The notes under the pieces were generated by a model that was not told the DNA's origin, made no database searches, and saw only the letters and a list, made by a program, of their open reading frames with translations. Position numbers and translations under genes: made by a program. Shown here piece after piece: positions 1 to 64,000 of a stretch of DNA of 64,000 nucleotides (positions within the stretch are counted from its first letter, which is position 1; the number at the start of each line of letters is the position of its first letter). The stretch is taken from NCBI GenBank assembly GCA_003209655.1, contig QCPW01000001.1:186001-250000 (forward strand), read 5' to 3'. Source of the DNA: Prochlorococcus sp. AG-442-M23 (lineage in GTDB: Bacteria; Cyanobacteriota; Cyanobacteriia; PCC-6307; Cyanobiaceae).

Positions 1-74
<74 letters not shown>

Positions 75-110
75 AAGGGATGTTTTTTGAGGTAATAAGC
101 ATTATCCTAA

Positions 111-486
111 ATGAAAGCAGGAGAGGCAATCGCAAAAAAGTTTTATTTCGTTTTGAAAATAAAACTTTTTTGAGGAAAGTCCGGGCTCCCAAATGGTCAG
201 GCTTGCTGGGTAACTCCCAGTGCGGGTAACCGTGAGGATAGTGCCACAGAAACATACCGCCGAATACATTAAGTATGGCAAGGGTGCAAGGGTGCGGTAA
301 GAGCGCACCAGCAACATTGAGAAGTGTTGGCTAGGTAAACCCCGGCTGGGAGCAAGGCTAAGTAGATTTATGACCATTAAATATCTACTTTTAAGCGCCG
401 CTTGAGGCTGTGAAGTAATTCCAGTCCTAGATAGATGATTGCCCATCTTTGAGATGAACAGAACCCGGCTTATGACCTGCTTTCTA
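111..486 (+). ncRNA. rnpB: RNase P RNA (cyanobacterial type A)
   Basis: This is the catalytic RNA of RNase P, which trims the 5' leader of pre-tRNAs. Direct evidence is the conserved block GAGGAAAGTCCGGGCTCCC at 172-190 and the block ACAGAAACATACCGCC at 246-261. The P1 helix pairs GAAAGCAGG (113-121) with CCTGCTTTC (476-484), which sets the ends to within a few bases. A 15-bp perfect, nearly all A/U hairpin at 134-171 fits the P3 region. rnc, another RNA-processing gene, starts about 24 nt downstream. Open reading frames crossing this region are not genes. Confidence 0.96.
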
Positions 487-509
487 AATTAATAAAAAAT
501 CTGTTCTAG

Positions 510-1259
510 ATGGAAAACTTAATTGATGACAAAAGAATTGTACAGATTATTAAGTTTTTAAATTCTCTAAATATAAACTCGAAAAGATTTACTGAAATTA
601 TAAATAAAAAAGACAAATTTATAATTCATACTTTTCATGAAGCCTTGACTCACTCATCGGCAAATAAGAGTATTAATTATGAAAAATTAGAATTCTTTGG
701 TGATGCTGTTCTCAGATTATCAGCGTCAGAATTCATAGAGAGAACATTTAATAATATGAGTGTAGGTAAAAGATCAGAACTAAGATCTCATATAGTCAGT
801 GATGAATGGTTAACTGAATTAGGTAAAAAAATCTTTATTGAGGAATTAATAATCAAAGGGCCAAAAGCTATGGGTGATGAGAATGCAAAAGATACCATAA
901 TTGCCGAAAGTAGTGAAGCATTAATAGGAGCAATTTATAAGTGTTTTAATTCAATGTTAGAAGTAAATATATGGTTAGATAATTTTTGGAAAAAAGATGC
1001 CGAATTATATTTGAAATCACCATATAAATATAATGCAAAGTCAGCATTACAAGAATGGTGTCAAAGCAAAGGGTTTGATTTACCTATTTATAAAATTTAT
1101 GAAAAATCACAAAATCACGGAGACCCAAAGAGATTCTCTTGTGAAATATACATAAATGGATCCAAAGAGGCAGATAGTTTCGGACATTCTCATAAAAAAG
1201 CAGAAAAAAACGCAGCTAGTGTTTTAATAGAAAAGATTTATCAGAGGGGGGAAAGTTAA
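510..1259 (+). CDS. rnc: ribonuclease III
   Basis: Cytoplasmic double-strand-specific endoribonuclease that processes rRNA precursors and structured mRNAs. The protein has 249 residues, the usual family length. The RNase III signature NYEKLEFFGDAVL is at residues 56-68, with acidic residues E61 and D65. The second acidic pair falls in the motif AESSEALIGA at 132-141. A C-terminal double-stranded-RNA-binding domain runs from about 178 to 245. By alignment with the usual AD(x)2E motif, the catalytic Asp is Glu133 here, with E136 conserved. The gene follows rnpB closely, so the two RNA-processing genes are probably linked in cyanobacterial fashion. The family is certain from the signature and the dsRBD. 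Confidence 0.95.
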   Translation: MENLIDDKRIVQIIKFLNSLNINSKRFTEIINKKDKFIIHTFHEALTHSSANKSINYEKLEFFGDAVLRLSASEFIERTFNNMSVGKRSELRSHIVSDEWLTELGKKIFIEELIIKGPKAMGDENAKDTIIAESSEALIGAIYKCFNSMLEVNIWLDNFWKKDAELYLKSPYKYNAKSALQEWCQSKGFDLPIYKIYEKSQNHGDPKRFSCEIYINGSKEADSFGHSHKKAEKNAASVLIEKIYQRGES

Positions 1260-1263
1260 TTTT

Positions 1264-1449
1264 TCAAATTATTTCTAAATTATTTAATTTAAAAGTTACC
1301 AGTTTGTCCCAATTACCTCCTTCAAAAAGAACTGCTGCTGTTTTCTTAGTTACTCTTTGTACAAATCCCCTATATCCTCTATAAATAGAATTAACATCTT
1401 TAACAACTACTATAGAACCTGGAAGTATTGGTTTATTCGATAATTCCAT
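1264..1449 (-). CDS. ndhS: NAD(P)H-quinone oxidoreductase subunit S (NdhS, DUF3252)
   Basis: A 61-residue protein with the SH3-like DUF3252/NdhS hallmark [14 protein letters not shown] at about residues 41-54, preceded by a basic beta-rich half ([12 protein letters not shown]). In cyanobacteria and chloroplasts NdhS sits on the peripheral arm of the photosynthetic NDH-1 complex and forms part of the ferredoxin docking site for cyclic electron flow. There is no signal peptide or membrane segment, as expected. It is convergent with rnc (4-nt gap) and divergent from rimM, with only 22 bp between the two start codons. I recognised the family from the conserved motif; function in this organism is inferred. 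Confidence 0.85.
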
Positions 1450-1471
1450 AGAAATAATTTACCTTCTTACT

Positions 1472-2011
1472 ATGATAAATCATAATGATTGGTTAATTGT
1501 TGGATTAATAACATCTCCTAAAGGAATTAAAGGGGAAATTAAGGTTAAGTCTCTTAGTGATTTTCAAGAAAGGTTTACAAAACCTGGTTCAAGATGGATA
1601 CAAAAAGAAGACGAGAAACCTAGAAAATTAGAACTTATCTCTGGTTTTAAAAATCCAGGTAAAGAATCTTTCATAGTTTCTTTTAGAGAAATAACCAACA
1701 GAACTCAAGCAGAAAACCTAAAGGGACATAAATTACTTGTTCAAGCAAGTGAAATCCCACAATTAAATAAAGATGAGTTTCACTTGACCGAACTTATAAA
1801 TTTAAAAGTTCAAATGTTAGAAAAAAATAAACTTAACATAATAGGAAAAATTATTAATTTAGAAAACGAAAAAAATAATTTACTTGTGATTCAACTTTTT
1901 AAAAATAAAAAAAAAGTTCTCATACCATTTGTCAAGGAAATAGTTTCAGTGGTAGATATTAAAAATAGATTCATAATAATAACCCCTCCTCCAGGGCTAT
2001 TAGAGCTATAA
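1472..2011 (+). CDS. rimM: ribosome maturation factor RimM
   Basis: A 179-residue protein matching RimM, which binds ribosomal protein S19 and assists 30S head assembly and 16S rRNA maturation. The N-terminal RimM beta-barrel is clear from [19 protein letters not shown] (residues 10-28). The C-terminal PRC-barrel-like half ends in the family-typical proline-rich tail [10 protein letters not shown]. It is cytoplasmic. The ATG at 1472 gives the expected start just before the first conserved strand. It is divergent from ndhS across 22 bp and convergent with glmS. Confidence 0.93.
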
Positions 2012-2032
2012 ATTCTCTTTAAGTCAGAATTT

Positions 2033-3928
2033 TTACTCTACAGTTACACTTTTGGCTAGATTTCTTGGTTGATCAACATCAAGTCCTCTATGAGCAGCGA
2101 TATGATAACTCAACAATTGAAGAGGAACAATAGAAAGTAAAGGTGAAATCCACTCATTTGTTGAAGGTATAGTCATTAAATAATCAAATATTTCAGTCCC
2201 ATTGCATTGAGGGGCTACACCAATTAAATAAGCATCTCTCGCTTTTGCTTCTTGCGCATTACTGATAACCTTATCAAATACTTCTCCTGGATGTGCGATT
2301 GAAATTACAGGTACTTTTTTGTCCAGTAAAGCTATTGGTCCATGTTTCATTTCGCCAGCAGGATAACCTGCAGCATGTATATAACTGATTTCCTTCAACT
2401 TCAAAGCTCCTTCAAGTGCAATCGGATAGTTGATTCCTCTTCCCAAAAAGATAACATCTTTAATATTAAAAAATTCATGGGCAAGTTTTTCTGAAGATTG
2501 ATTATGTTTCTCTAAAAGTTCTTCAACTAAAGGAGGTAATTTAGTTAATTCCGAAATTAATTGACTAATATTTTCATTGCTTTGACTTTCTTTAATTTGA
2601 GCAAATTTAATAGCTAACCCGTAAAAAGAAAGAAGTTGAGCAAAGAAAGTTTTTGTAGCAGCAACTCCAATTTCAATCCCAGCACCGATATCAATTATAT
2701 TTGATATTTCTCTACCTATTGAGCTTTCAATTCTATTAGTAATTGCAATTAAATTTGGTTTATACGTTCTATCCGCCATTGCAGATCTCCTTTTAATTTC
2801 CATCTTGATTGCAGCAATAGTATCAGCAGTTTCTCCAGACTGCGTTACTCCTACAGTTAAAGTATTAGGTAGTAGTGGTGGTGGTGAGTATCTAAATTCA
2901 CTAGCAAAAAAGACATTTGTAGGTATACCTGAAAACTGTTCTAACAAAAATTTTCCCACCATAGCAGCGTTTTTACTAGTTCCACAAGCAACAATTTCAA
3001 TCCTTTCAATTGATTGAAGAAACTTGGTATCAAAAGAGTATTTTATATCAAATTGACTAGTCTTTGTATCTTTAATTAAATATTTTTCTAACCAAAATTT
3101 AGCAATATCAGGCTGATCGTAGATTTCCTTCAACATAAAATGTCTAAAATTCTTTTTATCAATTACTTGTTCTGCAATTTGTAATGAAGTTGGATTTCTA
3201 TATTGTCTCTCATTATTTGAATCATAAATTTCTATTCCTAAAGGGGTTAAAAGAGCTATTTCCTCATCCTCCAAAGGTAAAATAATTTTTGTAAAATTGG
3301 CTATTGCTGGTGTATCACTAGCGCATATAAATTCTCCTTCCCCTAAACCAATTATTAAAGGTGCCTGCCTTCTAGCAACAACTAATGAATCGGGAGCACC
3401 AGACCATAAAACTGCTAAAGCATAAGATCCTTCTAAATCAGAAATTACATTTCTTACTGCTACCAGCAAAGTTGAGCCATTATTTTCAAGCTTCAGTTGA
3501 CTTAAAGCAAATAATTCTTTTTGAATTAAGTGTGGAATAACTTCTGTATCGGTATCAGAATTAAAAGTAATTCCCTCTTTTTCTAACTTACTTTTTAATT
3601 CCTGATAATTTTCTATAATCCCATTTTGAACAACTGCAACTTTTCCTGAACTATCAACATGGGGATGTGCATTCTTAATCTCAGGTTTTCCATGAGTAGC
3701 CCACCGCGTATGACCTATTCCTACAGTTCCAGGAATTTCGATATTTTTTAAATTATTTTTTAAATTATTAAGTTTTCCCTCTGCTTTATTACAAACTATA
3801 TTTTTAGTCTCAGAGTTAATTACAGCTATTCCTGCAGAATCATATCCTCTATATTCAAGTTTTTCTAAACCATTAAAAAGTAGCGGTAAAGCTTTTTTAT
3901 ATCCTGTAACAGCAACTATTCCACACAT
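2033..3928 (-). CDS. glmS: glutamine-fructose-6-phosphate aminotransferase (isomerizing)
   Basis: Makes glucosamine-6-phosphate from fructose-6-phosphate and glutamine, the entry step to UDP-GlcNAc for peptidoglycan and lipid A. The 631-residue protein starts MCGIVAV, so the catalytic N-terminal cysteine is Cys2. The class II glutaminase domain shows LEYRGYDSAGIA (24-35), HTRWATHG (73-80) and NGIIEN (102-107). Two SIS domains follow, with VACGTSKNAA and SQSGETADT in the first, and the C-terminus AKSVTVE is the family's standard ending. No glmS ribozyme fold is apparent in the short upstream gap. Confidence 0.97.
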   Translation of the reverse strand: MCGIVAVTGYKKALPLLFNGLEKLEYRGYDSAGIAVINSETKNIVCNKAEGKLNNLKNNLKNIEIPGTVGIGHTRWATHGKPEIKNAHPHVDSSGKVAVVQNGIIENYQELKSKLEKEGITFNSDTDTEVIPHLIQKELFALSQLKLENNGSTLLVAVRNVISDLEGSYALAVLWSGAPDSLVVARRQAPLIIGLGEGEFICASDTPAIANFTKIILPLEDEEIALLTPLGIEIYDSNNERQYRNPTSLQIAEQVIDKKNFRHFMLKEIYDQPDIAKFWLEKYLIKDTKTSQFDIKYSFDTKFLQSIERIEIVACGTSKNAAMVGKFLLEQFSGIPTNVFFASEFRYSPPPLLPNTLTVGVTQSGETADTIAAIKMEIKRRSAMADRTYKPNLIAITNRIESSIGREISNIIDIGAGIEIGVAATKTFFAQLLSFYGLAIKFAQIKESQSNENISQLISELTKLPPLVEELLEKHNQSSEKLAHEFFNIKDVIFLGRGINYPIALEGALKLKEISYIHAAGYPAGEMKHGPIALLDKKVPVISIAHPGEVFDKVISNAQEAKARDAYLIGVAPQCNGTEIFDYLMTIPSTNEWISPLLSIVPLQLLSYHIAAHRGLDVDQPRNLAKSVTVE

Positions 3929-4010
3929 ATAAGTAATTTATTACAATCTTAATTGAAATAAATTAAGTAATCAAATAAACATGGACTGTATTAAAACTGC
4001 ACAATAAAAA

Positions 4011-4280
<270 letters not shown>

Positions 4281-4389
4281 TTATATAATACTATTGTCTT
4301 ACAAAGAAATTAAAAAAATTAAGATATGCTTCACTCTTGTTAACTCTAGGGCATAAAATCTTATAGATAATTAGTAAATTCCATAAACT

Positions 4390-4632
4390 ATGTCACAAGA
4401 AGAAACCCTTCAAAAAGTTTGCTCCATTGTTTCTGAGCAACTAAGTGTTGAATCTGGAGAAGTAAAATCTGATTCCAATTTTCAAAACGATTTAGGTGCC
4501 GACTCCCTAGATACCGTAGAGCTAGTTATGGCTCTTGAAGAAGCATTTGATATTGAGATACCTGACGAGGCGGCTGAGGGTATTGCAACAGTTGGGGATG
4601 CTGTTAAATTCATCGAAGAAAAAAAAGGTTGA
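4390..4632 (+). CDS. acpP: acyl carrier protein
   Basis: An 80-residue acidic four-helix protein that carries growing acyl chains on a phosphopantetheine arm. The attachment motif [16 protein letters not shown] puts the modified serine at Ser39. It is full length. It is followed after 6 nt by fabF, then tkt, so acpP-fabF is an obvious transcription unit for fatty-acid synthesis. The ATG at 4390 gives the canonical N-terminus. Confidence 0.97.
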
Positions 4633-4638
4633 TTTAGA

Positions 4639-5883
4639 ATGCCAAATTTCCATCGAGTAGTTGTTACTGGTATTGGAGCTGTAACTCCAATTGGTAACAA
4701 CATTGATGAATATTTACTCGGTCTTCAAAAAGGGACTAATGGGGTTTCAGGTATTACTCTTTTTAATCCTGAAGACCATCCCTGCAAATTTGCAGCAGAA
4801 GTTAAAAATCTTCAACTCGAAAAATTCATTGAACCTAAAGAATCAAAAAGGTGGGATCGCTTTTCTCAATTTGGAGTAATAGCTGCAAAACAAGCATTCA
4901 ATGATTCTGGACTTGAAATAAATGAATCCAATGCATCAAGAATTGGTGTCATTATTGGCTCAGGTGTGGGGGGATTATTAACAATGGAAAGTCAAGCTCA
5001 AATACTTAGTCATAAAGGACCTAAAAGAGTAAGTCCATTTACAGTTCCAATGATGATTCCCAATATGGCAACAGGGCTTGCTGCTATTGCTCTTGGAGCA
5101 AAAGGTCCTAGCTCTGCTGTATCAACAGCCTGCGCTGCTGGATCAAATGCTATTGGAGATGCTTATAGATTATTACAACTTGGAAAAGCAGACGCAATGA
5201 TTTGCGGGGGAGCTGAGGCTAGTATAACTCCTCTTGGTGTCGCTGGCTTTGCTAGCGCTAAAGCTCTATCTTTTAGAAACGACAGTCCTGAGACCGCGAG
5301 TAGACCTTTTGATGCTGAAAGAGATGGATTTGTAATAGGAGAAGGATCCGGAATTCTTGTTTTAGAAACTCTAGAAAATGCTAAGAAAAGAGAAGCAAGG
5401 ATTTATGCTGAAATTATAGGCTATGGAACAACTTGTGATGCACATCACATTACATCGCCTTCTCCTGGGGGAACTGGAGGAGCTGCAGCAATCAAGCTCG
5501 CCATTGATGATGGATCAATCAATCATGATCAAGTTGATTATATAAATGCACATGGAACTAGTACTGCAGCTAACGACAAAAATGAAACTTCTGCAATTAA
5601 ATCCATATTTAAAGACAGATCTTACCTCATTCCTGTAAGCTCTACTAAGTCGATGACTGGTCATCTGTTAGGGGGTTCAGGAGGTATAGAAGCGGTGGCT
5701 TGTATTCTTTCTTTGACACATAATTTCATCCCTCCTACAATTAACTACGTTAATCCTGATCCAGATTGCGATCTAGATTATGTACCAAACAATGCTAGAG
5801 ATACTCAAATAAGAGTCGCTCTTTCCAATTCATTCGGCTTTGGTGGTCACAATGTTTGTCTAGCGTTTAGCAAGCTTAATTGA
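4639..5883 (+). CDS. fabF: beta-ketoacyl-ACP synthase II
   Basis: A 414-residue condensing enzyme that elongates acyl-ACP with malonyl-ACP. The thiolase-like fold has its catalytic cysteine in VSTACAAGSNAIG (Cys165). The two catalytic histidines lie in NAHGTSTAANDKNE (His305) and KSMTGHLLGGSGG (His342), with the conserved lysine at 337. The length and the intact Cys-His-His triad fit FabF rather than FabB or FabH. It lies 6 nt after its substrate carrier acpP. Confidence 0.97.
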   Translation: MPNFHRVVVTGIGAVTPIGNNIDEYLLGLQKGTNGVSGITLFNPEDHPCKFAAEVKNLQLEKFIEPKESKRWDRFSQFGVIAAKQAFNDSGLEINESNASRIGVIIGSGVGGLLTMESQAQILSHKGPKRVSPFTVPMMIPNMATGLAAIALGAKGPSSAVSTACAAGSNAIGDAYRLLQLGKADAMICGGAEASITPLGVAGFASAKALSFRNDSPETASRPFDAERDGFVIGEGSGILVLETLENAKKREARIYAEIIGYGTTCDAHHITSPSPGGTGGAAAIKLAIDDGSINHDQVDYINAHGTSTAANDKNETSAIKSIFKDRSYLIPVSSTKSMTGHLLGGSGGIEAVACILSLTHNFIPPTINYVNPDPDCDLDYVPNNARDTQIRVALSNSFGFGGHNVCLAFSKLN

Positions 5884-5925
5884 TGAAAACCAATTCTATA
5901 TTCCAAATTTACCTCATTTAAAACA

Positions 5926-7932
5926 ATGGTCGCTGCATCAGTTTCATTAGAATCATTATGTATAAATAGTATAAGAATGTTGGCTGTAGATGCAGTAAAT
6001 AAATCTAATAGTGGGCATCCCGGGTTACCCATGGGTTGCGCTCCAATGGGTTATGCATTGTGGCACAACATTCTCAATCACAACCCAAATAATCCAAAGT
6101 GGTTCAATAGAGATCGTTTTGTATTATCTGCTGGCCATGGATGTATGTTGCTATATTCTTTATTACATCTGACTGGGTATAAATCAGTTTCTATCGAGGA
6201 TATCAAAGAATTTAGACAATGGGGGTCTAGAACTCCTGGACATCCAGAAACATTTGAGACTGAGGGTGTTGAGGTTACCGCAGGACCGTTAGGCGCAGGA
6301 ATTTCTAATGCTGTTGGTTTAGCAATCGCAGAAACTCACTTAGCCGCAAAATTCAACAAGCCAGACTGCGAAATTGTCGATCATTACACATACGTAATAA
6401 TGGGCGATGGCTGTAATCAAGAAGGTATTGCATCTGAAGCATGTTCTCTTGCTGGACATCTTAAGCTTGGAAAATTAATTGCCCTATATGACGATAATCA
6501 AATCACAATTGATGGACGCACAGATGTTTCATTTACAGAAGATGTTTTAAAGAGATACGAGGCATACGGATGGCATGTGCAACATGTTGAAGATGGCAAT
6601 CATGATGTAAAAGGAATTACCAAAGCAATTGAGAATGCTAAATCTGTTACAGATAAACCCTCTTTAATTAAAATTTCTACAATAATAGGTTACGGTTCTC
6701 CCAACAAATCAGATACTGCAGGTATTCATGGTGCTGCAGTAGGAGAAGAAGAAGCTTCTTTAACAAGAGAGTTTTTAAATTGGGAATATCCTCCTTTTGA
6801 AATCCCTGAAGAAGTATATACTCAATTCCGACAAGCTATTACGAAGGGTGGAAAATCTGAAGAAGAATGGAATTTAAAATTCGAGAGATATAAAACCTCA
6901 TATCCTTCTGAAGGTGCAGAATTAAAAAGAATGATTCAAGGTGAATTACCAAAAAACTGGGATTCCAACCTACCTACATATACCCCTGATGATAAAGGTT
7001 TAGCGACAAGGAAGCATTCTCAAATATGCTTGGGAGCACTTGGGCCAAATCTTCCTGAATTAATTGGAGGATCAGCAGATTTAACTCACTCTAATTACAC
7101 AGATATAAAAGGAGAAATTGGATCATTTCAGGCACATTCTCCGGAAAAACGGTATTTACATTTTGGTGTGAGAGAGCATGCCATGGCAGCAATATTGAAT
7201 GGGATTGCTTATCACAACAGTGGATTAATACCTTACGGAGGAACTTTTCTCGTTTTCGCAGACTATATGAGAGGTTCGATGAGGCTATCCGCCCTAAGTG
7301 AGTTAGGAGTGATTTATGTACTAACACATGATTCGATAGGTGTTGGCGAAGATGGACCAACACATCAACCTGTTGAAACCATCCCTTCTTTAAGAGCTAT
7401 GCCAAATATGCTTGTTTTTAGACCTGGTGATGGTAATGAGACAAGTGGAGCTTATAAACTTGCGATTAAAAACAGAAAAAGACCTTCTGCTCTTTGTTTA
7501 AGTAGACAAGCTATGCCAAATCAAGAGAATACCTCTATTGAAAAAGTTTCATTAGGTGGATATATAGTTTCTGATTGCGAGGGTACTCCCGATATAATAT
7601 TTATTGGTACTGGCAGTGAACTAAACCTTTGTATCGAAGCAAGTAAAGAAATCTCCAAATTGGGTAAGAAAACCAGAGTTATTTCTATGCCATGCGTAGA
7701 ATTGTTTGAAGAGCAAGAGGCTTCTTATAAAGAAAGTATTTTGCCTGCTAGCGTCAAGAAAAGAGTTGTGGTTGAAGCTGCACATTCATTCGGATGGCAT
7801 AAATATGTTGGTCTTGATGGAATTTGTATCACAATGGACAGATTTGGAGCCTCAGCTCCTGGCAATAAATGTATGAATAATTTTGGCTTTACTGTTGAAA
7901 ATGTTGTTAATAAAACTAAGGAAATTTTATAA
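5926..7932 (+). CDS. tkt: transketolase
   Basis: A 668-residue TPP-dependent enzyme that moves two-carbon units between sugar phosphates in the Calvin cycle and pentose phosphate pathway. The catalytic-region His31 is in [12 protein letters not shown]. The TPP/Mg motif is GDGCNQEG (160-167) followed about 30 residues later by DDNQ. The pyrimidine-domain motif [14 protein letters not shown] and the C-terminal transketolase domain are present, so it is full length. It is 42 nt downstream of fabF and convergent (7-nt gap) with thiC, which supplies part of its cofactor. Confidence 0.97.
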
Positions 7933-7939
7933 GCTGAAA

Positions 7940-9316
<1,377 letters not shown>

Positions 9317-9352
9317 TTAAGGTTAAATTGTTTATTACTAGAGTTCGATCAA

Positions 9353-9437
9353 ATTTACGCTTTCCTTCGTCAGTGTAAACTGTTTCAGGTTCGAAGGGTA
9401 TGATCTCAGCTAAGTAAATTACTTAGCACCCCTAGCT
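9353..9437 (-). promoter_or_regulatory. TPP riboswitch (THI element) upstream of thiC
   Basis: On the minus strand the leader has the THI-box blocks in order: GGGGTGC near 9430, GCTGAGA (9404-9410), ACCCTTCGAACCTGA (9385-9399), then the 3' part with ACGAAGGAAAG near 9360-9368. These blocks are the defining pyrimidine- and pyrophosphate-sensing elements of TPP riboswitches. The start of thiC is about 43 nt downstream. I see no U-tract terminator between them and no strong Shine-Dalgarno, so the switching mode is unclear. The edges are approximate. Confidence 0.93.
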
Positions 9438-9504
9438 TTAATTTTAAAATAGCTCTTTTTTAAAAATAGTCATCTGATATTGCTAAAAAGTATAGAAATT
9501 ATTT

Positions 9505-9720
9505 TTATTTATTATGTTTATAAGATTTTATTTTATTTAAAATCTTTTTTCTTTTTAAACATCTTGTTAATTCTTTTTCTGCAATTATAAAAATTCCCAT
9601 CAACCCAATTGGCAAGTAAAAGATCTTCTTGTTATCTTTCCTTGAAATAAATCCTACTATTGATAAAAAAATCATTAGAGGTGCAACAAGTGAAAAGATG
9701 TAAGTTTTTTCAGACTTCAT
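9505..9720 (-). CDS. small hypothetical membrane protein
   Basis: A 71-residue protein I do not recognise. Two hydrophobic segments at about residues 8-24 and 33-47 are separated by a short basic loop (SRKDNKK). A lysine-rich cytoplasmic-looking tail (LKRKKILNKIKSYKHNK) follows, so an inner- or thylakoid-membrane hairpin is likely. It starts 8 nt downstream of the M20 amidohydrolase stop codon on the same strand and may be its cotranscribed partner. The thiC riboswitch starts beyond its stop codon. No function can be assigned. Confidence 0.6.
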   Translation of the reverse strand: MKSEKTYIFSLVAPLMIFLSIVGFISRKDNKKIFYLPIGLMGIFIIAEKELTRCLKRKKILNKIKSYKHNK

Positions 9721-9728
9721 ATATCACC

Positions 9729-10901
9729 CTACTTACTTAATGAATTATTTAATTTTACTATGGATTGAGTTATTACTTTAATTCCTACACTTATAGCTTT
9801 TTCATCTGGATCAAATTCTGAGCTATGTAGTGGAGCACAACCTTTTTCACCAGATACACCCAGCCTAAACATTGCTCCAGGCACTTCATTTAAAAACTCA
9901 GCAAAATCTTCAGCTCCTAATGATGGCTTCTGCAATTCGACAACATTTCCCTGACCTAATATCTCAATTGAAGAATCCCTTAAAACCTTGTTTATTTCAA
10001 AGTCATTATTTACCGGCGGAACAATCTCCCGAAATTTTACTTTGACTTCAGCTCCACAACTTTTTGCAATAGAAGAAATATTAAAGTTAAGCCAATCTCT
10101 CATATCCTTAAATAATTGAAGATTAGTACATCTAATTGTCCCAGTTAAATTAACTTTTTCAGACAAAATGTTATATGCATTACCCCCAGTTATTTTACCA
10201 AAGGTAATTACGACAGGATCTAGAGGATCTAATTTTCTTGTTATTGCCTCTTGAATACCAGAAATTACTTTTGATGCTGCCCAAATAGCATCTACACCTT
10301 CATGAGGTCTAGCACCATGTCCTGATTTACCTATAATCTCTACTGAAAGTTCCCCTGCTGCTGCTGTAAGGCTACCTTCTTTAATACCAATAGTGCCTAC
10401 TAATAATTCAGGAAAAACATGCACACCCAAAATTTTTTTTAACCCTTTAGTTACTCCATCATCAATCATCCACCTTGCACCACTAGCAATTTCTTCAGCA
10501 GGTTGAAAAATTATTCTAGTTCCAAATTTAAGTTTTAATTCTTTAATAATTTTTGCCACCCCCAAACCAATGCATGTATGTAAATCATGTCCACAAGCAT
10601 GCATGATTCCATCATTTTTTGAAGAAAAACTTAAATTAGTGTTCTCAGTTATTGGTAAGGCATCCATATCAACTCTCAAACCTATAAAACCTTTATCTTG
10701 CGGTCCAAAATCAGCTACAACTCCTGTTCTTCCGACAGATTCTCTAACTCTCCACCCAATATTTTTCAGATACCCACTGATTAAAATTGCCGTTTGATTT
10801 TCTAAACCACTTAACTCTGGATGAGCATGAATATGCCTCCTTATTTCAATAAGTTCATCATTAAATGAATCGATTCTTCTTAATAATGTATCTGTATTCA
10901 T
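9729..10901 (-). CDS. M20-family amidohydrolase (N-acyl amino acid / hippurate hydrolase-like)
   Basis: A 390-residue metallopeptidase-like enzyme that hydrolyses the amide bond of an N-acylated amino acid or similar small substrate. The family opening RRHIHAHPELSG is at 21-32. Metal ligands are in MHACGHDLHT (Cys103, His105), the catalytic glutamates are in FQPAEE (136-137), and a dimerisation domain lies around 175-290. The Cys-containing metal motif is typical of the M20D (IAA-amino acid/hippurate hydrolase) branch. The substrate cannot be read from sequence. It is 3 nt from the upstream TPR gene stop, so probably part of the run ruvB-TPR-amidohydrolase. Confidence 0.88.
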   Translation of the reverse strand: MNTDTLLRRIDSFNDELIEIRRHIHAHPELSGLENQTAILISGYLKNIGWRVRESVGRTGVVADFGPQDKGFIGLRVDMDALPITENTNLSFSSKNDGIMHACGHDLHTCIGLGVAKIIKELKLKFGTRIIFQPAEEIASGARWMIDDGVTKGLKKILGVHVFPELLVGTIGIKEGSLTAAAGELSVEIIGKSGHGARPHEGVDAIWAASKVISGIQEAITRKLDPLDPVVITFGKITGGNAYNILSEKVNLTGTIRCTNLQLFKDMRDWLNFNISSIAKSCGAEVKVKFREIVPPVNNDFEINKVLRDSSIEILGQGNVVELQKPSLGAEDFAEFLNEVPGAMFRLGVSGEKGCAPLHSSEFDPDEKAISVGIKVITQSIVKLNNSLSK

Positions 10902-10904
10902 TAA

Positions 10905-11693
10905 TTATTTAAGCGCTATAAATTTCATCAAATCCTTAGTTGGTTTTTTGGGCCATCTTCTAACTTTTATTAACCATTCCTCATCAGCATACCTAGAATC
11001 TAGCTCCGTCACTGCAATCCAGTTACTTTCAGCTTCACCAGAAATACCTTTCGACCATTCCAAAGCCGTCAAAGCTGCTCTTGCATCGGCGAAAGTTGGA
11101 TAACGTCTTATTAATTTTTTCAATTCTTTTTCACAATCTTCCATATTGCCTAATTGATAGTCTGCTAAAGCCATACTTGATCGTGCCATAGGAAAACCTG
11201 GGTTTGCATCTGAAGCTTTAGAAAAAAAATTCCTTGCACTTTGCCAATCTGACAAAGATCCTTCAACATTAGCGTAATTATATAAAGCAGAAAAATTATC
11301 ATTATCTTTTGAAATAACAAATAAATAATCATTTTTTGCTTGTAACCATAGTCCTAATGATTCTTCGGCTATTCCTCTATTAATATAGGGATCGACCTCA
11401 TCAGGATCTAAAACAATAGCTTTATCTTGATCATCTATTGAACCTTGAGGATCGCCAATAACAAGTTTTACATTTCCTCTATTACTTAACGCAGCAGCAT
11501 CATCAGGAAATAATTCCAAATATTTGTTCCATTGCTCTAAAGCAAGATTAAAGTCACCGCTTGAGCTTAAATTTAAAGCATTTTTAAATAAGTGTTCCCT
11601 TGAACTTAATGAATAACTTGGAGAAGTGAAGAAAATATTTATTAAAAAGCAAATCAATAAAAAATAAAGCTTAATCTTTTTATGATTTTTCAT
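10905..11693 (-). CDS. exported TPR-repeat protein
   Basis: A 262-residue protein with a basic N-terminus and hydrophobic stretch (about residues 7-26) that looks like a signal peptide or membrane anchor. Several tetratricopeptide repeats follow from about 32 to 200 (for example [23 protein letters not shown] and [21 protein letters not shown]). TPRs are protein-binding scaffolds and no catalytic motif is visible. The start codon overlaps the end of ruvB by 14 nt, indicating translational coupling. It probably sits in the periplasm or lumen. The partner is unknown. Confidence 0.82.
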
Positions 11694-12735
11694 TTTTGGA
11701 ACTAATATATTTTTTCCCTAAAGATGTAAGTTTTCTTCCTCGAGGAGTTCTCGTAATAAAACCAATTTGCATTAAATATGGTTCAACCAAAAACTCTAAC
11801 ATTGAAGAATCTTCTCCCATTCCCGCCGCAATTGAATCTAAGCCAATTGGATTATTATTTAGGTTTAAGAAAGAAAGAAATTTCCTATCTACATTGTCCA
11901 AACCTTTATTATCTATTTTTTGAGAATTCAAAGCTTTTTGAACTGTATCCAAAGAAATTTTATTAGTTTTTTTTATAACTTGAGCATAGTCTCTTACTCT
12001 TTTTAATAATCGCAATGCAATTCTTGGAGTTCCTCTAGAAATCTTAGCTAACGCACAGCAAGCATCATTTTTCAACTCAAGATTTATTAAATTAGAAAAA
12101 TTTAAAATTATTTGTTGCAATTCATCATTTGAGTAAAATTCAATTTTCTGAATCAGTCCAAATCTATCTCTTAATGGTGCACTAATTGATGCAAGTTTTG
12201 TGGTAGCACCAATAAGGGTAAATTTCGGTAAATTAATCGTTCTACAGCGAGTTCCTCTATTAGATCCCATTGTTAAATCCAACCTAAAATCTTCCATTGC
12301 AGAATATAAAAGCTCTTCAGTTAATTTATTTAAACGATGTATTTCATCAATAAATAAAATATCTCCCTCTTTCAATCCAAGCAGTAATCCCACAATATCT
12401 CTAGGCCTTTCAATAGAAGGTGCACTTGCTACTCTGCATTTTGTATTCATTTCATATGAGATCAATAGCGCCAAAGTGGTCTTCCCTAAACCAGGTTGGC
12501 CATATAAAAGAGTATGTTCTAATGCTTCATTCCTATATTTGGCGGCATCAATAGAAATTTTTAGTGAAGATATAATTTGATCTTGACCAATAAATTCTTT
12601 CAAAGAATTTGGCCGAGCTAAATTTAACTTTTGGTTTACTTTTTCTTCAGCAATAATCTGTGAATCAACTATCCTAAGCTCTTTTCTTGAGCGAGGAATA
12701 TTAGATTCATCTAAACTTGAAGAAATTATTGCCAT
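11680..12735 (-). CDS. ruvB: Holliday junction branch-migration ATPase RuvB
   Basis: A 351-residue AAA+ motor that drives Holliday-junction branch migration with RuvA during recombination and repair. Walker A is GQPGLGKTT (79-87) and Walker B is LFIDEIHRL (127-135). Sensor and arginine-finger regions [18 protein letters not shown] follow, and a C-terminal winged helix ([16 protein letters not shown]) is present. About 35 extra N-terminal residues precede the conserved [11 protein letters not shown], as is common in cyanobacteria. It is divergent from smpB and overlaps the downstream TPR gene. Confidence 0.96.
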
Positions 12736-12787
12736 AATAGAAGATTAATGGCAATTGTTCTTTGAGGAAAGATTTTTTACAACTACT

Positions 12788-13282
12788 ATGGCAAAAGTTT
12801 CACACAAAGGAAATAAAAGCTTAAAAAAAGAGGACGTTTTTAAACGTCTTGCAGAAAATCGATATGCAAAATTTCAATATGAGATACTTGAAACAATTGA
12901 AGCTGGAATTGAACTTTTAGGGACAGAAGTAAAATCAATAAGAAGCAGCAATGTAAATTTAAGAGATGGATATTGTTCTTTCAGAGATGGTGAAATACTT
13001 TTATTAAATGTTCACATTTCACCACATAAAAATGTAGGTTCTTTTTTTAACCACGACCCATTACGAAATAGAAAATTGTTATTACATAAAAAAGAAATTA
13101 TAAAGCTGAAATCCCAAACTGAAAAAAAAGGTTTGACTATTATTCCTTTGTCTATTTATTTAAAGGGATCATGGATAAAATTAACAATTGGAGTTGGGAA
13201 AGGGAAAAAATTATATGACAAAAGACAAGCTGATAAACAAAAAGATATAAAAAGAGAAATAAAAATTGCTCTTAAAAGGTAA
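12788..13282 (+). CDS. smpB: SsrA-binding protein SmpB
   Basis: A 164-residue partner of tmRNA that delivers it to stalled ribosomes for trans-translation. Conserved features are the N-terminal [31 protein letters not shown]-type core, and [11 protein letters not shown] and [16 protein letters not shown] in the C-terminal half. I chose the ATG at 12788 because it begins the family-typical basic leader. An in-frame TTG at 12755 would add 11 residues with no family match. It is divergent from ruvB. No tmRNA gene was found in this window. Confidence 0.94.
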
Positions 13283-13309
13283 TTAAGAAAAGAGTTCCTT
13301 TAGTATATT

Positions 13310-13561
13310 TTAATCAGAATCCAAACTTACTGAATTTGGGGGAGGAGAGGGATCTGGATCAGCAATTAACATATGCTGCAAAACAGTTTCAGGTCTTTCG
13401 CTATCTCTCCAGCGAATTCTATAAGCAGGCATTTTAGTACCTCTACTCGTAGTTTGTTCAACTGGTTCCATAACCCAGCCTCTTCTTGATCGGCCTTGAG
13501 GATTTCTTTTCACTACTGCATCTGCGTGCTTGAAGCGGAAACCAACACGTTCACCACTCAT
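13310..13561 (-). CDS. conserved hypothetical protein
   Basis: An 83-residue soluble protein that I do not recognise. It is rich in Arg, Trp and Pro (RNPQGRSRRGWVMEP, YRIRWRDSERPETVL) and looks like a small beta-rich fold with an acidic, proline-rich tail (PDPSPPPNSVSLDSD). Its arginine and proline content and fewer A/T-ending codons stand out from its A+T-rich neighbours, which suggests a strongly expressed or constrained gene rather than a random frame. It lies between smpB (convergent) and lysS (same strand, upstream by 54 nt). It is probably a cyanobacterial conserved protein; no function can be assigned. Confidence 0.7.
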   Translation of the reverse strand: MSGERVGFRFKHADAVVKRNPQGRSRRGWVMEPVEQTTSRGTKMPAYRIRWRDSERPETVLQHMLIADPDPSPPPNSVSLDSD

Positions 13562-13615
13562 TTAAAATATTTCGTATTGGATTAAATTCTATTTTACTTC
13601 ATTCGAGGTTAATTT

Positions 13616-15127
13616 TTAAGATTTAGAAGAAGTTATTGCTGGTTTTAACAATGGGAAAGGTATTACGTCTCTAATTGAAGAACTATTTGTAAGTAGCATT
13701 ACAAGTCTATCAATGCCAATTCCCAAGCCTCCTGCGGGAGGCATGCCTATTTCTAATGCTTGTAAAAAATCCTCATCAATACAATGTGCCTCAAGATCAC
13801 CTGAATCTCGCAAAGATTGCTGTAATTGCATTCTTTGCCTTTGATCAACTGGATCTATTAATTCACTAAATGCGTTAGCAAGTTCGCGACCTGCAATAAA
13901 CAATTCAAATCTCTGAACCATCTCTTTATTTTCAGTATGGGGTCTTGCAAGAGGAGAAATTTCAATTGGATAATCAGTTACAAAAGTTGGCTCTATTAGT
14001 AGAGATTCAACCTTTTGCTCAAAGACTTCATTTAAAAGTCTCCCCAAAGTATTTATTTTTGGAGAAATTTCAATATTTATGTCCTCTAAACTCTTTATAG
14101 CTTTATTTAAATCACCATTAAAAGAATCAAAATTAATCCCTGTATATTCAATAACAACATTTTTCATTGATACTCTTTTCCAAGGTTTTGAAAAATCAAT
14201 TACCTTTTCTTGATAATTAATAACCAAGGAATCACAGCAGCTAGATATGATATTTTTGATAAGATCTTCAGTTAAATTCATCATATCAATGTAATTAGAG
14301 AATGCCTGATAGATTTCCACTGAGGTAAATTCAGGATTATGCTTTGTACTTATACCTTCATTGCGAAAAATTCTTCCTAATTCATATACTTTCTCAAAGC
14401 CTCCTACTAACATTCTTTTTAGATGTAATTCTGTAGCTATTCTTAAATACAAAGGTATATCCAATGTATTGTGATGTGTAATAAATGGCCTAGCTTCAGC
14501 TCCGCCAGCTTCAGATTGTAATATTGGAGTCTCAATCTCTAAAAAATCTTTTTCATCTAACCACCTTCGTATTAAACTAATACACTTTGCTCTTGTCTTA
14601 AATATATTTTTTGAAGAAGGATTAACAATTAAATCTACATATCTTTGTCTATACCTTTTTTCTATATCTGTTAAACCATGCCATTTATCTGGCAATGGCT
14701 GTAATGATTTTGATAACATTTCCCACTTAGTTACTTTTATTGATAGTTCACCCTTATTTGTTTTCTTGATAGTTCCATAGACACCTATCCAATCTCCAAT
14801 ATCTACAATTTCTTTAAGATCTTCAAAAGAAAGTGATTTTGCACTAATTTCGAAATCATCAATAATTTTTTTCTCTAGATAGAGCTGAATTTTCCCTTCT
14901 TGATCAGTAATTGTAAAAAAAGCAATTTTCCCCATCACTCTTTTTGCTAAAACCCTTCCAGCAAGAGAAACATTTAAGTTGAATTCTTCACCATTATCTA
15001 AATAACCAAATTTCTCAAAGAGGAATTTTGTGGAATGAGATACTTTAAAAGTTTCTGCATAAGGTTCGAATCCTTTTTTAATTAGTGAATTAGCTTTTAA
15101 TAAGCGAGCATCTCTTATTTCTGACAA
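13616..15127 (-). CDS. lysS: lysyl-tRNA synthetase (class II)
   Basis: A 503-residue enzyme that attaches lysine to tRNA-Lys. The N-terminal OB-fold anticodon-binding domain (about 50-160) includes [19 protein letters not shown]. The class II catalytic core follows, with motif 2 [18 protein letters not shown] and motif 3 [11 protein letters not shown] near the C-terminus, and the family block ETKNK-like [17 protein letters not shown]. The length is normal. It is a cytoplasmic dimer. Confidence 0.97.
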
Positions 15128-15177
15128 AATTTAATTCAATATTTATGTTTTATTTAATCAAGTTATCAGAATAAGGA

Positions 15178-15924
15178 TCAACTTGCCAAAGATGTTGCTG
15201 TTTCTCCTACTCTTTGAGAAGCATAACCTATTCCTCTAACAGTTAGTATTAATTCCGGATTTCTTGGATCAGGCTCTAACTTACCTCTTAGTCTTGCAAC
15301 ATAAACATCTACGACTCTCAAATCAGCCGCACGCCTTGGAGGATATCCCCAAAGTTGCTCTAATATTTCAGCTCTAGGCACAACCTTACCTGGCTCATCA
15401 AATAGAAGTTCAAGAAGACTGAATTCAGTATAAGTTAAGCTTATTCTTTCTCCAGCCCTAGAAACTTGTCTTCTGTTAGTATCAACTACTAAATTTCCAA
15501 ATTTCATTACTCCTTTTCCTGAAGGGATCTCTTTAGTTTCAGTTACAGCAATACTAGGACCCATACGCCTTAAAATTGTGGCTATTCTTGCTTCTAATTC
15601 CTTAGGGCTGAATGGTTTTGACAAATAATCATCCGCACCTAAATCTAAACCTGCCACCCTTTCAGAAATAGCCTCTAAAGCAGTTAAAAATATTATGGGA
15701 ACAACAGATTCAGCTCTAATTCTTCTACAAACTGCAAATCCATCCATTTTTGGAAGCATCACATCTAGAACTATCAAATCTGGAGATTCTCTATGAAAGG
15801 CCTCAAGAGCTTCTTCACCATTAGTAGCTTGATGAACTTGATATCCTGCCAGTTGAAGTCTAGTAACTAATACTTTCAAAACAGCTGGTTCATCATCAAC
15901 AACTAAAATACTTGCTTTTGACAT
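15178..15924 (-). CDS. OmpR/PhoB-family response regulator, RpaB/Ycf27-like
   Basis: A two-component DNA-binding regulator of 248 residues from the ATG at 15924; an in-frame ATG at 15945 would add MRQKFLS. The receiver domain has acidic pocket DD (10-11), phospho-acceptor Asp54 in IVLDVMLPKMDG, Thr81 and Lys103. The C-terminal winged helix contains YTEFSLLELL and RVVDVYVARLRGKLEPDP. It resembles RpaB (Ycf27), the high-light regulator, but the wing reads YPPRRAADLRVVDVYV where the RpaB I know has YTPERHVDTRVVDVHI. It may therefore be an RpaB paralogue; RpaA differs more. The cognate kinase is not in the window. Confidence 0.88.
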   Translation of the reverse strand: MSKASILVVDDEPAVLKVLVTRLQLAGYQVHQATNGEEALEAFHRESPDLIVLDVMLPKMDGFAVCRRIRAESVVPIIFLTALEAISERVAGLDLGADDYLSKPFSPKELEARIATILRRMGPSIAVTETKEIPSGKGVMKFGNLVVDTNRRQVSRAGERISLTYTEFSLLELLFDEPGKVVPRAEILEQLWGYPPRRAADLRVVDVYVARLRGKLEPDPRNPELILTVRGIGYASQRVGETATSLAS

Positions 15925-16059
15925 CGATAAAAATTTTTGGCGCATATTTCAAAGCAAATATATTTTGCAATGAAAACATTAATATAATCTAACAATTAAA
16001 AATATAACATTAAGGACCCTAAAAGATAAATTCCTTAAATTTACAAAATTATTTTATTT

Positions 16060-16095
16060 TTGAAATATGATCCTTTTAAAGGATTTCAATTTTTT
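16060..16095 (+). terminator. hairpin with T-run (terminator-like, plus strand)
   Basis: TTGAAAT (16060-16066) and TTTCAA (16084-16089) flank the inner stem ATCCTT/AAGGAT, and six T residues follow at 16090-16095. The shape is that of an intrinsic terminator read on the plus strand. It sits just past the end of mreD, which is on the minus strand, so it would stop antisense transcription into mreD rather than end the mre operon. It is A/T-rich and only moderately stable. Confidence 0.35.
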
Positions 16096-16630
16096 ATTTG
16101 TTTTTGAGATTTATCAATTTATATCTTGCTTTTGATCTTTTAAAAAGACTCAAAAGTAATGAGCAAAATAATGGGGCAAATAAACCAGTTATAAATACTT
16201 GAGCAAATATATTACTCATACTAGAAAAATAAAAAGAAATACTATTATCAGAAAAATTCTTAATCATGATCTGAGAAAAAAACAGCAACCCACACAAAAA
16301 ACTAGCTATGGAGCAAATAAGCCCAAATCTGAAGTGAAATATAAGATTATTACCCGAAGGACTTAATTTTCCAAACCATATTCCACAAATCACTAAACCT
16401 GGAATTTGTGTAAAACCAATTTCAGGACTTAATGAATCTAAAATCAGTCCCATACACAAACCTACTATGAGGCCATCAATTGGTCCATAGATCATAGACC
16501 AAGGTAATAACCAAAATAACGGCCAATAGGGTTGAACACCAAAAAATCCAAGCCAATTAGGCTCCCAAAAATAAACTATTAGTATGAATAAAAAGGAAAT
16601 TAAAGAAAAATTTTTTAAATATTGTCCCAT
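16094..16630 (-). CDS. mreD: rod shape-determining protein MreD
   Basis: A 178-residue integral membrane protein with about five hydrophobic segments, including PLFWLLPWSMIYGPIDGLIVGLCMGLILD-type family core (about 36-66) and a C-terminal LFAPLFCSLLLSLF. MreD works with MreC and MreB in the elongation machinery for peptidoglycan. It is the last gene of mreB-mreC-mreD and abuts mreC directly. MreD sequences diverge, so operon position adds weight to the call. Confidence 0.88.
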   Translation of the reverse strand: MGQYLKNFSLISFLFILIVYFWEPNWLGFFGVQPYWPLFWLLPWSMIYGPIDGLIVGLCMGLILDSLSPEIGFTQIPGLVICGIWFGKLSPSGNNLIFHFRFGLICSIASFLCGLLFFSQIMIKNFSDNSISFYFSSMSNIFAQVFITGLFAPLFCSLLLSLFKRSKARYKLINLKNK

Positions 16631-17380
16631 TTAAATTTTTACTTTTAAGATTTGGACCCAATCTATCGCTTGAGGTTTAGCTAAAAGCAAAAGATTTGCA
16701 GTTTTTTGAGCTTTTAATTCTTCATCAACAGATTGTATGATGCCTATAGGAATATTTGGAGGTAGTAAAGTGCTTGCGGGGGATGATAATACAAAATCAC
16801 CTACTTCAATATCAACCTCATTATTATAAAAAATTACTTTTGGATAATCAGTTCCTAAACCCACTAGTAAGCCATGACTCTGAATCCTTTCAACCCAAAC
16901 TCCAACTTTACTTTCCGTAGAAGTTAATAATATTACTGACGAAGTAAATAAAGAAGTGTTATTTACTCTTCCTAATAAGCCTCCAGGGCCAACTACAAAA
17001 CTTCCAACTTCTACACCATCCCTCGCACCTTTATTTAAAACAATTTGTCTCCACCAGCTGTCCGTTTTTCTTGAAATTACACTCGCAGATATAGTTTCGG
17101 AATCAGATAACCTTTGTAAAGATAAAATTTCACGTAATCTTCTATTATCTTTTTCAAGCTGTTTTAACCTAATCAAAAACTCTTGTTCAACGCTTTTAGT
17201 TAAAACTTCTCTTTGAAATTGACCTGGCCAAAATGGTTTTGAAACCAAAAAATAAAAATCTTTATATAAGGATCCTTTTGAAATTCTTACAAAAAACAAA
17301 AATAATAAAAATATAAATAAACCCCAATTCTTCTTTTTATGCCACCAACGATTAGTTGATATTCCTCGAATATCCACCAT
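16631..17380 (-). CDS. mreC: rod shape-determining protein MreC
   Basis: A 249-residue bitopic protein with an N-terminal transmembrane segment (about 19-33), then a coiled coil (LIRLKQLEKDNRRLREILSL, about 69-88), then the MreC beta-domain (VISRKTDSWWRQIVLNKGARDGVEVG and GLLGRV). It links cytoplasmic MreB to periplasmic cell-wall synthases. It is 4 nt after mreB and immediately before mreD. Confidence 0.95.
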   Translation of the reverse strand: MVDIRGISTNRWWHKKKNWGLFIFLLFLFFVRISKGSLYKDFYFLVSKPFWPGQFQREVLTKSVEQEFLIRLKQLEKDNRRLREILSLQRLSDSETISASVISRKTDSWWRQIVLNKGARDGVEVGSFVVGPGGLLGRVNNTSLFTSSVILLTSTESKVGVWVERIQSHGLLVGLGTDYPKVIFYNNEVDIEVGDFVLSSPASTLLPPNIPIGIIQSVDEELKAQKTANLLLLAKPQAIDWVQILKVKI

Positions 17381-17384
17381 TCAA

Positions 17385-18437
17385 TTAATCTCTAATAGCA
17401 TTCCTTATAAAGTCAGGAGTATCAACAACTCTTTTGAGTTTTTTGAAATTATCTAATACTGACCCACAACCATTCACAACACATAGTAGAGGATTTTCAG
17501 CTGTATGCGTAAAGATACCAGTTTCATGACTAAGTAAATCACTAATCCCTCTTACAAGAGCGCCGCCTCCAGCAAGCATAATACCTCTATCAACTATATC
17601 AGCAGCTAATTCAGGAGGAGTTCTCTCCAGAGTTCTTTTTACAGCCTCAACAATTTTATTAAGAGGATCACTCATAGCCTCTCTAATTTCTCCAGACGTT
17701 AAAGTGATAGATCTTGGTAAGCCTGATGAAAGGTGTAAGCCTCTAACTTCTATAGAAGTAGAATCAAATTCATCGTCTGGGTAAGCTGATCCAATTTTTA
17801 TTTTAATATCTTCTGCAGTTCTCTCCCCGACAACTAAGTTATGTACTTTTTTAAGATAAATTGCTATTGATTCATTCAGTTCATCACCAGCTATTCTTAC
17901 AGACTCGCTTAAAACTGTTCCACCCAAACTTAATACTGCTACTTCAGTAGTTCCGCCCCCAATATCAACAATCATAGTCCCAATAGGTTCAGTGACTGGT
18001 AATGAAGCTCCTATGGCAGCAGCAACAGGTTCATCAATTAAATGTACCTCCCTAGCCCCAGCTAATCCAGCCTCTCTAACTGCTCTTCGTTCGACGCTAG
18101 TAACCCCACTAGGAATACCAATAACTATTCTAGGAGCTAAAATTCCCCTCCCTTCGTTACATTTTTGAATAAAAGTTTTTATCATTTGTTCAGCCGCATC
18201 AAAATCAGCAATAACTCCGTCCCTTAACGGTCTAACTGCCCTAATATTGCCAGGAGTTCTTCCAAGCATTAATTTTGCCTCTTCACCAACTGCCAAAGGA
18301 ACTCCCTCTTCAAGATCCATAGCTACAACTGAAGGTTCTTGTAAAACTACACCTTTTCCGGATACATGAATAAGAGTATTAGCAGTACCTAAATCAATAC
18401 CGATATCTCTAGAAAATTTAAATCTGTTAAAAATCAC
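17385..18437 (-). CDS. mreB: rod shape-determining protein MreB (actin homologue)
   Basis: A 350-residue cytoskeletal ATPase forming membrane-bound filaments that orient wall growth. Actin-fold motifs are phosphate-1 [13 protein letters not shown] (12-24), phosphate-2 [13 protein letters not shown] and the adenosine motif [12 protein letters not shown]. The length is normal. It is the first gene of the mreBCD operon, and the ~135 bp up to ssb should contain the promoter. Confidence 0.97.
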
Positions 18438-18571
18438 AATAAAAAATCTATTAAATAAATGATATATCTATTTTGTCAATACCTCTCAAAATTCTTTTAT
18501 TTAGTTATGAATAGCTTGCAAAACTTTAAGCAAAAACAAAATAAATGAGTAATATAAAAAAAAATTGCATT

Positions 18572-18943
18572 ATGGAAATTAACACTGTTAATCTTGTAGG
18601 AAGAGCGGGGAGAGAGCCTGATGTTAGATATTTTGAATCTGGGAGTACAGTCGCAAACTTTACTCTTGCAGTTAATAGAATAAGCAAAGGAGATGAACCT
18701 GATTGGTTTAATTTAGAAATATGGGGCAAACAAGCACAAATAGCTGCTGACTATGTTAAAAAAGGGTCTTTAATTGGTATTACAGGAAGTTTAAAAATCG
18801 ACAGTTGGAAAGATAAGAATACTGGAGAAGATAGATTTAAACCTGTTGTGAGAGTCGACAGACTAAATTTATTAAGCTCAAAGAGAGAAACAGATAATGG
18901 TAATTTCTCTAATAATAACAATTCTGGAGATATTCCTTTCTAA
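18572..18943 (+). CDS. ssb: single-stranded DNA-binding protein
   Basis: A 123-residue OB-fold protein coating single-stranded DNA in replication and repair. Motifs NTVNLVGRAGREPDVRY and FNLEIWGKQAQIAADYVKKG are characteristic. The asparagine-rich linker ends in DIPF, the partner-binding tip, although the usual acidic DDD run is reduced to GDIPF. The ATG at 18572 starts the conserved domain at once; an upstream ATG at 18545 adds nine residues (MSNIKKNCI) without family support. Its stop codon overlaps that of the convergent DedA gene by 4 nt. Confidence 0.93.
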   Translation: MEINTVNLVGRAGREPDVRYFESGSTVANFTLAVNRISKGDEPDWFNLEIWGKQAQIAADYVKKGSLIGITGSLKIDSWKDKNTGEDRFKPVVRVDRLNLLSSKRETDNGNFSNNNNSGDIPF

Positions 18944-19599
18944 GAGAAGTTTCTTTTGTAAAGCCTTATAAAAAACTTTATTAGATAATAAAAAATTATG
19001 AAAATTAAAATTGGTTTTATAAAATATTTTATTTGATCTAGATAAGTTTCAATAATTGGATACTTTTCCCCAAATATGTATCCCGCATATGTTAATAAAG
19101 TAACCCATATTAAGCTTCCTAAAGTCGTCCAAACTAAAAATTTTTTAAGTGGCATCAGTTCCATACCAGCAGGAACTGAAATCAACGTTCTAATACCAGG
19201 AACTAATCTACCCCAAAAAACTAATGATACGCCATATTTATCAAACCATCGTTTGCTTTTGGCAAGATCATCGGAAGTTATTCCTAGATATTTTCCCTTT
19301 TTATCTAAAAAATTCGAAAGTCTTTTTTCATTCACTAATTTCCCTAAATAGTACCAAGGTAAAGATCCTGCAATAGTACCTAATAGTCCCCAAAAAACTA
19401 AAATATAAAAATTCAATTTTTGTTGATACACGAAAAAACCACCTAAAGGCATTATTATTTCTGATGGTATTGGGGGGATTATATTTTCTAAAAACATAGC
19501 CAAACTAATAGTAAGGTATGCAATTGTTGAATTTGCTTCAACTGCCTTAGTTATATATTCTGGTATTGAATTTAAAATATTTATAAAAATTAAAATCAA
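18940..19599 (-). CDS. DedA-family membrane protein
   Basis: A 219-residue polytopic protein of the DedA/SNARE-associated (DUF families of VTT fold) group, thought to act in lipid translocation or membrane homeostasis. Visible marks are LENIIPPIPSEIIMPLGGF (38-56) and the conserved arginine segment FWGRLVPGIRTLISVPAGM. Several transmembrane spans end in a basic tail (KFFIRLYKRNFS). It follows ahcY by 2 nt on the same strand, so the two are probably cotranscribed. The substrate is unknown. Confidence 0.9.
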   Translation of the reverse strand: MILIFINILNSIPEYITKAVEANSTIAYLTISLAMFLENIIPPIPSEIIMPLGGFFVYQQKLNFYILVFWGLLGTIAGSLPWYYLGKLVNEKRLSNFLDKKGKYLGITSDDLAKSKRWFDKYGVSLVFWGRLVPGIRTLISVPAGMELMPLKKFLVWTTLGSLIWVTLLTYAGYIFGEKYPIIETYLDQIKYFIKPILIFIIFYYLIKFFIRLYKRNFS

Positions 19600-19601
19600 A
19601 C

Positions 19602-21020
19602 TTAATATCTATAAAGCTCCGGTTTATAAGGTCCCTCAACAGAAACATTAATATAATCAGCTTGTTCCTTAGTTAATTTTGTTAATTTTGCGCCAATTTT
19701 ATCAAGATGTAATCTAGCTACCATTTCATCTAAATGTTTCGGTAAAACATAAACCTCTTTAGCATATTTTTCTGACTTATTGAAAAGTTCAATTTGAGCT
19801 AATACTTGATTAGTAAAAGAATTACTCATAACAAAACTTGGATGTCCAGTGGCACAACCTAAGTTAACTAATCTACCTTCAGCTAAAAGGATTATTTTAT
19901 TGCCACTAGGTAAAGTTATGTGATCAACCTGCGGCTTAATATTTTCCCATGGATAATCTTTCAATGAAGCTACATCAATTTCATTATCGAAATGACCGAT
20001 ATTACAGACTATGGCCTCATTTTTCATCTTGACAAGATTTTCGTTTGTTATTACCTGATAGTTCCCAGTTGCTGTAACAAATATATCTATATCTTCTACA
20101 ACATCGTCTAATGTAACAACGCTAAAACCTTCCATTGCCGCTTGAAGAGCACAAATTGGATCAACCTCGGCAACTTTTACAATTGCACCAAGTCCTCTTA
20201 GAGACTGAGCTGAACCTTTACCTACATCTCCAAAACCCATTACTAAAGCAACCTTCCCAGCAATCATCACATCAGTTGCACGCTTTATGCTGTCAACTAA
20301 AGATTCTCGGCAGCCATATAAATTATCAAATTTGCTCTTAGTTACTGAATCATTAACGTTGATAGCAGGGAAAGGTAACGCATCTTGCTTTTGCAGTTGA
20401 TAAAGTCTTGCAACTCCGGTTGTAGTTTCTTCAGTGACACCAATGATATTACTCTTAATTCTTGAATAGAAGTCACTATCATTTTTCAATTGAAATTTAA
20501 TAGAATTGAATAAAGCAATTTCTTCTTCATTACCGGGATTATCTAAAACAGATAAATCTTTTTCTGCTTTACTACCTAGTATCAATAAGCCAGTTGCATC
20601 TCCCCCATCATCAAGAATCATGTTTGGAGAGTCTGAACCCCAATCAAGGATATAGTGGGTATATTGCCAATATTCATCAAGAGTCTCACCTTTTTTTGCA
20701 TATACAGAAATTCCTTGATCTGCTATAGCTGCAGCCGCATGATCTTGAGTTGAAAAAATATTACATGAAGCCCATTTCACTTCTGCACCAAGATCAACAA
20801 GAGTTTCTATTAAGACTGCTGTCTGTATAGTCATATGGAGACTTCCAGCTATCTTTGCACCTTTTAGAGGCTTTTCGGATTGATATTTATCCCTAAGTGC
20901 CATTAATCCAGGCATTTCTGTTTCGGCAATTTTAATTTCTTTACGACCAAAATCTGATAAGGAGATATCAGCAATTACGTGATTAGGTGTAGAGGTCTTA
21001 ACTGAATTTGCAATAACCAT
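19602..21020 (-). CDS. ahcY: adenosylhomocysteinase
   Basis: A 472-residue NAD-dependent enzyme that splits S-adenosylhomocysteine into adenosine and homocysteine, clearing the product of methylation. Features are [17 protein letters not shown] (58-74), DDGGDAT (137-143), DNLYGCRES (232-240) and the Rossmann motif GFGDVGKG (262-269). The C-terminus ends in PYKPELYRY, matching the family's conserved Lys-Tyr tail. No SAH riboswitch is visible in the short 39-bp upstream gap. Confidence 0.97.
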
Positions 21021-21059
21021 ATCTAGTAAATACTTTTTCTATTAAACTATAAATGATTT

Positions 21060-21509
21060 TTGTGTAATTTTGTGTTTATTGAGAATTTAAAAGAGACTTT
21101 AAATTTAGGGGGGAAACTCTCACACAAATTAAATCCCCAATCAATTGTTTTATTAAAGGGTCCAATTGGGGCTGGGAAAACTTCATTTGTTCAAGGGATT
21201 GCCAAAGGCTTATCAATCTCTGAGGACATTACAAGCCCTACATTTGCTTTATCTCATCACTATAACTCCGGAAAAATTCCACTAATTCACCTTGATTTAT
21301 ATAGGTTAGAAAATGTTTCTTCAGCAAAAGAAGTTTTTTTTTCAGAAGAAGAAGAGGCAATACAAAGACAAGCTATTTTAGTTATTGAATGGCCAGAATT
21401 AATAGAACCTGTTATTGATAATTTCTGGAAAATAGAAATTAGTTACGCAAAAAATTATGGAAGAAACTACGAAATAAGAGATCCCAAAAATTTATTAACC
21501 TTCTCATAA
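21060..21509 (+). CDS. tsaE: tRNA threonylcarbamoyladenosine biosynthesis ATPase TsaE
   Basis: A 149-residue P-loop ATPase that energises the t6A37-forming complex with TsaB and TsaD. Walker A is GPIGAGKT (34-41), followed by SPTFALSHHY and HLDLYRLE, the family's switch and metal-binding region, and VIEWPE. No ATG opens the frame: a TTG at 21060 or a GTG at 21072 must be used. The 3' end overlaps the convergent sugar kinase by 43 nt. It is divergent from ahcY. Confidence 0.92.
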   Translation: MCNFVFIENLKETLNLGGKLSHKLNPQSIVLLKGPIGAGKTSFVQGIAKGLSISEDITSPTFALSHHYNSGKIPLIHLDLYRLENVSSAKEVFFSEEEEAIQRQAILVIEWPELIEPVIDNFWKIEISYAKNYGRNYEIRDPKNLLTFS

Positions 21510-22465
21510 TATGGCTGTTGCTCGATGGCGCCTTCACCAAGACAAGTTAATAATCCACAAACACCTGCGAACTTAATGCAATCTTCTATCTCTATTTCAT
21601 TTGAAGGATAGCCAGAAGAAATTAATTTTGAAATTAAGCCAGCTAAAAAAGCATCGCCTGCGCCAGTTGTATCAACAATTTTTTGTGAAGTAGGAGTTTC
21701 GGTAATTCCCTGCAATCCATTGATATACCATGAAACGGGATTTTTTCCATCAGTTATTATTACATCTGGTCGATTAGACAATTGTTGAGATATTAGCAAG
21801 GGATTTTCATCCTCAAAAAACAAAGTTGCTTCTTCCTTAGCAAGTTTTAAAACATTTGCATGATTTAAAAATTTCTTAATTAAATTAACTCTCGAAGCTT
21901 TACTAAGGTCTGATAGAAAACTTGAATGATCCCAAAAGACCTCTCTCCAATTCAAATCAATAACTATTTTAACTTCATATTTTTTAGCCTGTTCAAGAAG
22001 AAAAAAAATAGTCTCTGCTGATACTGGAGATGATAATAATATTGTTCCTGTAACCAAATATTTTGTTTCTAGAAAAGATTTCTCCAAATTTAAAATTTCT
22101 TTTTCGATTAATTTCTTACTAAGAACTTCGTCTGCAAAACATGAATGAGAACTTTCCTCAAAGCCTGAAAAAAAACGATCTCCAAATTGATCTCTATCTA
22201 CATTAACAACGCGAGTAGATGAATCATTATTTAATTGCAAAAAATCTAAATTGACGTTCAATTCATTAAATTGCGTAATAAATTTTTTTCCATAATCATC
22301 ACTACCCAAACTTCCTATAAATGTTGAATCTATTTTTAATTTTCTTAATGCGCAGGCAACGTTAGCAGGCGCACCACCCAAAAAATCTGTAAATCCTTGA
22401 TTTGACTTATTTCTGATTCTGTCTATTAAAGCCTCTCCAATACATATGACCTTTTTCTTTTTCAT
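21467..22465 (-). CDS. PfkB-family carbohydrate kinase (fructokinase-like)
   Basis: A 332-residue ribokinase-fold sugar kinase. The N-terminal motif is FLGGAPANVACALRKL (28-43) and the C-terminal signature is DTTGAGDAFLAGL (265-277), with catalytic base Asp271. Fructokinase (ScrK/Frk) is the likeliest identity from the VICIGEALIDRI opening and GGAPANVA form, but related kinases act on other sugars. It overlaps tsaE tail to tail by 43 nt. Confidence 0.88.
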   Translation of the reverse strand: MKKKKVICIGEALIDRIRNKSNQGFTDFLGGAPANVACALRKLKIDSTFIGSLGSDDYGKKFITQFNELNVNLDFLQLNNDSSTRVVNVDRDQFGDRFFSGFEESSHSCFADEVLSKKLIEKEILNLEKSFLETKYLVTGTILLSSPVSAETIFFLLEQAKKYEVKIVIDLNWREVFWDHSSFLSDLSKASRVNLIKKFLNHANVLKLAKEEATLFFEDENPLLISQQLSNRPDVIITDGKNPVSWYINGLQGITETPTSQKIVDTTGAGDAFLAGLISKLISSGYPSNEIEIEDCIKFAGVCGLLTCLGEGAIEQQPYYEKVNKFLGSLIS

Positions 22466-22554
22466 AAAATGAACGTTTTTTCTTAACTAAGAATAATTTA
22501 TTAAAAACGAATAATTTTTTTTTGAATTAAAGTTTAATTAAAAGCAAATTCATA

Positions 22555-23469
22555 GTGACTTTAAATAAATCTGAAACTTGGAAGTGGAAAAATTGGGAAA
22601 TTTCTTGGTCTTTATCAAAAGAATCTACTTCTGAAAACAATATTAAAATTTTACTAGTTCATGGATTTGGGGCATCAAAAAACCACTGGAGACATAATCA
22701 AGATTTTCTTGGTAAATTTTCTAACTGCTACGCAATTGACTTATTAGGATTTGGGAAAAGCAGTCAGCCTAGTGCTTTATTAAATTACGAACCTAATAAA
22801 GAAAACTCAATTAAATATTCATTTGACTTATGGGGTAATCAAATATCAACATTTTGTGCAGAGGTAATAAAATCTCCTGTTTACTTGGTAGGAAATTCAA
22901 TTGGTGGTGTTATTTCATTAAAAGCTGCTGAAATCCTCAAAGATAATTGCAAAGGGGTCATATTGGTTGATTGTGCACAAAGGACTATGGATGATAAACG
23001 TTTAAAAAAAAGTGATATCTTAATGAATCTATTGAGACCAGTCCTTAAAACGATAGTCAGACAAAGAATAATTAGCAATACACTTTTTACAAGAGCTGCT
23101 AATCCAAAAGTCATAAAGAAAATACTTGAACAAGCTTATCCTTCAGGAAAAAATATCGATAAAGAATTGATTGAAATACTTTATCAACCCTCTCAAAGGA
23201 AAAATTCTAAAGAAGCATTTCGTGGTTTTATTAACTTATTTGATGACTATCTTGCTACTGATCTTTTCGATAGGGTGGAGGCTCCAATCCAATTGATTTG
23301 GGGAGAAAAAGATCCATGGGAATCTTTAAATGAAGCCAAAGAATGGAAGAAACAATTCAGGAATATTAAAAGATTAGATATTATTAATGGAGCTGGTCAT
23401 TGTCCTCATGATGAAGAACCTGAAAAAACAAATGAGTTAATAAATGAATTTATTCAAGAAACAAAGTAG
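22555..23469 (+). CDS. alpha/beta-hydrolase
   Basis: A 304-residue serine hydrolase fold. The oxyanion block is LLVHGFGASKNHWRHN (33-48), the nucleophile elbow is GNSIGG (Ser115), the acid is in WGEKDPWE (Asp253) and the catalytic histidine is in GAGHCPHDE (His282). The start is GTG at 22555. The exact substrate is not evident; cyanobacterial relatives are annotated as esterases or haloalkane-dehalogenase-like. The last 16 nt overlap the convergent sigma-factor gene. Confidence 0.88.
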   Translation: MTLNKSETWKWKNWEISWSLSKESTSENNIKILLVHGFGASKNHWRHNQDFLGKFSNCYAIDLLGFGKSSQPSALLNYEPNKENSIKYSFDLWGNQISTFCAEVIKSPVYLVGNSIGGVISLKAAEILKDNCKGVILVDCAQRTMDDKRLKKSDILMNLLRPVLKTIVRQRIISNTLFTRAANPKVIKKILEQAYPSGKNIDKELIEILYQPSQRKNSKEAFRGFINLFDDYLATDLFDRVEAPIQLIWGEKDPWESLNEAKEWKKQFRNIKRLDIINGAGHCPHDEEPEKTNELINEFIQETK

Positions 23470-24455
23470 GCTTCAACATTATCACTAAGTCTTCTCAAGC
23501 CTCTTAATCCATCTCTTTCTAGGTTCCTTACTCTATCTCTACTAATACCTAAAACACGACCAATACCTGTGAGAGACATTGGTTCATCTCCATCCATTCC
23601 ATACCTCATTCTCAATACTCTACATTGAAGATCAGGTAACTGATGAAGAAGTGAATGTAAATCTCCTCTCATGCAATCCATCTCGATTTGCTCATCCGGT
23701 AAATCCTCTCCTCCAGCTAATAAATCTAGTAATACTGTATCTTCACCATCACCAACTTTTGTTTCAAGACTTACTGGCTGACCAGCTTTACACATTAAAT
23801 CCTTAACATCATCTTCAGGTAACTCAACATATTTAGCAAGTTCACCAATAGTAGGAGTTCTTGACATTTCTTGGCTCAACTCTCTTTGTCCTTTTTTTAA
23901 CTTATTAAGCATTTCAGTTATATGAATTGGCAATCTAATCGCTCTACTTTTTTCAGCAATAGCTCTAGTTATACCTTGTCTAATCCACCAATATGCATAA
24001 GTTGAAAATTTATATCCTCTTGCAGGATCAAATTTTTCTACACCTCTTACTAGTCCAATTGTTCCTTCTTGAATTAAATCAAGTAGTTCCATATTTCTTT
24101 TGGTATATTTCTTTGCGACACTTACAACTAATCTTAAATTTGCAGCAACCATTCTTTCTTTAGCACGTTGACCAGCCCTAAGTCTTTTTTTGATTTGTGA
24201 AATTGATAAATTTAACTTGTCAGCAAGTTCTTCAACTGAAGGTTTATCGCCTGTCAGTTCAATTATTTCAAGCTCTGCTCTTTCTACTTGCATGAATTCT
24301 TGAACTTGTCTTCCTAAAGTTATTTCTTGCTCATGTGATAATAACGGTACCCGTCCAATATCTCTTAAGTATGATCTCACTAAATCTACGTCATTACTTG
24401 ATTTTAAAGATGCAATAGTGACTAATTTATTTTCAACTAAAGTTTCGGATGACAT
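23454..24455 (-). CDS. group 2 RNA polymerase sigma factor (RpoD/SigA family)
   Basis: A 333-residue sigma-70 factor. Region 1.2 is DLVRSYLRDIGRVPLLSHEQE (24-44), region 2 spans 100-170 with NLRLVVSVAKKY, DLIQEGTIGLVRGVEKFDP and the -10-reading YKFSTYAYWWIRQGITRAI. Region 3 follows, and region 4 has RMRYGMDGDEPMSLTGIG and a helix-turn-helix VLGISRDRVRNLERDGLRGLR. It lacks the long region 1.1 of the primary sigma, and its length fits cyanobacterial group 2 sigmas (SigB/C/D type). It may direct light- or stress-dependent promoters; which paralogue it is cannot be settled here. Confidence 0.93.
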   Translation of the reverse strand: MSSETLVENKLVTIASLKSSNDVDLVRSYLRDIGRVPLLSHEQEITLGRQVQEFMQVERAELEIIELTGDKPSVEELADKLNLSISQIKKRLRAGQRAKERMVAANLRLVVSVAKKYTKRNMELLDLIQEGTIGLVRGVEKFDPARGYKFSTYAYWWIRQGITRAIAEKSRAIRLPIHITEMLNKLKKGQRELSQEMSRTPTIGELAKYVELPEDDVKDLMCKAGQPVSLETKVGDGEDTVLLDLLAGGEDLPDEQIEMDCMRGDLHSLLHQLPDLQCRVLRMRYGMDGDEPMSLTGIGRVLGISRDRVRNLERDGLRGLRRLSDNVEAYFVS

Positions 24456-24554
24456 AAAATTAATGTTGTTTTGTAAACAATACCATTAAGAAATGTAAAG
24501 TTAAACAAAAAAATCCACAATTTTACAAAAATGAGAATAAATACCTAGTTATTT

Positions 24555-25964
24555 TTATAATATTGAAGAATTCAGAAGCCAATTTGCGGTACTAAGGTAA
24601 ATAAACACTCCAGCAATATCTGTAACTGTTGTAATAAAAGGGGAAGACATTAGAGCAGGATCCAATCCCATATTGTCAAATAGCAAAGGAAGAATAGCTC
24701 CCACAGTTGCAGCTAAAGTTGTGATTGAGATTAAACTTATTGCAACTGCTGATGCGATTAAGGGTCCCTCGCCTTGCCACCAAGCAAAAGGGAAAACCAC
24801 TAGCATCATTAAAATTCCTAAAAGAGCTCCAGTTATAGCTTCTTTAGCCACTGTCTTAAATGCTCCTAATGATTTTAATTTTTGAGTACTCAAACCTCTT
24901 ATTACAACTGTTGAGCTTTGAGCTCCAACATTCCCTCCAGTACCAATAAGTAATGGAATAAAAGCTGCCAACAAAACAATTTCTTTTAAAATTTGATCAT
25001 TCATGGCAATAACTTTTGTAGTCAATCCATTAGCTAAAACTAAAATTAGAAGCCATAAAATTCTCCTTCGAGCAATTGTAAATAGACTACTTTGAAAGTA
25101 ATCATCCTCATCTCCAGGCTGAACTGCTCCTGCTGCATAGATATCTCTTGTAGCTTCTTGCTCAATAACATCTATCAGGTCATCTACAGTAACAATACCC
25201 ACTAGTCTTTTTTCTTTATCTACAACTGGAAGAGCTAAAAAATCATATCTTTGAATAGCTCTAGCTACCTCCTCTTGATTAGTATTGGTAGAAATATTGA
25301 CGACATCTTTTGTCATCACTTCGCCAATAGGTTGACTGGGATCAGCAGTCACTAAATCTCTCAAAGATAAGATCCCAGTCAAATGTCTTTCTTTGTCTGT
25401 GACATATAAACTATAAACTGTTTCTGTAAATGCAGCCCTTTTTCTAACCAGAGACAAAGCCTCCTCAGCTGTTTGCATTTCTTTTAAATCTATGAATTCA
25501 GTAGTCATTAATCTACCTGCAGTTTCAGGCTCATAACCTAATAACTCTGCTGTTACTTTTCTTTCTCCCGGACTTAGTGCTGATAGAAATTTTCTTACAA
25601 CTTTTGCCGGTAACTCGTCGAAAAGTTGAACCCTATCATCAGGAGACATTTTTTCAACGATTTCTAAAACCTCTCCTGATCGAAGTCTATCTAATAACGT
25701 TTGCTGAACTATTGGATCTAGATATTCATAAACTTCAATTGCTTCATTTTTTTTTAATAATCTAAATGCAAGCGCCTGTAGTATTAAAGGAAGACAACCA
25801 ATTGCATCTGCTATATCAACTGGTTGAGAAGGTTCTAATAATAATTTTGCTTCATCATAATTCCCTGCAACAAGTAATTCCTCAAGTTGAATTGAAATCT
25901 TTCCACGAGTAGTTAAATCAGATGATAAGGAAGTAATCGACTCTAGATTATTATTTTCTTCCAT
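24555..25964 (-). CDS. mgtE: magnesium transporter MgtE
   Basis: A Mg2+ channel/transporter of 469 residues from ATG 25964; an ATG at 25982 adds MIKSNI. An N-terminal alpha-helical MgtE domain with PDDRVQLFDELPAKVVRKFL is followed by two CBS domains (about 145-265) and a C-terminal pore domain with five membrane spans, including LIGTGGNVGAQSSTVVIRGL, the pore-lining block. CBS and N domains sense intracellular Mg2+ and close the pore. It follows the crcB pair by about 24-42 nt. No Mg2+ riboswitch (M-box) fits in that gap. Confidence 0.95.
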   Translation of the reverse strand: MEENNNLESITSLSSDLTTRGKISIQLEELLVAGNYDEAKLLLEPSQPVDIADAIGCLPLILQALAFRLLKKNEAIEVYEYLDPIVQQTLLDRLRSGEVLEIVEKMSPDDRVQLFDELPAKVVRKFLSALSPGERKVTAELLGYEPETAGRLMTTEFIDLKEMQTAEEALSLVRKRAAFTETVYSLYVTDKERHLTGILSLRDLVTADPSQPIGEVMTKDVVNISTNTNQEEVARAIQRYDFLALPVVDKEKRLVGIVTVDDLIDVIEQEATRDIYAAGAVQPGDEDDYFQSSLFTIARRRILWLLILVLANGLTTKVIAMNDQILKEIVLLAAFIPLLIGTGGNVGAQSSTVVIRGLSTQKLKSLGAFKTVAKEAITGALLGILMMLVVFPFAWWQGEGPLIASAVAISLISITTLAATVGAILPLLFDNMGLDPALMSSPFITTVTDIAGVFIYLSTANWLLNSSIL

Positions 25965-26006
25965 AATATTGCTCTTAATCAAAGTAACAATAGTATTATA
26001 TAAATA

Positions 26007-26333
26007 TTAAGTCATTTTTCTACTTAGTAAAAAACCAAAATACATGATAATTAAATTTAAAATAATAAATAAATTGAAATAAAGGAACAATTTTAAATAA
26101 TAACCCTTAAGAATTAGTTGATATAAAAAATTAACAACACCACTAAATGAAGTAAAACAAGAACAAAAACCAAACAATAAAATTTCTTTATTTGCATTTT
26201 TAATTTTTCTTGAAATCACAAAACCATATAAAAATGAGCCAATAAAAGAAACAAAAAAAATATTTAAATAAAATCTTATAATTGTTGCAAAATAAGCAAC
26301 TAATATCAGTAATAAAAAATAAAATTTATTCAA
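26007..26333 (-). CDS. crcB: fluoride channel CrcB/Fluc (second of pair)
   Basis: A 108-residue membrane protein with four hydrophobic segments. The Fluc hallmark GFCSCFTSFSG (about 55-65) aligns with the canonical GFCGGFTTFS, whose Phe and Thr/Ser residues line the F- pore. Its start overlaps the stop of the neighbouring crcB by 4 nt (ATGA type). The paired arrangement implies a heterodimeric, dual-topology channel. It is more diverged than its partner, including loss of a clear N-terminal Asn motif. Confidence 0.82.
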   Translation of the reverse strand: MNKFYFLLLILVAYFATIIRFYLNIFFVSFIGSFLYGFVISRKIKNANKEILLFGFCSCFTSFSGVVNFLYQLILKGYYLKLFLYFNLFIILNLIIMYFGFLLSRKMT

Positions 26334-26701
26334 TTTTTAAAGGTTAAAGTAATAAAATACCCTAAATTAAATAATAATAAAGATAATACTAAAACCTCAG
26401 TATAATAAAGAAATAAGCTTAAATATTTTCTTTTTTGAATTAGATTAAATAATTGATATATGAAAGAAGAAAATGTACTAAAACATCCTAAAAAACCAAC
26501 ATAAAAAAATAAGATTAAATTTTGATTATTAACACTAAATGCTATGAAAATACCTAAGAATAAAGAAGACAAAACATTTACGATTAAAGAATGATCAAAC
26601 AAATATTCTAACTTTTTTCCAAAACTATACTTAATGAGCCATCTCAAAATTAATCCAATAGTACTTCCCGATAAGATATAAATAATCTCAAATATATCCA
26701 A
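26330..26701 (-). CDS. crcB: fluoride channel CrcB/Fluc (first of pair)
   Basis: A 123-residue four-span membrane protein. The family marks are GSTIGLILRWLI (12-23), the conserved-Asn segment SLIVNVLSSLFLGIF and the pore block GFLGCFSTFSSF. CrcB proteins passively export fluoride. It is 3 nt after an upstream small exported-protein gene and overlaps the second crcB, all in the gyrB-led minus-strand run. No fluoride riboswitch is visible between these genes because the gaps are only a few bases. Confidence 0.87.
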   Translation of the reverse strand: MDIFEIIYILSGSTIGLILRWLIKYSFGKKLEYLFDHSLIVNVLSSLFLGIFIAFSVNNQNLILFFYVGFLGCFSTFSSFIYQLFNLIQKRKYLSLFLYYTEVLVLSLLLFNLGYFITLTFKN

Positions 26702-26704
26702 ACT

Positions 26705-27034
26705 CTACATTTTTATCCAACCCTTTGTAGTTTTATTTGGATGTTCAATAAAACGATTGGTTGTCAATTCTACTCTTGCCCAAATATCTTTTTCCGTGAC
26801 TATCCATTTACGCAAAATTGATAATGAGGAACCAGAATTTAGGACCATTAATTTTTTTGCATTAGTTCTAGGATAAGTAAATAATGAACAACTTTCATTT
26901 AATACAATCTCTTTCGAAGTATTAAAAATATTGTAATCATCTAAATTCCTTTGTATACCTCCTGCAGGAAGGGTAATTGGACCAATCAAAGCAAATCCTA
27001 TTAAACAAATATTTTTAATCATAATTTTAATCAT
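26705..27034 (-). CDS. small exported protein, possible SH3-like domain
   Basis: A 109-residue protein not assigned to a known function. The N-terminus (MIKIMIKNICLIGFALIGPITLPAGG) looks like a signal peptide. The rest is beta-rich (SCSLFTYPRTNAKKLMVLNSGSSLSILRKWIV and KDIWARVELTT...GWIKM) and reads like a bacterial SH3 domain, which has this VLNxGSxLxILRxW...WxxV pattern. Its start overlaps gyrB's stop by 4 nt. A cell-wall or surface role would be inference only. Confidence 0.68.
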   Translation of the reverse strand: MIKIMIKNICLIGFALIGPITLPAGGIQRNLDDYNIFNTSKEIVLNESCSLFTYPRTNAKKLMVLNSGSSLSILRKWIVTEKDIWARVELTTNRFIEHPNKTTKGWIKM

Positions 27035-28998
27035 ATATCTAATGTTGCCATATCTAAATTTGCACTATGAGTTTCAATAAATTCTCTCCTAGGTGCGACT
27101 TTATCTCCCATTAAAATATTGAATATTCTATCTGCTTCTAAAGCATCTTCAATTTCTACTCTTTTCATCATCCTGGTATCAGGATTCATAGTCGTATCCC
27201 ATAATTGTTTAGGCATCATCTCACCTAAACCTTTAAACCTTTGAATATTGTAGTTAGCTTTTTCTCCAAATTCTTCAATAGTTTGCTTCAATTGACTTTC
27301 GTTATAACAATATTTATGATTTTTACCTCTTTCAACTTTATATAGAGGTGGACATGCAATATAAATGAAACCTTTTTCAACAAGCTCTCTTTGATATCTA
27401 TAAAAGAACGTTAATAGTAATGTTCTAATATGAGCCCCGTCAACGTCAGCATCAGTCATAATAACAACGCGATGATACCTTAAAGAATTAATATCAAACT
27501 CTTCACCCTTGATACCCAGTCCCAAAGCAGTTATTAGAGATTGAATTTCTGTATTTTTATAAATTTTAGTATCATCAGTTTTTTCAATATTTAATATTTT
27601 TCCTCTCAAAGGCAAAATTGCCTGAAATTGTCTATCCCTTCCTTGTTTAGCAGAACCACCAGCAGAATCACCCTCAACTATATAAATCTCTGAACCTGAG
27701 GGATCTCTTGAACTACAATCTGCCAATTTTCCAGGCAAAGTAGAGCTCTCAAGAACACTTTTTCTTCTCACTAAATCCCTTGCCCTCTTAGCTGCTTCTG
27801 CTGCATTAAAAGATTGAATTGCTTTTTCTAGAATTAAATCAAAAACACCAGGATTAAATTCCATGTATTTTGTTAGTGATTCTCCTATCAACGAATCAAC
27901 AATTCCTCTTACTTCTGTATTTCCTAATTTCGTCTTGGTTTGTCCTTCAAATTCTGGCTCTGGGACTTTGACAGATAATACGACAGTCAAACCTTCCCTT
28001 ATATTTTCTCCTGACAAATTTTTATCAACCTCCTTTCTTTTCCCTCTCTTTTTTGCAATGGCATTAAAAGTTCTTGTCAATACTGTTTTCAAACCCTCTA
28101 TATGTGTTCCTCCATCAATAGTTCTAATATTATTTGCAAATCCTAAAATATTATCTGAATAAACGTCTGAACACCACTGTAAAGCGGCTTCAACATATAC
28201 ATTGTCCTTTTGCGAGTCAACATAAATAATCTCTGAATGGATAGTTTCTTTTTCTTTATTAATATATTCTACGTATTCTTTAATACCGCCATCATATAAA
28301 TAAATTTCTTCTTTAAAAGAACCATCTGATAGTTGTTGTCTCTCATCTCTAAATTTAATTTTGACACCACCATTAAGATAAGCCAATTCTCTTAATCTTG
28401 AGGATAAAATAGCAAAATCAAATTCAATTCCATCAGTAAATATTGTTTCATCTGGCTTAAAACATATCGTTGTACCTTTTCTTAAGGATCTATTTTGCTG
28501 TTTTTGGGTTTTTAATTCTCCTTTTGTAATTCCTTTCTCAAATCTTTGATTAAACTCACTACCATTTCTAAAGACGGTAACATTTACCCATTCACTTAAC
28601 GCATTAACAACAGAAATTCCTACACCATGCAAACCACCAGATACCTTATATCCGCCACTGCCAAATTTACCTCCTGCATGAAGAACAGTCAGTACAGTTT
28701 CTAGAGCACTTTTTCCAGTTCTTGGATGTATATCTGTGGGAATACCTCTTCCATTGTCTGAAATCAATGCTGAGCCATCATCCTTGAGAACTATTTCAAT
28801 TTGATCACAATGACCAGCGAGGGCTTCATCTACAGAATTATCTACGACTTCATACACTAAATGATGTAATCCTCGTGGACCAGTCGAACCAATATACATA
28901 CCTGGTCGTTTACGAACAGGTTCTAACCCCTCTAATACCTGTATCTGTTCAGCGCCATAATCGTTGGAGATTTTATTAGATCTTTTTTCCTCACTCAT
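27031..28998 (-). CDS. gyrB: DNA gyrase subunit B
   Basis: A 655-residue ATPase subunit of gyrase, which introduces negative supercoils. GHKL ATPase motifs are RPGMYIG (31-37), VVDNSVDEA (51-59) and DNGRGIP (81-87). The TOPRIM metal site has VEGDSAGGSAKQGRDR and DADVDGAHIRTLLLTFF. The C-terminus contains RFKGLGEM and RTMMxRVEIEDA-type blocks. The short C-terminal form matches most bacterial GyrB, and gyrA is not in the window. It heads a tight operon-like run down to mgtE. Confidence 0.97.
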   Translation of the reverse strand: MSEEKRSNKISNDYGAEQIQVLEGLEPVRKRPGMYIGSTGPRGLHHLVYEVVDNSVDEALAGHCDQIEIVLKDDGSALISDNGRGIPTDIHPRTGKSALETVLTVLHAGGKFGSGGYKVSGGLHGVGISVVNALSEWVNVTVFRNGSEFNQRFEKGITKGELKTQKQQNRSLRKGTTICFKPDETIFTDGIEFDFAILSSRLRELAYLNGGVKIKFRDERQQLSDGSFKEEIYLYDGGIKEYVEYINKEKETIHSEIIYVDSQKDNVYVEAALQWCSDVYSDNILGFANNIRTIDGGTHIEGLKTVLTRTFNAIAKKRGKRKEVDKNLSGENIREGLTVVLSVKVPEPEFEGQTKTKLGNTEVRGIVDSLIGESLTKYMEFNPGVFDLILEKAIQSFNAAEAAKRARDLVRRKSVLESSTLPGKLADCSSRDPSGSEIYIVEGDSAGGSAKQGRDRQFQAILPLRGKILNIEKTDDTKIYKNTEIQSLITALGLGIKGEEFDINSLRYHRVVIMTDADVDGAHIRTLLLTFFYRYQRELVEKGFIYIACPPLYKVERGKNHKYCYNESQLKQTIEEFGEKANYNIQRFKGLGEMMPKQLWDTTMNPDTRMMKRVEIEDALEADRIFNILMGDKVAPRREFIETHSANLDMATLDI

Positions 28999-29150
28999 TT
29001 AATATAAAAATAAATAATAATACTTTTAAAATGTTATTTTTAAAAGGTCTTTCATTAAATTTACCACCGGTATAAGAGAAAGGCTTGTAGTAAATGCAAA
29101 ATTTAATCACTTTAATATATGAATCAATTTTTTCATATCAAAAATCTAAT

Positions 29151-30050
29151 ATGCTTTCTTCAAAACCATTAGTAATAGTTTTACTCGGGCCAACAGCAAG
29201 TGGCAAAACTAAGCTAGCAATAGACATCGCTAAATACTTTCAAATCAATATACATAATGTAGATTCAAGACAACTTTATCGATATATGGACATAGGCACA
29301 GCAAAACCTACGAGAGAGCAACAAAAACAGATAAAGCATTTTTTAATAGATCTTGAAGAACCTTCAAATAAAGTGAATGCAAGGCAATTTCAAGAAATTG
29401 CTACAAAATCAATAAATCAAGAACTTAATAAGAAAACAACTCCCTTTTTAGTAGGCGGTAGCGGACTTTATATAAATTCAATAATCAAGGGATTTTTTGC
29501 TCCAGATGTCCCACCTCAAAAATCTTTGAGATCACAATTCGAAGAATTAGGTCAAGAAAAATGTTGGGAACTTTTAAAAATTTGTGACCCTGTTTTAACA
29601 AAAAAAATTAATTATGCTGATCAGGTGAGAACAATAAGAGGTTTAGAAGTTTTTTATGTTACGGGTAAACCAATGTCATCTCAAAAATTCCAAAACCCTC
29701 CTCCATGGAGAGTATTAGAGTTAGGAATAGAAAGAACAGATTTAAAAGAAAGGATTTTGAAAAGAACAAAAGATATGTTTATGTTGGGGATTATAGAAGA
29801 AACGAAAAATATCATTAATCAATATGGAGAAAAATTACCTTTGCTTGAAACGATTGGATACAAAGAAGCTAAAAAAGTTATCAAAGAAAATCTAAAAATT
29901 GAAGAAGCTATTGAAATAACAACAACAAAAACAATCCAATTTGCTAAAAGACAAAAAACATGGTTCCGAAATAAGAACAGTCCAATATGGCTTAATAACA
30001 AAAACCTGCTAAAAGATGCAATAATTAGAATAGAATATGCTTTACGCTAA
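29151..30050 (+). CDS. miaA: tRNA dimethylallyltransferase
   Basis: A 299-residue enzyme that puts a dimethylallyl group on A37 of tRNAs reading UNN codons. Walker A is GPTASGKT (13-20) and the substrate-binding [16 protein letters not shown] block follows, with [14 protein letters not shown] further on. I prefer ATG 29151 because the P-loop then falls at the family-typical position; an ATG at 29094 adds 19 residues without family similarity. It is divergent from gyrB and 55 nt upstream of infC. Confidence 0.94.
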
Positions 30051-30105
30051 ATTATTAAAGTATTATATCTTGTTCATCATCACAACAACAACTAAAAAAA
30101 ACTGA

Positions 30106-30681
30106 ATGCCACCACGTCCACGCTTTGATCGCCGCGCTCCCGTTAGAGAGCTCCCAAATATTAACGAAAGAATAAAATACCCTCAATTAAGAGTTGTTGA
30201 TTCAGATGGAAAGCAACTAGGAGTTATAGATAGGCTAAAAGCATTAGAAATTGCCAATCAAAGAGAACTAGACTTGGTTTTAGTAAGCGAGAAGGCTAAT
30301 CCTCCTGTTTGCAGGATAATGGATTATGGGAAATATAAATTTGAGCAAGAAAAAAAAGCAAAGGAAGCAAGAAAAAAATCTCACCAAACTGAAGTTAAAG
30401 AAGTAAAAATGAGATACAAAATTGATAAACACGATTATGACGTAAGGATAGGTCAAGCTGTTAGATTTTTAAAAGCAGGCGATAAAGTGAAATGTACGGT
30501 CATTTTTAGAGGCAGAGAAATTCAACATTCAAATTTAGCAGAAACACTGCTTCTAAAAATGGCTAATGACTTAGAAGAGCAGTCAGAGGTTCAACAAAGG
30601 CCAAAAAGGGAGGGGAGAAATATGATTATGTTTCTAAGTCCTCGAAAAACACCTTTAATAAAAAAAGAAGAAGAAGAATAG
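30106..30681 (+). CDS. infC: translation initiation factor IF-3
   Basis: A 191-residue factor that keeps ribosomal subunits apart and checks start-codon pairing on the 30S subunit. The N-domain shows [23 protein letters not shown] (19-41) and the linker-plus-C-domain shows [26 protein letters not shown] and [15 protein letters not shown]. The C-terminus is lysine/glutamate rich. It is not next to rpmI-rplT, which lie about 33 kb away at 63309-63884, so the common infC-rpmI-rplT operon is split here. Confidence 0.96.
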
Positions 30682-30773
30682 GAAATACATAATCTAATAA
30701 GAAATTAGCCGAAAAATTATGACGGATGTTAAACTGTCACTTAAGGTTTAAGAAAGAAATTAATTAGGTATTT

Positions 30774-31766
30774 TTGAAAGTGAGATTCCATATTCAACAA
30801 GGAATTGATATTCCGGCATCGACACAATTATACAACCAGATTTGCTTTGCAATTGCAGCCAGATATTATCCTCCAGGTCACCGGTTGCCTAGTACGAGAC
30901 AATTGGCAATGCAAACAAGCCTACATCGCAATACTATCAGTAAAGTTTACAGACAACTTGAGACGGATGGAGTTGTTGAAGCGATAGCCGGTTCAGGTAT
31001 TTATGTAAGAGACAATCTTAAAAAGGGTGATTTCAAAAAAACTTTTAATACAAAAAATAATTTAATAAACGCTCCTAATCAAGAAGCAAAAAAAGCAATT
31101 GATAAATTAATAAAGCTTGGATGTACTCTTCAAGAAACAAGACATTTGCTAACTAACGAAATTGATTGGCGAATAAAATGTGGATCAAGAATATTAGTTA
31201 GTACACCACGAGAAGATATAGGGGCTTCAATGTTAATTGCAGAAGATCTCTCCCCAACTATTAATGTTCCAGTAGAAGTTATCCCCATGGAAGAATTAGA
31301 AAAAGTTCTTTGTAACTCCAATAATGGAACAATTGTTACGAGTAGATATTTTTTACAACCCTTAGAAAAATTAGCTAAAAAATATAAAGTAAGAGCTATT
31401 GCTGTTGATTTGAGCGACTTCCAGAAGGAATTAAAAATAATTAAAGAATTAAAACATGGCAGTTGTGTAGGTATTGTAAGTATCAGTCCAGGTCTCTTAA
31501 GAGCAGCAGAAATTATCATAAACAGTATGAGAGGAAGTGATATAGTAATCATGACTGCTATCTCAGATAATAGTAGTAAATTATTAGCTCTATTAAAAGC
31601 TTCCAATCATATTGTCTGCGACGGACCAAGTTTATCCGTTGTCGAAAAGACTTTAGTAAAAAACCGTTCGCAATTAATGAGAGTGCCACAAATTATATGT
31701 GCAAAAAATTACTTAAGCATCGAAACAATAAATCAGTTAAAAAAGGAGATAGGAGTTATTAATTAA
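30774..31766 (+). CDS. GntR-family transcriptional regulator
   Basis: A protein of about 330 residues with an N-terminal GntR winged helix (about 12-72: STQLYNQICFAIAARYYPPGHRLPSTRQLA...HRNTISKVYRQLETDGVVEAIAGSGIYV). The larger C-terminal half resembles a ligand-binding region rather than an aminotransferase (no PLP lysine motif seen), so it is neither a MocR-type fusion nor a short YtrA regulator. No ATG opens it: TTG at 30774 or GTG at 30780 is used. The regulated genes are unknown. It precedes cysE by 2 nt, a hint that the two are cotranscribed. Confidence 0.87.
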   Translation: MKVRFHIQQGIDIPASTQLYNQICFAIAARYYPPGHRLPSTRQLAMQTSLHRNTISKVYRQLETDGVVEAIAGSGIYVRDNLKKGDFKKTFNTKNNLINAPNQEAKKAIDKLIKLGCTLQETRHLLTNEIDWRIKCGSRILVSTPREDIGASMLIAEDLSPTINVPVEVIPMEELEKVLCNSNNGTIVTSRYFLQPLEKLAKKYKVRAIAVDLSDFQKELKIIKELKHGSCVGIVSISPGLLRAAEIIINSMRGSDIVIMTAISDNSSKLLALLKASNHIVCDGPSLSVVEKTLVKNRSQLMRVPQIICAKNYLSIETINQLKKEIGVIN

Positions 31767-31768
31767 TT

Positions 31769-32503
31769 ATGATACGAACATTCATGTCTGATATTGAAAT
31801 AATAAGAGAAAAAGATCCAGCAGCAAGAGGTATTTTAGAGATTTTCCTTTGCTATCCTGGTTTCCAATCAATTGTAATTCATAGATTAACTCACAAATTA
31901 TGGCGTTTAAAATTACCTTTAATTCCAAGACTCTTAAGTCATTTGAATAGATTATTCACTGGAATAGAAATACATCCAGGTGCAAAAATTGGGAAAAAAG
32001 TTTTTATAGATCATGGCATGGGAGTAGTTATTGGTGAAACCGCTGAAATTGGCAATAATTGCTTGCTTTATCAAGGAGTTACGTTGGGAGGGACTGGGAA
32101 AAGTCATGGTAAAAGACATCCAACTTTAATGGAAAATGTTGTGGTAGGAGCAGGTGCAAAAGTTCTTGGTTCAATAGTAGTTGGCTCTAATACTCGTATT
32201 GGAGCAGGTTCTGTTGTAGTTCGTAATGTAGAGGAAAACAGTACAGTTGTTGGAATCCCAGGAAGAGTAGTTCATCAAAGCGGCGTAAAAGTTAATCCTC
32301 TAGCACACTCTGCGTTACCAGATGCTGAAGCAAGTGTAATTAAAAATTTAATGGATAGAATTGACCAACTTGAGAATCAGACTCTTAAATTACAAAAAAC
32401 CCTTCAATGTCTAATTAATTCAGAATCTATTGATATGTCTAAGGTTGGAGATGCACAAAATATAAAAGATAAGGAAATAATAGAATTTTTAGGAGATAAT
32501 TAA
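31769..32503 (+). CDS. cysE: serine O-acetyltransferase
   Basis: A 244-residue enzyme that makes O-acetylserine from serine and acetyl-CoA, the carbon skeleton for cysteine. The N-terminal helical part contains DPAARGILEIFLCYPGFQSIVIHR (16-39). The left-handed beta-helix has hexapeptide repeats such as GIEIHPGAKIGKKVFIDHGMGVVIGETAEIGNNC and IGAGSVVVRNV. This is the shorter bacterial type lacking the long E. coli N-terminal extension. The start at 31769 lies 2 nt after the GntR gene; a second ATG at 31784 is possible. Confidence 0.94.
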   Translation: MIRTFMSDIEIIREKDPAARGILEIFLCYPGFQSIVIHRLTHKLWRLKLPLIPRLLSHLNRLFTGIEIHPGAKIGKKVFIDHGMGVVIGETAEIGNNCLLYQGVTLGGTGKSHGKRHPTLMENVVVGAGAKVLGSIVVGSNTRIGAGSVVVRNVEENSTVVGIPGRVVHQSGVKVNPLAHSALPDAEASVIKNLMDRIDQLENQTLKLQKTLQCLINSESIDMSKVGDAQNIKDKEIIEFLGDN

Positions 32504-32510
32504 AAAAGGA

Positions 32511-35339
32511 TTAATTATTAGTTTCCTTTTCACTTTTAGGTTGAAACATAAACATTGAATAAATGACGTTCCTTCTCATATTTGTCATCATTTCAAGAAA
32601 CATGTCATAACCTTCATTTTTATATTCAATTAAGGGATCCTTTTGACCATATCCTCTTAACCCTACAGATTCTCTTAAAGAATCCATAGATTGAAGATGT
32701 TCTCTCCATAAATTATCGATCTGTTGAAGAATAAAAAACCTCTCAGCCTCCCTCATTAACCCTGGACGGAATTCCTCTATTTGAGCCTCTTTCAAATCGT
32801 ATGCAATACGTAATTGCTCTTGAAGATAATTTTTTAATTCTTCAATAGATAAAACATTAACATCTGTTGATTTTAGATTATTTAGTAAATAAATAAATTC
32901 TTTTACTTTGGAGATCAATTGATCAATATCCCATTCTTCTGGAGGTAAATCAGGATTAATATAAGCTTCCACAATCTCTTCCATTGTTCTCTCTCCATAT
33001 CCAATAACTTGCTTCTTCAAGTCGGTACCTTGTAACACTCTTAGTCTCTCATTATAAACTGCTTTTCTTTGATTATTCATTACTTCATCATATTCAAAAA
33101 CTTGTTTTCTAATGTCATAGTAGTAAGTTTCAACCTTTTTTTGAGCACTTTCTAAAGATCTTGTAAGCATTCCTGACTCAATAGGCATATCTTCATCAAC
33201 CCTAAAGGCATTCATTAAATTTGCGACCCTATCGCCGCCAAATATCCTTAACAAATTATCTTCCAAGGACAAAAAGAATCTGGTACTCCCAAGATCTCCT
33301 TGTCTCCCAGCTCTTCCTCTAAGTTGATTATCAACTCTTCTTGATTCGTGCCTTTCAGTCCCAATAACATGAAGTCCTCCAGCATTTCTAACATTGTCTT
33401 CTTCATCAATTAATACCTTGTCATATTCATTTTTCACTTCTGATAAGGCTAATCTTAAAGATTTTATAAGTTTATCTTCAGTAGGTGCTTTTTCCGCAGC
33501 AGTAGCAATTCTATCGTCTAATTCAAGAATAGTTAATTTTCTATCTCCCCAATTCTCTACAAGCTCATTTGATAATGAAGAAAGTTTTTTTGTAATATCA
33601 TCGCTTAACTCACAAGGAAATAGACTAGCTACACCACTTTGATTACTCTTATTGGGAATTGAATCAATCTTTTCAGAAAACCCTCCTCCAGATTTTGAAC
33701 TTCTCTGTTTAGGTATTGGCTTATGCTCGTTATCTGGCTTAACAAGTAAAGGCATTAAGGTTTCTTTTAATTTTAGCCTTGCCATATAATCGCTATTTCC
33801 TCCGAGAATAATATCAGTACCTCTTCCAGCCATATTTGTTGCAATAGTCACAGCTCCTGCTCTTCCTGCCTGAGCTACGATTTCTGCTTCACGTTCTACA
33901 TTTTCTGGTTTTGCGTTCAGTAGATTATGTGAGATTTGCTTCTCGAATAAAAGAGTACTTAATAGCTCACTTTTTTCGACACTTGTTGTACCTACCAAAA
34001 CAGGTCTACCCTTCTTGTATATTTCTGCTATTTCATTAGCAACTGCTTTCCATTTTCCTATCTCTGTTTTAAAAACTTGATCAGCCCAATCTTGTCGCTT
34101 TCTAATCTGATTGGTAGGTACAACTGTTGACTCTAATTTATAAGTTTTTTCAAATTCTACCTCTTCAGTCTTGGCAGTCCCTGTCATACCAGCTAAACCT
34201 GGATATAAAAGGAAAAAATTCTGATAAGTTATGGATGCTAATGTCTGGGTCTCAGGCTGAATACTTAGACCTTCTTTCGCTTCGATGGCTTGATGTTGTC
34301 CATCACTCCATCTTCTTCCAGGCATAACTCTTCCTGTAAATTCATCTACGATAACTGCCTCATCATTTTTAATAATGTAATTTACATCTTTCACGAATAA
34401 TTCTTTTGCTTTTAAAGCATTAGTAATGTAATGAGCCCAAGGATCCTTAGGATCATATAGATCATTAACCTTCAAGTACTTTTCACATTTAGCAAATCCA
34501 TCATCAGTCAAAATGCAACTACGTTGTTTTTCATCAACTTCATAATCACCTTCTGGATCAATACCATCTTTACTCAACTCTTTTGCCTTAATAAGAGATA
34601 AAGCTAATTCTGAAGCTTTTTGATATTTTTCTTGAGGTCTTTCAATTTGACCAGATATAATTAAAGGAGTTCTCGCTTCATCAATTAAAATTGAATCAAC
34701 CTCATCTATAACGCAATAATTAAATGTTCTTTGAACTACCTCTTCAATATCAGTAGCCATATTATCTCTCAAATAATCAAACCCTAGTTCTGAATTAGTG
34801 GCATAAGTTATATCACACGCATAATTTTTTTTCCTTTCAGAAGGACTCATATCTTGCTGAATTAAACCAACGGATAAACCTAAAAATCGATGAACTTGTC
34901 CCATCCACTCCGCGTCTCGTCGAGCCAAGTAATCATTCACTGTAACAACATGTACTCCTCTGCCAGTTAAAGCATTGAGATAGCAAGGAAGAGTGGCAAC
35001 GAGAGTTTTACCTTCACCAGTTTTCATCTCAGCAATTTGCCCCTCATGGAGAACCATCCCACCTATTAATTGGACATCAAAATGACGCATTTCCAAAACT
35101 CTTTTACTTGCTTCTCTAACGATTGCAAAAGCTTTTGGTAATATTTCATCTAATTGTTCCTTTTGTCTTTTAACATTTTTTTCTAATGAAACTTTTGATT
35201 TAAGGTTACTAGTCTCATTCCTTAATTCATCATCGGTTAAAATAGAAACCTCTTCTTCTAATAAGTTTATTTCTTCAACTATTGGTTGATATCGCTTTAA
35301 CTTTCGTGTATTTGGATCTCCCAACAAAAGTTTTAGCAT
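32511..35339 (-). CDS. secA: preprotein translocase ATPase SecA
   Basis: A 942-residue motor that pushes unfolded precursors through SecYEG, needed here for both plasma-membrane and thylakoid export. Nucleotide motifs include [14 protein letters not shown] (Walker A, about 105-118), [19 protein letters not shown] (Walker B region) and [14 protein letters not shown]. The C-terminal scaffold is complete but the zinc-binding CxCxnC tail is absent, ending in [10 protein letters not shown]. It is convergent with cysE. Confidence 0.97.
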
Positions 35340-35510
35340 AATTGTTTGTCCTCTAAAAAATTAATCCTATTACAAACATTATAAATTAGTGCGTTACAAC
35401 TAAATGAGTAAAACTTATATCTCTGTATTTTTTAAAAAATTATCGATTAGGGTGTTTAAAAGTTACCTAATTAATTATTACATTTTTTCGAATTTTATAA
35501 TTTCACACTA

Positions 35511-35966
35511 ATGAAAACAATATTTTTAGTTAAACATTCAAAAGGGGCTCTTGGATTGAGATTATTTGGATTAGGTCCTAATCTTAAACCAACAAAAGGA
35601 TTAGTTAAACTACAACAATTATTGCACCGTAACGCATTTTGGGCGAAAGGTAGAACAATTAATGACCTCCGCAAATGTCTTGCTAATAGCGATGTTATTA
35701 TTAGTATCTGGTCTAACAATGAACCAGTTGGCTTCGGTAGAGCCTTATCCGATGGTATTTATAGAGGTGTTTTATGGGATATAGTAATTGATCAAAATCA
35801 TCAAGGGAAAGGTTACGGAAAAATGATAGTAAAAAATATTTTAGAGTCAAAACAAATTAAAAATACAAAAAAAATTTATTTAATGACCACAAGCAAAAAA
35901 TTATTTTATTCTCAAATTGACTTTAAAGAAGTTTCTTCTCAAAGTCTTTTAATACGGGAAATATAA
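35511..35966 (+). CDS. GNAT-family N-acetyltransferase
   Basis: A 151-residue protein with the acetyl-CoA-binding A motif VIDQNHQGKGYGKMIV (92-107; Q/RxxGxG/A form QGKGYG at 98-103), preceded by the usual beta strands (PVGFGRALSD, RGVLWDIVI). The acceptor is unknown. A GNAT fold with this compact size is often a small-molecule or protein acetyltransferase. It is divergent from secA across about 170 bp and convergent with the GtrA-like gene (1-nt gap). Confidence 0.87.
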   Translation: MKTIFLVKHSKGALGLRLFGLGPNLKPTKGLVKLQQLLHRNAFWAKGRTINDLRKCLANSDVIISIWSNNEPVGFGRALSDGIYRGVLWDIVIDQNHQGKGYGKMIVKNILESKQIKNTKKIYLMTTSKKLFYSQIDFKEVSSQSLLIREI

Positions 35967-35967
35967 A

Positions 35968-36360
35968 TTATTTTTTAAACAAAAAATATTTTGAACCTAA
36001 ATAATTATTTAAGGCCCCTATGAATGTTCCACACAACCAAGAAACCTTATGATCAATGAGTAATTTATTGAGAGAAAAAACTATTAATGACATTTCTAAA
36101 CCTCCTAAAAAATAAATAATGCAGAAAATAAAAAAAGATCGCAATATTTTTTTTTGAGAATTATCTTTAAAAACCCAAATCTTTGCGAAAATAAATGACG
36201 ATAAGAGTCCCGTTGAATATCCAAATACAGAAGCAAAGATTATGTTTTTAAAAATTGAGTAAATTAAGTTATATACAAGAAAATTTATGGATGTTGAAAT
36301 AAACCCTGAAACAATAAATCTAAATATTTGATATTTATTTTCTTTAATTAGTTTTTCCAA
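35968..36360 (-). CDS. GtrA-like membrane protein
   Basis: A 130-residue protein with four hydrophobic segments and the GtrA-family opening RFIVSGFISTSINFLVYNLIY (about 14-34), with a conserved KIWVFKDNS block and NYLGSKYFLFKK at the C-terminus. GtrA proteins are thought to carry undecaprenyl-linked sugars across the membrane for surface polysaccharide. It lies beside an NTF2-like gene and galE on the same strand. It is likely part of a sugar or cell-surface set, which is inference from context. Confidence 0.82.
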   Translation of the reverse strand: MEKLIKENKYQIFRFIVSGFISTSINFLVYNLIYSIFKNIIFASVFGYSTGLLSSFIFAKIWVFKDNSQKKILRSFFIFCIIYFLGGLEMSLIVFSLNKLLIDHKVSWLCGTFIGALNNYLGSKYFLFKK

Positions 36361-36393
36361 AATTTAAAAAATTTTTTTTTAACATTTTTGAAA

Positions 36394-36825
36394 TTAAGAT
36401 ATAAATTTTGCATAAAGCCACCTTATGAAAGGACCTAAAATAGGTATTGGCCCAAATGTAGGACCACAAAAATCAAAATAGTCTCTATGTTCTTTTATTA
36501 ATCCATTTTTTGCAAATATCAAACGTGTAGTTCCAGGATAAATAAACTCTTTACCCATTATCTTTAAACCCATTGTCCACTCAATGAATCCACATTCTGC
36601 GTTTATTAAGATTGCATGAGTTTCTAAAGAAACATCATCACATCTTTTGACTAACTTTTCTTGAGCGGCAACATAAGAGTCTAATCCCTTTGTTTCCTGA
36701 GTAGGATCAATGAAGGTAACATCATTATTGTAGAATTCTGCCCATTTTTGTTTAGAAGGTGCATCCTTGCCATAAGGCTTGTTAAACAACTCCTTTAAAT
36801 CATCTATAGAAACTTGTTTTGTCAT
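36394..36825 (-). CDS. NTF2-like / SnoaL-fold protein
   Basis: A 143-residue protein with the pattern of the nuclear transport factor 2 superfamily: FYNNDVTFIDPTQETKGLDSYVAAQEKL at 30-57, then a conserved IxWTMGLKI strand, and GTTRLIFAKNGLIKEHRDYFDF near the C-terminal half. Proteins of this cone fold act as small ligand-binding or isomerase/cyclase modules, and the exact function is unknown. It lies 2 nt after galE on the same strand. Confidence 0.7.
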   Translation of the reverse strand: MTKQVSIDDLKELFNKPYGKDAPSKQKWAEFYNNDVTFIDPTQETKGLDSYVAAQEKLVKRCDDVSLETHAILINAECGFIEWTMGLKIMGKEFIYPGTTRLIFAKNGLIKEHRDYFDFCGPTFGPIPILGPFIRWLYAKFIS

Positions 36826-36827
36826 AT

Positions 36828-37874
36828 TTATTTTTTAGGTTTCATGTTTTGATTAAAAACATACCAATTCCAAGCAGTCTTTATTATACTTTCTAAATCT
36901 GGGAATTCTGTTTTCCATAGTAATTCCCTCTTCGCTTTTTCAGGAGAGGAAATAAGTACTGGAGGGTCACCTTGCCTTCTTTCGGATTTAAATATCTTAA
37001 TCTCTTTCCCAGTAACCCTTTTTGCAGTATCTATAACTTCCATTATTGAATATCCTTTACCATTTCCAAGATTGTAAATTGATAAACTTTTATCATTAAG
37101 AATTTTATTTAAAGCTAAAACATGCGCTTTTGCTAAATCACTTACATGTACGTAATCTCTTATACAAGTACCATCAAATGTTGGATAGTCACTGCCATTG
37201 ACCCGTATTGAACCCTCTTCATTAAAAAGAGCTTCAAGTACTAAAGGAATCAAATGTGTTTCTGGATTATGATCTTCACCAATATCCCCATTAATATCTG
37301 CTCCAGCAGCATTAAAATAACGAAGTATAGATACAGGCAGATTATAAGCTTTGTGATAATCAATTAAAATTTTTTCTATCATTAATTTACTCCTGCCATA
37401 AGGAGTAATAGGATTTTGTAGAGTCGTTTCAATTATTGGGATTTCGGTCTCTAAAGGCATACCATATGTCGCACAGGTAGAACTAAAAACAATAGGAATG
37501 GGTTTGGAATTTCTTTTCTTGGAATCATCTAACAAAGCCTCAAGAAGAGTGATGGTTTCTGCTAAGTTATTTTTGTAATATTTAGCAGGATTAATAACAG
37601 ATTCACCAACATACGTGTAAGCAGCAAAATGCATAATGCCTTTTATATCTTTACCTCTGGTTGAGGAATGTTCACCTGAAAGCAGTTTTTGTAGAAGTTG
37701 CTTGTCTCCAACTTGACCAATAACTAAAGGAACTCCTAAAACATTTTCGACAATTTTTCTATGGCCATAAACTAAATTATCTAGTACAACTGGTTCAAAG
37801 CCTGCATTCTGAAGTTCCCTAATAGCATGAGAACCTATATATCCTGCACCTCCGGCAACTATTACAATAGACAT
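36828..37874 (-). CDS. galE: UDP-glucose 4-epimerase
   Basis: A 348-residue short-chain dehydrogenase/reductase that interconverts UDP-glucose and UDP-galactose, feeding surface polysaccharide or glycolipid synthesis. The NAD Rossmann motif GGAGYIGSH is at 8-16. The catalytic Tyr159 and Lys163 are in TPYGRSKLM, with serine in FSSTCATYG (130-138). The extended C-domain motif RYFNAAGAD is present. It belongs with the GtrA-like and NTF2-like genes in the same orientation. Confidence 0.94.
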   Translation of the reverse strand: MSIVIVAGGAGYIGSHAIRELQNAGFEPVVLDNLVYGHRKIVENVLGVPLVIGQVGDKQLLQKLLSGEHSSTRGKDIKGIMHFAAYTYVGESVINPAKYYKNNLAETITLLEALLDDSKKRNSKPIPIVFSSTCATYGMPLETEIPIIETTLQNPITPYGRSKLMIEKILIDYHKAYNLPVSILRYFNAAGADINGDIGEDHNPETHLIPLVLEALFNEEGSIRVNGSDYPTFDGTCIRDYVHVSDLAKAHVLALNKILNDKSLSIYNLGNGKGYSIMEVIDTAKRVTGKEIKIFKSERRQGDPPVLISSPEKAKRELLWKTEFPDLESIIKTAWNWYVFNQNMKPKK

Positions 37875-38229
37875 ATATCAAACAATCTTTAAAATCATTT
37901 TCAAGAAAGCATATGATGAAGTCGACCTCTCGACATTCTTCTTAGAAAGGAAGCTAAGCATTCTTTAAAATATAAGTCATAGCAATGATTCTCACAAATA
38001 TAATTACAAAATGTAACCGTAATAGTAAAACTCTTCGTACAGAACCCAATTTGTATATTATGTAATCTTACCTTAGCCATATCAGTCAAACTGACTATTC
38101 TTTTAATTATACTGAGTATCACAAATTAGTGAATATAATTTAATCAAACAATTGACTAAACCATAAAGTTTAAACACGATAAACTACTTTTAAAAATGAA
38201 AGTTTTACAAAATCACTTGTCATAAAAAA
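37875..38229. other. gene-poor interval with a tRNA-like remnant
   Basis: This 355-bp gap between galE (minus) and the SGNH-like gene (plus) carries the degraded tRNA 3' half listed separately. The remainder is A/T-rich with no convincing gene. A 73-residue minus-strand frame across it overlaps the tRNA remnant and shows no protein-like features. A 5-bp inverted repeat (TCAGT-CAA-ACTGA at 38082-38094) is too short to call. Confidence 0.7.
37915..37951 (-). pseudogene. degraded tRNA-Gly 3' half (attachment-site-like remnant)
   Basis: Positions 37915-37951 align with 39644-39684 of the intact tRNA-Gly in the same orientation: 33 of 37 aligned bases match, with one 4-nt deletion in the T-arm. 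A 13-nt exact block (37927-37939 and 39660-39672) and GATGAAG (37915-37921 and 39644-39650) are identical. The match covers the anticodon arm, variable region, T-arm and part of the acceptor 3' strand, and ends before the D-arm. No complete cloverleaf can form. Confidence 0.8.
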
Positions 38230-39405
38230 ATGGTTAAAAAAATTTTTTATTTTTTATTCCTTATATTTTGGCTAGAAACGATAAGTTTGTTTGCATTGTT
38301 ATTTTTATCTAAACGATTACCTAACGTAGTGTTTGATCCTAAAAATTATAATTTCAATTTAAAATCTTCGAAAAAAAATTTTAGTGACCCATTGGGATGG
38401 GGTAGTGAAAAATTAAAAGAATCAACAACCATTCCTACTAAGGAATGTAGAGTCCATATGTTTGGAGATTCATTTATATCGTTTAACCCCTACAAATTAG
38501 TTGAATATCAAAATGAATTTATATCTCCAGAAAATCTTATTAGCAGAAAAACAGGTTGTAAAATATATAATTACGGAGTTGATGGTTATGGCTCTGATCA
38601 GGCCTTTTTAAAGTTTAAAGATCAAATTAAAAAAAACAATATACTACCTAATGACGTAGTGATTCTAAGTCACTTAACAGAAAATATCTTACGCAATTCT
38701 ACTAGAAATCTTAGATTGTTATACCCAGATTCGTCAGCGGCTTCAACAAGTCTAAAACCAAAACTAATTTTAAAAAATGGAGAATTATCGGTGATTTCTA
38801 TTCCTGAAAGTTTATCCAAAAGAGAAGTTGCAGAAATTAACCAAAAAGGAGTTACTACTAAAACTAAAAAAGAAGAAAACTCTTTATTCATTTCAAATGC
38901 TGTTAAGGGATCTCCTTCTGAGGTGAAATTTCCTTATACATTGAATCTTGTCAAAGCCTTTTTTTCATGGCACCTTGTACCAAGATTCCATGGAGAAGAA
39001 AAATGGTATCCTTTTTATCGTGAGAGTTCAATTCATTACATAGTAACCAAAAAAATATTAAAAGAATTTCATACTACAAGTATTAAAAATGGTTATAGGT
39101 CTATTACTTTAGATTTACCACTTGCAAATGACTTCAATAAATTTTTTAAATCAAATCAGAATAATTTCCCTTTAACTAAATACTTAAAGAGCATTAATTT
39201 AAATCATCATTCTTTTGGACATTACTTAGCAAAGTATCACCCAGTTGTTTTAAAAAATAAGTGTATTTTTTATGATGGAAGCAATGATGGAGGAGATGTC
39301 TGCAAATTTCATTTCAATCAAAAAGGTTATATTTTGATGATTAATTTTATAAGTGAATTAATAAATAATTTCTCTAATGAAACAAAGCTAAAAACCCTTA
39401 AATAA
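38230..39405 (+). CDS. membrane-anchored SGNH-hydrolase-like protein
   Basis: A 391-residue protein that I place in the SGNH/GDSL hydrolase-like fold. An N-terminal hydrophobic segment (about 6-27) is a signal anchor. Candidate blocks are HMFGDSFISF (nucleophile Ser81), NYGVDGYGSDQ (114-124, block II Gly), SHLTENILRN (Asn152, block III) and DVCKFHFNQKGY (Asp356 and His361, block V). The large middle region is unique. Such anchored SGNH proteins often act as O-acyltransferase/esterase partners on surface polysaccharide. It lies between the tRNA remnant and tRNA-Gly with no obvious Shine-Dalgarno. Confidence 0.72.
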   Translation: MVKKIFYFLFLIFWLETISLFALLFLSKRLPNVVFDPKNYNFNLKSSKKNFSDPLGWGSEKLKESTTIPTKECRVHMFGDSFISFNPYKLVEYQNEFISPENLISRKTGCKIYNYGVDGYGSDQAFLKFKDQIKKNNILPNDVVILSHLTENILRNSTRNLRLLYPDSSAASTSLKPKLILKNGELSVISIPESLSKREVAEINQKGVTTKTKKEENSLFISNAVKGSPSEVKFPYTLNLVKAFFSWHLVPRFHGEEKWYPFYRESSIHYIVTKKILKEFHTTSIKNGYRSITLDLPLANDFNKFFKSNQNNFPLTKYLKSINLNHHSFGHYLAKYHPVVLKNKCIFYDGSNDGGDVCKFHFNQKGYILMINFISELINNFSNETKLKTLK

Positions 39406-39479
39406 TAATCCACTTTTTTTGCTATTTAGCTAATTTAAATCAAGCATATTTCTTAATTTATACTCATTTATTTCTCTGA

Positions 39480-39578
39480 ATGAAAAACGAGTTTTTAAAG
39501 TATGAATCTGATCTTCCGCTCATCGATAAAAGGATAAGAAAGAGATATGAGTGCAGAATTGATATTATGCATTTATAA
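39480..39578 (+). other. possible 32-residue small ORF
   Basis: An ATG at 39480 opens a 32-codon frame beginning MKNEFLKYESDL, charged and without a membrane segment. It lies between the SGNH-like gene and tRNA-Gly. Nothing recognisable and no ribosome-binding site is seen, so it may be random. Confidence 0.2.
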
Positions 39579-39639
39579 ACAATTTTTTAGAAATGTCTCA
39601 AACCTATAAAAAACCCCATCTAAAACAGTGATTCAGGGA

Positions 39640-39711
39640 AGCGGATGAAGAGATTCGAACTCTCGACATTCTCCTTGGCAAGGAGATGCTCTACCACTGA
39701 GCTACATCCGC
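39640..39711 (-). tRNA. trnG: tRNA-Gly (anticodon GCC)
   Basis: The reverse complement folds with acceptor GCGGATG/CATCCGC, discriminator U (usual for bacterial tRNA-Gly), a D-arm containing GTAGCTCAGTGGTAGAGC, anticodon stem TCTCC/GGAGA with loop TTGCCAA (anticodon GCC) and T-arm GAGAG-TTCGAAT-CTCTT. CCA is not encoded. Its 3' end faces the SGNH-like gene and the tRNA remnant. Confidence 0.97.
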
Positions 39712-39773
39712 ACAACTTTTATCTTATCTTAAAAAAGGAATGAAATAAACATAATCTTACTTTTTTTGGGAAA

Positions 39774-40250
39774 CTAATTTAACTTTTTGATTAAAGAACC
39801 CATCTCAATTGCTTGTAAAGCATAATTCCAACCAAGATTATTTTTTATACCAGCTCGTTCTAAAGCCTGCTGCATACTATCTGTTGTTAAAACACCCAAA
39901 ATAATTGGTACATTATTATCATAAGAAACTTGTGAAATTCCTTTGCTAGCTTCAGAAATTACAACATCATAATGTGATGTTTCACCACGAATTACAGCTC
40001 CAAGAGCAATTACAACATCATATTTTGTTTTTTTCAAAAGATTTTTTGCAGCAATTGGCAATTCGAAAGATCCAGGAACCCACACAATATCAAGCTCATT
40101 ACTTGTTTCAGTAATATCTAAACCATGCCTTTTTAGACAATCAAGACATCCAGATAATAATTGATTAGTAATTAAATCATTAAATCTTGCCACTATTATA
40201 CCCACCTTTAAAGTGGAAGCATTAGTAAAAGAGCCCTCAAAGATAGCCAT
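39774..40250 (-). CDS. ribH: 6,7-dimethyl-8-ribityllumazine synthase
   Basis: A 158-residue enzyme joining 5-amino-6-ribitylamino-uracil with dihydroxybutanone phosphate, the penultimate riboflavin step. Motifs are IVARFND (19-25), [14 protein letters not shown] and [14 protein letters not shown] with catalytic His93. It is full length, and it forms capsid-like or pentameric assemblies in this family. It lies 48 nt downstream of psbZ on the same strand. No FMN riboswitch was seen. Confidence 0.96.
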
Positions 40251-40298
40251 TAAATTTTCTTTCTTATATAACTACACTCTCATGAAACGGTCTTAAGT

Positions 40299-40496
40299 TC
40301 AAACTAAGGCAGAAACTATCCCCGTAACAAAGACTAAAACTACCCAAACTGCAGCAATAGAATATATTTTTCTTCTACTCTCTTTCTGTCCCTCTTCCGA
40401 AGAAGGTGAGGTTACATATAAAACTGGAACACCAACTACTGCTATTAATGAAGCAAATAAAAGAGCATTTACAAAGAAAAAGTTAACTGCCTGCAT
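40299..40496 (-). CDS. psbZ: photosystem II protein PsbZ
   Basis: A 65-residue protein with two membrane spans (about 5-29 and 45-64) joined by a polar loop. The family motif VGVPVLYVTSP (21-31) and the C-terminal VWVVLVFVTGIVSAL match PsbZ, a photosystem II subunit that stabilises the outer antenna. A perfect TATAAT stands 23 nt upstream of its ATG. It is divergent from mutS and followed by ribH. Confidence 0.92.
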   Translation of the reverse strand: MQAVNFFFVNALLFASLIAVVGVPVLYVTSPSSEEGQKESRRKIYSIAAVWVVLVFVTGIVSALV

Positions 40497-40518
40497 GATT
40501 TGAACTTATTTTGAGATA

Positions 40519-40524
40519 ATTATA
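40519..40524 (-). promoter_or_regulatory. predicted -10 box for psbZ
   Basis: On the minus strand the sequence reads TATAAT with its 3' base 23 nt before the psbZ ATG, giving a short leader of about 10-18 nt. No convincing -35 hexamer lies 17 nt further upstream (the sequence there is CATTTT), so this is a tentative promoter. Confidence 0.45.
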
Positions 40525-40639
40525 GATACTATGATCTCATGAAAATGAATATTTTTAGAGAAAATTTACATACTTTTAGCCACTGTAAAAATGCAAAAAG
40601 AAAATTAGTCCCTAATATCAATTTATAAATAATAAAAAA

Positions 40640-43387
40640 ATGCAAGAAGATACAATAATTCAGAAAAATTTATTTGTAATTAATAATGAACCTAAAAATC
40701 AAAAAAACACTCATCAAATTCCTGAAGATTTAACGAATGAAGAATTGAAAAATGAATCGCAGAAAAGACCCAGACAAAGAAAGAATTCTACTAATTTAAT
40801 TAACAAATTTAAAAATGATCTAATTACAGAAAAAAAACATGACTGTATTCATGAGAAATCTTATAGTTATAAAACAGTTGAAAAACAAAAGTTAACTCCA
40901 ATTCTCAAACATTATGTTCAATTGAAAGAAGAAAACAGCAATAGATTGTTGTTATATAGATTAGGCGATTTTTTTGAATGTTTTTTTGAAGATGCTGTAT
41001 TTATATCGAACATATTAGAGATAACATTAACCAGCAAAGATGCTGGAAAAGAAATTGGGAAGATCCCTATGGCAGGAGTACCTCATCATGCAATGGAGAG
41101 ATACTGCGCAGAGTTAATTAAGAAAAACCATTCAATAGTTATATGCGACCAGTTAGAAAAAAGTTCTGGGAACTATGGAACACCTCTTAAAAGAGGAATA
41201 ACAAGAATTATTACCCCAGGAACTGTGATTGAAGAAGGGATGTTGGTTGCGAAAAAAAATAATTGGATAACAGCAATCCATTTGTCAGAAAACATTTCTG
41301 AAAAATTATATGAATGGGGTATCTCAAGAGCTGATGTAAGTACAGGAGAATTATTAACAATGGAGGGTAAAACACTCTCAAAACTGTTCGATGAAATTAT
41401 TAAATTAGATACATCAGAAATCATTGTAGGAAGCAACGAAGAAAAAAATTTATTAGAGGAGCAAGATCAACAAATCAAATATACGGTTACTAAAGAGACT
41501 TTTTTCAGTATTAATGAAGCAAGTTCAACCATAAAAAACTATTTTGAAATTATAAGTTTAGAAGGTCTAGGACTCAATAATTTAAACAATGCGACTAAAT
41601 CACTTGGTGGCTTACTAAATTATTTAGAGAAAATTAATCCTTCCAAATTAGAAAACGATTCTTCTCTAAAAATTTCTTTAGATTTTCCACAAATTGAATT
41701 TTCAAAAGATCGTTTAATAATTGATTATCAAACTGAAAAAAACTTAGAAATAAAAAATACACAACGAGAAAATAATTATGTCGGTTCTCTTCTTTGGAGC
41801 ATAGATAAAACTTATACCTGCATGGGTGCAAGATGTTTAAGAAGATGGATAGACTCACCATTACTAAATATTGATGAAATTTGTAAAAGACAAAATATTA
41901 TTTCAAACTTTCTAGAGTCCAAAAAATTACGAGTAGATACCCAAAATATACTCAGAGCAATGGGAGATTTAGAGAGACTTTCTGGTAGGGCATGCGCTGG
42001 TCATGCAAGTCCAAGAGATTTGATCGCAATATCAGAGGGTCTAAAAAAATTACCCAGATTAAAGTCGATTGTTAAGTTATTTAATTATAAAATGCCATCT
42101 TGGATAGATCAATTGAAAAATATTGATAATGAACTTTTAGAATTAGCAGATCTAATAAGTTTCAAGCTAGTAGAAAATCCCCCTTTGAATACTAGTGAAG
42201 GAGGAATTATCCATGATGGAGTTGATAATGTTTTAGATGGCTTACGTAACTTAATAGACGACTATTCAGATTGGTTAAATCAAGAAGAATTAAAAGAAAG
42301 AAAAATTAGTAAAATATCAAATTTAAAAATTCAATTCCATAAGAACTTTGGTTATTACATTTCAATAAACAAATCTAAAGTAAATTTAGCCCCTCATCAT
42401 TGGATTAAAAGACAAACTCTTACTAATGAGGAAAGATATGTAACTACAGAAATTAAAAATAAAGAAAGTAAAATATTTCAAGTCAAAAATCGGGCAGCTG
42501 CAAAAGAATATGAATTATTTTGCGAGATCAGAAATCTTGTCGCTTCAAAAACAAAAGAAATAAGATCTATTGCAAAATCAATTGCCTGTATGGATGCATT
42601 ACTTGGTTTAGCAATTACATCATTAGAAAATAATTTTATAAAACCAACTCTTTTACCCATTACAAATTCAGCAAAAGAGAAAAAAACAGAAATACTAGCA
42701 GGAAGGAATCCTATTGTTGAACAGTTATTAATAAATAAGCAATTTATATCTAATGATATTTTATTTAATAATCAGCAAAAATTAATAATATTAACTGGCC
42801 CTAATGCAAGTGGAAAGAGTTGCTTTATTAGACAAATAGGTTTAATACAAATCCTATCTCAAATTGGGAGCTTTATCCCTGCAAGCAAAGCAGAAATTCA
42901 AATTGTAGATCGAATATTTACGAGAATTGGAGCCGTAGATGATCAATCATCTGGGCAATCTACATTCATGGTAGAAATGTCAGAAACAGCGTCAATTCTT
43001 AATCAAGCGACATCAAACTCTCTGGTCTTACTTGATGAGATAGGAAGAGGAACATCTACTTTTGACGGGCTATCTATTGCATGGTCAGTGAGTGAATATC
43101 TTGCAAAAAAAATTGTCTGTAATACCATTTTTGCAACCCATTATCATGAACTAAATTTTCTTAAAAATACAAACGCAAATGTAGAAAACTTTCAAGTTTT
43201 AGTAAAACAAAAAACAGATAAACTTCATTTTTGTCATAAAATTAAAAAAGGTGGTGCAAGCAAAAGTTATGGAATTGAAGCTGCAAAGTTAGCCGGTGTG
43301 CCTAATGAAGTTGTGGACAAAGCTAGATTAGTTTTAGATTATTTAGAAAAAAATAATAAGTTAAATTCTAAAATTGAAATTAAATAA
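40640..43387 (+). CDS. mutS: DNA mismatch repair protein MutS
   Basis: A 915-residue mismatch-recognition ATPase. The mismatch-binding F-x-E wedge is in [12 protein letters not shown] (109-120), preceded by [11 protein letters not shown]. Walker A is GPNASGKS (720-727) and further on are [30 protein letters not shown] (Walker B) and the conserved ATHYHEL. Compared with E. coli MutS, about 75 lysine/asparagine-rich residues precede the first domain; a non-conserved extension of this kind is reported in related marine cyanobacteria. It is divergent from psbZ. Confidence 0.96.
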
Positions 43388-43417
43388 CTAATTACAATGA
43401 AGTAACATTAAATTATT

Positions 43418-44041
43418 TTAAATAGTCTCCCTTAATAAGGCGTTAATAGCTGCTGCTGCCATGGCAGCTCCTCCTCTTGAAGAATTGACAACAATCCTTG
43501 GGAAATTTGTATTGAGTAGTTTCTCTTTACTTTGCCGAACCCCAATAAAACCTACAGGCATCCCAATAATTAAACTAGGAATTTGTTTTGAATTCTTCAG
43601 AATCTCCAATAGATTAACTAACGCAGTAGGAGAACTTCCAATAACGATAATTGGTGATTTACTTCCAGAATTTTTCGCAGATAATTCAATCCAACCTTTT
43701 TCTATTCCATAAGCAGTTTTAGTTAATCCCAGTAAATCTTTATCATTAATCCATTTTTTTGCAGAAAAAACTGAATTTCCACAAGTATTTTTTGCCATTG
43801 ATTTAATAGCTGCTGCTGCCATATCAGTATCAGTCAATATTGGCGCGCCTTCTTTTAAAGATTTTACTGCTTTTTCACAGGCTCCTTCACTAAATTCTAA
43901 AAGTTTCTGAATACTAAAATCACCTGAGGTATGAATTAATCTTTCTAAAACTTTATTTTCTAAATAATTAAAATTATTTTTTATCAAATTAGATTTGATA
44001 AATCTAATACTTTCTAAAAAAATAGGATGATCTTTTAACAT
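43418..44041 (-). CDS. cobH: precorrin-8X methylmutase
   Basis: A 207-residue enzyme moving a methyl group from C-11 to C-12 in cobalamin (or anaerobic cobyrinate) synthesis, also called CbiC. The catalytic histidine is His37 in RLIHTSGDFS. The family blocks LTDTDMAAAAIK, GSSPTALVNLL and MPVGFIGVRQSK are present, and the C-terminus carries the usual GGAAMAAAAINALL. It is convergent with mutS and divergent from holA. No cobalamin riboswitch is visible in the short upstream gap. Confidence 0.93.
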   Translation of the reverse strand: MLKDHPIFLESIRFIKSNLIKNNFNYLENKVLERLIHTSGDFSIQKLLEFSEGACEKAVKSLKEGAPILTDTDMAAAAIKSMAKNTCGNSVFSAKKWINDKDLLGLTKTAYGIEKGWIELSAKNSGSKSPIIVIGSSPTALVNLLEILKNSKQIPSLIIGMPVGFIGVRQSKEKLLNTNFPRIVVNSSRGGAAMAAAAINALLRETI

Positions 44042-44105
44042 TAAAATTAAGTCTTACTTATCTTATAAGTAAGCATAATTATAATAGGCTTCTTTTTTAT
44101 CAAAT

Positions 44106-45107
44106 ATGCCAATACAAATAATTTGGGGAAATGATTTAAATGCATGTAATAAGTTTATTCAAGAAATAATTGATCATAACGTATCCAAAACGTGGAAAGA
44201 AATTAATGTGAGCTGTTTAAACGGTGATGAAGACACTCAAATCAACCAAGCATTTGATGAAATACTTACGCCTCCTTTAGGGGACGGATCACGAGTAGTT
44301 GTGTTAAAAAATAACCCAATATTCACAAATAAAAATGAGGAATTAAGAATAAAGTTTGAAAGAATTTATAAAAATATTCCAAGCAATACTTTTTTTATTT
44401 TGCAAAACACTAAAAAACCAGATTCAAGGCTCAAGAGCACCAAATTTATTCAAAATTTAATCAAAAATAATTTAGCAACTGAAACGTCATTTTCTTTACC
44501 AGATATCTGGGATTACGAAGGTCAAAAAAGATATATAGAAAATACAGCAAATGCAATGAATATCAATCTTGGTAAGGGAGCAGCTGAATGTATTTTTGAT
44601 TCAATAGGCAATGAAAGTTTTAACTTAATAAGCGAATTAGCCAAAGCAAAATTATATCTATCTGCATCAAATAATGATGAAAACAAAGAACTCATTCTCG
44701 AAAGTGATGATGTAAAAAAAATATTTAATACTCATCAGTCAAATATCTTTAAAGTAATTGATCACCTATTACAAAAAAACATTAATGAAAGTCTTATAGA
44801 AATCCATTATTTATTAAAAAAAGGAGAACCTGCATTAAGGCTAAATGCGGGATTAATAAGTCAAATCAGAATGCATACCATTGTAAAATTACTGCATAAA
44901 TCTGGTGAGCAAGATTTAAGCAAAATATGCAAAATTGCTAATATTTCTAACCCTAAAAGAATATTTTTTATACGTAAAAAAGTAAATAATACATCCTCAG
45001 TTTTCTTAATCAATTTGATGAGTATTTTATTAGATATTGAATCTTCACTAAAAAAAGGCAATAATTCTACTAGTGTTTTTACAGAGAATCTCATTAAATT
45101 AAGTTAA
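44106..45107 (+). CDS. holA: DNA polymerase III subunit delta
   Basis: A 333-residue clamp-loader subunit that opens the sliding clamp. It has the weakly conserved HolA layout: an N-terminal strand set (IQIIWGNDLNACNKFIQEII), FILQNTKKPDSRLKSTKFIQ, and a C-terminal helical collar with KVIDHLLQKN, KKGEPALRLNAGLISQIRMH and LINLMSILLDIESSLKKG. It has lost a true Walker motif, as is normal for delta. It lies 39 nt upstream of lysC. The call depends on overall layout, hence moderate confidence. Confidence 0.82.
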   Translation: MPIQIIWGNDLNACNKFIQEIIDHNVSKTWKEINVSCLNGDEDTQINQAFDEILTPPLGDGSRVVVLKNNPIFTNKNEELRIKFERIYKNIPSNTFFILQNTKKPDSRLKSTKFIQNLIKNNLATETSFSLPDIWDYEGQKRYIENTANAMNINLGKGAAECIFDSIGNESFNLISELAKAKLYLSASNNDENKELILESDDVKKIFNTHQSNIFKVIDHLLQKNINESLIEIHYLLKKGEPALRLNAGLISQIRMHTIVKLLHKSGEQDLSKICKIANISNPKRIFFIRKKVNNTSSVFLINLMSILLDIESSLKKGNNSTSVFTENLIKLS

Positions 45108-45146
45108 TCAAATATTAAGTTTGATAATTTACATTATGATTTAAAT

Positions 45147-46907
45147 ATGGCTTTATTAATCAAAAAATTTGGGGGTACTTCAGTTGGAGATATTACAAAA
45201 ATTAAGGCTATTGCTCAAAGTATTGGACAAAGTAAAGAGGCTGGAAATGAAATAGTAGTAGTTGTATCTGCAATGGGTAATTCAACAGATAATTTAAATC
45301 AGTTAGCAGAATCAATTAGCAAAAATCCAAATAGTAGAGAATTAGATATGCTCTTATCTACAGGGGAGCAAGTAACTATTGCACTGCTCTCAATGTCACT
45401 TAATGAATATGGGATCCCTGCAATATCTATGACAGGGAGTCAAGTTGGAATTATTACTGAATCAATTCACGGAAAAGCAAGAATTCTAGATATCAAAACA
45501 GAACGTATACAAAACTATATTAATCAAGGTTATGTAGTAGTAATTGCTGGTTTTCAAGGTTCCACTCTAAGTCATACTGGATCGATGGAAATAACCACTT
45601 TAGGAAGAGGGGGTTCAGATACTTCAGCGGTGGCCCTCTCAACAGCATTAGGTGCTGAAACTTGTGAGATATATACTGATGTTCCTGGAGTTCTTACCAC
45701 AGACCCAAGAATAGTGCCTAATGCAAAATTGTTAGATCTAATTAGTTGCGAAGAAATGCTAGAACTTGCAAGTGTTGGCGCATCGGTTCTCCATCCTAGA
45801 GCTGTAGAAATTGCTCGTAATTATGGAATAAAATTATATGTAAAATCAAGCCAAACCCTTTCAAATGGAACTCTCTTACATAGCAAAATAAAACCAATAC
45901 CTCTCAAAAGAGGGGGATTAGAATTAACAAAAACTGTAAATAGTCTTGAAGTATTGGAAAACCAAATTGTTTTTAGTATTTCTAGCCTACCTGATAGACC
46001 TGGAATTGCAGCTCAAATATTTGAAACTTTATCGCAAGCAAACATAAATGTTGATTTAATAATCCAAGCTACTCATGATGGGAATAGTAATGATATTGCA
46101 TTTACAGTTAATGAGTTTGAGTTAACAAAAACTATTGAACAATGTAAATTAATAACCGATCATTTAGGCGGAGAATATAATTTTAAAACAAATATGACAA
46201 AGTTAAGTATTCAAGGAGCGGGAATAATGGGAAGGCCAAGTGTTTCGGCTGATTTATTTGAAACTTTATCGCAAGCAAACATAAATGTAAGATTAATAGC
46301 TACAAGCGAGATCAAAGTCAGCTGCGTAGTTGATATAGATAATATTCCAAAAGCTATTAGATTTATAAGTGAAAAATTTAAATTATCTGATAAACAAATT
46401 TTTATCAATCCATTATTCGAGAAAGAGGATTTGCCTGAAGTAAGAGGTATTGCATTAGATAAAAATCAAGTTCAAGTTAGTTTCCGTAACCTACCTGATA
46501 AACCTGGTGTAGCCGCTTCAATATGTTTAGCTCTAGCAGAGAGTAATTTAATTTTTGATACTATTGTTCAGTCTGAAAGGTTAACATCTTTCAAAACCAA
46601 AGACATAAGTTTTACCATGAACAAGCAAGATAGAAAAAGAGCTAATAAAATTTTTCAATCCTTAACAAAAAAATTAGCAGGATCATTTATTGAAGATGGA
46701 CCTGAAATAGCCAAAGTAAGCACAGTTGGAGCTGGAATGGCATTTAAAGTTGGAACAGCTGGGAAAATATTTAGGGCGCTTGCAAATAAAAATATTAATA
46801 TTGAAATGATTGCTACAAGCGAGATAAGAACTTCTTGTATCGTCTTAGAAAAGGATTGCGACCAAGCAGTCAATGCAATTCATTCTTATTTCGAATTAGA
46901 TAAATAA
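45147..46907 (+). CDS. lysC: aspartate kinase
   Basis: A 586-residue enzyme phosphorylating aspartate, the first step to lysine, threonine and methionine. The kinase domain (1-250) shows KKFGGTSVGD (6-15), LLSTGEQVTIALLSM and TTLGRGGSDTSAVALS. Two pairs of ACT domains follow (about 265-420 and 430-586), longer than the single pair in most bacteria, and each pair carries ATSEI or similar regulatory motifs. The duplicated tail is the known cyanobacterial arrangement for feedback control by lysine and threonine. It lies upstream of the aspartate-pathway genes asd and dapA by several kb. Confidence 0.95.
   Translation: MALLIKKFGGTSVGDITKIKAIAQSIGQSKEAGNEIVVVVSAMGNSTDNLNQLAESISKNPNSRELDMLLSTGEQVTIALLSMSLNEYGIPAISMTGSQVGIITESIHGKARILDIKTERIQNYINQGYVVVIAGFQGSTLSHTGSMEITTLGRGGSDTSAVALSTALGAETCEIYTDVPGVLTTDPRIVPNAKLLDLISCEEMLELASVGASVLHPRAVEIARNYGIKLYVKSSQTLSNGTLLHSKIKPIPLKRGGLELTKTVNSLEVLENQIVFSISSLPDRPGIAAQIFETLSQANINVDLIIQATHDGNSNDIAFTVNEFELTKTIEQCKLITDHLGGEYNFKTNMTKLSIQGAGIMGRPSVSADLFETLSQANINVRLIATSEIKVSCVVDIDNIPKAIRFISEKFKLSDKQIFINPLFEKEDLPEVRGIALDKNQVQVSFRNLPDKPGVAASICLALAESNLIFDTIVQSERLTSFKTKDISFTMNKQDRKRANKIFQSLTKKLAGSFIEDGPEIAKVSTVGAGMAFKVGTAGKIFRALANKNINIEMIATSEIRTSCIVLEKDCDQAVNAIHSYFELDK
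46018..46051 (+). repeat. 34-nt exact repeat within lysC (copy 1)
   Basis: Identical to 46255-46288, 237 nt (79 codons) downstream in the same frame. It codes for IFETLSQANIN-type ACT-domain helix residues of the first and second domain. Codon-level identity goes beyond what protein conservation needs. Confidence 0.95.
46255..46288 (+). repeat. 34-nt exact repeat within lysC (copy 2)
   Basis: Second copy of the 46018-46051 repeat, in frame and in the next ACT domain (LFETLSQANIN). The nearby motif GCTACAAGCGAGAT also recurs around 46299 and 46811. Confidence 0.95.
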
Positions 46908-46919
46908 TTTATTAATTAA

Positions 46920-48959
46920 TTAACTATTTCTAGATAATTTTTGCCTAAGTTTCTTAATTCTATCTCTGAGATCTGCAGCTTCTTCAAAATTGAGTTCTTT
47001 TGCAGCATTTTTCATCTTGTTTTCTAATTTTTCAATTAAATCAGGCATTTCTTCAAGTAAACACTGATTATCTTTAGAGTTTAAAATCTCGTCTGTTTTA
47101 TTATTAACAATATTTATAAGATCTTTAGATAATCCTGCACTATCTAATTTTCTGGATAATTCTAAAAATGATAATATTGAATTTTCTATTTTCTTACCGG
47201 CGGCTTTAGGAGTAATACCGTTGATCTGGTTATATTTTTTTTGGATAGTTCTTCTTCTATCAGTTTCAGATATTGCTCTTTTCATAGATTCGGTATAGTT
47301 ATCTGCATAAAGTAAAGCAACCCCTTCCACATGCCTAGCAGCTCTTCCAATAGTTTGAATTAGCGAACGCTCAGCTCTCAAAAAACCCTCCTTATCAGCA
47401 TCTAAAATTGCAACTAAAGAAACTTCAGGTAAATCAAGTCCTTCTCTAAGCAAATTTACTCCAACTAATACATCATATTCACCCAATCTAAGATCTTGTA
47501 TGATTTCTATCCTTTCAATTGAATGAATTTCAGAATGCAAATACCTTACTCTTACTTTATTATCCGATAAAAAATCTGTAAGATCTTCTGCCATCCTTTT
47601 TGTGAGAGTAGTGACAAGTACTCTTTGTTTCTTCTTAGCTCTAACTCTTATTTCTGACAAAAGATCATCTATTTGACCATCACTAGGCCTTACATCAATG
47701 ATTGGATCTAAAACACCTGTTGGTCTTATAACTTGTTCAATAAACTGGCCTTCACATTGATCCAGTTCCCATTGACCAGGAGTTGCACTAATAAATAATG
47801 TCTGTCTAGATTTTTCCCAAAACTCTTCACACTTTAAAGGTCTGTTATCCGCAGCACTCGGCAACCGAAACCCATGATCTATTAATACCTTTTTTCTGGC
47901 TTGATCTCCATTGTACATTGCATGTAATTGTGGGCATGTTACATGACTTTCATCAATCACTAATAACCAATCTTTTGGGAAATAATCTATTAAGCATTCT
48001 GGAGGAGTCCCAGCATCTCTTCCAGCTAAATGACGTGCGTAATTTTCAACACCATTGCAATATCCTACTTCTCTAAGCATTTCCAAATCATATTTTGTAC
48101 GCTGTTCTAATCGTTGAGCCTCCAACAACTTCCCCTCATAAGCAAATTTTTCTAATTGTTCTTTTAATTCACTTTTTATAGCACTAATAGCAGCATCTAA
48201 TCTTTCTTTTGGAGTAACAAAATGCTTAGCAGGATAAACACTAACCTGATCAAGACTTTCAAGAATCTCTCCAGTTAAGGGATCAACAAATCTAATAGCC
48301 TCTATTTCATCTCCAAATAATTCAATTCTTATCAACCTATCTTCATAAGCTGGACCAATTTCTAATACATCCCCTTTAATTCTAAATCTGCCTCTAGTGA
48401 TTTCTAAATCATTCCTTGTATATTGATTATCAACTAATGATCTCAAAGAAGAACGCAAATTTATTGATTCTCCTACCACAAATTTAACAGCCGCCTTTAA
48501 ATATTCACTTGGTATTCCAAGACCATAAATACAGCTAATTGATGCAACAACAATTACATCTTTCCTTTCAAATAAGGATCGAGTAGCCGAATGCCTCAGC
48601 ATATCAATCTCCTCATTAATTGAGGCAGTTTTTGCTATGTATGTATCACTGACTGGAACATAAGCCTCGGGTTGATAATAATCATAGTAAGAGATAAAGT
48701 ATTCAACTGCATTATTAGGAAAAAACTCTCTTAATTCATTGCATAATTGAGCAGCTAAAGTTTTATTATGAGCCAAAACAAGAGCAGGTCTTCCAGTTTG
48801 TTCTATTACATTTGCAATAGTGAATGTTTTTCCGGTCCCAGTTGCTCCCAAAAGAGTTTGAAACTCTTTACCGCTATTAACTCCATGAACTAATTTTTTA
48901 ATAGCTTCGGGCTGATCACCATTCGGTTCATATGGTGCTTGAAGCGTATAGTTTTTCAT
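46920..48959 (-). CDS. uvrB: excinuclease ABC subunit B
   Basis: A 679-residue damage-verification helicase of nucleotide excision repair. Walker A is [11 protein letters not shown] (37-47). The beta-hairpin region contains [12 protein letters not shown], Walker B is VIDESHV, and helicase motifs V/VI are [14 protein letters not shown] and [11 protein letters not shown]-terminal UVR domain (about 640-675) ends the protein, with a coiled-coil-like [26 protein letters not shown]. It is convergent with lysC. Confidence 0.97.
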
Positions 48960-48987
48960 TCAGCTAATAGCTTTATCTTTGCTTATA

Positions 48988-49797
48988 TTAAGAAATTTTT
49001 TCTTTAATTATTGAATTTTCTAAAGATTCTTTTAAACCTCGAACAACAGCAATCATGGATATTAAATCATCTAATTTATTCACTACAGATCCAACTCCAA
49101 CTGCGGAAGCTCCACATGATAACGCTAAGGGACATGTAACCTCGCTTAAACCTGAAGCACTCATAATTGGAATATGAATAGACTGTTTCTTAAATTCTTT
49201 ATATATTGCAAAAGTAGCTGTCAATGTAGGTACTGACTTTTCAAATAATCCTTGTATACCTGAATTATATGGATGAGTACTTGTACCTCCTTCAGTTTGA
49301 ATAATGTCAGCGCCTTCAAAAACTAATTTAACGGCAAGATCAACCTGCCTGTCTAAAGGAATAGTATGAGGTACTGTAACTGATAGTGGAACATTAGGTA
49401 AAATATCTTTAGTTTCTTTTGTAAGATTTAAAACTTTCTCCTCCGAGAAAGTAATGCCTTGTTCATAAAAACTATCATAGTTTCCTATTTCGATTAAAGA
49501 AGCTCCTGCTTTTACTGAATTAATAAATAATTTAGGATCCACAGAACTTACACAAATTGGTAATGATGAAATCTCAATAGCAGATTCAACTAATTCAGGT
49601 TTACAAGCTAAATCAATCAAATCAGCACCTCCTAAAGACGCTGCTTCCGAAATTTTTTTAACAGATTGGAGTTCAAAATTATTTAATCCTGAAATAACTT
49701 TGAGTAAAGATTTATGGCTTAACTCTTCTTGAATTGTTTGTGGCAAAAGATTAATCAGACTCATTGACTTGATGAATTTATTACCCGATTGTGACAT
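48988..49797 (-). CDS. ycf23: Ycf23 family protein (DUF561)
   Basis: A 269-residue protein of the Ycf23/DUF561 family, which has a TIM-barrel-like fold and is found in cyanobacteria and red-algal plastids. Its biochemical role is unknown. Visible family-like stretches are GGADLIDLACKPELV, ICVSSVDP, IIQTEGGTSTHPYNSGIQGLFE and ASGLSEVTCPLALSCGASAVGVGSVVNKL. The ATG at 49797 gives a normal N-terminus. A TTG at 49848 would add 17 residues, and an ATG at 49764 would remove 11. The 52-bp gap to tilS contains the divergent promoters. Confidence 0.83.
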   Translation of the reverse strand: MSQSGNKFIKSMSLINLLPQTIQEELSHKSLLKVISGLNNFELQSVKKISEAASLGGADLIDLACKPELVESAIEISSLPICVSSVDPKLFINSVKAGASLIEIGNYDSFYEQGITFSEEKVLNLTKETKDILPNVPLSVTVPHTIPLDRQVDLAVKLVFEGADIIQTEGGTSTHPYNSGIQGLFEKSVPTLTATFAIYKEFKKQSIHIPIMSASGLSEVTCPLALSCGASAVGVGSVVNKLDDLISMIAVVRGLKESLENSIIKEKIS

Positions 49798-49849
49798 TGT
49801 TTTAGTAAAACAGTGAATTTTTTTAAAAATATTATTTGAGTTACACAAT

Positions 49850-50860
49850 ATGTCTAATAAAAATTTAACAAAAAAAAATTGGACATCCTGGCATCATCTC
49901 CTTCATAAGGAGTTTTTAATCAACAAACAACTAATTCCTAATGGAGCAAATCTATTGCTAGCAGTTTCCGGAGGACAAGATTCTATGGCTTTATTAAACC
50001 TAATCTATGATATGAAAACACAGCACAATTGGTATGTACATGTTTGGCATGGAGATCATCAATGGCATGAAAAATCTGAGAAATATGCTTTGGAATTAAA
50101 AAGATACTGTAATCAAAAAAATATCTCATTTTTATTTGATAGAGCTGATAAAAAAACAATTTCTTCTGAAGGAAAAGCACGAGACTGGAGATATCAAAAA
50201 TTAAGGGAAAGAGCAAATCAATTATTATCTGAAAACCCAAATAATATTGCAGTTTACTTAATGACGGGCCACACCAGCACAGATAATGCAGAAACATTTT
50301 TACTAAATTTAGCTAGAGGGAGCAATTATGCAGGACTAAGCTTTATCAACAAAAAAAGATTACTTGAACAAAATATCTTTTTAATAAGACCATTATTAAT
50401 ATTTAGCAGAGAAGATACCAAAGCAATTTGTGACTTGATGAACATTCCCATTTGGGAAGACCCATCTAATTATGATCTAAAAATAAAAAGAAATTTAGTA
50501 AGAAAAAAAATTATCCCAACTTTTGAAACTTTGTATCCAAATTATTCCAAAAGAGTTAATAGTTTTGCAGAAAAAATGAGTAAGTTTAATGAAGAGCAAA
50601 AGGATTTAGCTCAACTTGCATATCAATCTTGTAAAGATACAAATGGTTTGAACAGGCAAATATTAAATAGCTTATGCATTGAAGCTAGATGTACTATTTT
50701 AAATATTCTCTTAAAAAAGAATTGCTCAAAACAATTAAATTCAAATAATCTTTATCATTTAGCCTCTTCAATTTTTGAAAAAGATAGAGGCCAAATAAAC
50801 TTACCAGAAAGATTAAAGATTATTTGGAACGAAGATTATATCAATCTTAAAAAATCCTAA
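49850..50860 (+). CDS. tilS: tRNA(Ile)-lysidine synthase
   Basis: A 336-residue PP-loop ATPase that turns C34 of tRNA-Ile(CAU) into lysidine, so that it reads AUA. The PP-loop is AVSGGQDSMAL (38-48). The conserved TGHTSTDNAETFLLNLARGS block and the arm VRKKIIPTF are present. The C-terminal domains of E. coli TilS are missing, as in the short cyanobacterial form. It overlaps the rnj stop by 4 nt tail to tail. Confidence 0.94.
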   Translation: MSNKNLTKKNWTSWHHLLHKEFLINKQLIPNGANLLLAVSGGQDSMALLNLIYDMKTQHNWYVHVWHGDHQWHEKSEKYALELKRYCNQKNISFLFDRADKKTISSEGKARDWRYQKLRERANQLLSENPNNIAVYLMTGHTSTDNAETFLLNLARGSNYAGLSFINKKRLLEQNIFLIRPLLIFSREDTKAICDLMNIPIWEDPSNYDLKIKRNLVRKKIIPTFETLYPNYSKRVNSFAEKMSKFNEEQKDLAQLAYQSCKDTNGLNRQILNSLCIEARCTILNILLKKNCSKQLNSNNLYHLASSIFEKDRGQINLPERLKIIWNEDYINLKKS

Positions 50861-52845
50861 GAGGTTACTGCTGATCTTCTTCTTCGAGTCCTACCCTCAA
50901 AAGAGTCTTCTTTTTCAGAATTATCTATTGATTCTTTTGAAGGCTTGGAATTATTTTGAGGATTCAGGGTACTAGGATTATTTGAATTTTTAGGATTATT
51001 GTTATTTCTTTTTTGGAAATTTTGATTATTTCTATTCCTGTTATGAATATTTTGATCTTCAGTAATCTTTGGAATATAAGCTCGAGTACCACTTGGTGCT
51101 GGCTGTACTAAACAAAGAATTAATGGCTCGACTTGTAACTCTCTTCTCATTCTTCTAGTCAAACCATTTTCAATTTCTCTTTGAACACCAATCCAATCTA
51201 CCTCGAAATTATTAGGGCCAGTTTGCCTAGATAACTGCTTCCATCTGTTTTCTAAAACCCAACTAATTTCTCGTTCAGTCCACATAGACATTTTTCTAGG
51301 TTCTGCAGTAGTCACAACTCCTCTTAAGTTAACTCTTGGAGGAGCAACCATTTTCCCATCTGTACTAATAGGCGCTAGAACAGTTACGACACCATCACCA
51401 GCTAATTGCTGCCTTTCTTTTAATACTCGGGCATCAACAATCCCATTTCGAGAATTATCAAGTAATTCAACTCCAGCTTTTACAGGATCTCCTTTTTTAA
51501 TAGAATCAGGAGTTAATTCAACAACATCTCCATTTTCAATAATTAAAATGTTATCTTTTGGCACTCCCATTATTTGAGCACTTCTGCTATGGCAGACAAG
51601 CATTCTGTGTTCTCCGTGAACAGGAACAAAAAACTTAGGTTTAGCTAATGCCAACATTAATTTTTGATCTTCTTGGAAGCCATGACCAGACACATGAATA
51701 TTCTCGCCTTTTCCATAAACGACTTTCGCTCCCATTTTCATTAATCTATCTATTGTATTAACGACACCAATAGTATTTCCTGGAATTGGGCTAGCAGAGA
51801 ATATTACTGTATCAGTAGTTTTAAGACGAACATGCTGATGCTCCCCACGAGAAATTCTACTCAAAGCTGCCAAAGGTTCACCTTGACTACCAGTCATCAA
51901 TAATAAAGTTTCTCTATCAGGTAAATCTCTAATTTGTTTAATAGGAACAAACAAATCGTCTGGGCATTTCATATAACCAATATCTCTAGCTTTAGCTATA
52001 ACATTTATCATTGATCTACCCAACAACCCCACCTTCCTTCCATGTTTCATGGCTAGCTCTAAGATCATTGTTACTCTATGAACAGAACTAGCAAAGGTGG
52101 TAAGGATAACTCGTTCTTTTGCCTCAGCAATATGTTTTTCTAAAGAAGGATAAATAGTTTTTTCAGAGGGACAAAAACCTGGAACTTCTGCATTAGTAGA
52201 ATCACTAAACATACATAAAACACCCTTTTCGCCATAGTGAACCATCCTTTCAATATCAAATTGTTCTCCATCAACTGGCATATGATCAAACTTAAAATCG
52301 CCGGTAAATATAATAGTGCCGACAGGTGTTGTCACTGCTAAAGAAAAACTGTCGCAAATTGAATGAGTATTACGAATAAATTCAACTGAAAAATGCTGTC
52401 CTACTTTCACGACATCCCTTGGATTAACAGTCTGTATTGTCGTTCTATCAGATACACCTGCCTCCTCCATTTTTCCTCTTAACATTGACATTGCCAATCT
52501 TGGGCCGTAAATAATCGGAATATTAAAGTGCTTCAGATGATGTGAAATACCTCCGATATGATCTTCATGTCCATGAGTGACTATCATTCCTTTAATTCTT
52601 CTTTGATTTTCCTTCAAAAAAGTTGTGTCTGGCATTACAACATTTACACCATGCATGCCATCTGAAGGAAAAGCTAGTCCAGCATCAACAAGCATTAATT
52701 CATCTCCAAACTCAAATACACAAGTATTTTTTCCGATTTCATGTAAGCCTCCTAATGGTATTACTCTTAAAGTCGGGCTATTAATTTTAGATCCTGTTGA
52801 ATTAATTGATGATCTATTAATGGTTGAATTTGATCTTGATTGCAT
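50857..52845 (-). CDS. rnj: ribonuclease J
   Basis: A 662-residue metallo-beta-lactamase/beta-CASP nuclease with 5'-exonuclease and endonuclease activity, used in mRNA decay and rRNA maturation. The metal motif HxHxDH is HGHEDH (91-96) after VDAGLAFPSDG. The beta-CASP region contains LMTGSQGEPLAALSRI. A C-terminal extension rich in Asn, Arg and Lys (about 600-662, ending GRTRRRRS) is probably an RNA-contact tail. The N-terminal 24 residues are Ser/Asn-rich. The upstream gap to dapA is 75 bp. Confidence 0.95.
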   Translation of the reverse strand: MQSRSNSTINRSSINSTGSKINSPTLRVIPLGGLHEIGKNTCVFEFGDELMLVDAGLAFPSDGMHGVNVVMPDTTFLKENQRRIKGMIVTHGHEDHIGGISHHLKHFNIPIIYGPRLAMSMLRGKMEEAGVSDRTTIQTVNPRDVVKVGQHFSVEFIRNTHSICDSFSLAVTTPVGTIIFTGDFKFDHMPVDGEQFDIERMVHYGEKGVLCMFSDSTNAEVPGFCPSEKTIYPSLEKHIAEAKERVILTTFASSVHRVTMILELAMKHGRKVGLLGRSMINVIAKARDIGYMKCPDDLFVPIKQIRDLPDRETLLLMTGSQGEPLAALSRISRGEHQHVRLKTTDTVIFSASPIPGNTIGVVNTIDRLMKMGAKVVYGKGENIHVSGHGFQEDQKLMLALAKPKFFVPVHGEHRMLVCHSRSAQIMGVPKDNILIIENGDVVELTPDSIKKGDPVKAGVELLDNSRNGIVDARVLKERQQLAGDGVVTVLAPISTDGKMVAPPRVNLRGVVTTAEPRKMSMWTEREISWVLENRWKQLSRQTGPNNFEVDWIGVQREIENGLTRRMRRELQVEPLILCLVQPAPSGTRAYIPKITEDQNIHNRNRNNQNFQKRNNNNPKNSNNPSTLNPQNNSKPSKESIDNSEKEDSFEGRTRRRRSAVTS

Positions 52846-52920
52846 AATTTGTAACTTATAAAGTCTTTCTTGTAATCAAACTAATTTTATTTAAATTTAA
52901 TTATCAAGTAAATAAGATCC

Positions 52921-53826
52921 TTAATGTAAGGATTTGAGGATAATTGAAAGTTGTTTTTTCAGTTCAATTGATAGTGGGGATAGAGGACTTCTAGGATTAC
53001 CTACATTCCACCCAGAAAGCTCTAAAGCTGCCTTAATTGGAATGGGATTAGTTGTAATAAAAAGTGTCTTAAAAAGAGGTTGAAGTCTTTCATGAATTAC
53101 TAGAGCAGATGAAACTTCTCCTTTATGAAATAATTCAATCATTTCTTTAAGTTGAAGGCCAACCAAATGGCTTGCCACACTTACTACACCAACAGCACCA
53201 ACAGATAACATAGGAAGCAACAATGAATCGTCGCCACTATATATAGAGAGATTAGGGCCACAAACGGACCTTAACTCTGTTACTTCCTCTATTCTACCGC
53301 TTGCTGCTTTAATACTGAGAATATTTGGGAAATTCATAAGTTTATTTACAGTATTAGGTAATAAATTACAACCAGTTCTTCCTGGTATGTTGTAAAGCAT
53401 TAGAGGTAAATTTTTAGCTGCACTCGCTATAGAACTAAAATGGTTAAAGAGACCTTCCTGGGGAGGCTTATTGTAGTAGGGAACAACAACTAAAGCACCA
53501 TCTGCACCAAATTCGTACGCTTTCTTCGTAGCCTCTATTGCCTCACTTGTACAATTACTTCCTGTACCAACTATTACTTTACATCCAGAATTTAAAGAGC
53601 CTTTAACTGCAACAAACAAATCATGCTGTTCTGACCATGAAAGAGTTGGAGATTCTCCTGTAGTTCCACAAAGAACAATTCCATCTGAACCATTTTCAAA
53701 AAGATAATTTGAAAGTTTGATGGCTAATTCGTAATCTACCTCACCATTTTCTTTAAATGGAGTAACCATTGCAGTTAATATTCTCCCAAATAATGGATTA
53801 GAGGATTTGGTATTATCAGCAGTCAT
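52921..53826 (-). CDS. dapA: 4-hydroxy-tetrahydrodipicolinate synthase
   Basis: A 301-residue Schiff-base aldolase that joins aspartate semialdehyde with pyruvate for lysine and peptidoglycan DAP. The catalytic set is conserved: [11 protein letters not shown] (54-64; Thr55/56), YNIPGRTG (Tyr145, Arg150) and SIKAASG (Lys173). The start overlaps the end of asd by 4 nt, so the two consecutive pathway genes are translationally coupled. Confidence 0.97.
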
Positions 53827-54854
53827 TTTTTTTCAATTAATAGTTCAGCTATTTGAACAGCATTAAGTGCTGCTCCTTTCCTTATTTGGTCTCCACATAA
53901 CCACAATTCTAATCCATTGGGATTACTTATATCAGTTCTTACTCTTCCCACAGCAATATTATCTCTTCCCATGACATCATTTGGCATAGGGAACCTATTG
54001 TTTTGAAAGTCCTCGATTATTTCTATACCATCAGCTTTTTTTAATTCATGAATAGCATATGAGGGTTGAATAATATCCTCAAATTCAATATTGACTGATT
54101 CAGAATGGGCTCTAAGAACTGGAACCCGAACGCATGTTGAAGAAAGTTTAAGATCAGAGTTATTTAATATTTTACGTGTTTCGTTTGTCATTTTCATCTC
54201 TTCTTCACAGTAATTATTTGAAAGCATTGGTGAATTATGAAGAAACAAATTAAATGCTAGTGAATATGGTAAAACTTCACTTTCTTTTGGATCTCCCTGC
54301 AAATATTGCTTAGTTAAAAACTTTAGTTCTTCCATTGCTAATTGGCCTGCACCACTTACAGATTGATAAGTTGAAACGATTACTCTTTTTATAGGAGAAA
54401 TATTTTTTAAAGGCGCCAAAACCAAAGTCAGTAATATAGTTGTACAATTCGGATTTGCAATAATACCATTATGCTTTAAAGCTTCATAGGCATTGACTTC
54501 AGGAACAACAAGAGGGACATCTTTTTCTAATCTAAATGCACTTGAATTATCAATTAAAACAGCATTTTGATCTTGAACTGTTGCCATCCATTTTTTTGAA
54601 ATACTTCCACCAGCAGAAGCAAAAACTAAATCAACATTTAAGAATTCATCTTTAGTTGCTTTTTTGGTAATAATTTCTTCTCCTTTCCACCTAATTATCT
54701 TTCCTTCTGAACGTTCAGATGAAAGCAATACTAATTCTGAGATGGGGAACTCTCTCTCTTCGAGTATATTAAGCAGCTCAGATCCAACCGCACCTGAGGA
54801 ACCTAAAATAACTACTTTTAAAGGCCTATTTGGCAAAAATGGAGATTTTCTCAC
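53823..54854 (-). CDS. asd: aspartate-semialdehyde dehydrogenase
   Basis: A 343-residue NADP-dependent enzyme reducing aspartyl phosphate to aspartate semialdehyde. The nucleotide motif is [12 protein letters not shown] (17-28) and the catalytic cysteine is in ANPNCTT (Cys137). The family segment [12 protein letters not shown]-like [15 protein letters not shown] and the C-terminal block [36 protein letters not shown] are complete. It precedes dapA, its immediate next step, with a 4-nt overlap. Confidence 0.97.
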
Positions 54855-54981
54855 TATTTAAAACAAAAAATTATGCAATTAAATATTTTTCTTACTGTAT
54901 CAAAAAAGTTAACTTTCAAGGAAATCACTTAATGTGGAATAATTAAGTTTCTGCTTATTGTAATAATTTCAAAACTCAAAC

Positions 54982-56400
54982 ATGATTAAAGAAGCATTGA
55001 TAGTAAAAACAACCGCACTTCCTCAAAGTAGAATTGCATTAGAATTAGAAATACCTTCTAATACATGTAAATCATGCGTAAATGAAACAATAAATTCCAT
55101 AAGTCGTTCAGCTAAAATTCCTGGATTTAGGCTTGGCAAAATTCCAAAAAAAGTATTAATACAACGAATCGGTATTACTCAACTACATGCCTCTGCTTTA
55201 GAAAAAATAATTGATAAATCTTGGAATGAAGCTTTAAAAATGGAATCAATAGAACCCCTAAGTGAACCAGAATTAGTTGATGGATTTGAATCCTTACTTA
55301 AAAATTTCAGTCCGGACAAACCCCTAAAGATTACTCTTCAAACTGATGTTGCACCGCTATTAAAATTAAAAAAATCAAAAGGACTATCAGTCGAGATTAA
55401 AAAAAATAAATTCGACCCCAAATCTATAGACGAAGCTTTAGAAAAATCAAGAAAGCAATTAGCAAATATTGTTCCGGTTAATAATAGGCCTGCTGAGTTG
55501 GGTGATATTGCCGTAGTAAGTTTTAAAGGAATATATAAAGATTCCAAAAAAGAAATAGAAGGTGGATCAAGTGAATCAATGGATCTTGAATTAGAAAAAA
55601 ACAAAATGATTCCAGGATTCGTTGAGGGAATTGTTGGTATGCAAATTGATGAGAATAAAACTCTTAATCTCAAATTTCCCGAAGACTATTCTCATGCAGA
55701 TTCGAAAGGTAGAGAAGCAATTTTTGAAGTAAGTCTAAAAGACCTTAAGGAAAAAGAATTACCAGAATTAAACGATGATTTTGCAAAACAATCTGGCAAT
55801 AAAGACTCACTAAAAGAATTAAAAAAAGATATAGAAAACCAACTCAAGGAAAATTTTGAAAATACTCAAAAAAATATCAAAATTGAAGCTTTAATGGATG
55901 CACTATCAAAAGAATTAGATGCAGAAATTCCAAAAGCAATGATTGACATTGAAGTTAGAAATAATATTGAACAAACAGCGCAAAGATTTGCTCAACAGGG
56001 AATGGATATTAAATCAACTTTCACTCCAGAATTAGTTAAATCTTTAGCTGAGTCAACTCGGCCTCAGGCTGAAAAAAATGTTCAAAGAAATTTAGCGCTA
56101 AAAGCATTATCAGAAAGTGAAAATATTACAGTCGAAGATAAAGAAATAGAACAAAAAATAAAGGAATATGAAGATGAGATTTCTAAATCTTCAAAACAAA
56201 TTGACATTCAGAAATTAAAAGAAGTTCTTCGTAACGACCTGCTAAAAGAGAAATTAATCATTTGGCTTGAAGAAAATTCAACGATAAAAGAAATAAGTGG
56301 AAAATCAACTGCAAAATCAACTGCAAAATCAACTACCAAAAAAAGAAATCCAAACAAAAATGAATCAAAGGAAAATAAAAAGAAAAAAACTAATTTATAG
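54982..56400 (+). CDS. tig: trigger factor
   Basis: A 472-residue ribosome-bound chaperone and peptidyl-prolyl isomerase that meets nascent chains. The N-terminal ribosome-binding domain has the signature motif IPGFRLGKIPKKVLIQRIG (residues 45-63). An FKBP-type PPIase domain is at about 155-250, followed by a helical C-domain. A charged tail after 435 contains three near-copies of KSTA/T and ends in lysine-rich KENKKKKTNL. It heads tig-clpP-clpX-dnaX in one direction. Confidence 0.95.
   Translation: MIKEALIVKTTALPQSRIALELEIPSNTCKSCVNETINSISRSAKIPGFRLGKIPKKVLIQRIGITQLHASALEKIIDKSWNEALKMESIEPLSEPELVDGFESLLKNFSPDKPLKITLQTDVAPLLKLKKSKGLSVEIKKNKFDPKSIDEALEKSRKQLANIVPVNNRPAELGDIAVVSFKGIYKDSKKEIEGGSSESMDLELEKNKMIPGFVEGIVGMQIDENKTLNLKFPEDYSHADSKGREAIFEVSLKDLKEKELPELNDDFAKQSGNKDSLKELKKDIENQLKENFENTQKNIKIEALMDALSKELDAEIPKAMIDIEVRNNIEQTAQRFAQQGMDIKSTFTPELVKSLAESTRPQAEKNVQRNLALKALSESENITVEDKEIEQKIKEYEDEISKSSKQIDIQKLKEVLRNDLLKEKLIIWLEENSTIKEISGKSTAKSTAKSTTKKRNPNKNESKENKKKKTNL
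56302..56337 (+). repeat. 12-bp tandem repeat in tig C-terminus (3 copies)
   Basis: AAATCAACTGCA occurs at 56302-56313 and 56314-56325, with a third variant copy AAATCAACTACC at 56326-56337. The repeat encodes KSTA-KSTA-KSTT in the tail and could lengthen or shorten by slippage without frame loss. Confidence 0.9.
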
Positions 56401-56458
56401 AAAATTTAACTAATTAACAAAAAAACTCTTAAATTAAATAAAAGAAGAGACTAACTTC

Positions 56459-57106
56459 GTGAATTCTGAACAAAAACATTTAATCCAAAGCTCAATCTAT
56501 TCTCGTGATATTAATAACCCGAGATCAGCTGTTCCTACCGTTGTAGAACAATCAGGTAGAGGAGAAAGAGCGTTTGATATTTACTCTAGATTATTGAGAG
56601 AAAGGATAATATTTTTAGGAACTGGGATTAACGATCAAGTGTCAGATTCACTAGTTGCACAATTATTATTTCTAGAAGCCGAAGATCCTGATAAAGATAT
56701 CCAAATATATATTAATTCTCCGGGAGGTTCCGTTACTGCAGGATTAGCCATATATGACACGATGCAGCAGATCTCTCCAGACGTTGTAACAATCTGTTTT
56801 GGTGTCGCTGCAAGCATGGGGGCCTTCCTTCTTTCTGGGGGGGCCAAAGGAAAAAGGTTAGCTTTACCGAACTCAAGAATAATGATTCATCAACCATTAG
56901 GAGGCGCGCAAGGACAAGCAGTTGAAATTGAGATACAAGCAAAAGAAATTCTATTTCTTAAAAAAACATTAAATTCTCTTTTAGCAGAACATACTGGTCA
57001 ATCATTAGAAAAAATTAATGAAGATACTGAAAGAGACTATTTTCTATCGCCTACTGAAGCTGTTCAATATGGATTAATTGATAAAGTTATAAAAAATGAC
57101 AAGTGA
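56459..57106 (+). CDS. clpP: ATP-dependent Clp protease proteolytic subunit
   Basis: A 215-residue serine protease subunit of the Clp machine. The triad is Ser119 in [11 protein letters not shown], His144 in MIHQPLGGA and Asp193 in [10 protein letters not shown]. The start codon is GTG at 56459. It lies between tig and clpX, the standard folding/proteolysis cluster, and ClpX is its unfoldase partner. Cyanobacteria have several ClpP paralogues; position beside clpX suggests the ClpP2 type. Confidence 0.95.
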
Positions 57107-57208
57107 AAGTAATATTTTAAGATTATGATGACGAATTCAATTTTATAAGCAATCCTAAGTAAGTAAGGGATTTTAACCTTTTTTATTTTTCACAATATTT
57201 GGTAATCG

Positions 57209-58576
57209 ATGGCAAAATTTGACGCCCATCTTAAATGTTCATTTTGTGGCAAATCACAAGATCAAGTTAGAAAACTTATAGCTGGTCCAGGGGTTTACAT
57301 TTGTGATGAATGTATAGACCTTTGTAATGAAATTCTCGACGAAGAATTAATTGATAATCAAGCAAAACTAAATAACTCTCAACAAGTAAATAAAAAATTA
57401 CCCATAAGTAATTCCGATAAATCAGTTCCCTTAGAATTAACTTCTATTCCCAAACCACTTGAAATTAAAACTTTTCTTGATAACCAAGTTGTAGGTCAAG
57501 AATCTGCAAAAAAAATACTATCAGTTGCTGTTTATAATCACTACAAAAGACTATCTTGGAGATTAAAAGAAAAAGATAAAGAAACTAATCTAAATGAGTC
57601 TCAAGCAACTAAACTACAAAAATCAAATATTCTACTTATTGGCCCAACTGGCAGTGGTAAAACATTATTAGCACAAACTTTAGCTGAATTTCTTGATGTT
57701 CCTTTTGCAGTGGCTGATGCAACAACTCTGACTGAGGCTGGATATGTTGGTGAAGATGTTGAAAATATATTATTGAGACTTCTGCAAAAATCAGAAATGA
57801 ATGTAGATTTAGCTCAAAAAGGAATTATATATATTGATGAAATAGACAAGATTGCTAGAAAAAGTGAAAATCCATCAATCACAAGAGATGTTTCTGGAGA
57901 AGGGGTTCAACAAGCATTATTAAAAATGCTTGAGGGGACAATTGCAAATGTTCCACCACAAGGAGGAAGAAAGCACCCTTACCATGACTGTATTCAAATC
58001 GATACAAGTCAAATTTTGTTTATATGTGGAGGTGCATTTATAGGCTTAGAAGATATTGTCCAAAAACGTTTAGGGAAGCATTCCATTGGATTTACCACTA
58101 ACCAAGAAGTAAACAAAGTAGATTCCAAAAAAATAGTTGATTCCCGAGATGCTCTCAAGAATTTAGAACTAGATGATCTAGTCAAATACGGATTGATTCC
58201 AGAATTTATAGGAAGAATTCCTGTATGTGCGGTATTAGATCGTCTTTCTAAAGAAACTCTGGAATCAATCTTAACGGAACCAAGAGATGCACTAGTAAAG
58301 CAATTTAAAACTTTATTAAGTATGGACAATGTTGAATTAAATTTCGAACCAGAATCTGTTGAAGCAATTGCTAAAGAAGCTTTCAAACGAAAAACAGGTG
58401 CAAGAGCTCTTAGATCAATAATTGAAGAATTAATGCTTGATTTAATGTATACACTTCCATCGCAAGAAGAAGTAAAAGAATTCACCATTACAAAAAAAAT
58501 GGTAGACAATCTATTTTCAACCAAAATTGTTAAACTTCCTGCAGGATCTAATAGAATTATTAAAGAATCTGCATAA
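57209..58576 (+). CDS. clpX: Clp protease ATP-binding subunit ClpX
   Basis: A 455-residue AAA+ unfoldase that feeds substrates to ClpP. An N-terminal zinc-binding domain has Cys10, Cys13, Cys32 and Cys35. Walker A is GPTGSGKT (145-152), the sequence [15 protein letters not shown] matches the pore/signature region, and Walker B is [10 protein letters not shown]. The ClpP-docking IGF-like loop is present (SIGFTTN). Length is near the usual 420-450. Confidence 0.97.
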
Positions 58577-58633
58577 AAGTTAAGGTTGTCTTTTTGATAA
58601 ATTCAACCGAATCATTTAAATTTAGAATGATAA

Positions 58634-60346
58634 ATGCTTAATATTCATAAACCTTTTCATCAAAAATACAGGCCCGGTAATCTCGATGAGCTTATTGGTC
58701 AAGAATTTATATCAACAACTCTTAAACAAGCATTAATTTCTAAGAAAATTGCACCTGCTTATCTTTTTAATGGACCTAGAGGGACAGGGAAAACATCAAG
58801 TGCAAGAATATTTGCAAAATCATTAAATTGCCTATCATCTGAAGAAGCAACATCCAATCCATGCGGGACTTGTGAGTTATGTACACAAATTGCAGACGGC
58901 AATGCTCTTGATGTTATTGAAATTGATGCCGCATCTAATACCGGAGTTGAAAATATAAGAGAAATAATAGATAGAGCAAGATTTGCTCCTACTCAAGCCA
59001 GATGGAAAGTATATGTAATTGATGAATGTCATATGCTTTCAACAGCTGCGTCAAACGCTTTGCTGAAAACTATTGAAGAACCTCCCGAAAAAGTTGTTTT
59101 TATTCTTGCGACTACAAATCCTGAAAGAGTTATAAATACTATCCAAAGTAGATGTCAAAAATTTGACTTTAAAAGAATAAGCTCAAATACTATTTTTCAT
59201 CACCTTACAGACATCGCAAAAAAAGAATCAATTAAATTTGAATCTCAAGCGTTAAGACTTATTGCGAAAAGATCTAATGGTGGAATGCGCGACGCACAAA
59301 GTTTACTAGATCAATTAAGTCTTCTTCCTAATGGCATAACTACTAACGATGTTCAAAACTTACTTGGAGAAGTATCCGAAAATGATTTAACTCATTTAAT
59401 TAATGCATTAATTAATAATGATCCTGATTCTTTATTAATAAGTTGCAATAACTTATATGATGCAGGGAATGAACCTTATGAAATATTAGTTGGATTCTTA
59501 AATATTACTAGAGACCTATTACTAAAAACTATTAATAAAGAGTATTCAGAAATTTTTTATACGTCTATCGACTTTCAAAATAAATTAAATGAATTTTCTA
59601 ATAACATTAATAAGTCAAGAATTATTGAGTGGCACAAAAAGCTTAAGAATATTGATTATCAAATCAAAAATAGCGATAATCCAAGACTATGGTTGGAAAT
59701 ACACTTAACAAGTCTTCTAGACAATGATGGTCTAAAAAATATTGATAAGAATATAAAAAGTAATCAATATAATAAGGATCAAAGGAACCTTGATAATAAA
59801 GAATTAATTAATAAACAAGTTTTTAATGAAAAGATAGAAGATAAGAATGAATCAGGAACTATTAAAAACAAAACATTAATTAATGCACAAGATATCAAGA
59901 CTGATTCTCAAAATGATAATCAAACTGATGATTTAAAAGAAAAGTGGGAGCTAATTCTCTCAAAATTAGAATTACCATCAACAAGGATGTTACTTTCTCA
60001 GCAAGCAGAACTTGCAAGTATTGATTCGAATGAAGTTGTAATAAAATTATCTCCGAACTGGGAAAATATGATCAAAAGTAGAAAAGTCATAATTGAAAAT
60101 GCTGTTAAAAAAGTATTTGGGAATCAAATAAAACTTAATTTTTCTAACAAAAAAGTTAATATTAGTAATTCAGCAAAATCGCCAAAAAGAGCGATTAATA
60201 ATCTAAATGAGAGCAAACCAAAACATAGCGATGATTTTCAAATATCCAATCTCCCTCCTAAAAATACTAAAAAAGGGCCAGATGATAATAGTTCTAAAAA
60301 TTTAGCAAATTTTTTCAACGGGGAAATAATTGATTTAGATGAATAA
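58634..60346 (+). CDS. dnaX: DNA polymerase III subunits gamma/tau
   Basis: A 570-residue clamp-loader ATPase. Walker A is GPRGTGKT (47-54). The zinc module has Cys77, Cys80 and Cys83 with a fourth at Cys66. The Walker B region is VYVIDECHMLS, and SRC is in the sensor motif. The long, charged, Asn/Lys-rich C-terminal region from about 360 is typical of the tau extension. I see no convincing A-rich slippery site with hairpin, so the shorter gamma form may not be made by frameshifting. It begins about 57 nt after clpX. Confidence 0.94.
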   Translation: MLNIHKPFHQKYRPGNLDELIGQEFISTTLKQALISKKIAPAYLFNGPRGTGKTSSARIFAKSLNCLSSEEATSNPCGTCELCTQIADGNALDVIEIDAASNTGVENIREIIDRARFAPTQARWKVYVIDECHMLSTAASNALLKTIEEPPEKVVFILATTNPERVINTIQSRCQKFDFKRISSNTIFHHLTDIAKKESIKFESQALRLIAKRSNGGMRDAQSLLDQLSLLPNGITTNDVQNLLGEVSENDLTHLINALINNDPDSLLISCNNLYDAGNEPYEILVGFLNITRDLLLKTINKEYSEIFYTSIDFQNKLNEFSNNINKSRIIEWHKKLKNIDYQIKNSDNPRLWLEIHLTSLLDNDGLKNIDKNIKSNQYNKDQRNLDNKELINKQVFNEKIEDKNESGTIKNKTLINAQDIKTDSQNDNQTDDLKEKWELILSKLELPSTRMLLSQQAELASIDSNEVVIKLSPNWENMIKSRKVIIENAVKKVFGNQIKLNFSNKKVNISNSAKSPKRAINNLNESKPKHSDDFQISNLPPKNTKKGPDDNSSKNLANFFNGEIIDLDE

Positions 60347-60347
60347 A

Positions 60348-61676
60348 TTAAACACCAGTATGAAGAGTTTTCTTCCAAAGAATCTTTTTAGGAAAAATAG
60401 ACATTTTTATGGTTACCCAAGGTATGACTAAAAACCAATGCGATAGATATACAAGGGAAACTAACATCATCATCAAATTGAGTTTTTGTAAAGCTGGACC
60501 TTCACTTTTACAGGAAGAGCCATACCAAACTGCAATACCAGATAAGGAAAAGGCCGTTAAAGAAATTGGCCAATAACAAGGTGATTTAAATAGAAAAATA
60601 CTCAAAATCAAATCAATCATGGAAATAATAGGCAAAGCATATTGCAAAATAAAGAAATAAGTTAAGTCAAATTTTTGAATAAGTTCAATCTTTTTTGAAA
60701 ATAATTGTTCGCCATAATCAAAAAATCTTTGGAGACCACCTTCCGCCCATCTTTGTCTTTGCGAAAGTAAAGCAGATATACTTTCAACCCCTTCTTCCAT
60801 TACAGGAGGATCCCATAGAATTCCAATTTTTGCTTTAGAAAGTAAAAGCCTAAGACTTAAATCCAAGTCATCAGTTACTGTATCTTCATTAAAAGAACCA
60901 CATTTTAGTAATACCTCTTTATGAATTAACTGCCCGTTACCTCTCAATTCAGACACTCCAGCAACAGATAATCTTCCATATTGAAAAATTGCATCCATAG
61001 CCATTTCCATAGACTGACAAGTGGTTAAATAATTTTTATTAAAATTAATGACTGATTTTCTTAATTGAACTGCTGACCAAGATCCATCATGAACGAAAGC
61101 AAATAATCTTAATAATGTATCTTTTTGTAATTGAGCATCAGCGTCTAGGATGAATATCCATTCTCCTTGTGTAAACTTTAAAGCATAATTTAATGCACCT
61201 GATTTTCCACCTCCAGCATTTGAAGATCTACTTATAATTTTTAACTTACCAAACTCTCTTGATAACCTTTCTAAAATTAGAGGTGTCTTATCAACACTTC
61301 CATCATCGATAACATAGATATTTAATTTATTAGTTGGATAATCTAAATTAACTAATCTATTAACTAACCTTTCAATAACATTTTCTTCATCTCTTGCCGC
61401 AACTAAAATATCAAGCATAGGTAATTCACTATCAATAATAGTCTCATCATTATTCGCAAAGGTATTGCTTCTTTTTGTATTTTTTGAAATTAGAATTAAT
61501 CCATAACAGGCTATTAAAAAAGAAATGGCAAATGTGAAATAAATAAAATTTTTGAGATGAAAGATATGTGGAATAATACTTACCAATAAACAAGCAGCAA
61601 TAAATAAAGATGATTTTAATCTTCGATTTTTATAAAAACCTTTATTCATAAATACAAAATTGTGATTTTTTCTCAT
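60348..61676 (-). CDS. family 2 glycosyltransferase (BcsA/HasA-like)
   Basis: A 442-residue processive-type GT2 with two N-terminal membrane spans (about 24-40 and 46-64) and more at the C-terminus. The catalytic landmarks are VIDDGSVDKT (Asp124/125), ILDADAQ (DxD at 178-180), the TDD acid at 268-270 and QRQRW at 306-310. The QxxRW form indicates a polymerising enzyme that builds and extrudes a polysaccharide. Substrate unknown. Its start overlaps the SpoIID gene stop by 1 nt, so the two are probably coupled. An ATG at 61649 is an alternative start. Confidence 0.9.
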   Translation of the reverse strand: MRKNHNFVFMNKGFYKNRRLKSSLFIAACLLVSIIPHIFHLKNFIYFTFAISFLIACYGLILISKNTKRSNTFANNDETIIDSELPMLDILVAARDEENVIERLVNRLVNLDYPTNKLNIYVIDDGSVDKTPLILERLSREFGKLKIISRSSNAGGGKSGALNYALKFTQGEWIFILDADAQLQKDTLLRLFAFVHDGSWSAVQLRKSVINFNKNYLTTCQSMEMAMDAIFQYGRLSVAGVSELRGNGQLIHKEVLLKCGSFNEDTVTDDLDLSLRLLLSKAKIGILWDPPVMEEGVESISALLSQRQRWAEGGLQRFFDYGEQLFSKKIELIQKFDLTYFFILQYALPIISMIDLILSIFLFKSPCYWPISLTAFSLSGIAVWYGSSCKSEGPALQKLNLMMMLVSLVYLSHWFLVIPWVTIKMSIFPKKILWKKTLHTGV

Positions 61677-63226
61677 TATTGAGACAAAGTTTTAATTTTT
61701 TTAATTATTGTTTTTTGATAATAATGATTCAATATTTGTTCATAAGTAAAACCTAATTCAGCCATTTCAATTGCTCCTGCTTGAGATAAACCTACACCAT
61801 GGCCGAAGCCCCCTCCTTTAAAAAGCCAAAGATTATCATTTAATTTATTAATAGTAAATAAATTACTAGGCAAAAAACTAAGTGTTCTCCGAATATCATC
61901 TTTTACTAGAATTATAGGTTTATTAAAATTACTCAGTTTAATTTCTAATCTTGTTACTCTTCCACTGGTACCTCGATCAATGATATTAAGATCAACTAAA
62001 TCTGATTTCTCTTGAATCAATTGATTCTTAATTAGTTCATTTTGAATTGTCTCATCAGAAAGTATTTTCTGCCAACGAAAAAGAGAATGTTGATTTCCAT
62101 ATACTTTTACATTTGCTAACTCAAGGAATTTATTTAATTGATACCCATTTCTAATTGGAAGTGGAAAAGATTTTTTTAAAGAATCTAAGCCATCTATCAT
62201 TGGTTTAAAGTAAATATAGTCTTTTATTCTCCAAGATTCACTTGCACTAGCGGATATCCCACCATTAGAGCCATGATAAAAAGAATTAATGGGTTTACTT
62301 TCATAAGTAATAATTAAATTTGAAGTATCTTTTATAGCTTTTTGCACATTTTCATATTCAACTTCAGGAGGTTTATAAACTTGACATTGGGTAGTAATAC
62401 ACAAATGATAATTATCGATATTAAATCTTGCAGAATTATAAATTGCCCAAGTTCTAGCAATTATTGCTTGCGCTTTCAAAGCTTCTAAAGGTGAATTAGA
62501 ACCTATTTCATATGGAAGTACTCCTTTTAAGTAATCATCAAATTTAAGTTTCTGAATCAAAGTCCAAGTTCCATAGGAATCTTTTACTAAATAAAAGTTT
62601 TTACCAAAATTAATGCCATTGATTCTTATCCCCTCCGATGAAAATATATGTATCGGGCCTTCAAGTTTTTGTTGCGAGTATTCATTAACAAGAAACGGTA
62701 TTATTCTTGAGTTATAGGATTTTTTAAAAAATTTATAATTTAATCTTTTATCTGGCAGATTTTCACTATGAGGGATCCAAACTTCCCAATTTTTTGGAAA
62801 AGCTACTTTCGCTTCATATCCTTTTTCTTTTAACTTATTAGCTTGTCTTTGAGCAGATTCATAACTTGCAAATGGACCAAATACAATTCTTTCAATTTTA
62901 AAAGGGCTTTTTAAAGATATTTCTTTAAAAATAATATTGATTTTTTTTGATTTATGTTTATAACCATTAAAAGCATGGAGTTCTAAGAAGTCGTTTTTTG
63001 TCTTAAAAGAAAGATTTTGTTTTTCTGAAAAACTATCACTGCCTTCACCCAAATATTGTTTTAAGCCAATTAAAAAATTACCTTTTTTTAATTCTTGATT
63101 AAGATTTATTTTTAAAGATTCTTCTGTAAGTCCATTTAATGTAAATATTGGGGTAATTGAAAAAAATAACCAAAATCCATAAAAAAAATTTAAAAAGTTA
63201 AATCTAGAAGATGTCATAAGTTCCAA
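61676..63226 (-). CDS. SpoIID/LytB-domain protein with SPOR domain
   Basis: A 516-residue exported protein: hydrophobic N-terminus (about 8-28), then a SPOR-like peptidoglycan-binding stretch (about 110-152, FKIERIVFGPFASYESAQRQANKLKEKGYEAKV), then a SpoIID domain (about 225-345, ALKAQAIIARTWAIYNSARF and YHGSNGGISASASESW). SpoIID proteins cut glycan strands denuded of stem peptides, which suggests a role in wall remodelling at division. An ATG at 63217 is an alternative start. It is paired with the GT2 gene downstream. Confidence 0.86.
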   Translation of the reverse strand: MELMTSSRFNFLNFFYGFWLFFSITPIFTLNGLTEESLKINLNQELKKGNFLIGLKQYLGEGSDSFSEKQNLSFKTKNDFLELHAFNGYKHKSKKINIIFKEISLKSPFKIERIVFGPFASYESAQRQANKLKEKGYEAKVAFPKNWEVWIPHSENLPDKRLNYKFFKKSYNSRIIPFLVNEYSQQKLEGPIHIFSSEGIRINGINFGKNFYLVKDSYGTWTLIQKLKFDDYLKGVLPYEIGSNSPLEALKAQAIIARTWAIYNSARFNIDNYHLCITTQCQVYKPPEVEYENVQKAIKDTSNLIITYESKPINSFYHGSNGGISASASESWRIKDYIYFKPMIDGLDSLKKSFPLPIRNGYQLNKFLELANVKVYGNQHSLFRWQKILSDETIQNELIKNQLIQEKSDLVDLNIIDRGTSGRVTRLEIKLSNFNKPIILVKDDIRRTLSFLPSNLFTINKLNDNLWLFKGGGFGHGVGLSQAGAIEMAELGFTYEQILNHYYQKTIIKKIKTLSQ

Positions 63227-63308
63227 AGTTCCTTATCAAATCAAAACTTTAATTTGCACCAATGCATATAAAGGTTTAGATTATCTAGGTTAAACATTAT
63301 CAAGGGAA

Positions 63309-63506
63309 ATGTCTAAACTTAAAACTCGTAAATCAGCAGCAAAAAGATTTCAAGCTACTGGTACGGGTAAATTCATGAGAAGAAGAGCTTTCCATAATCA
63401 TTTATTGGATCACAAAAGTTCAAAATTGAAAAGACATCTTTCAACCAAGGCTGTTGTTGATGAAAAAGATGCTGATAATGTAAAATTAATGATTCCCTAT
63501 GCTTAA
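63309..63506 (+). CDS. rpmI: 50S ribosomal protein L35
   Basis: A 65-residue basic protein of the large subunit with family blocks [23 protein letters not shown] (3-25) and [17 protein letters not shown]. The length is normal. It is followed by rplT after 30 nt. The usual infC partner lies elsewhere at 30106-30681. Confidence 0.97.
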
Positions 63507-63536
63507 AAGCATTCAAGTTACTTTCAAAAAAGATTT

Positions 63537-63884
63537 ATGGCACGAGTAAAAAGAGGCAACATAGCCAGAAAAAGAAGAAACAAAATATTAAACCTTGCGA
63601 AAGGTTTTAGAGGAGGCAACAAAAATCTTTTCAGAACTGCTAATCAAAGAGTTATGAAAGCTCTTTGCAATGCCTATAGAGACAGAAGAAGGAGAAAAAG
63701 AGATTTCAGAAGACTTTGGATATCAAGAATAAATGCCTCAGCAAGACTTAATGGTACAAATTACAGCAAATTCATTAATGGTTTGAAATCCTCTGAAATA
63801 ATTATCAATAGAAAAATGCTTGCACAATTAGCTTTGAGCGACCCATATTGTTTTGAGAAAATTGTATCTACAGTAAGCAAATAA
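63537..63884 (+). CDS. rplT: 50S ribosomal protein L20
   Basis: A 115-residue protein required early in 50S assembly. The N-terminal basic tail [23 protein letters not shown] and the C-domain block [25 protein letters not shown] are characteristic. In many bacteria L20 represses its own operon by binding the leader; no L20 leader fold is obvious in the short upstream space here. Confidence 0.97.
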
Positions 63885-63925
63885 ATTTGTAAGAATAGAA
63901 TTTTGAAAAATATTTACTATAAGTA

Positions 63926-64000
63926 ATGGAAATATCTTCCTTTCAATCATATTTGATAATTCTTTTTGTAATCCTGATAATAATATCTATTTTTGTTTTT
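63926..64000 (+). CDS. N-terminus of a membrane protein (cut by window end)
   Basis: An ATG at 63926 opens a frame of 25 codons to the window end: a short polar start (MEISSFQSY) followed by a continuous hydrophobic segment of about 16 residues. This is a signal anchor or first membrane span. It follows rplT by 41 nt in the same direction. Its identity needs the following sequence. Confidence 0.5.
   Translation, partial: MEISSFQSYLIILFVILIIISIFVF

Follow-up and report, generated by a model that had tools for sequence, protein, structure and literature searches.

The window analysed here, a stretch of 64,000 nucleotides from Prochlorococcus sp. AG-442-M23, contains an intact tRNA-Gly(GCC) gene and, on the 3' side of that gene, a worn copy of its 3' half, with 1.7 kb separating the two repeats. 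The interval between them carries a single long ORF and is bordered on the host side by galE (Table 1). In most of the relatives read, the usual order at this place is secA, a GNAT gene, a SnoaL-like gene, a spacer of about 45 bp, tRNA-Gly and ribH. galE looks like an older, clade-limited layer between the SnoaL-like gene and the tRNA, found in the window and in genomes G135, G023, G095, G078 and G143. A 339-aa gene accompanies galE in G135, G023 and G068 and is missing from the window. A GtrA-like gene, at 35968-36360 of the window between the GNAT and SnoaL-like genes, is present, partial or undetected across relatives. At the left edge of the window (1-75) there is a tRNA-like stretch in which ARAGORN does not report a tRNA, followed at about 110-400 by what looks, from its motifs, like RNase P RNA.

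Table 1. Features at the tRNA-Gly locus of AG-442-M23, with positions in the window.
Feature	Position	Strand	Basis or remark
galE	36828-37874	minus	host-side neighbour; marks the empty site in 5 relatives
Host flank, galE to remnant	37875-37907	no strand	resembles galE-tRNA spacer of G135, G023 and G095
Remnant, read as displaced original tRNA 3' end (far att repeat)	37908-37951	minus	36/45 columns identical; in the register of the tRNA 3' end at empty sites
Far end (arm), homologous to end of integrase-bearing G041 element	37966-38132	plus	Smith-Waterman 116 vs maximum 53 (300 shuffles); nhmmer E 4.8e-6
AAGTCATAGCAA within far arm	37974-37985	plus	
Cargo gene encoding 391 aa with a hydrophobic N-terminal stretch; SGNH/GDSL-like and lineage-specific	38230-39405	plus	ORF list, Pfam, searches for relatives
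tRNA-proximal arm, homologous to integrase-bearing elements, integrase gene absent	39545-39639	plus	nhmmer E 1.3e-13; Smith-Waterman 121 vs G215
22-nt arm-like motif AGTGCAGAATTGATATTATGCA	39550-39571	plus	identical to five integrase-bearing elements bar the pattern's one free position
Intact tRNA-Gly(GCC)	39640-39711	minus	ARAGORN; Rfam RF00005 tRNA, 74.7 bits

The remnant aligns best, locally, with the last 45 nt of the tRNA from the tRNA's last base onward: 36 columns are identical, 8 are mismatched and there is one 1-nt gap. With a score of 51, this alignment exceeded all of 1000 dinucleotide shuffles of the 1.77-kb interval (mean 20.2, maximum 32). An earlier note on this DNA had described the remnant of the tRNA-Gly 3' half as a match of 33 of 37 bases at 37915-37951 with a 4-nt deletion; the match is real, and its exact block of 13 nt can be seen in the sequence at 37927-37939, while the best alignment is the longer one with the single-nucleotide gap. 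Elsewhere in the window, the tRNA aside, a score of 51 was reached at one place, the tRNA-like stretch near 3-72. When the AG-442-M23 genome was searched with tRNA-Gly, the gene itself and the remnant (83% over 39 nt) came up, together with one further place, on contig C4, that matches in part at 76%.

To place the remnant, the same site was compared across the genus. The 142 loci came from the listed tRNA matches (near relatives, genomes with extra matches, all 55 full-length matches and part of the further matches listed); seven were left unclassed because their contig lacked the tRNA or the SnoaL-like gene (G193, G240, G061 and two pieces from each of G215 and G114), giving 135 assessable genomes, about half of the 266 of the genus, with one genome per species. 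In G006, whose tRNA carries one mismatch, the tRNA position was assigned manually. We found the site to be empty or near-empty in 107 genomes out of the 135 (the 135 include AG-442-M23), with a SnoaL-tRNA distance of at most 60 bp in 94 genomes and of 100-145 bp in 13; these 13 were scanned for tRNA copies and five were inspected. In five further genomes galE lies beside the tRNA, at 31-33 bp, and the segment is thus absent from 112 of the 135, a state that the earlier note had proposed to look for; no second tRNA-Gly copy was detected in the stretches fetched from genomes without the segment. The 23 occupied sites hold 0.4-15.5 kb.

In the window galE lies 33 bp from the remnant (31 bp in G068), and the DNA between the two is similar to what separates galE from the tRNA in G135, G023 and G095. 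Since both the distance and the spacer are like those of a galE-adjacent tRNA, we take the remnant to be most likely the original 3' end, located where the empty sites place it, and the DNA from the remnant to the intact tRNA is accordingly read as an insertion. Where an outermost remnant could be detected in other islands, the SnoaL-remnant distance is 44-56 bp (44-45 bp in 9 of 11), as compared with SnoaL-tRNA distances of 39-51 bp across the 94 empty sites. A remnant scored above the threshold of 38 in 13 of the 23 occupied sites and below it in the other 10, some of which, uncounted, show a few tRNA-like bases at the expected place.

Integrase-bearing elements, which the earlier note had proposed to look for, occupy the same tRNA-Gly in other genomes. 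In Prochlorococcus scB243_498I20 (G041), a 9.3-kb element encodes a tyrosine recombinase whose ATG lies 129 bp from the tRNA, and its far repeat is identical to the tRNA at 45 of 46 positions. This recombinase matches phage integrase families (PHROG, E 2e-14; PF00589, E 9e-5, below the cut-off). Pfam matches in the element (within G041:C114:55676-75447) comprise a phosphonate-binding protein, an HD protein and an enzyme of the phosphodiesterase family, and further ORFs read as a phosphonate-type ABC transporter; a small protein at its far end resembles a phage family of unknown function. An integrase of 98-100% identity, hereafter type A, occurs in 5 of the 266 genomes (G041, G193, G240, G114 and G215), four times abutting the intact tRNA and once a 46-nt copy of its 3' end; in G215 the reading frame seems to be broken near residue 13. 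More distantly related recombinases are widespread, with matches to the G041 integrase at E 1e-5 in 107 of the 266 genomes.

Both ends of the window's mini-island are homologous to ends of these elements. The tRNA-proximal 130 bp gave Smith-Waterman scores of 107, 121 and 93 against G041, G215 and G068, where the highest of 300 shuffles per comparison reached 43, 39 and 41. The 168 bp beside the remnant scored far above its shuffles against the far end of G041 (Table 1). The nhmmer values in Table 1 were obtained with the window sequence excluded from the profile or query. The far-end homology joins the window with G041, and G041 as query also reaches G215, G114 and, weakly, G256; the far ends of G068 and G171 score within shuffles against the window copy. 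The type-A tRNA-proximal end also borders the tRNA in G068, G249, G255, G259 and, weakly, G256, and G171 is tied to it by blastn and a pairwise score, being absent from the profile list. The motif AGTGCAGAATNGATATTATGCA, with up to two mismatches allowed, occurs once each in 8 of the 266 genomes, exactly in seven and with two mismatches in G259, whereas its backwards control gave no occurrence in any of the 266. It stands 68-80 bp from tRNA-Gly or, in G193, from the 46-nt copy. Five of the eight carriers are those with the cognate integrase, the others being AG-442-M23, G249 and G259, and we read the motif as a putative arm site of the integrase. An element-borne terminator was also considered and not adopted, the hairpin being plausible in G041 (z -1.5) and unsupported in the window copy (z 0.76).

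The remaining islands at this tRNA-Gly are diverse. A 1.1-kb island in G161 carries one methyltransferase-like gene, and both its ends are common to an 11.3-kb island in G043 that has a phage-type primase; a second recombinase region in G193 likewise matches, in part, the far-end stretch of the G161 island. In G193, on contig G193:C20, two integrase-bearing families, type A and the second one, stand in tandem with a perfect 46-nt copy of the tRNA-Gly 3' end at their junction. Two stacked layers are likewise seen on G249:C9; the inner one, of 3.2 kb, has nuclease-like genes and no integrase, and since its far repeat is 45/46 identical to the tRNA and the arm motif is exact, this layer looks recent. 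Possible integrase debris is found in G259, where a 69-residue integrase piece with three stops lies inside the island, and perhaps in G171, which has short, weakly matching N-terminal integrase-like pieces (E 8e-4). A gene reading as a carbamoyltransferase recurs with a small partner as cargo in G029 and G171 (73% DNA identity over 2.26 kb), and the G029 cargo adds an ORF with a GDS motif and no Pfam match. Against the second family, the tRNA-proximal end of the window scored above shuffles for G043 (42 vs 33) but not for G161 (20 vs 44), and so the two families may be distantly related. Because matches to either end family are missing from 11 of the 23 occupied sites, the insertion account does not cover the whole locus.

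AG-442-M23 itself gave no match to the type-A integrase at E 1e-5 anywhere in its assembly. No integrase fragment was found within the mini-island, so that an integrase may, but need not, once have lain in this copy. The genome has two other PF00589 genes, both elsewhere, one of which reads as lying among housekeeping genes. The other is near tRNA-Ser(GCT), outside the window (G000:C1:110000-122000), next to what read as a serine-recombinase-like ORF, small ORFs and a carbamoyltransferase-like gene, with a carbamoyltransferase pair similar to that of G029 and G171; this stretch is likely a second mobile element. Scans of IMG/VR, which detect close relatives only, confirmed neither a relative of the type-A integrase nor, in a ribH-guided search of viral contigs, the site itself. 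When the interval was compared with phage records, 117 matched, and the 20 among the matches listed all lie at the tRNA end of the query.

The 391-aa cargo protein matches the GDSL lipase family PF00657 weakly (E 0.0093; 16.6 bits against a curated cut-off of 23.6). The earlier note had spoken of one SGNH-like gene; a single long ORF is indeed present, and its SGNH assignment stays weak. A close relative of the gene was not found in the 265 other genomes searched. The one distant relative in the genus, a weak one at 29%, is in G101, where the neighbouring sugar-nucleotide and carbamoyltransferase genes read as a surface-glycan cluster. Relatives were likewise not confirmed in phage records or, in scans that detect close relatives only, in GTDB contigs and IMG/VR, and the ORF has no PHROG match at E 0.01. 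A common family of the G029, G101 and window proteins was rejected, as the alignment was unconvincing and phmmer with the window protein found neither of the others. A single-sequence AlphaFold2 model of the protein was unusable (mean pLDDT 36.8). Third-position GC of the gene is 0.20, like that of the host genes here (0.16-0.22), so that its composition gives no sign of a foreign origin. The number of promoter-like sites in the island did not exceed that of shuffles. The ORF is open although the adjacent repeat differs at 8 of 45 columns plus a gap; assuming uniform substitution and a gene that arrived with the element, the chance of a stop-free 391-codon ORF is 2.0e-6 at 18% neutral change and 4.7e-7 at 20%. 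The gene seems to have been kept by selection. The product is read as a putative SGNH-like, probably envelope-associated esterase, for which a role in surface-glycan modification is at most plausible.

Taken together, these data suggest that the mini-island is probably the remains of a mobile element inserted into the tRNA gene. A tRNA-Gly-specific tyrosine-recombinase element would have recombined with the 3' half of tRNA-Gly and brought a new 3' half with it, so that the tRNA stayed whole, while the original 3' half of the host would have been displaced to the far side to decay there as the remnant. The window copy now lacks the integrase and the other element genes, and its two presumed arms flank one gene. 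The integrase may have been lost afterwards, as the debris in sister islands suggests can happen, or may have been supplied by another element, an event that the fresh integrase-less layer in G249 suggests is possible. We are highly confident in the broad form of this reading, namely that an old insertion of the G041-type family, its integrase lost or never carried, has retained both ends together with a single cargo gene and is now a CIME-like relic derived from a tycheposon-type element. The description in the earlier note, a decayed or integrase-less island, is thereby sharpened: both ends are homologous to an integrase-bearing element and the integrase is absent, and 'decayed' fits, yet an integrase-less arrival is possible as well.

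A plain local duplication of the tRNA, with no mobile element involved, would account for a partial repeat taken alone, but the empty sites lie in register, both ends bear arms specific to the element and versions with an integrase stand at the same place, all of which makes it extremely improbable, and we reject it. More weight attaches to the possibility that the island arrived without an integrase, as a small non-autonomous two-armed cassette recombined by another element's integrase in trans, or carried along in cis following tandem integration. An intact type-A integrase is lacking from six islands that have the type-A end and differ in cargo (AG-442-M23, G068, G249, G255, G259 and, weakly, G256), the integrase-less layer of G249 looks recent, and G193 holds two families in tandem at a 46-nt repeat. 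The debris in G259 and perhaps G171, however, points to loss after insertion, such islands vary widely in length and cargo with the ends as their sole common minimal structure, and the far repeat of the window is too worn for dating a loss. We therefore consider this arrival possible but rather unlikely. Its wider form, in which the Prochlorococcus tRNA-Gly would serve as a docking site open to small cassettes that lack an integrase, consist of two arms and one or a few cargo genes, and come and go by means of the integrase of a full element, either co-resident or incoming, is a tentative and still less likely idea; its logic is comparable to that of integron cassette arrays without an integrase (CALINs, as described in an excerpt of PMC11389934).

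The cargo gene might also have come later than the ends, having recombined, homologously or illegitimately, into an island that decay had already emptied. This would agree with the search, in which the integrase-bearing elements yielded no relative of the gene, and with the place of the weak G101 relative in an apparent surface-glycan cluster. The gene nevertheless lies between two element ends, and on non-systematic inspection no second event or further junction was noticed; we regard a later arrival as distinctly improbable.

The significance of the locus is that a one-gene mini-island is tied to an identifiable mobile family through its two ends. By means of such links, islands that lack an integrase can be recognised in streamlined ocean bacteria, and one can test whether these islands are dead or still mobile with integrases borrowed from elsewhere. 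Since in other cells the site holds genes of phosphonate type as well as surface-glycan-like and satellite-like ones, it is a recurrent point of gene gain in Prochlorococcus. The kind of element is known; the site, the family and the set of integrase-less derivatives would be new, subject to the target list of the main tycheposon paper. No title or opening of an abstract on this tRNA-Gly site appeared among the literature matches listed.

The tycheposons of Prochlorococcus, reportedly the subject of Hackl et al. in 2023, carry their own tyrosine recombinase and shared hallmark genes. The mini-island has in common with them the genus and the integration into a tRNA gene with a displaced tRNA 3' fragment, and related integrase-bearing elements at this tRNA bear nutrient-type cargo (the phosphonate-binding protein of G041); another island there has a satellite-like primase (G043). 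It differs in that the window copy has no recombinase of its own, which five related elements do have, and none of its relatives' element genes, its one long ORF being without a PHROG match. Its 1.7 kb between repeats also falls short of the 4-200 kbp that an excerpt of PMC10872708 gives, second-hand, as the size of tycheposons. The mini-island works in the manner of a tycheposon-type element and most likely descends from one without being a member of the class, as it lacks the recombinase and the other element genes. Excerpts of PMC2784084 and PMC8776855 place phage sites at other tRNA genes, tRNA-Met and tRNA-Leu.

Outside this class, the Methylophilaceae island at tRNA-Lys (PMC10872708, in excerpt) is similarly additive, with variable islands preceded by repeats of the tRNA 3' end, but the tRNA and host are others and the repeats are the last 20 nt, as compared with about 46 nt here. 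Dehalococcoides ssrA islands, 15 of which lack an integration module and 16 of which have one according to an excerpt of PMC3146451, share the repeats of an RNA-gene 3' end, the stacking and the many members without an integration module; they use a serine recombinase at tmRNA rather than a tyrosine recombinase at tRNA-Gly. There is also a structural likeness to cis-mobilizable elements (CIMEs), as defined in an excerpt of PMC5704250: the window has no integration or transfer genes and appears to have att sites on both sides, the far copy worn to 36/45, with arms at both ends, while integrase-bearing relatives occupy the site and tandem accretion is seen in G193 and G249. That definition is for decayed conjugative or mobilizable elements, and conjugation genes were not noticed here. 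The mini-island fits the structural definition of a CIME, and the tandem layers in G193 and G249 are consistent with mobilisation by a related element at the same site.
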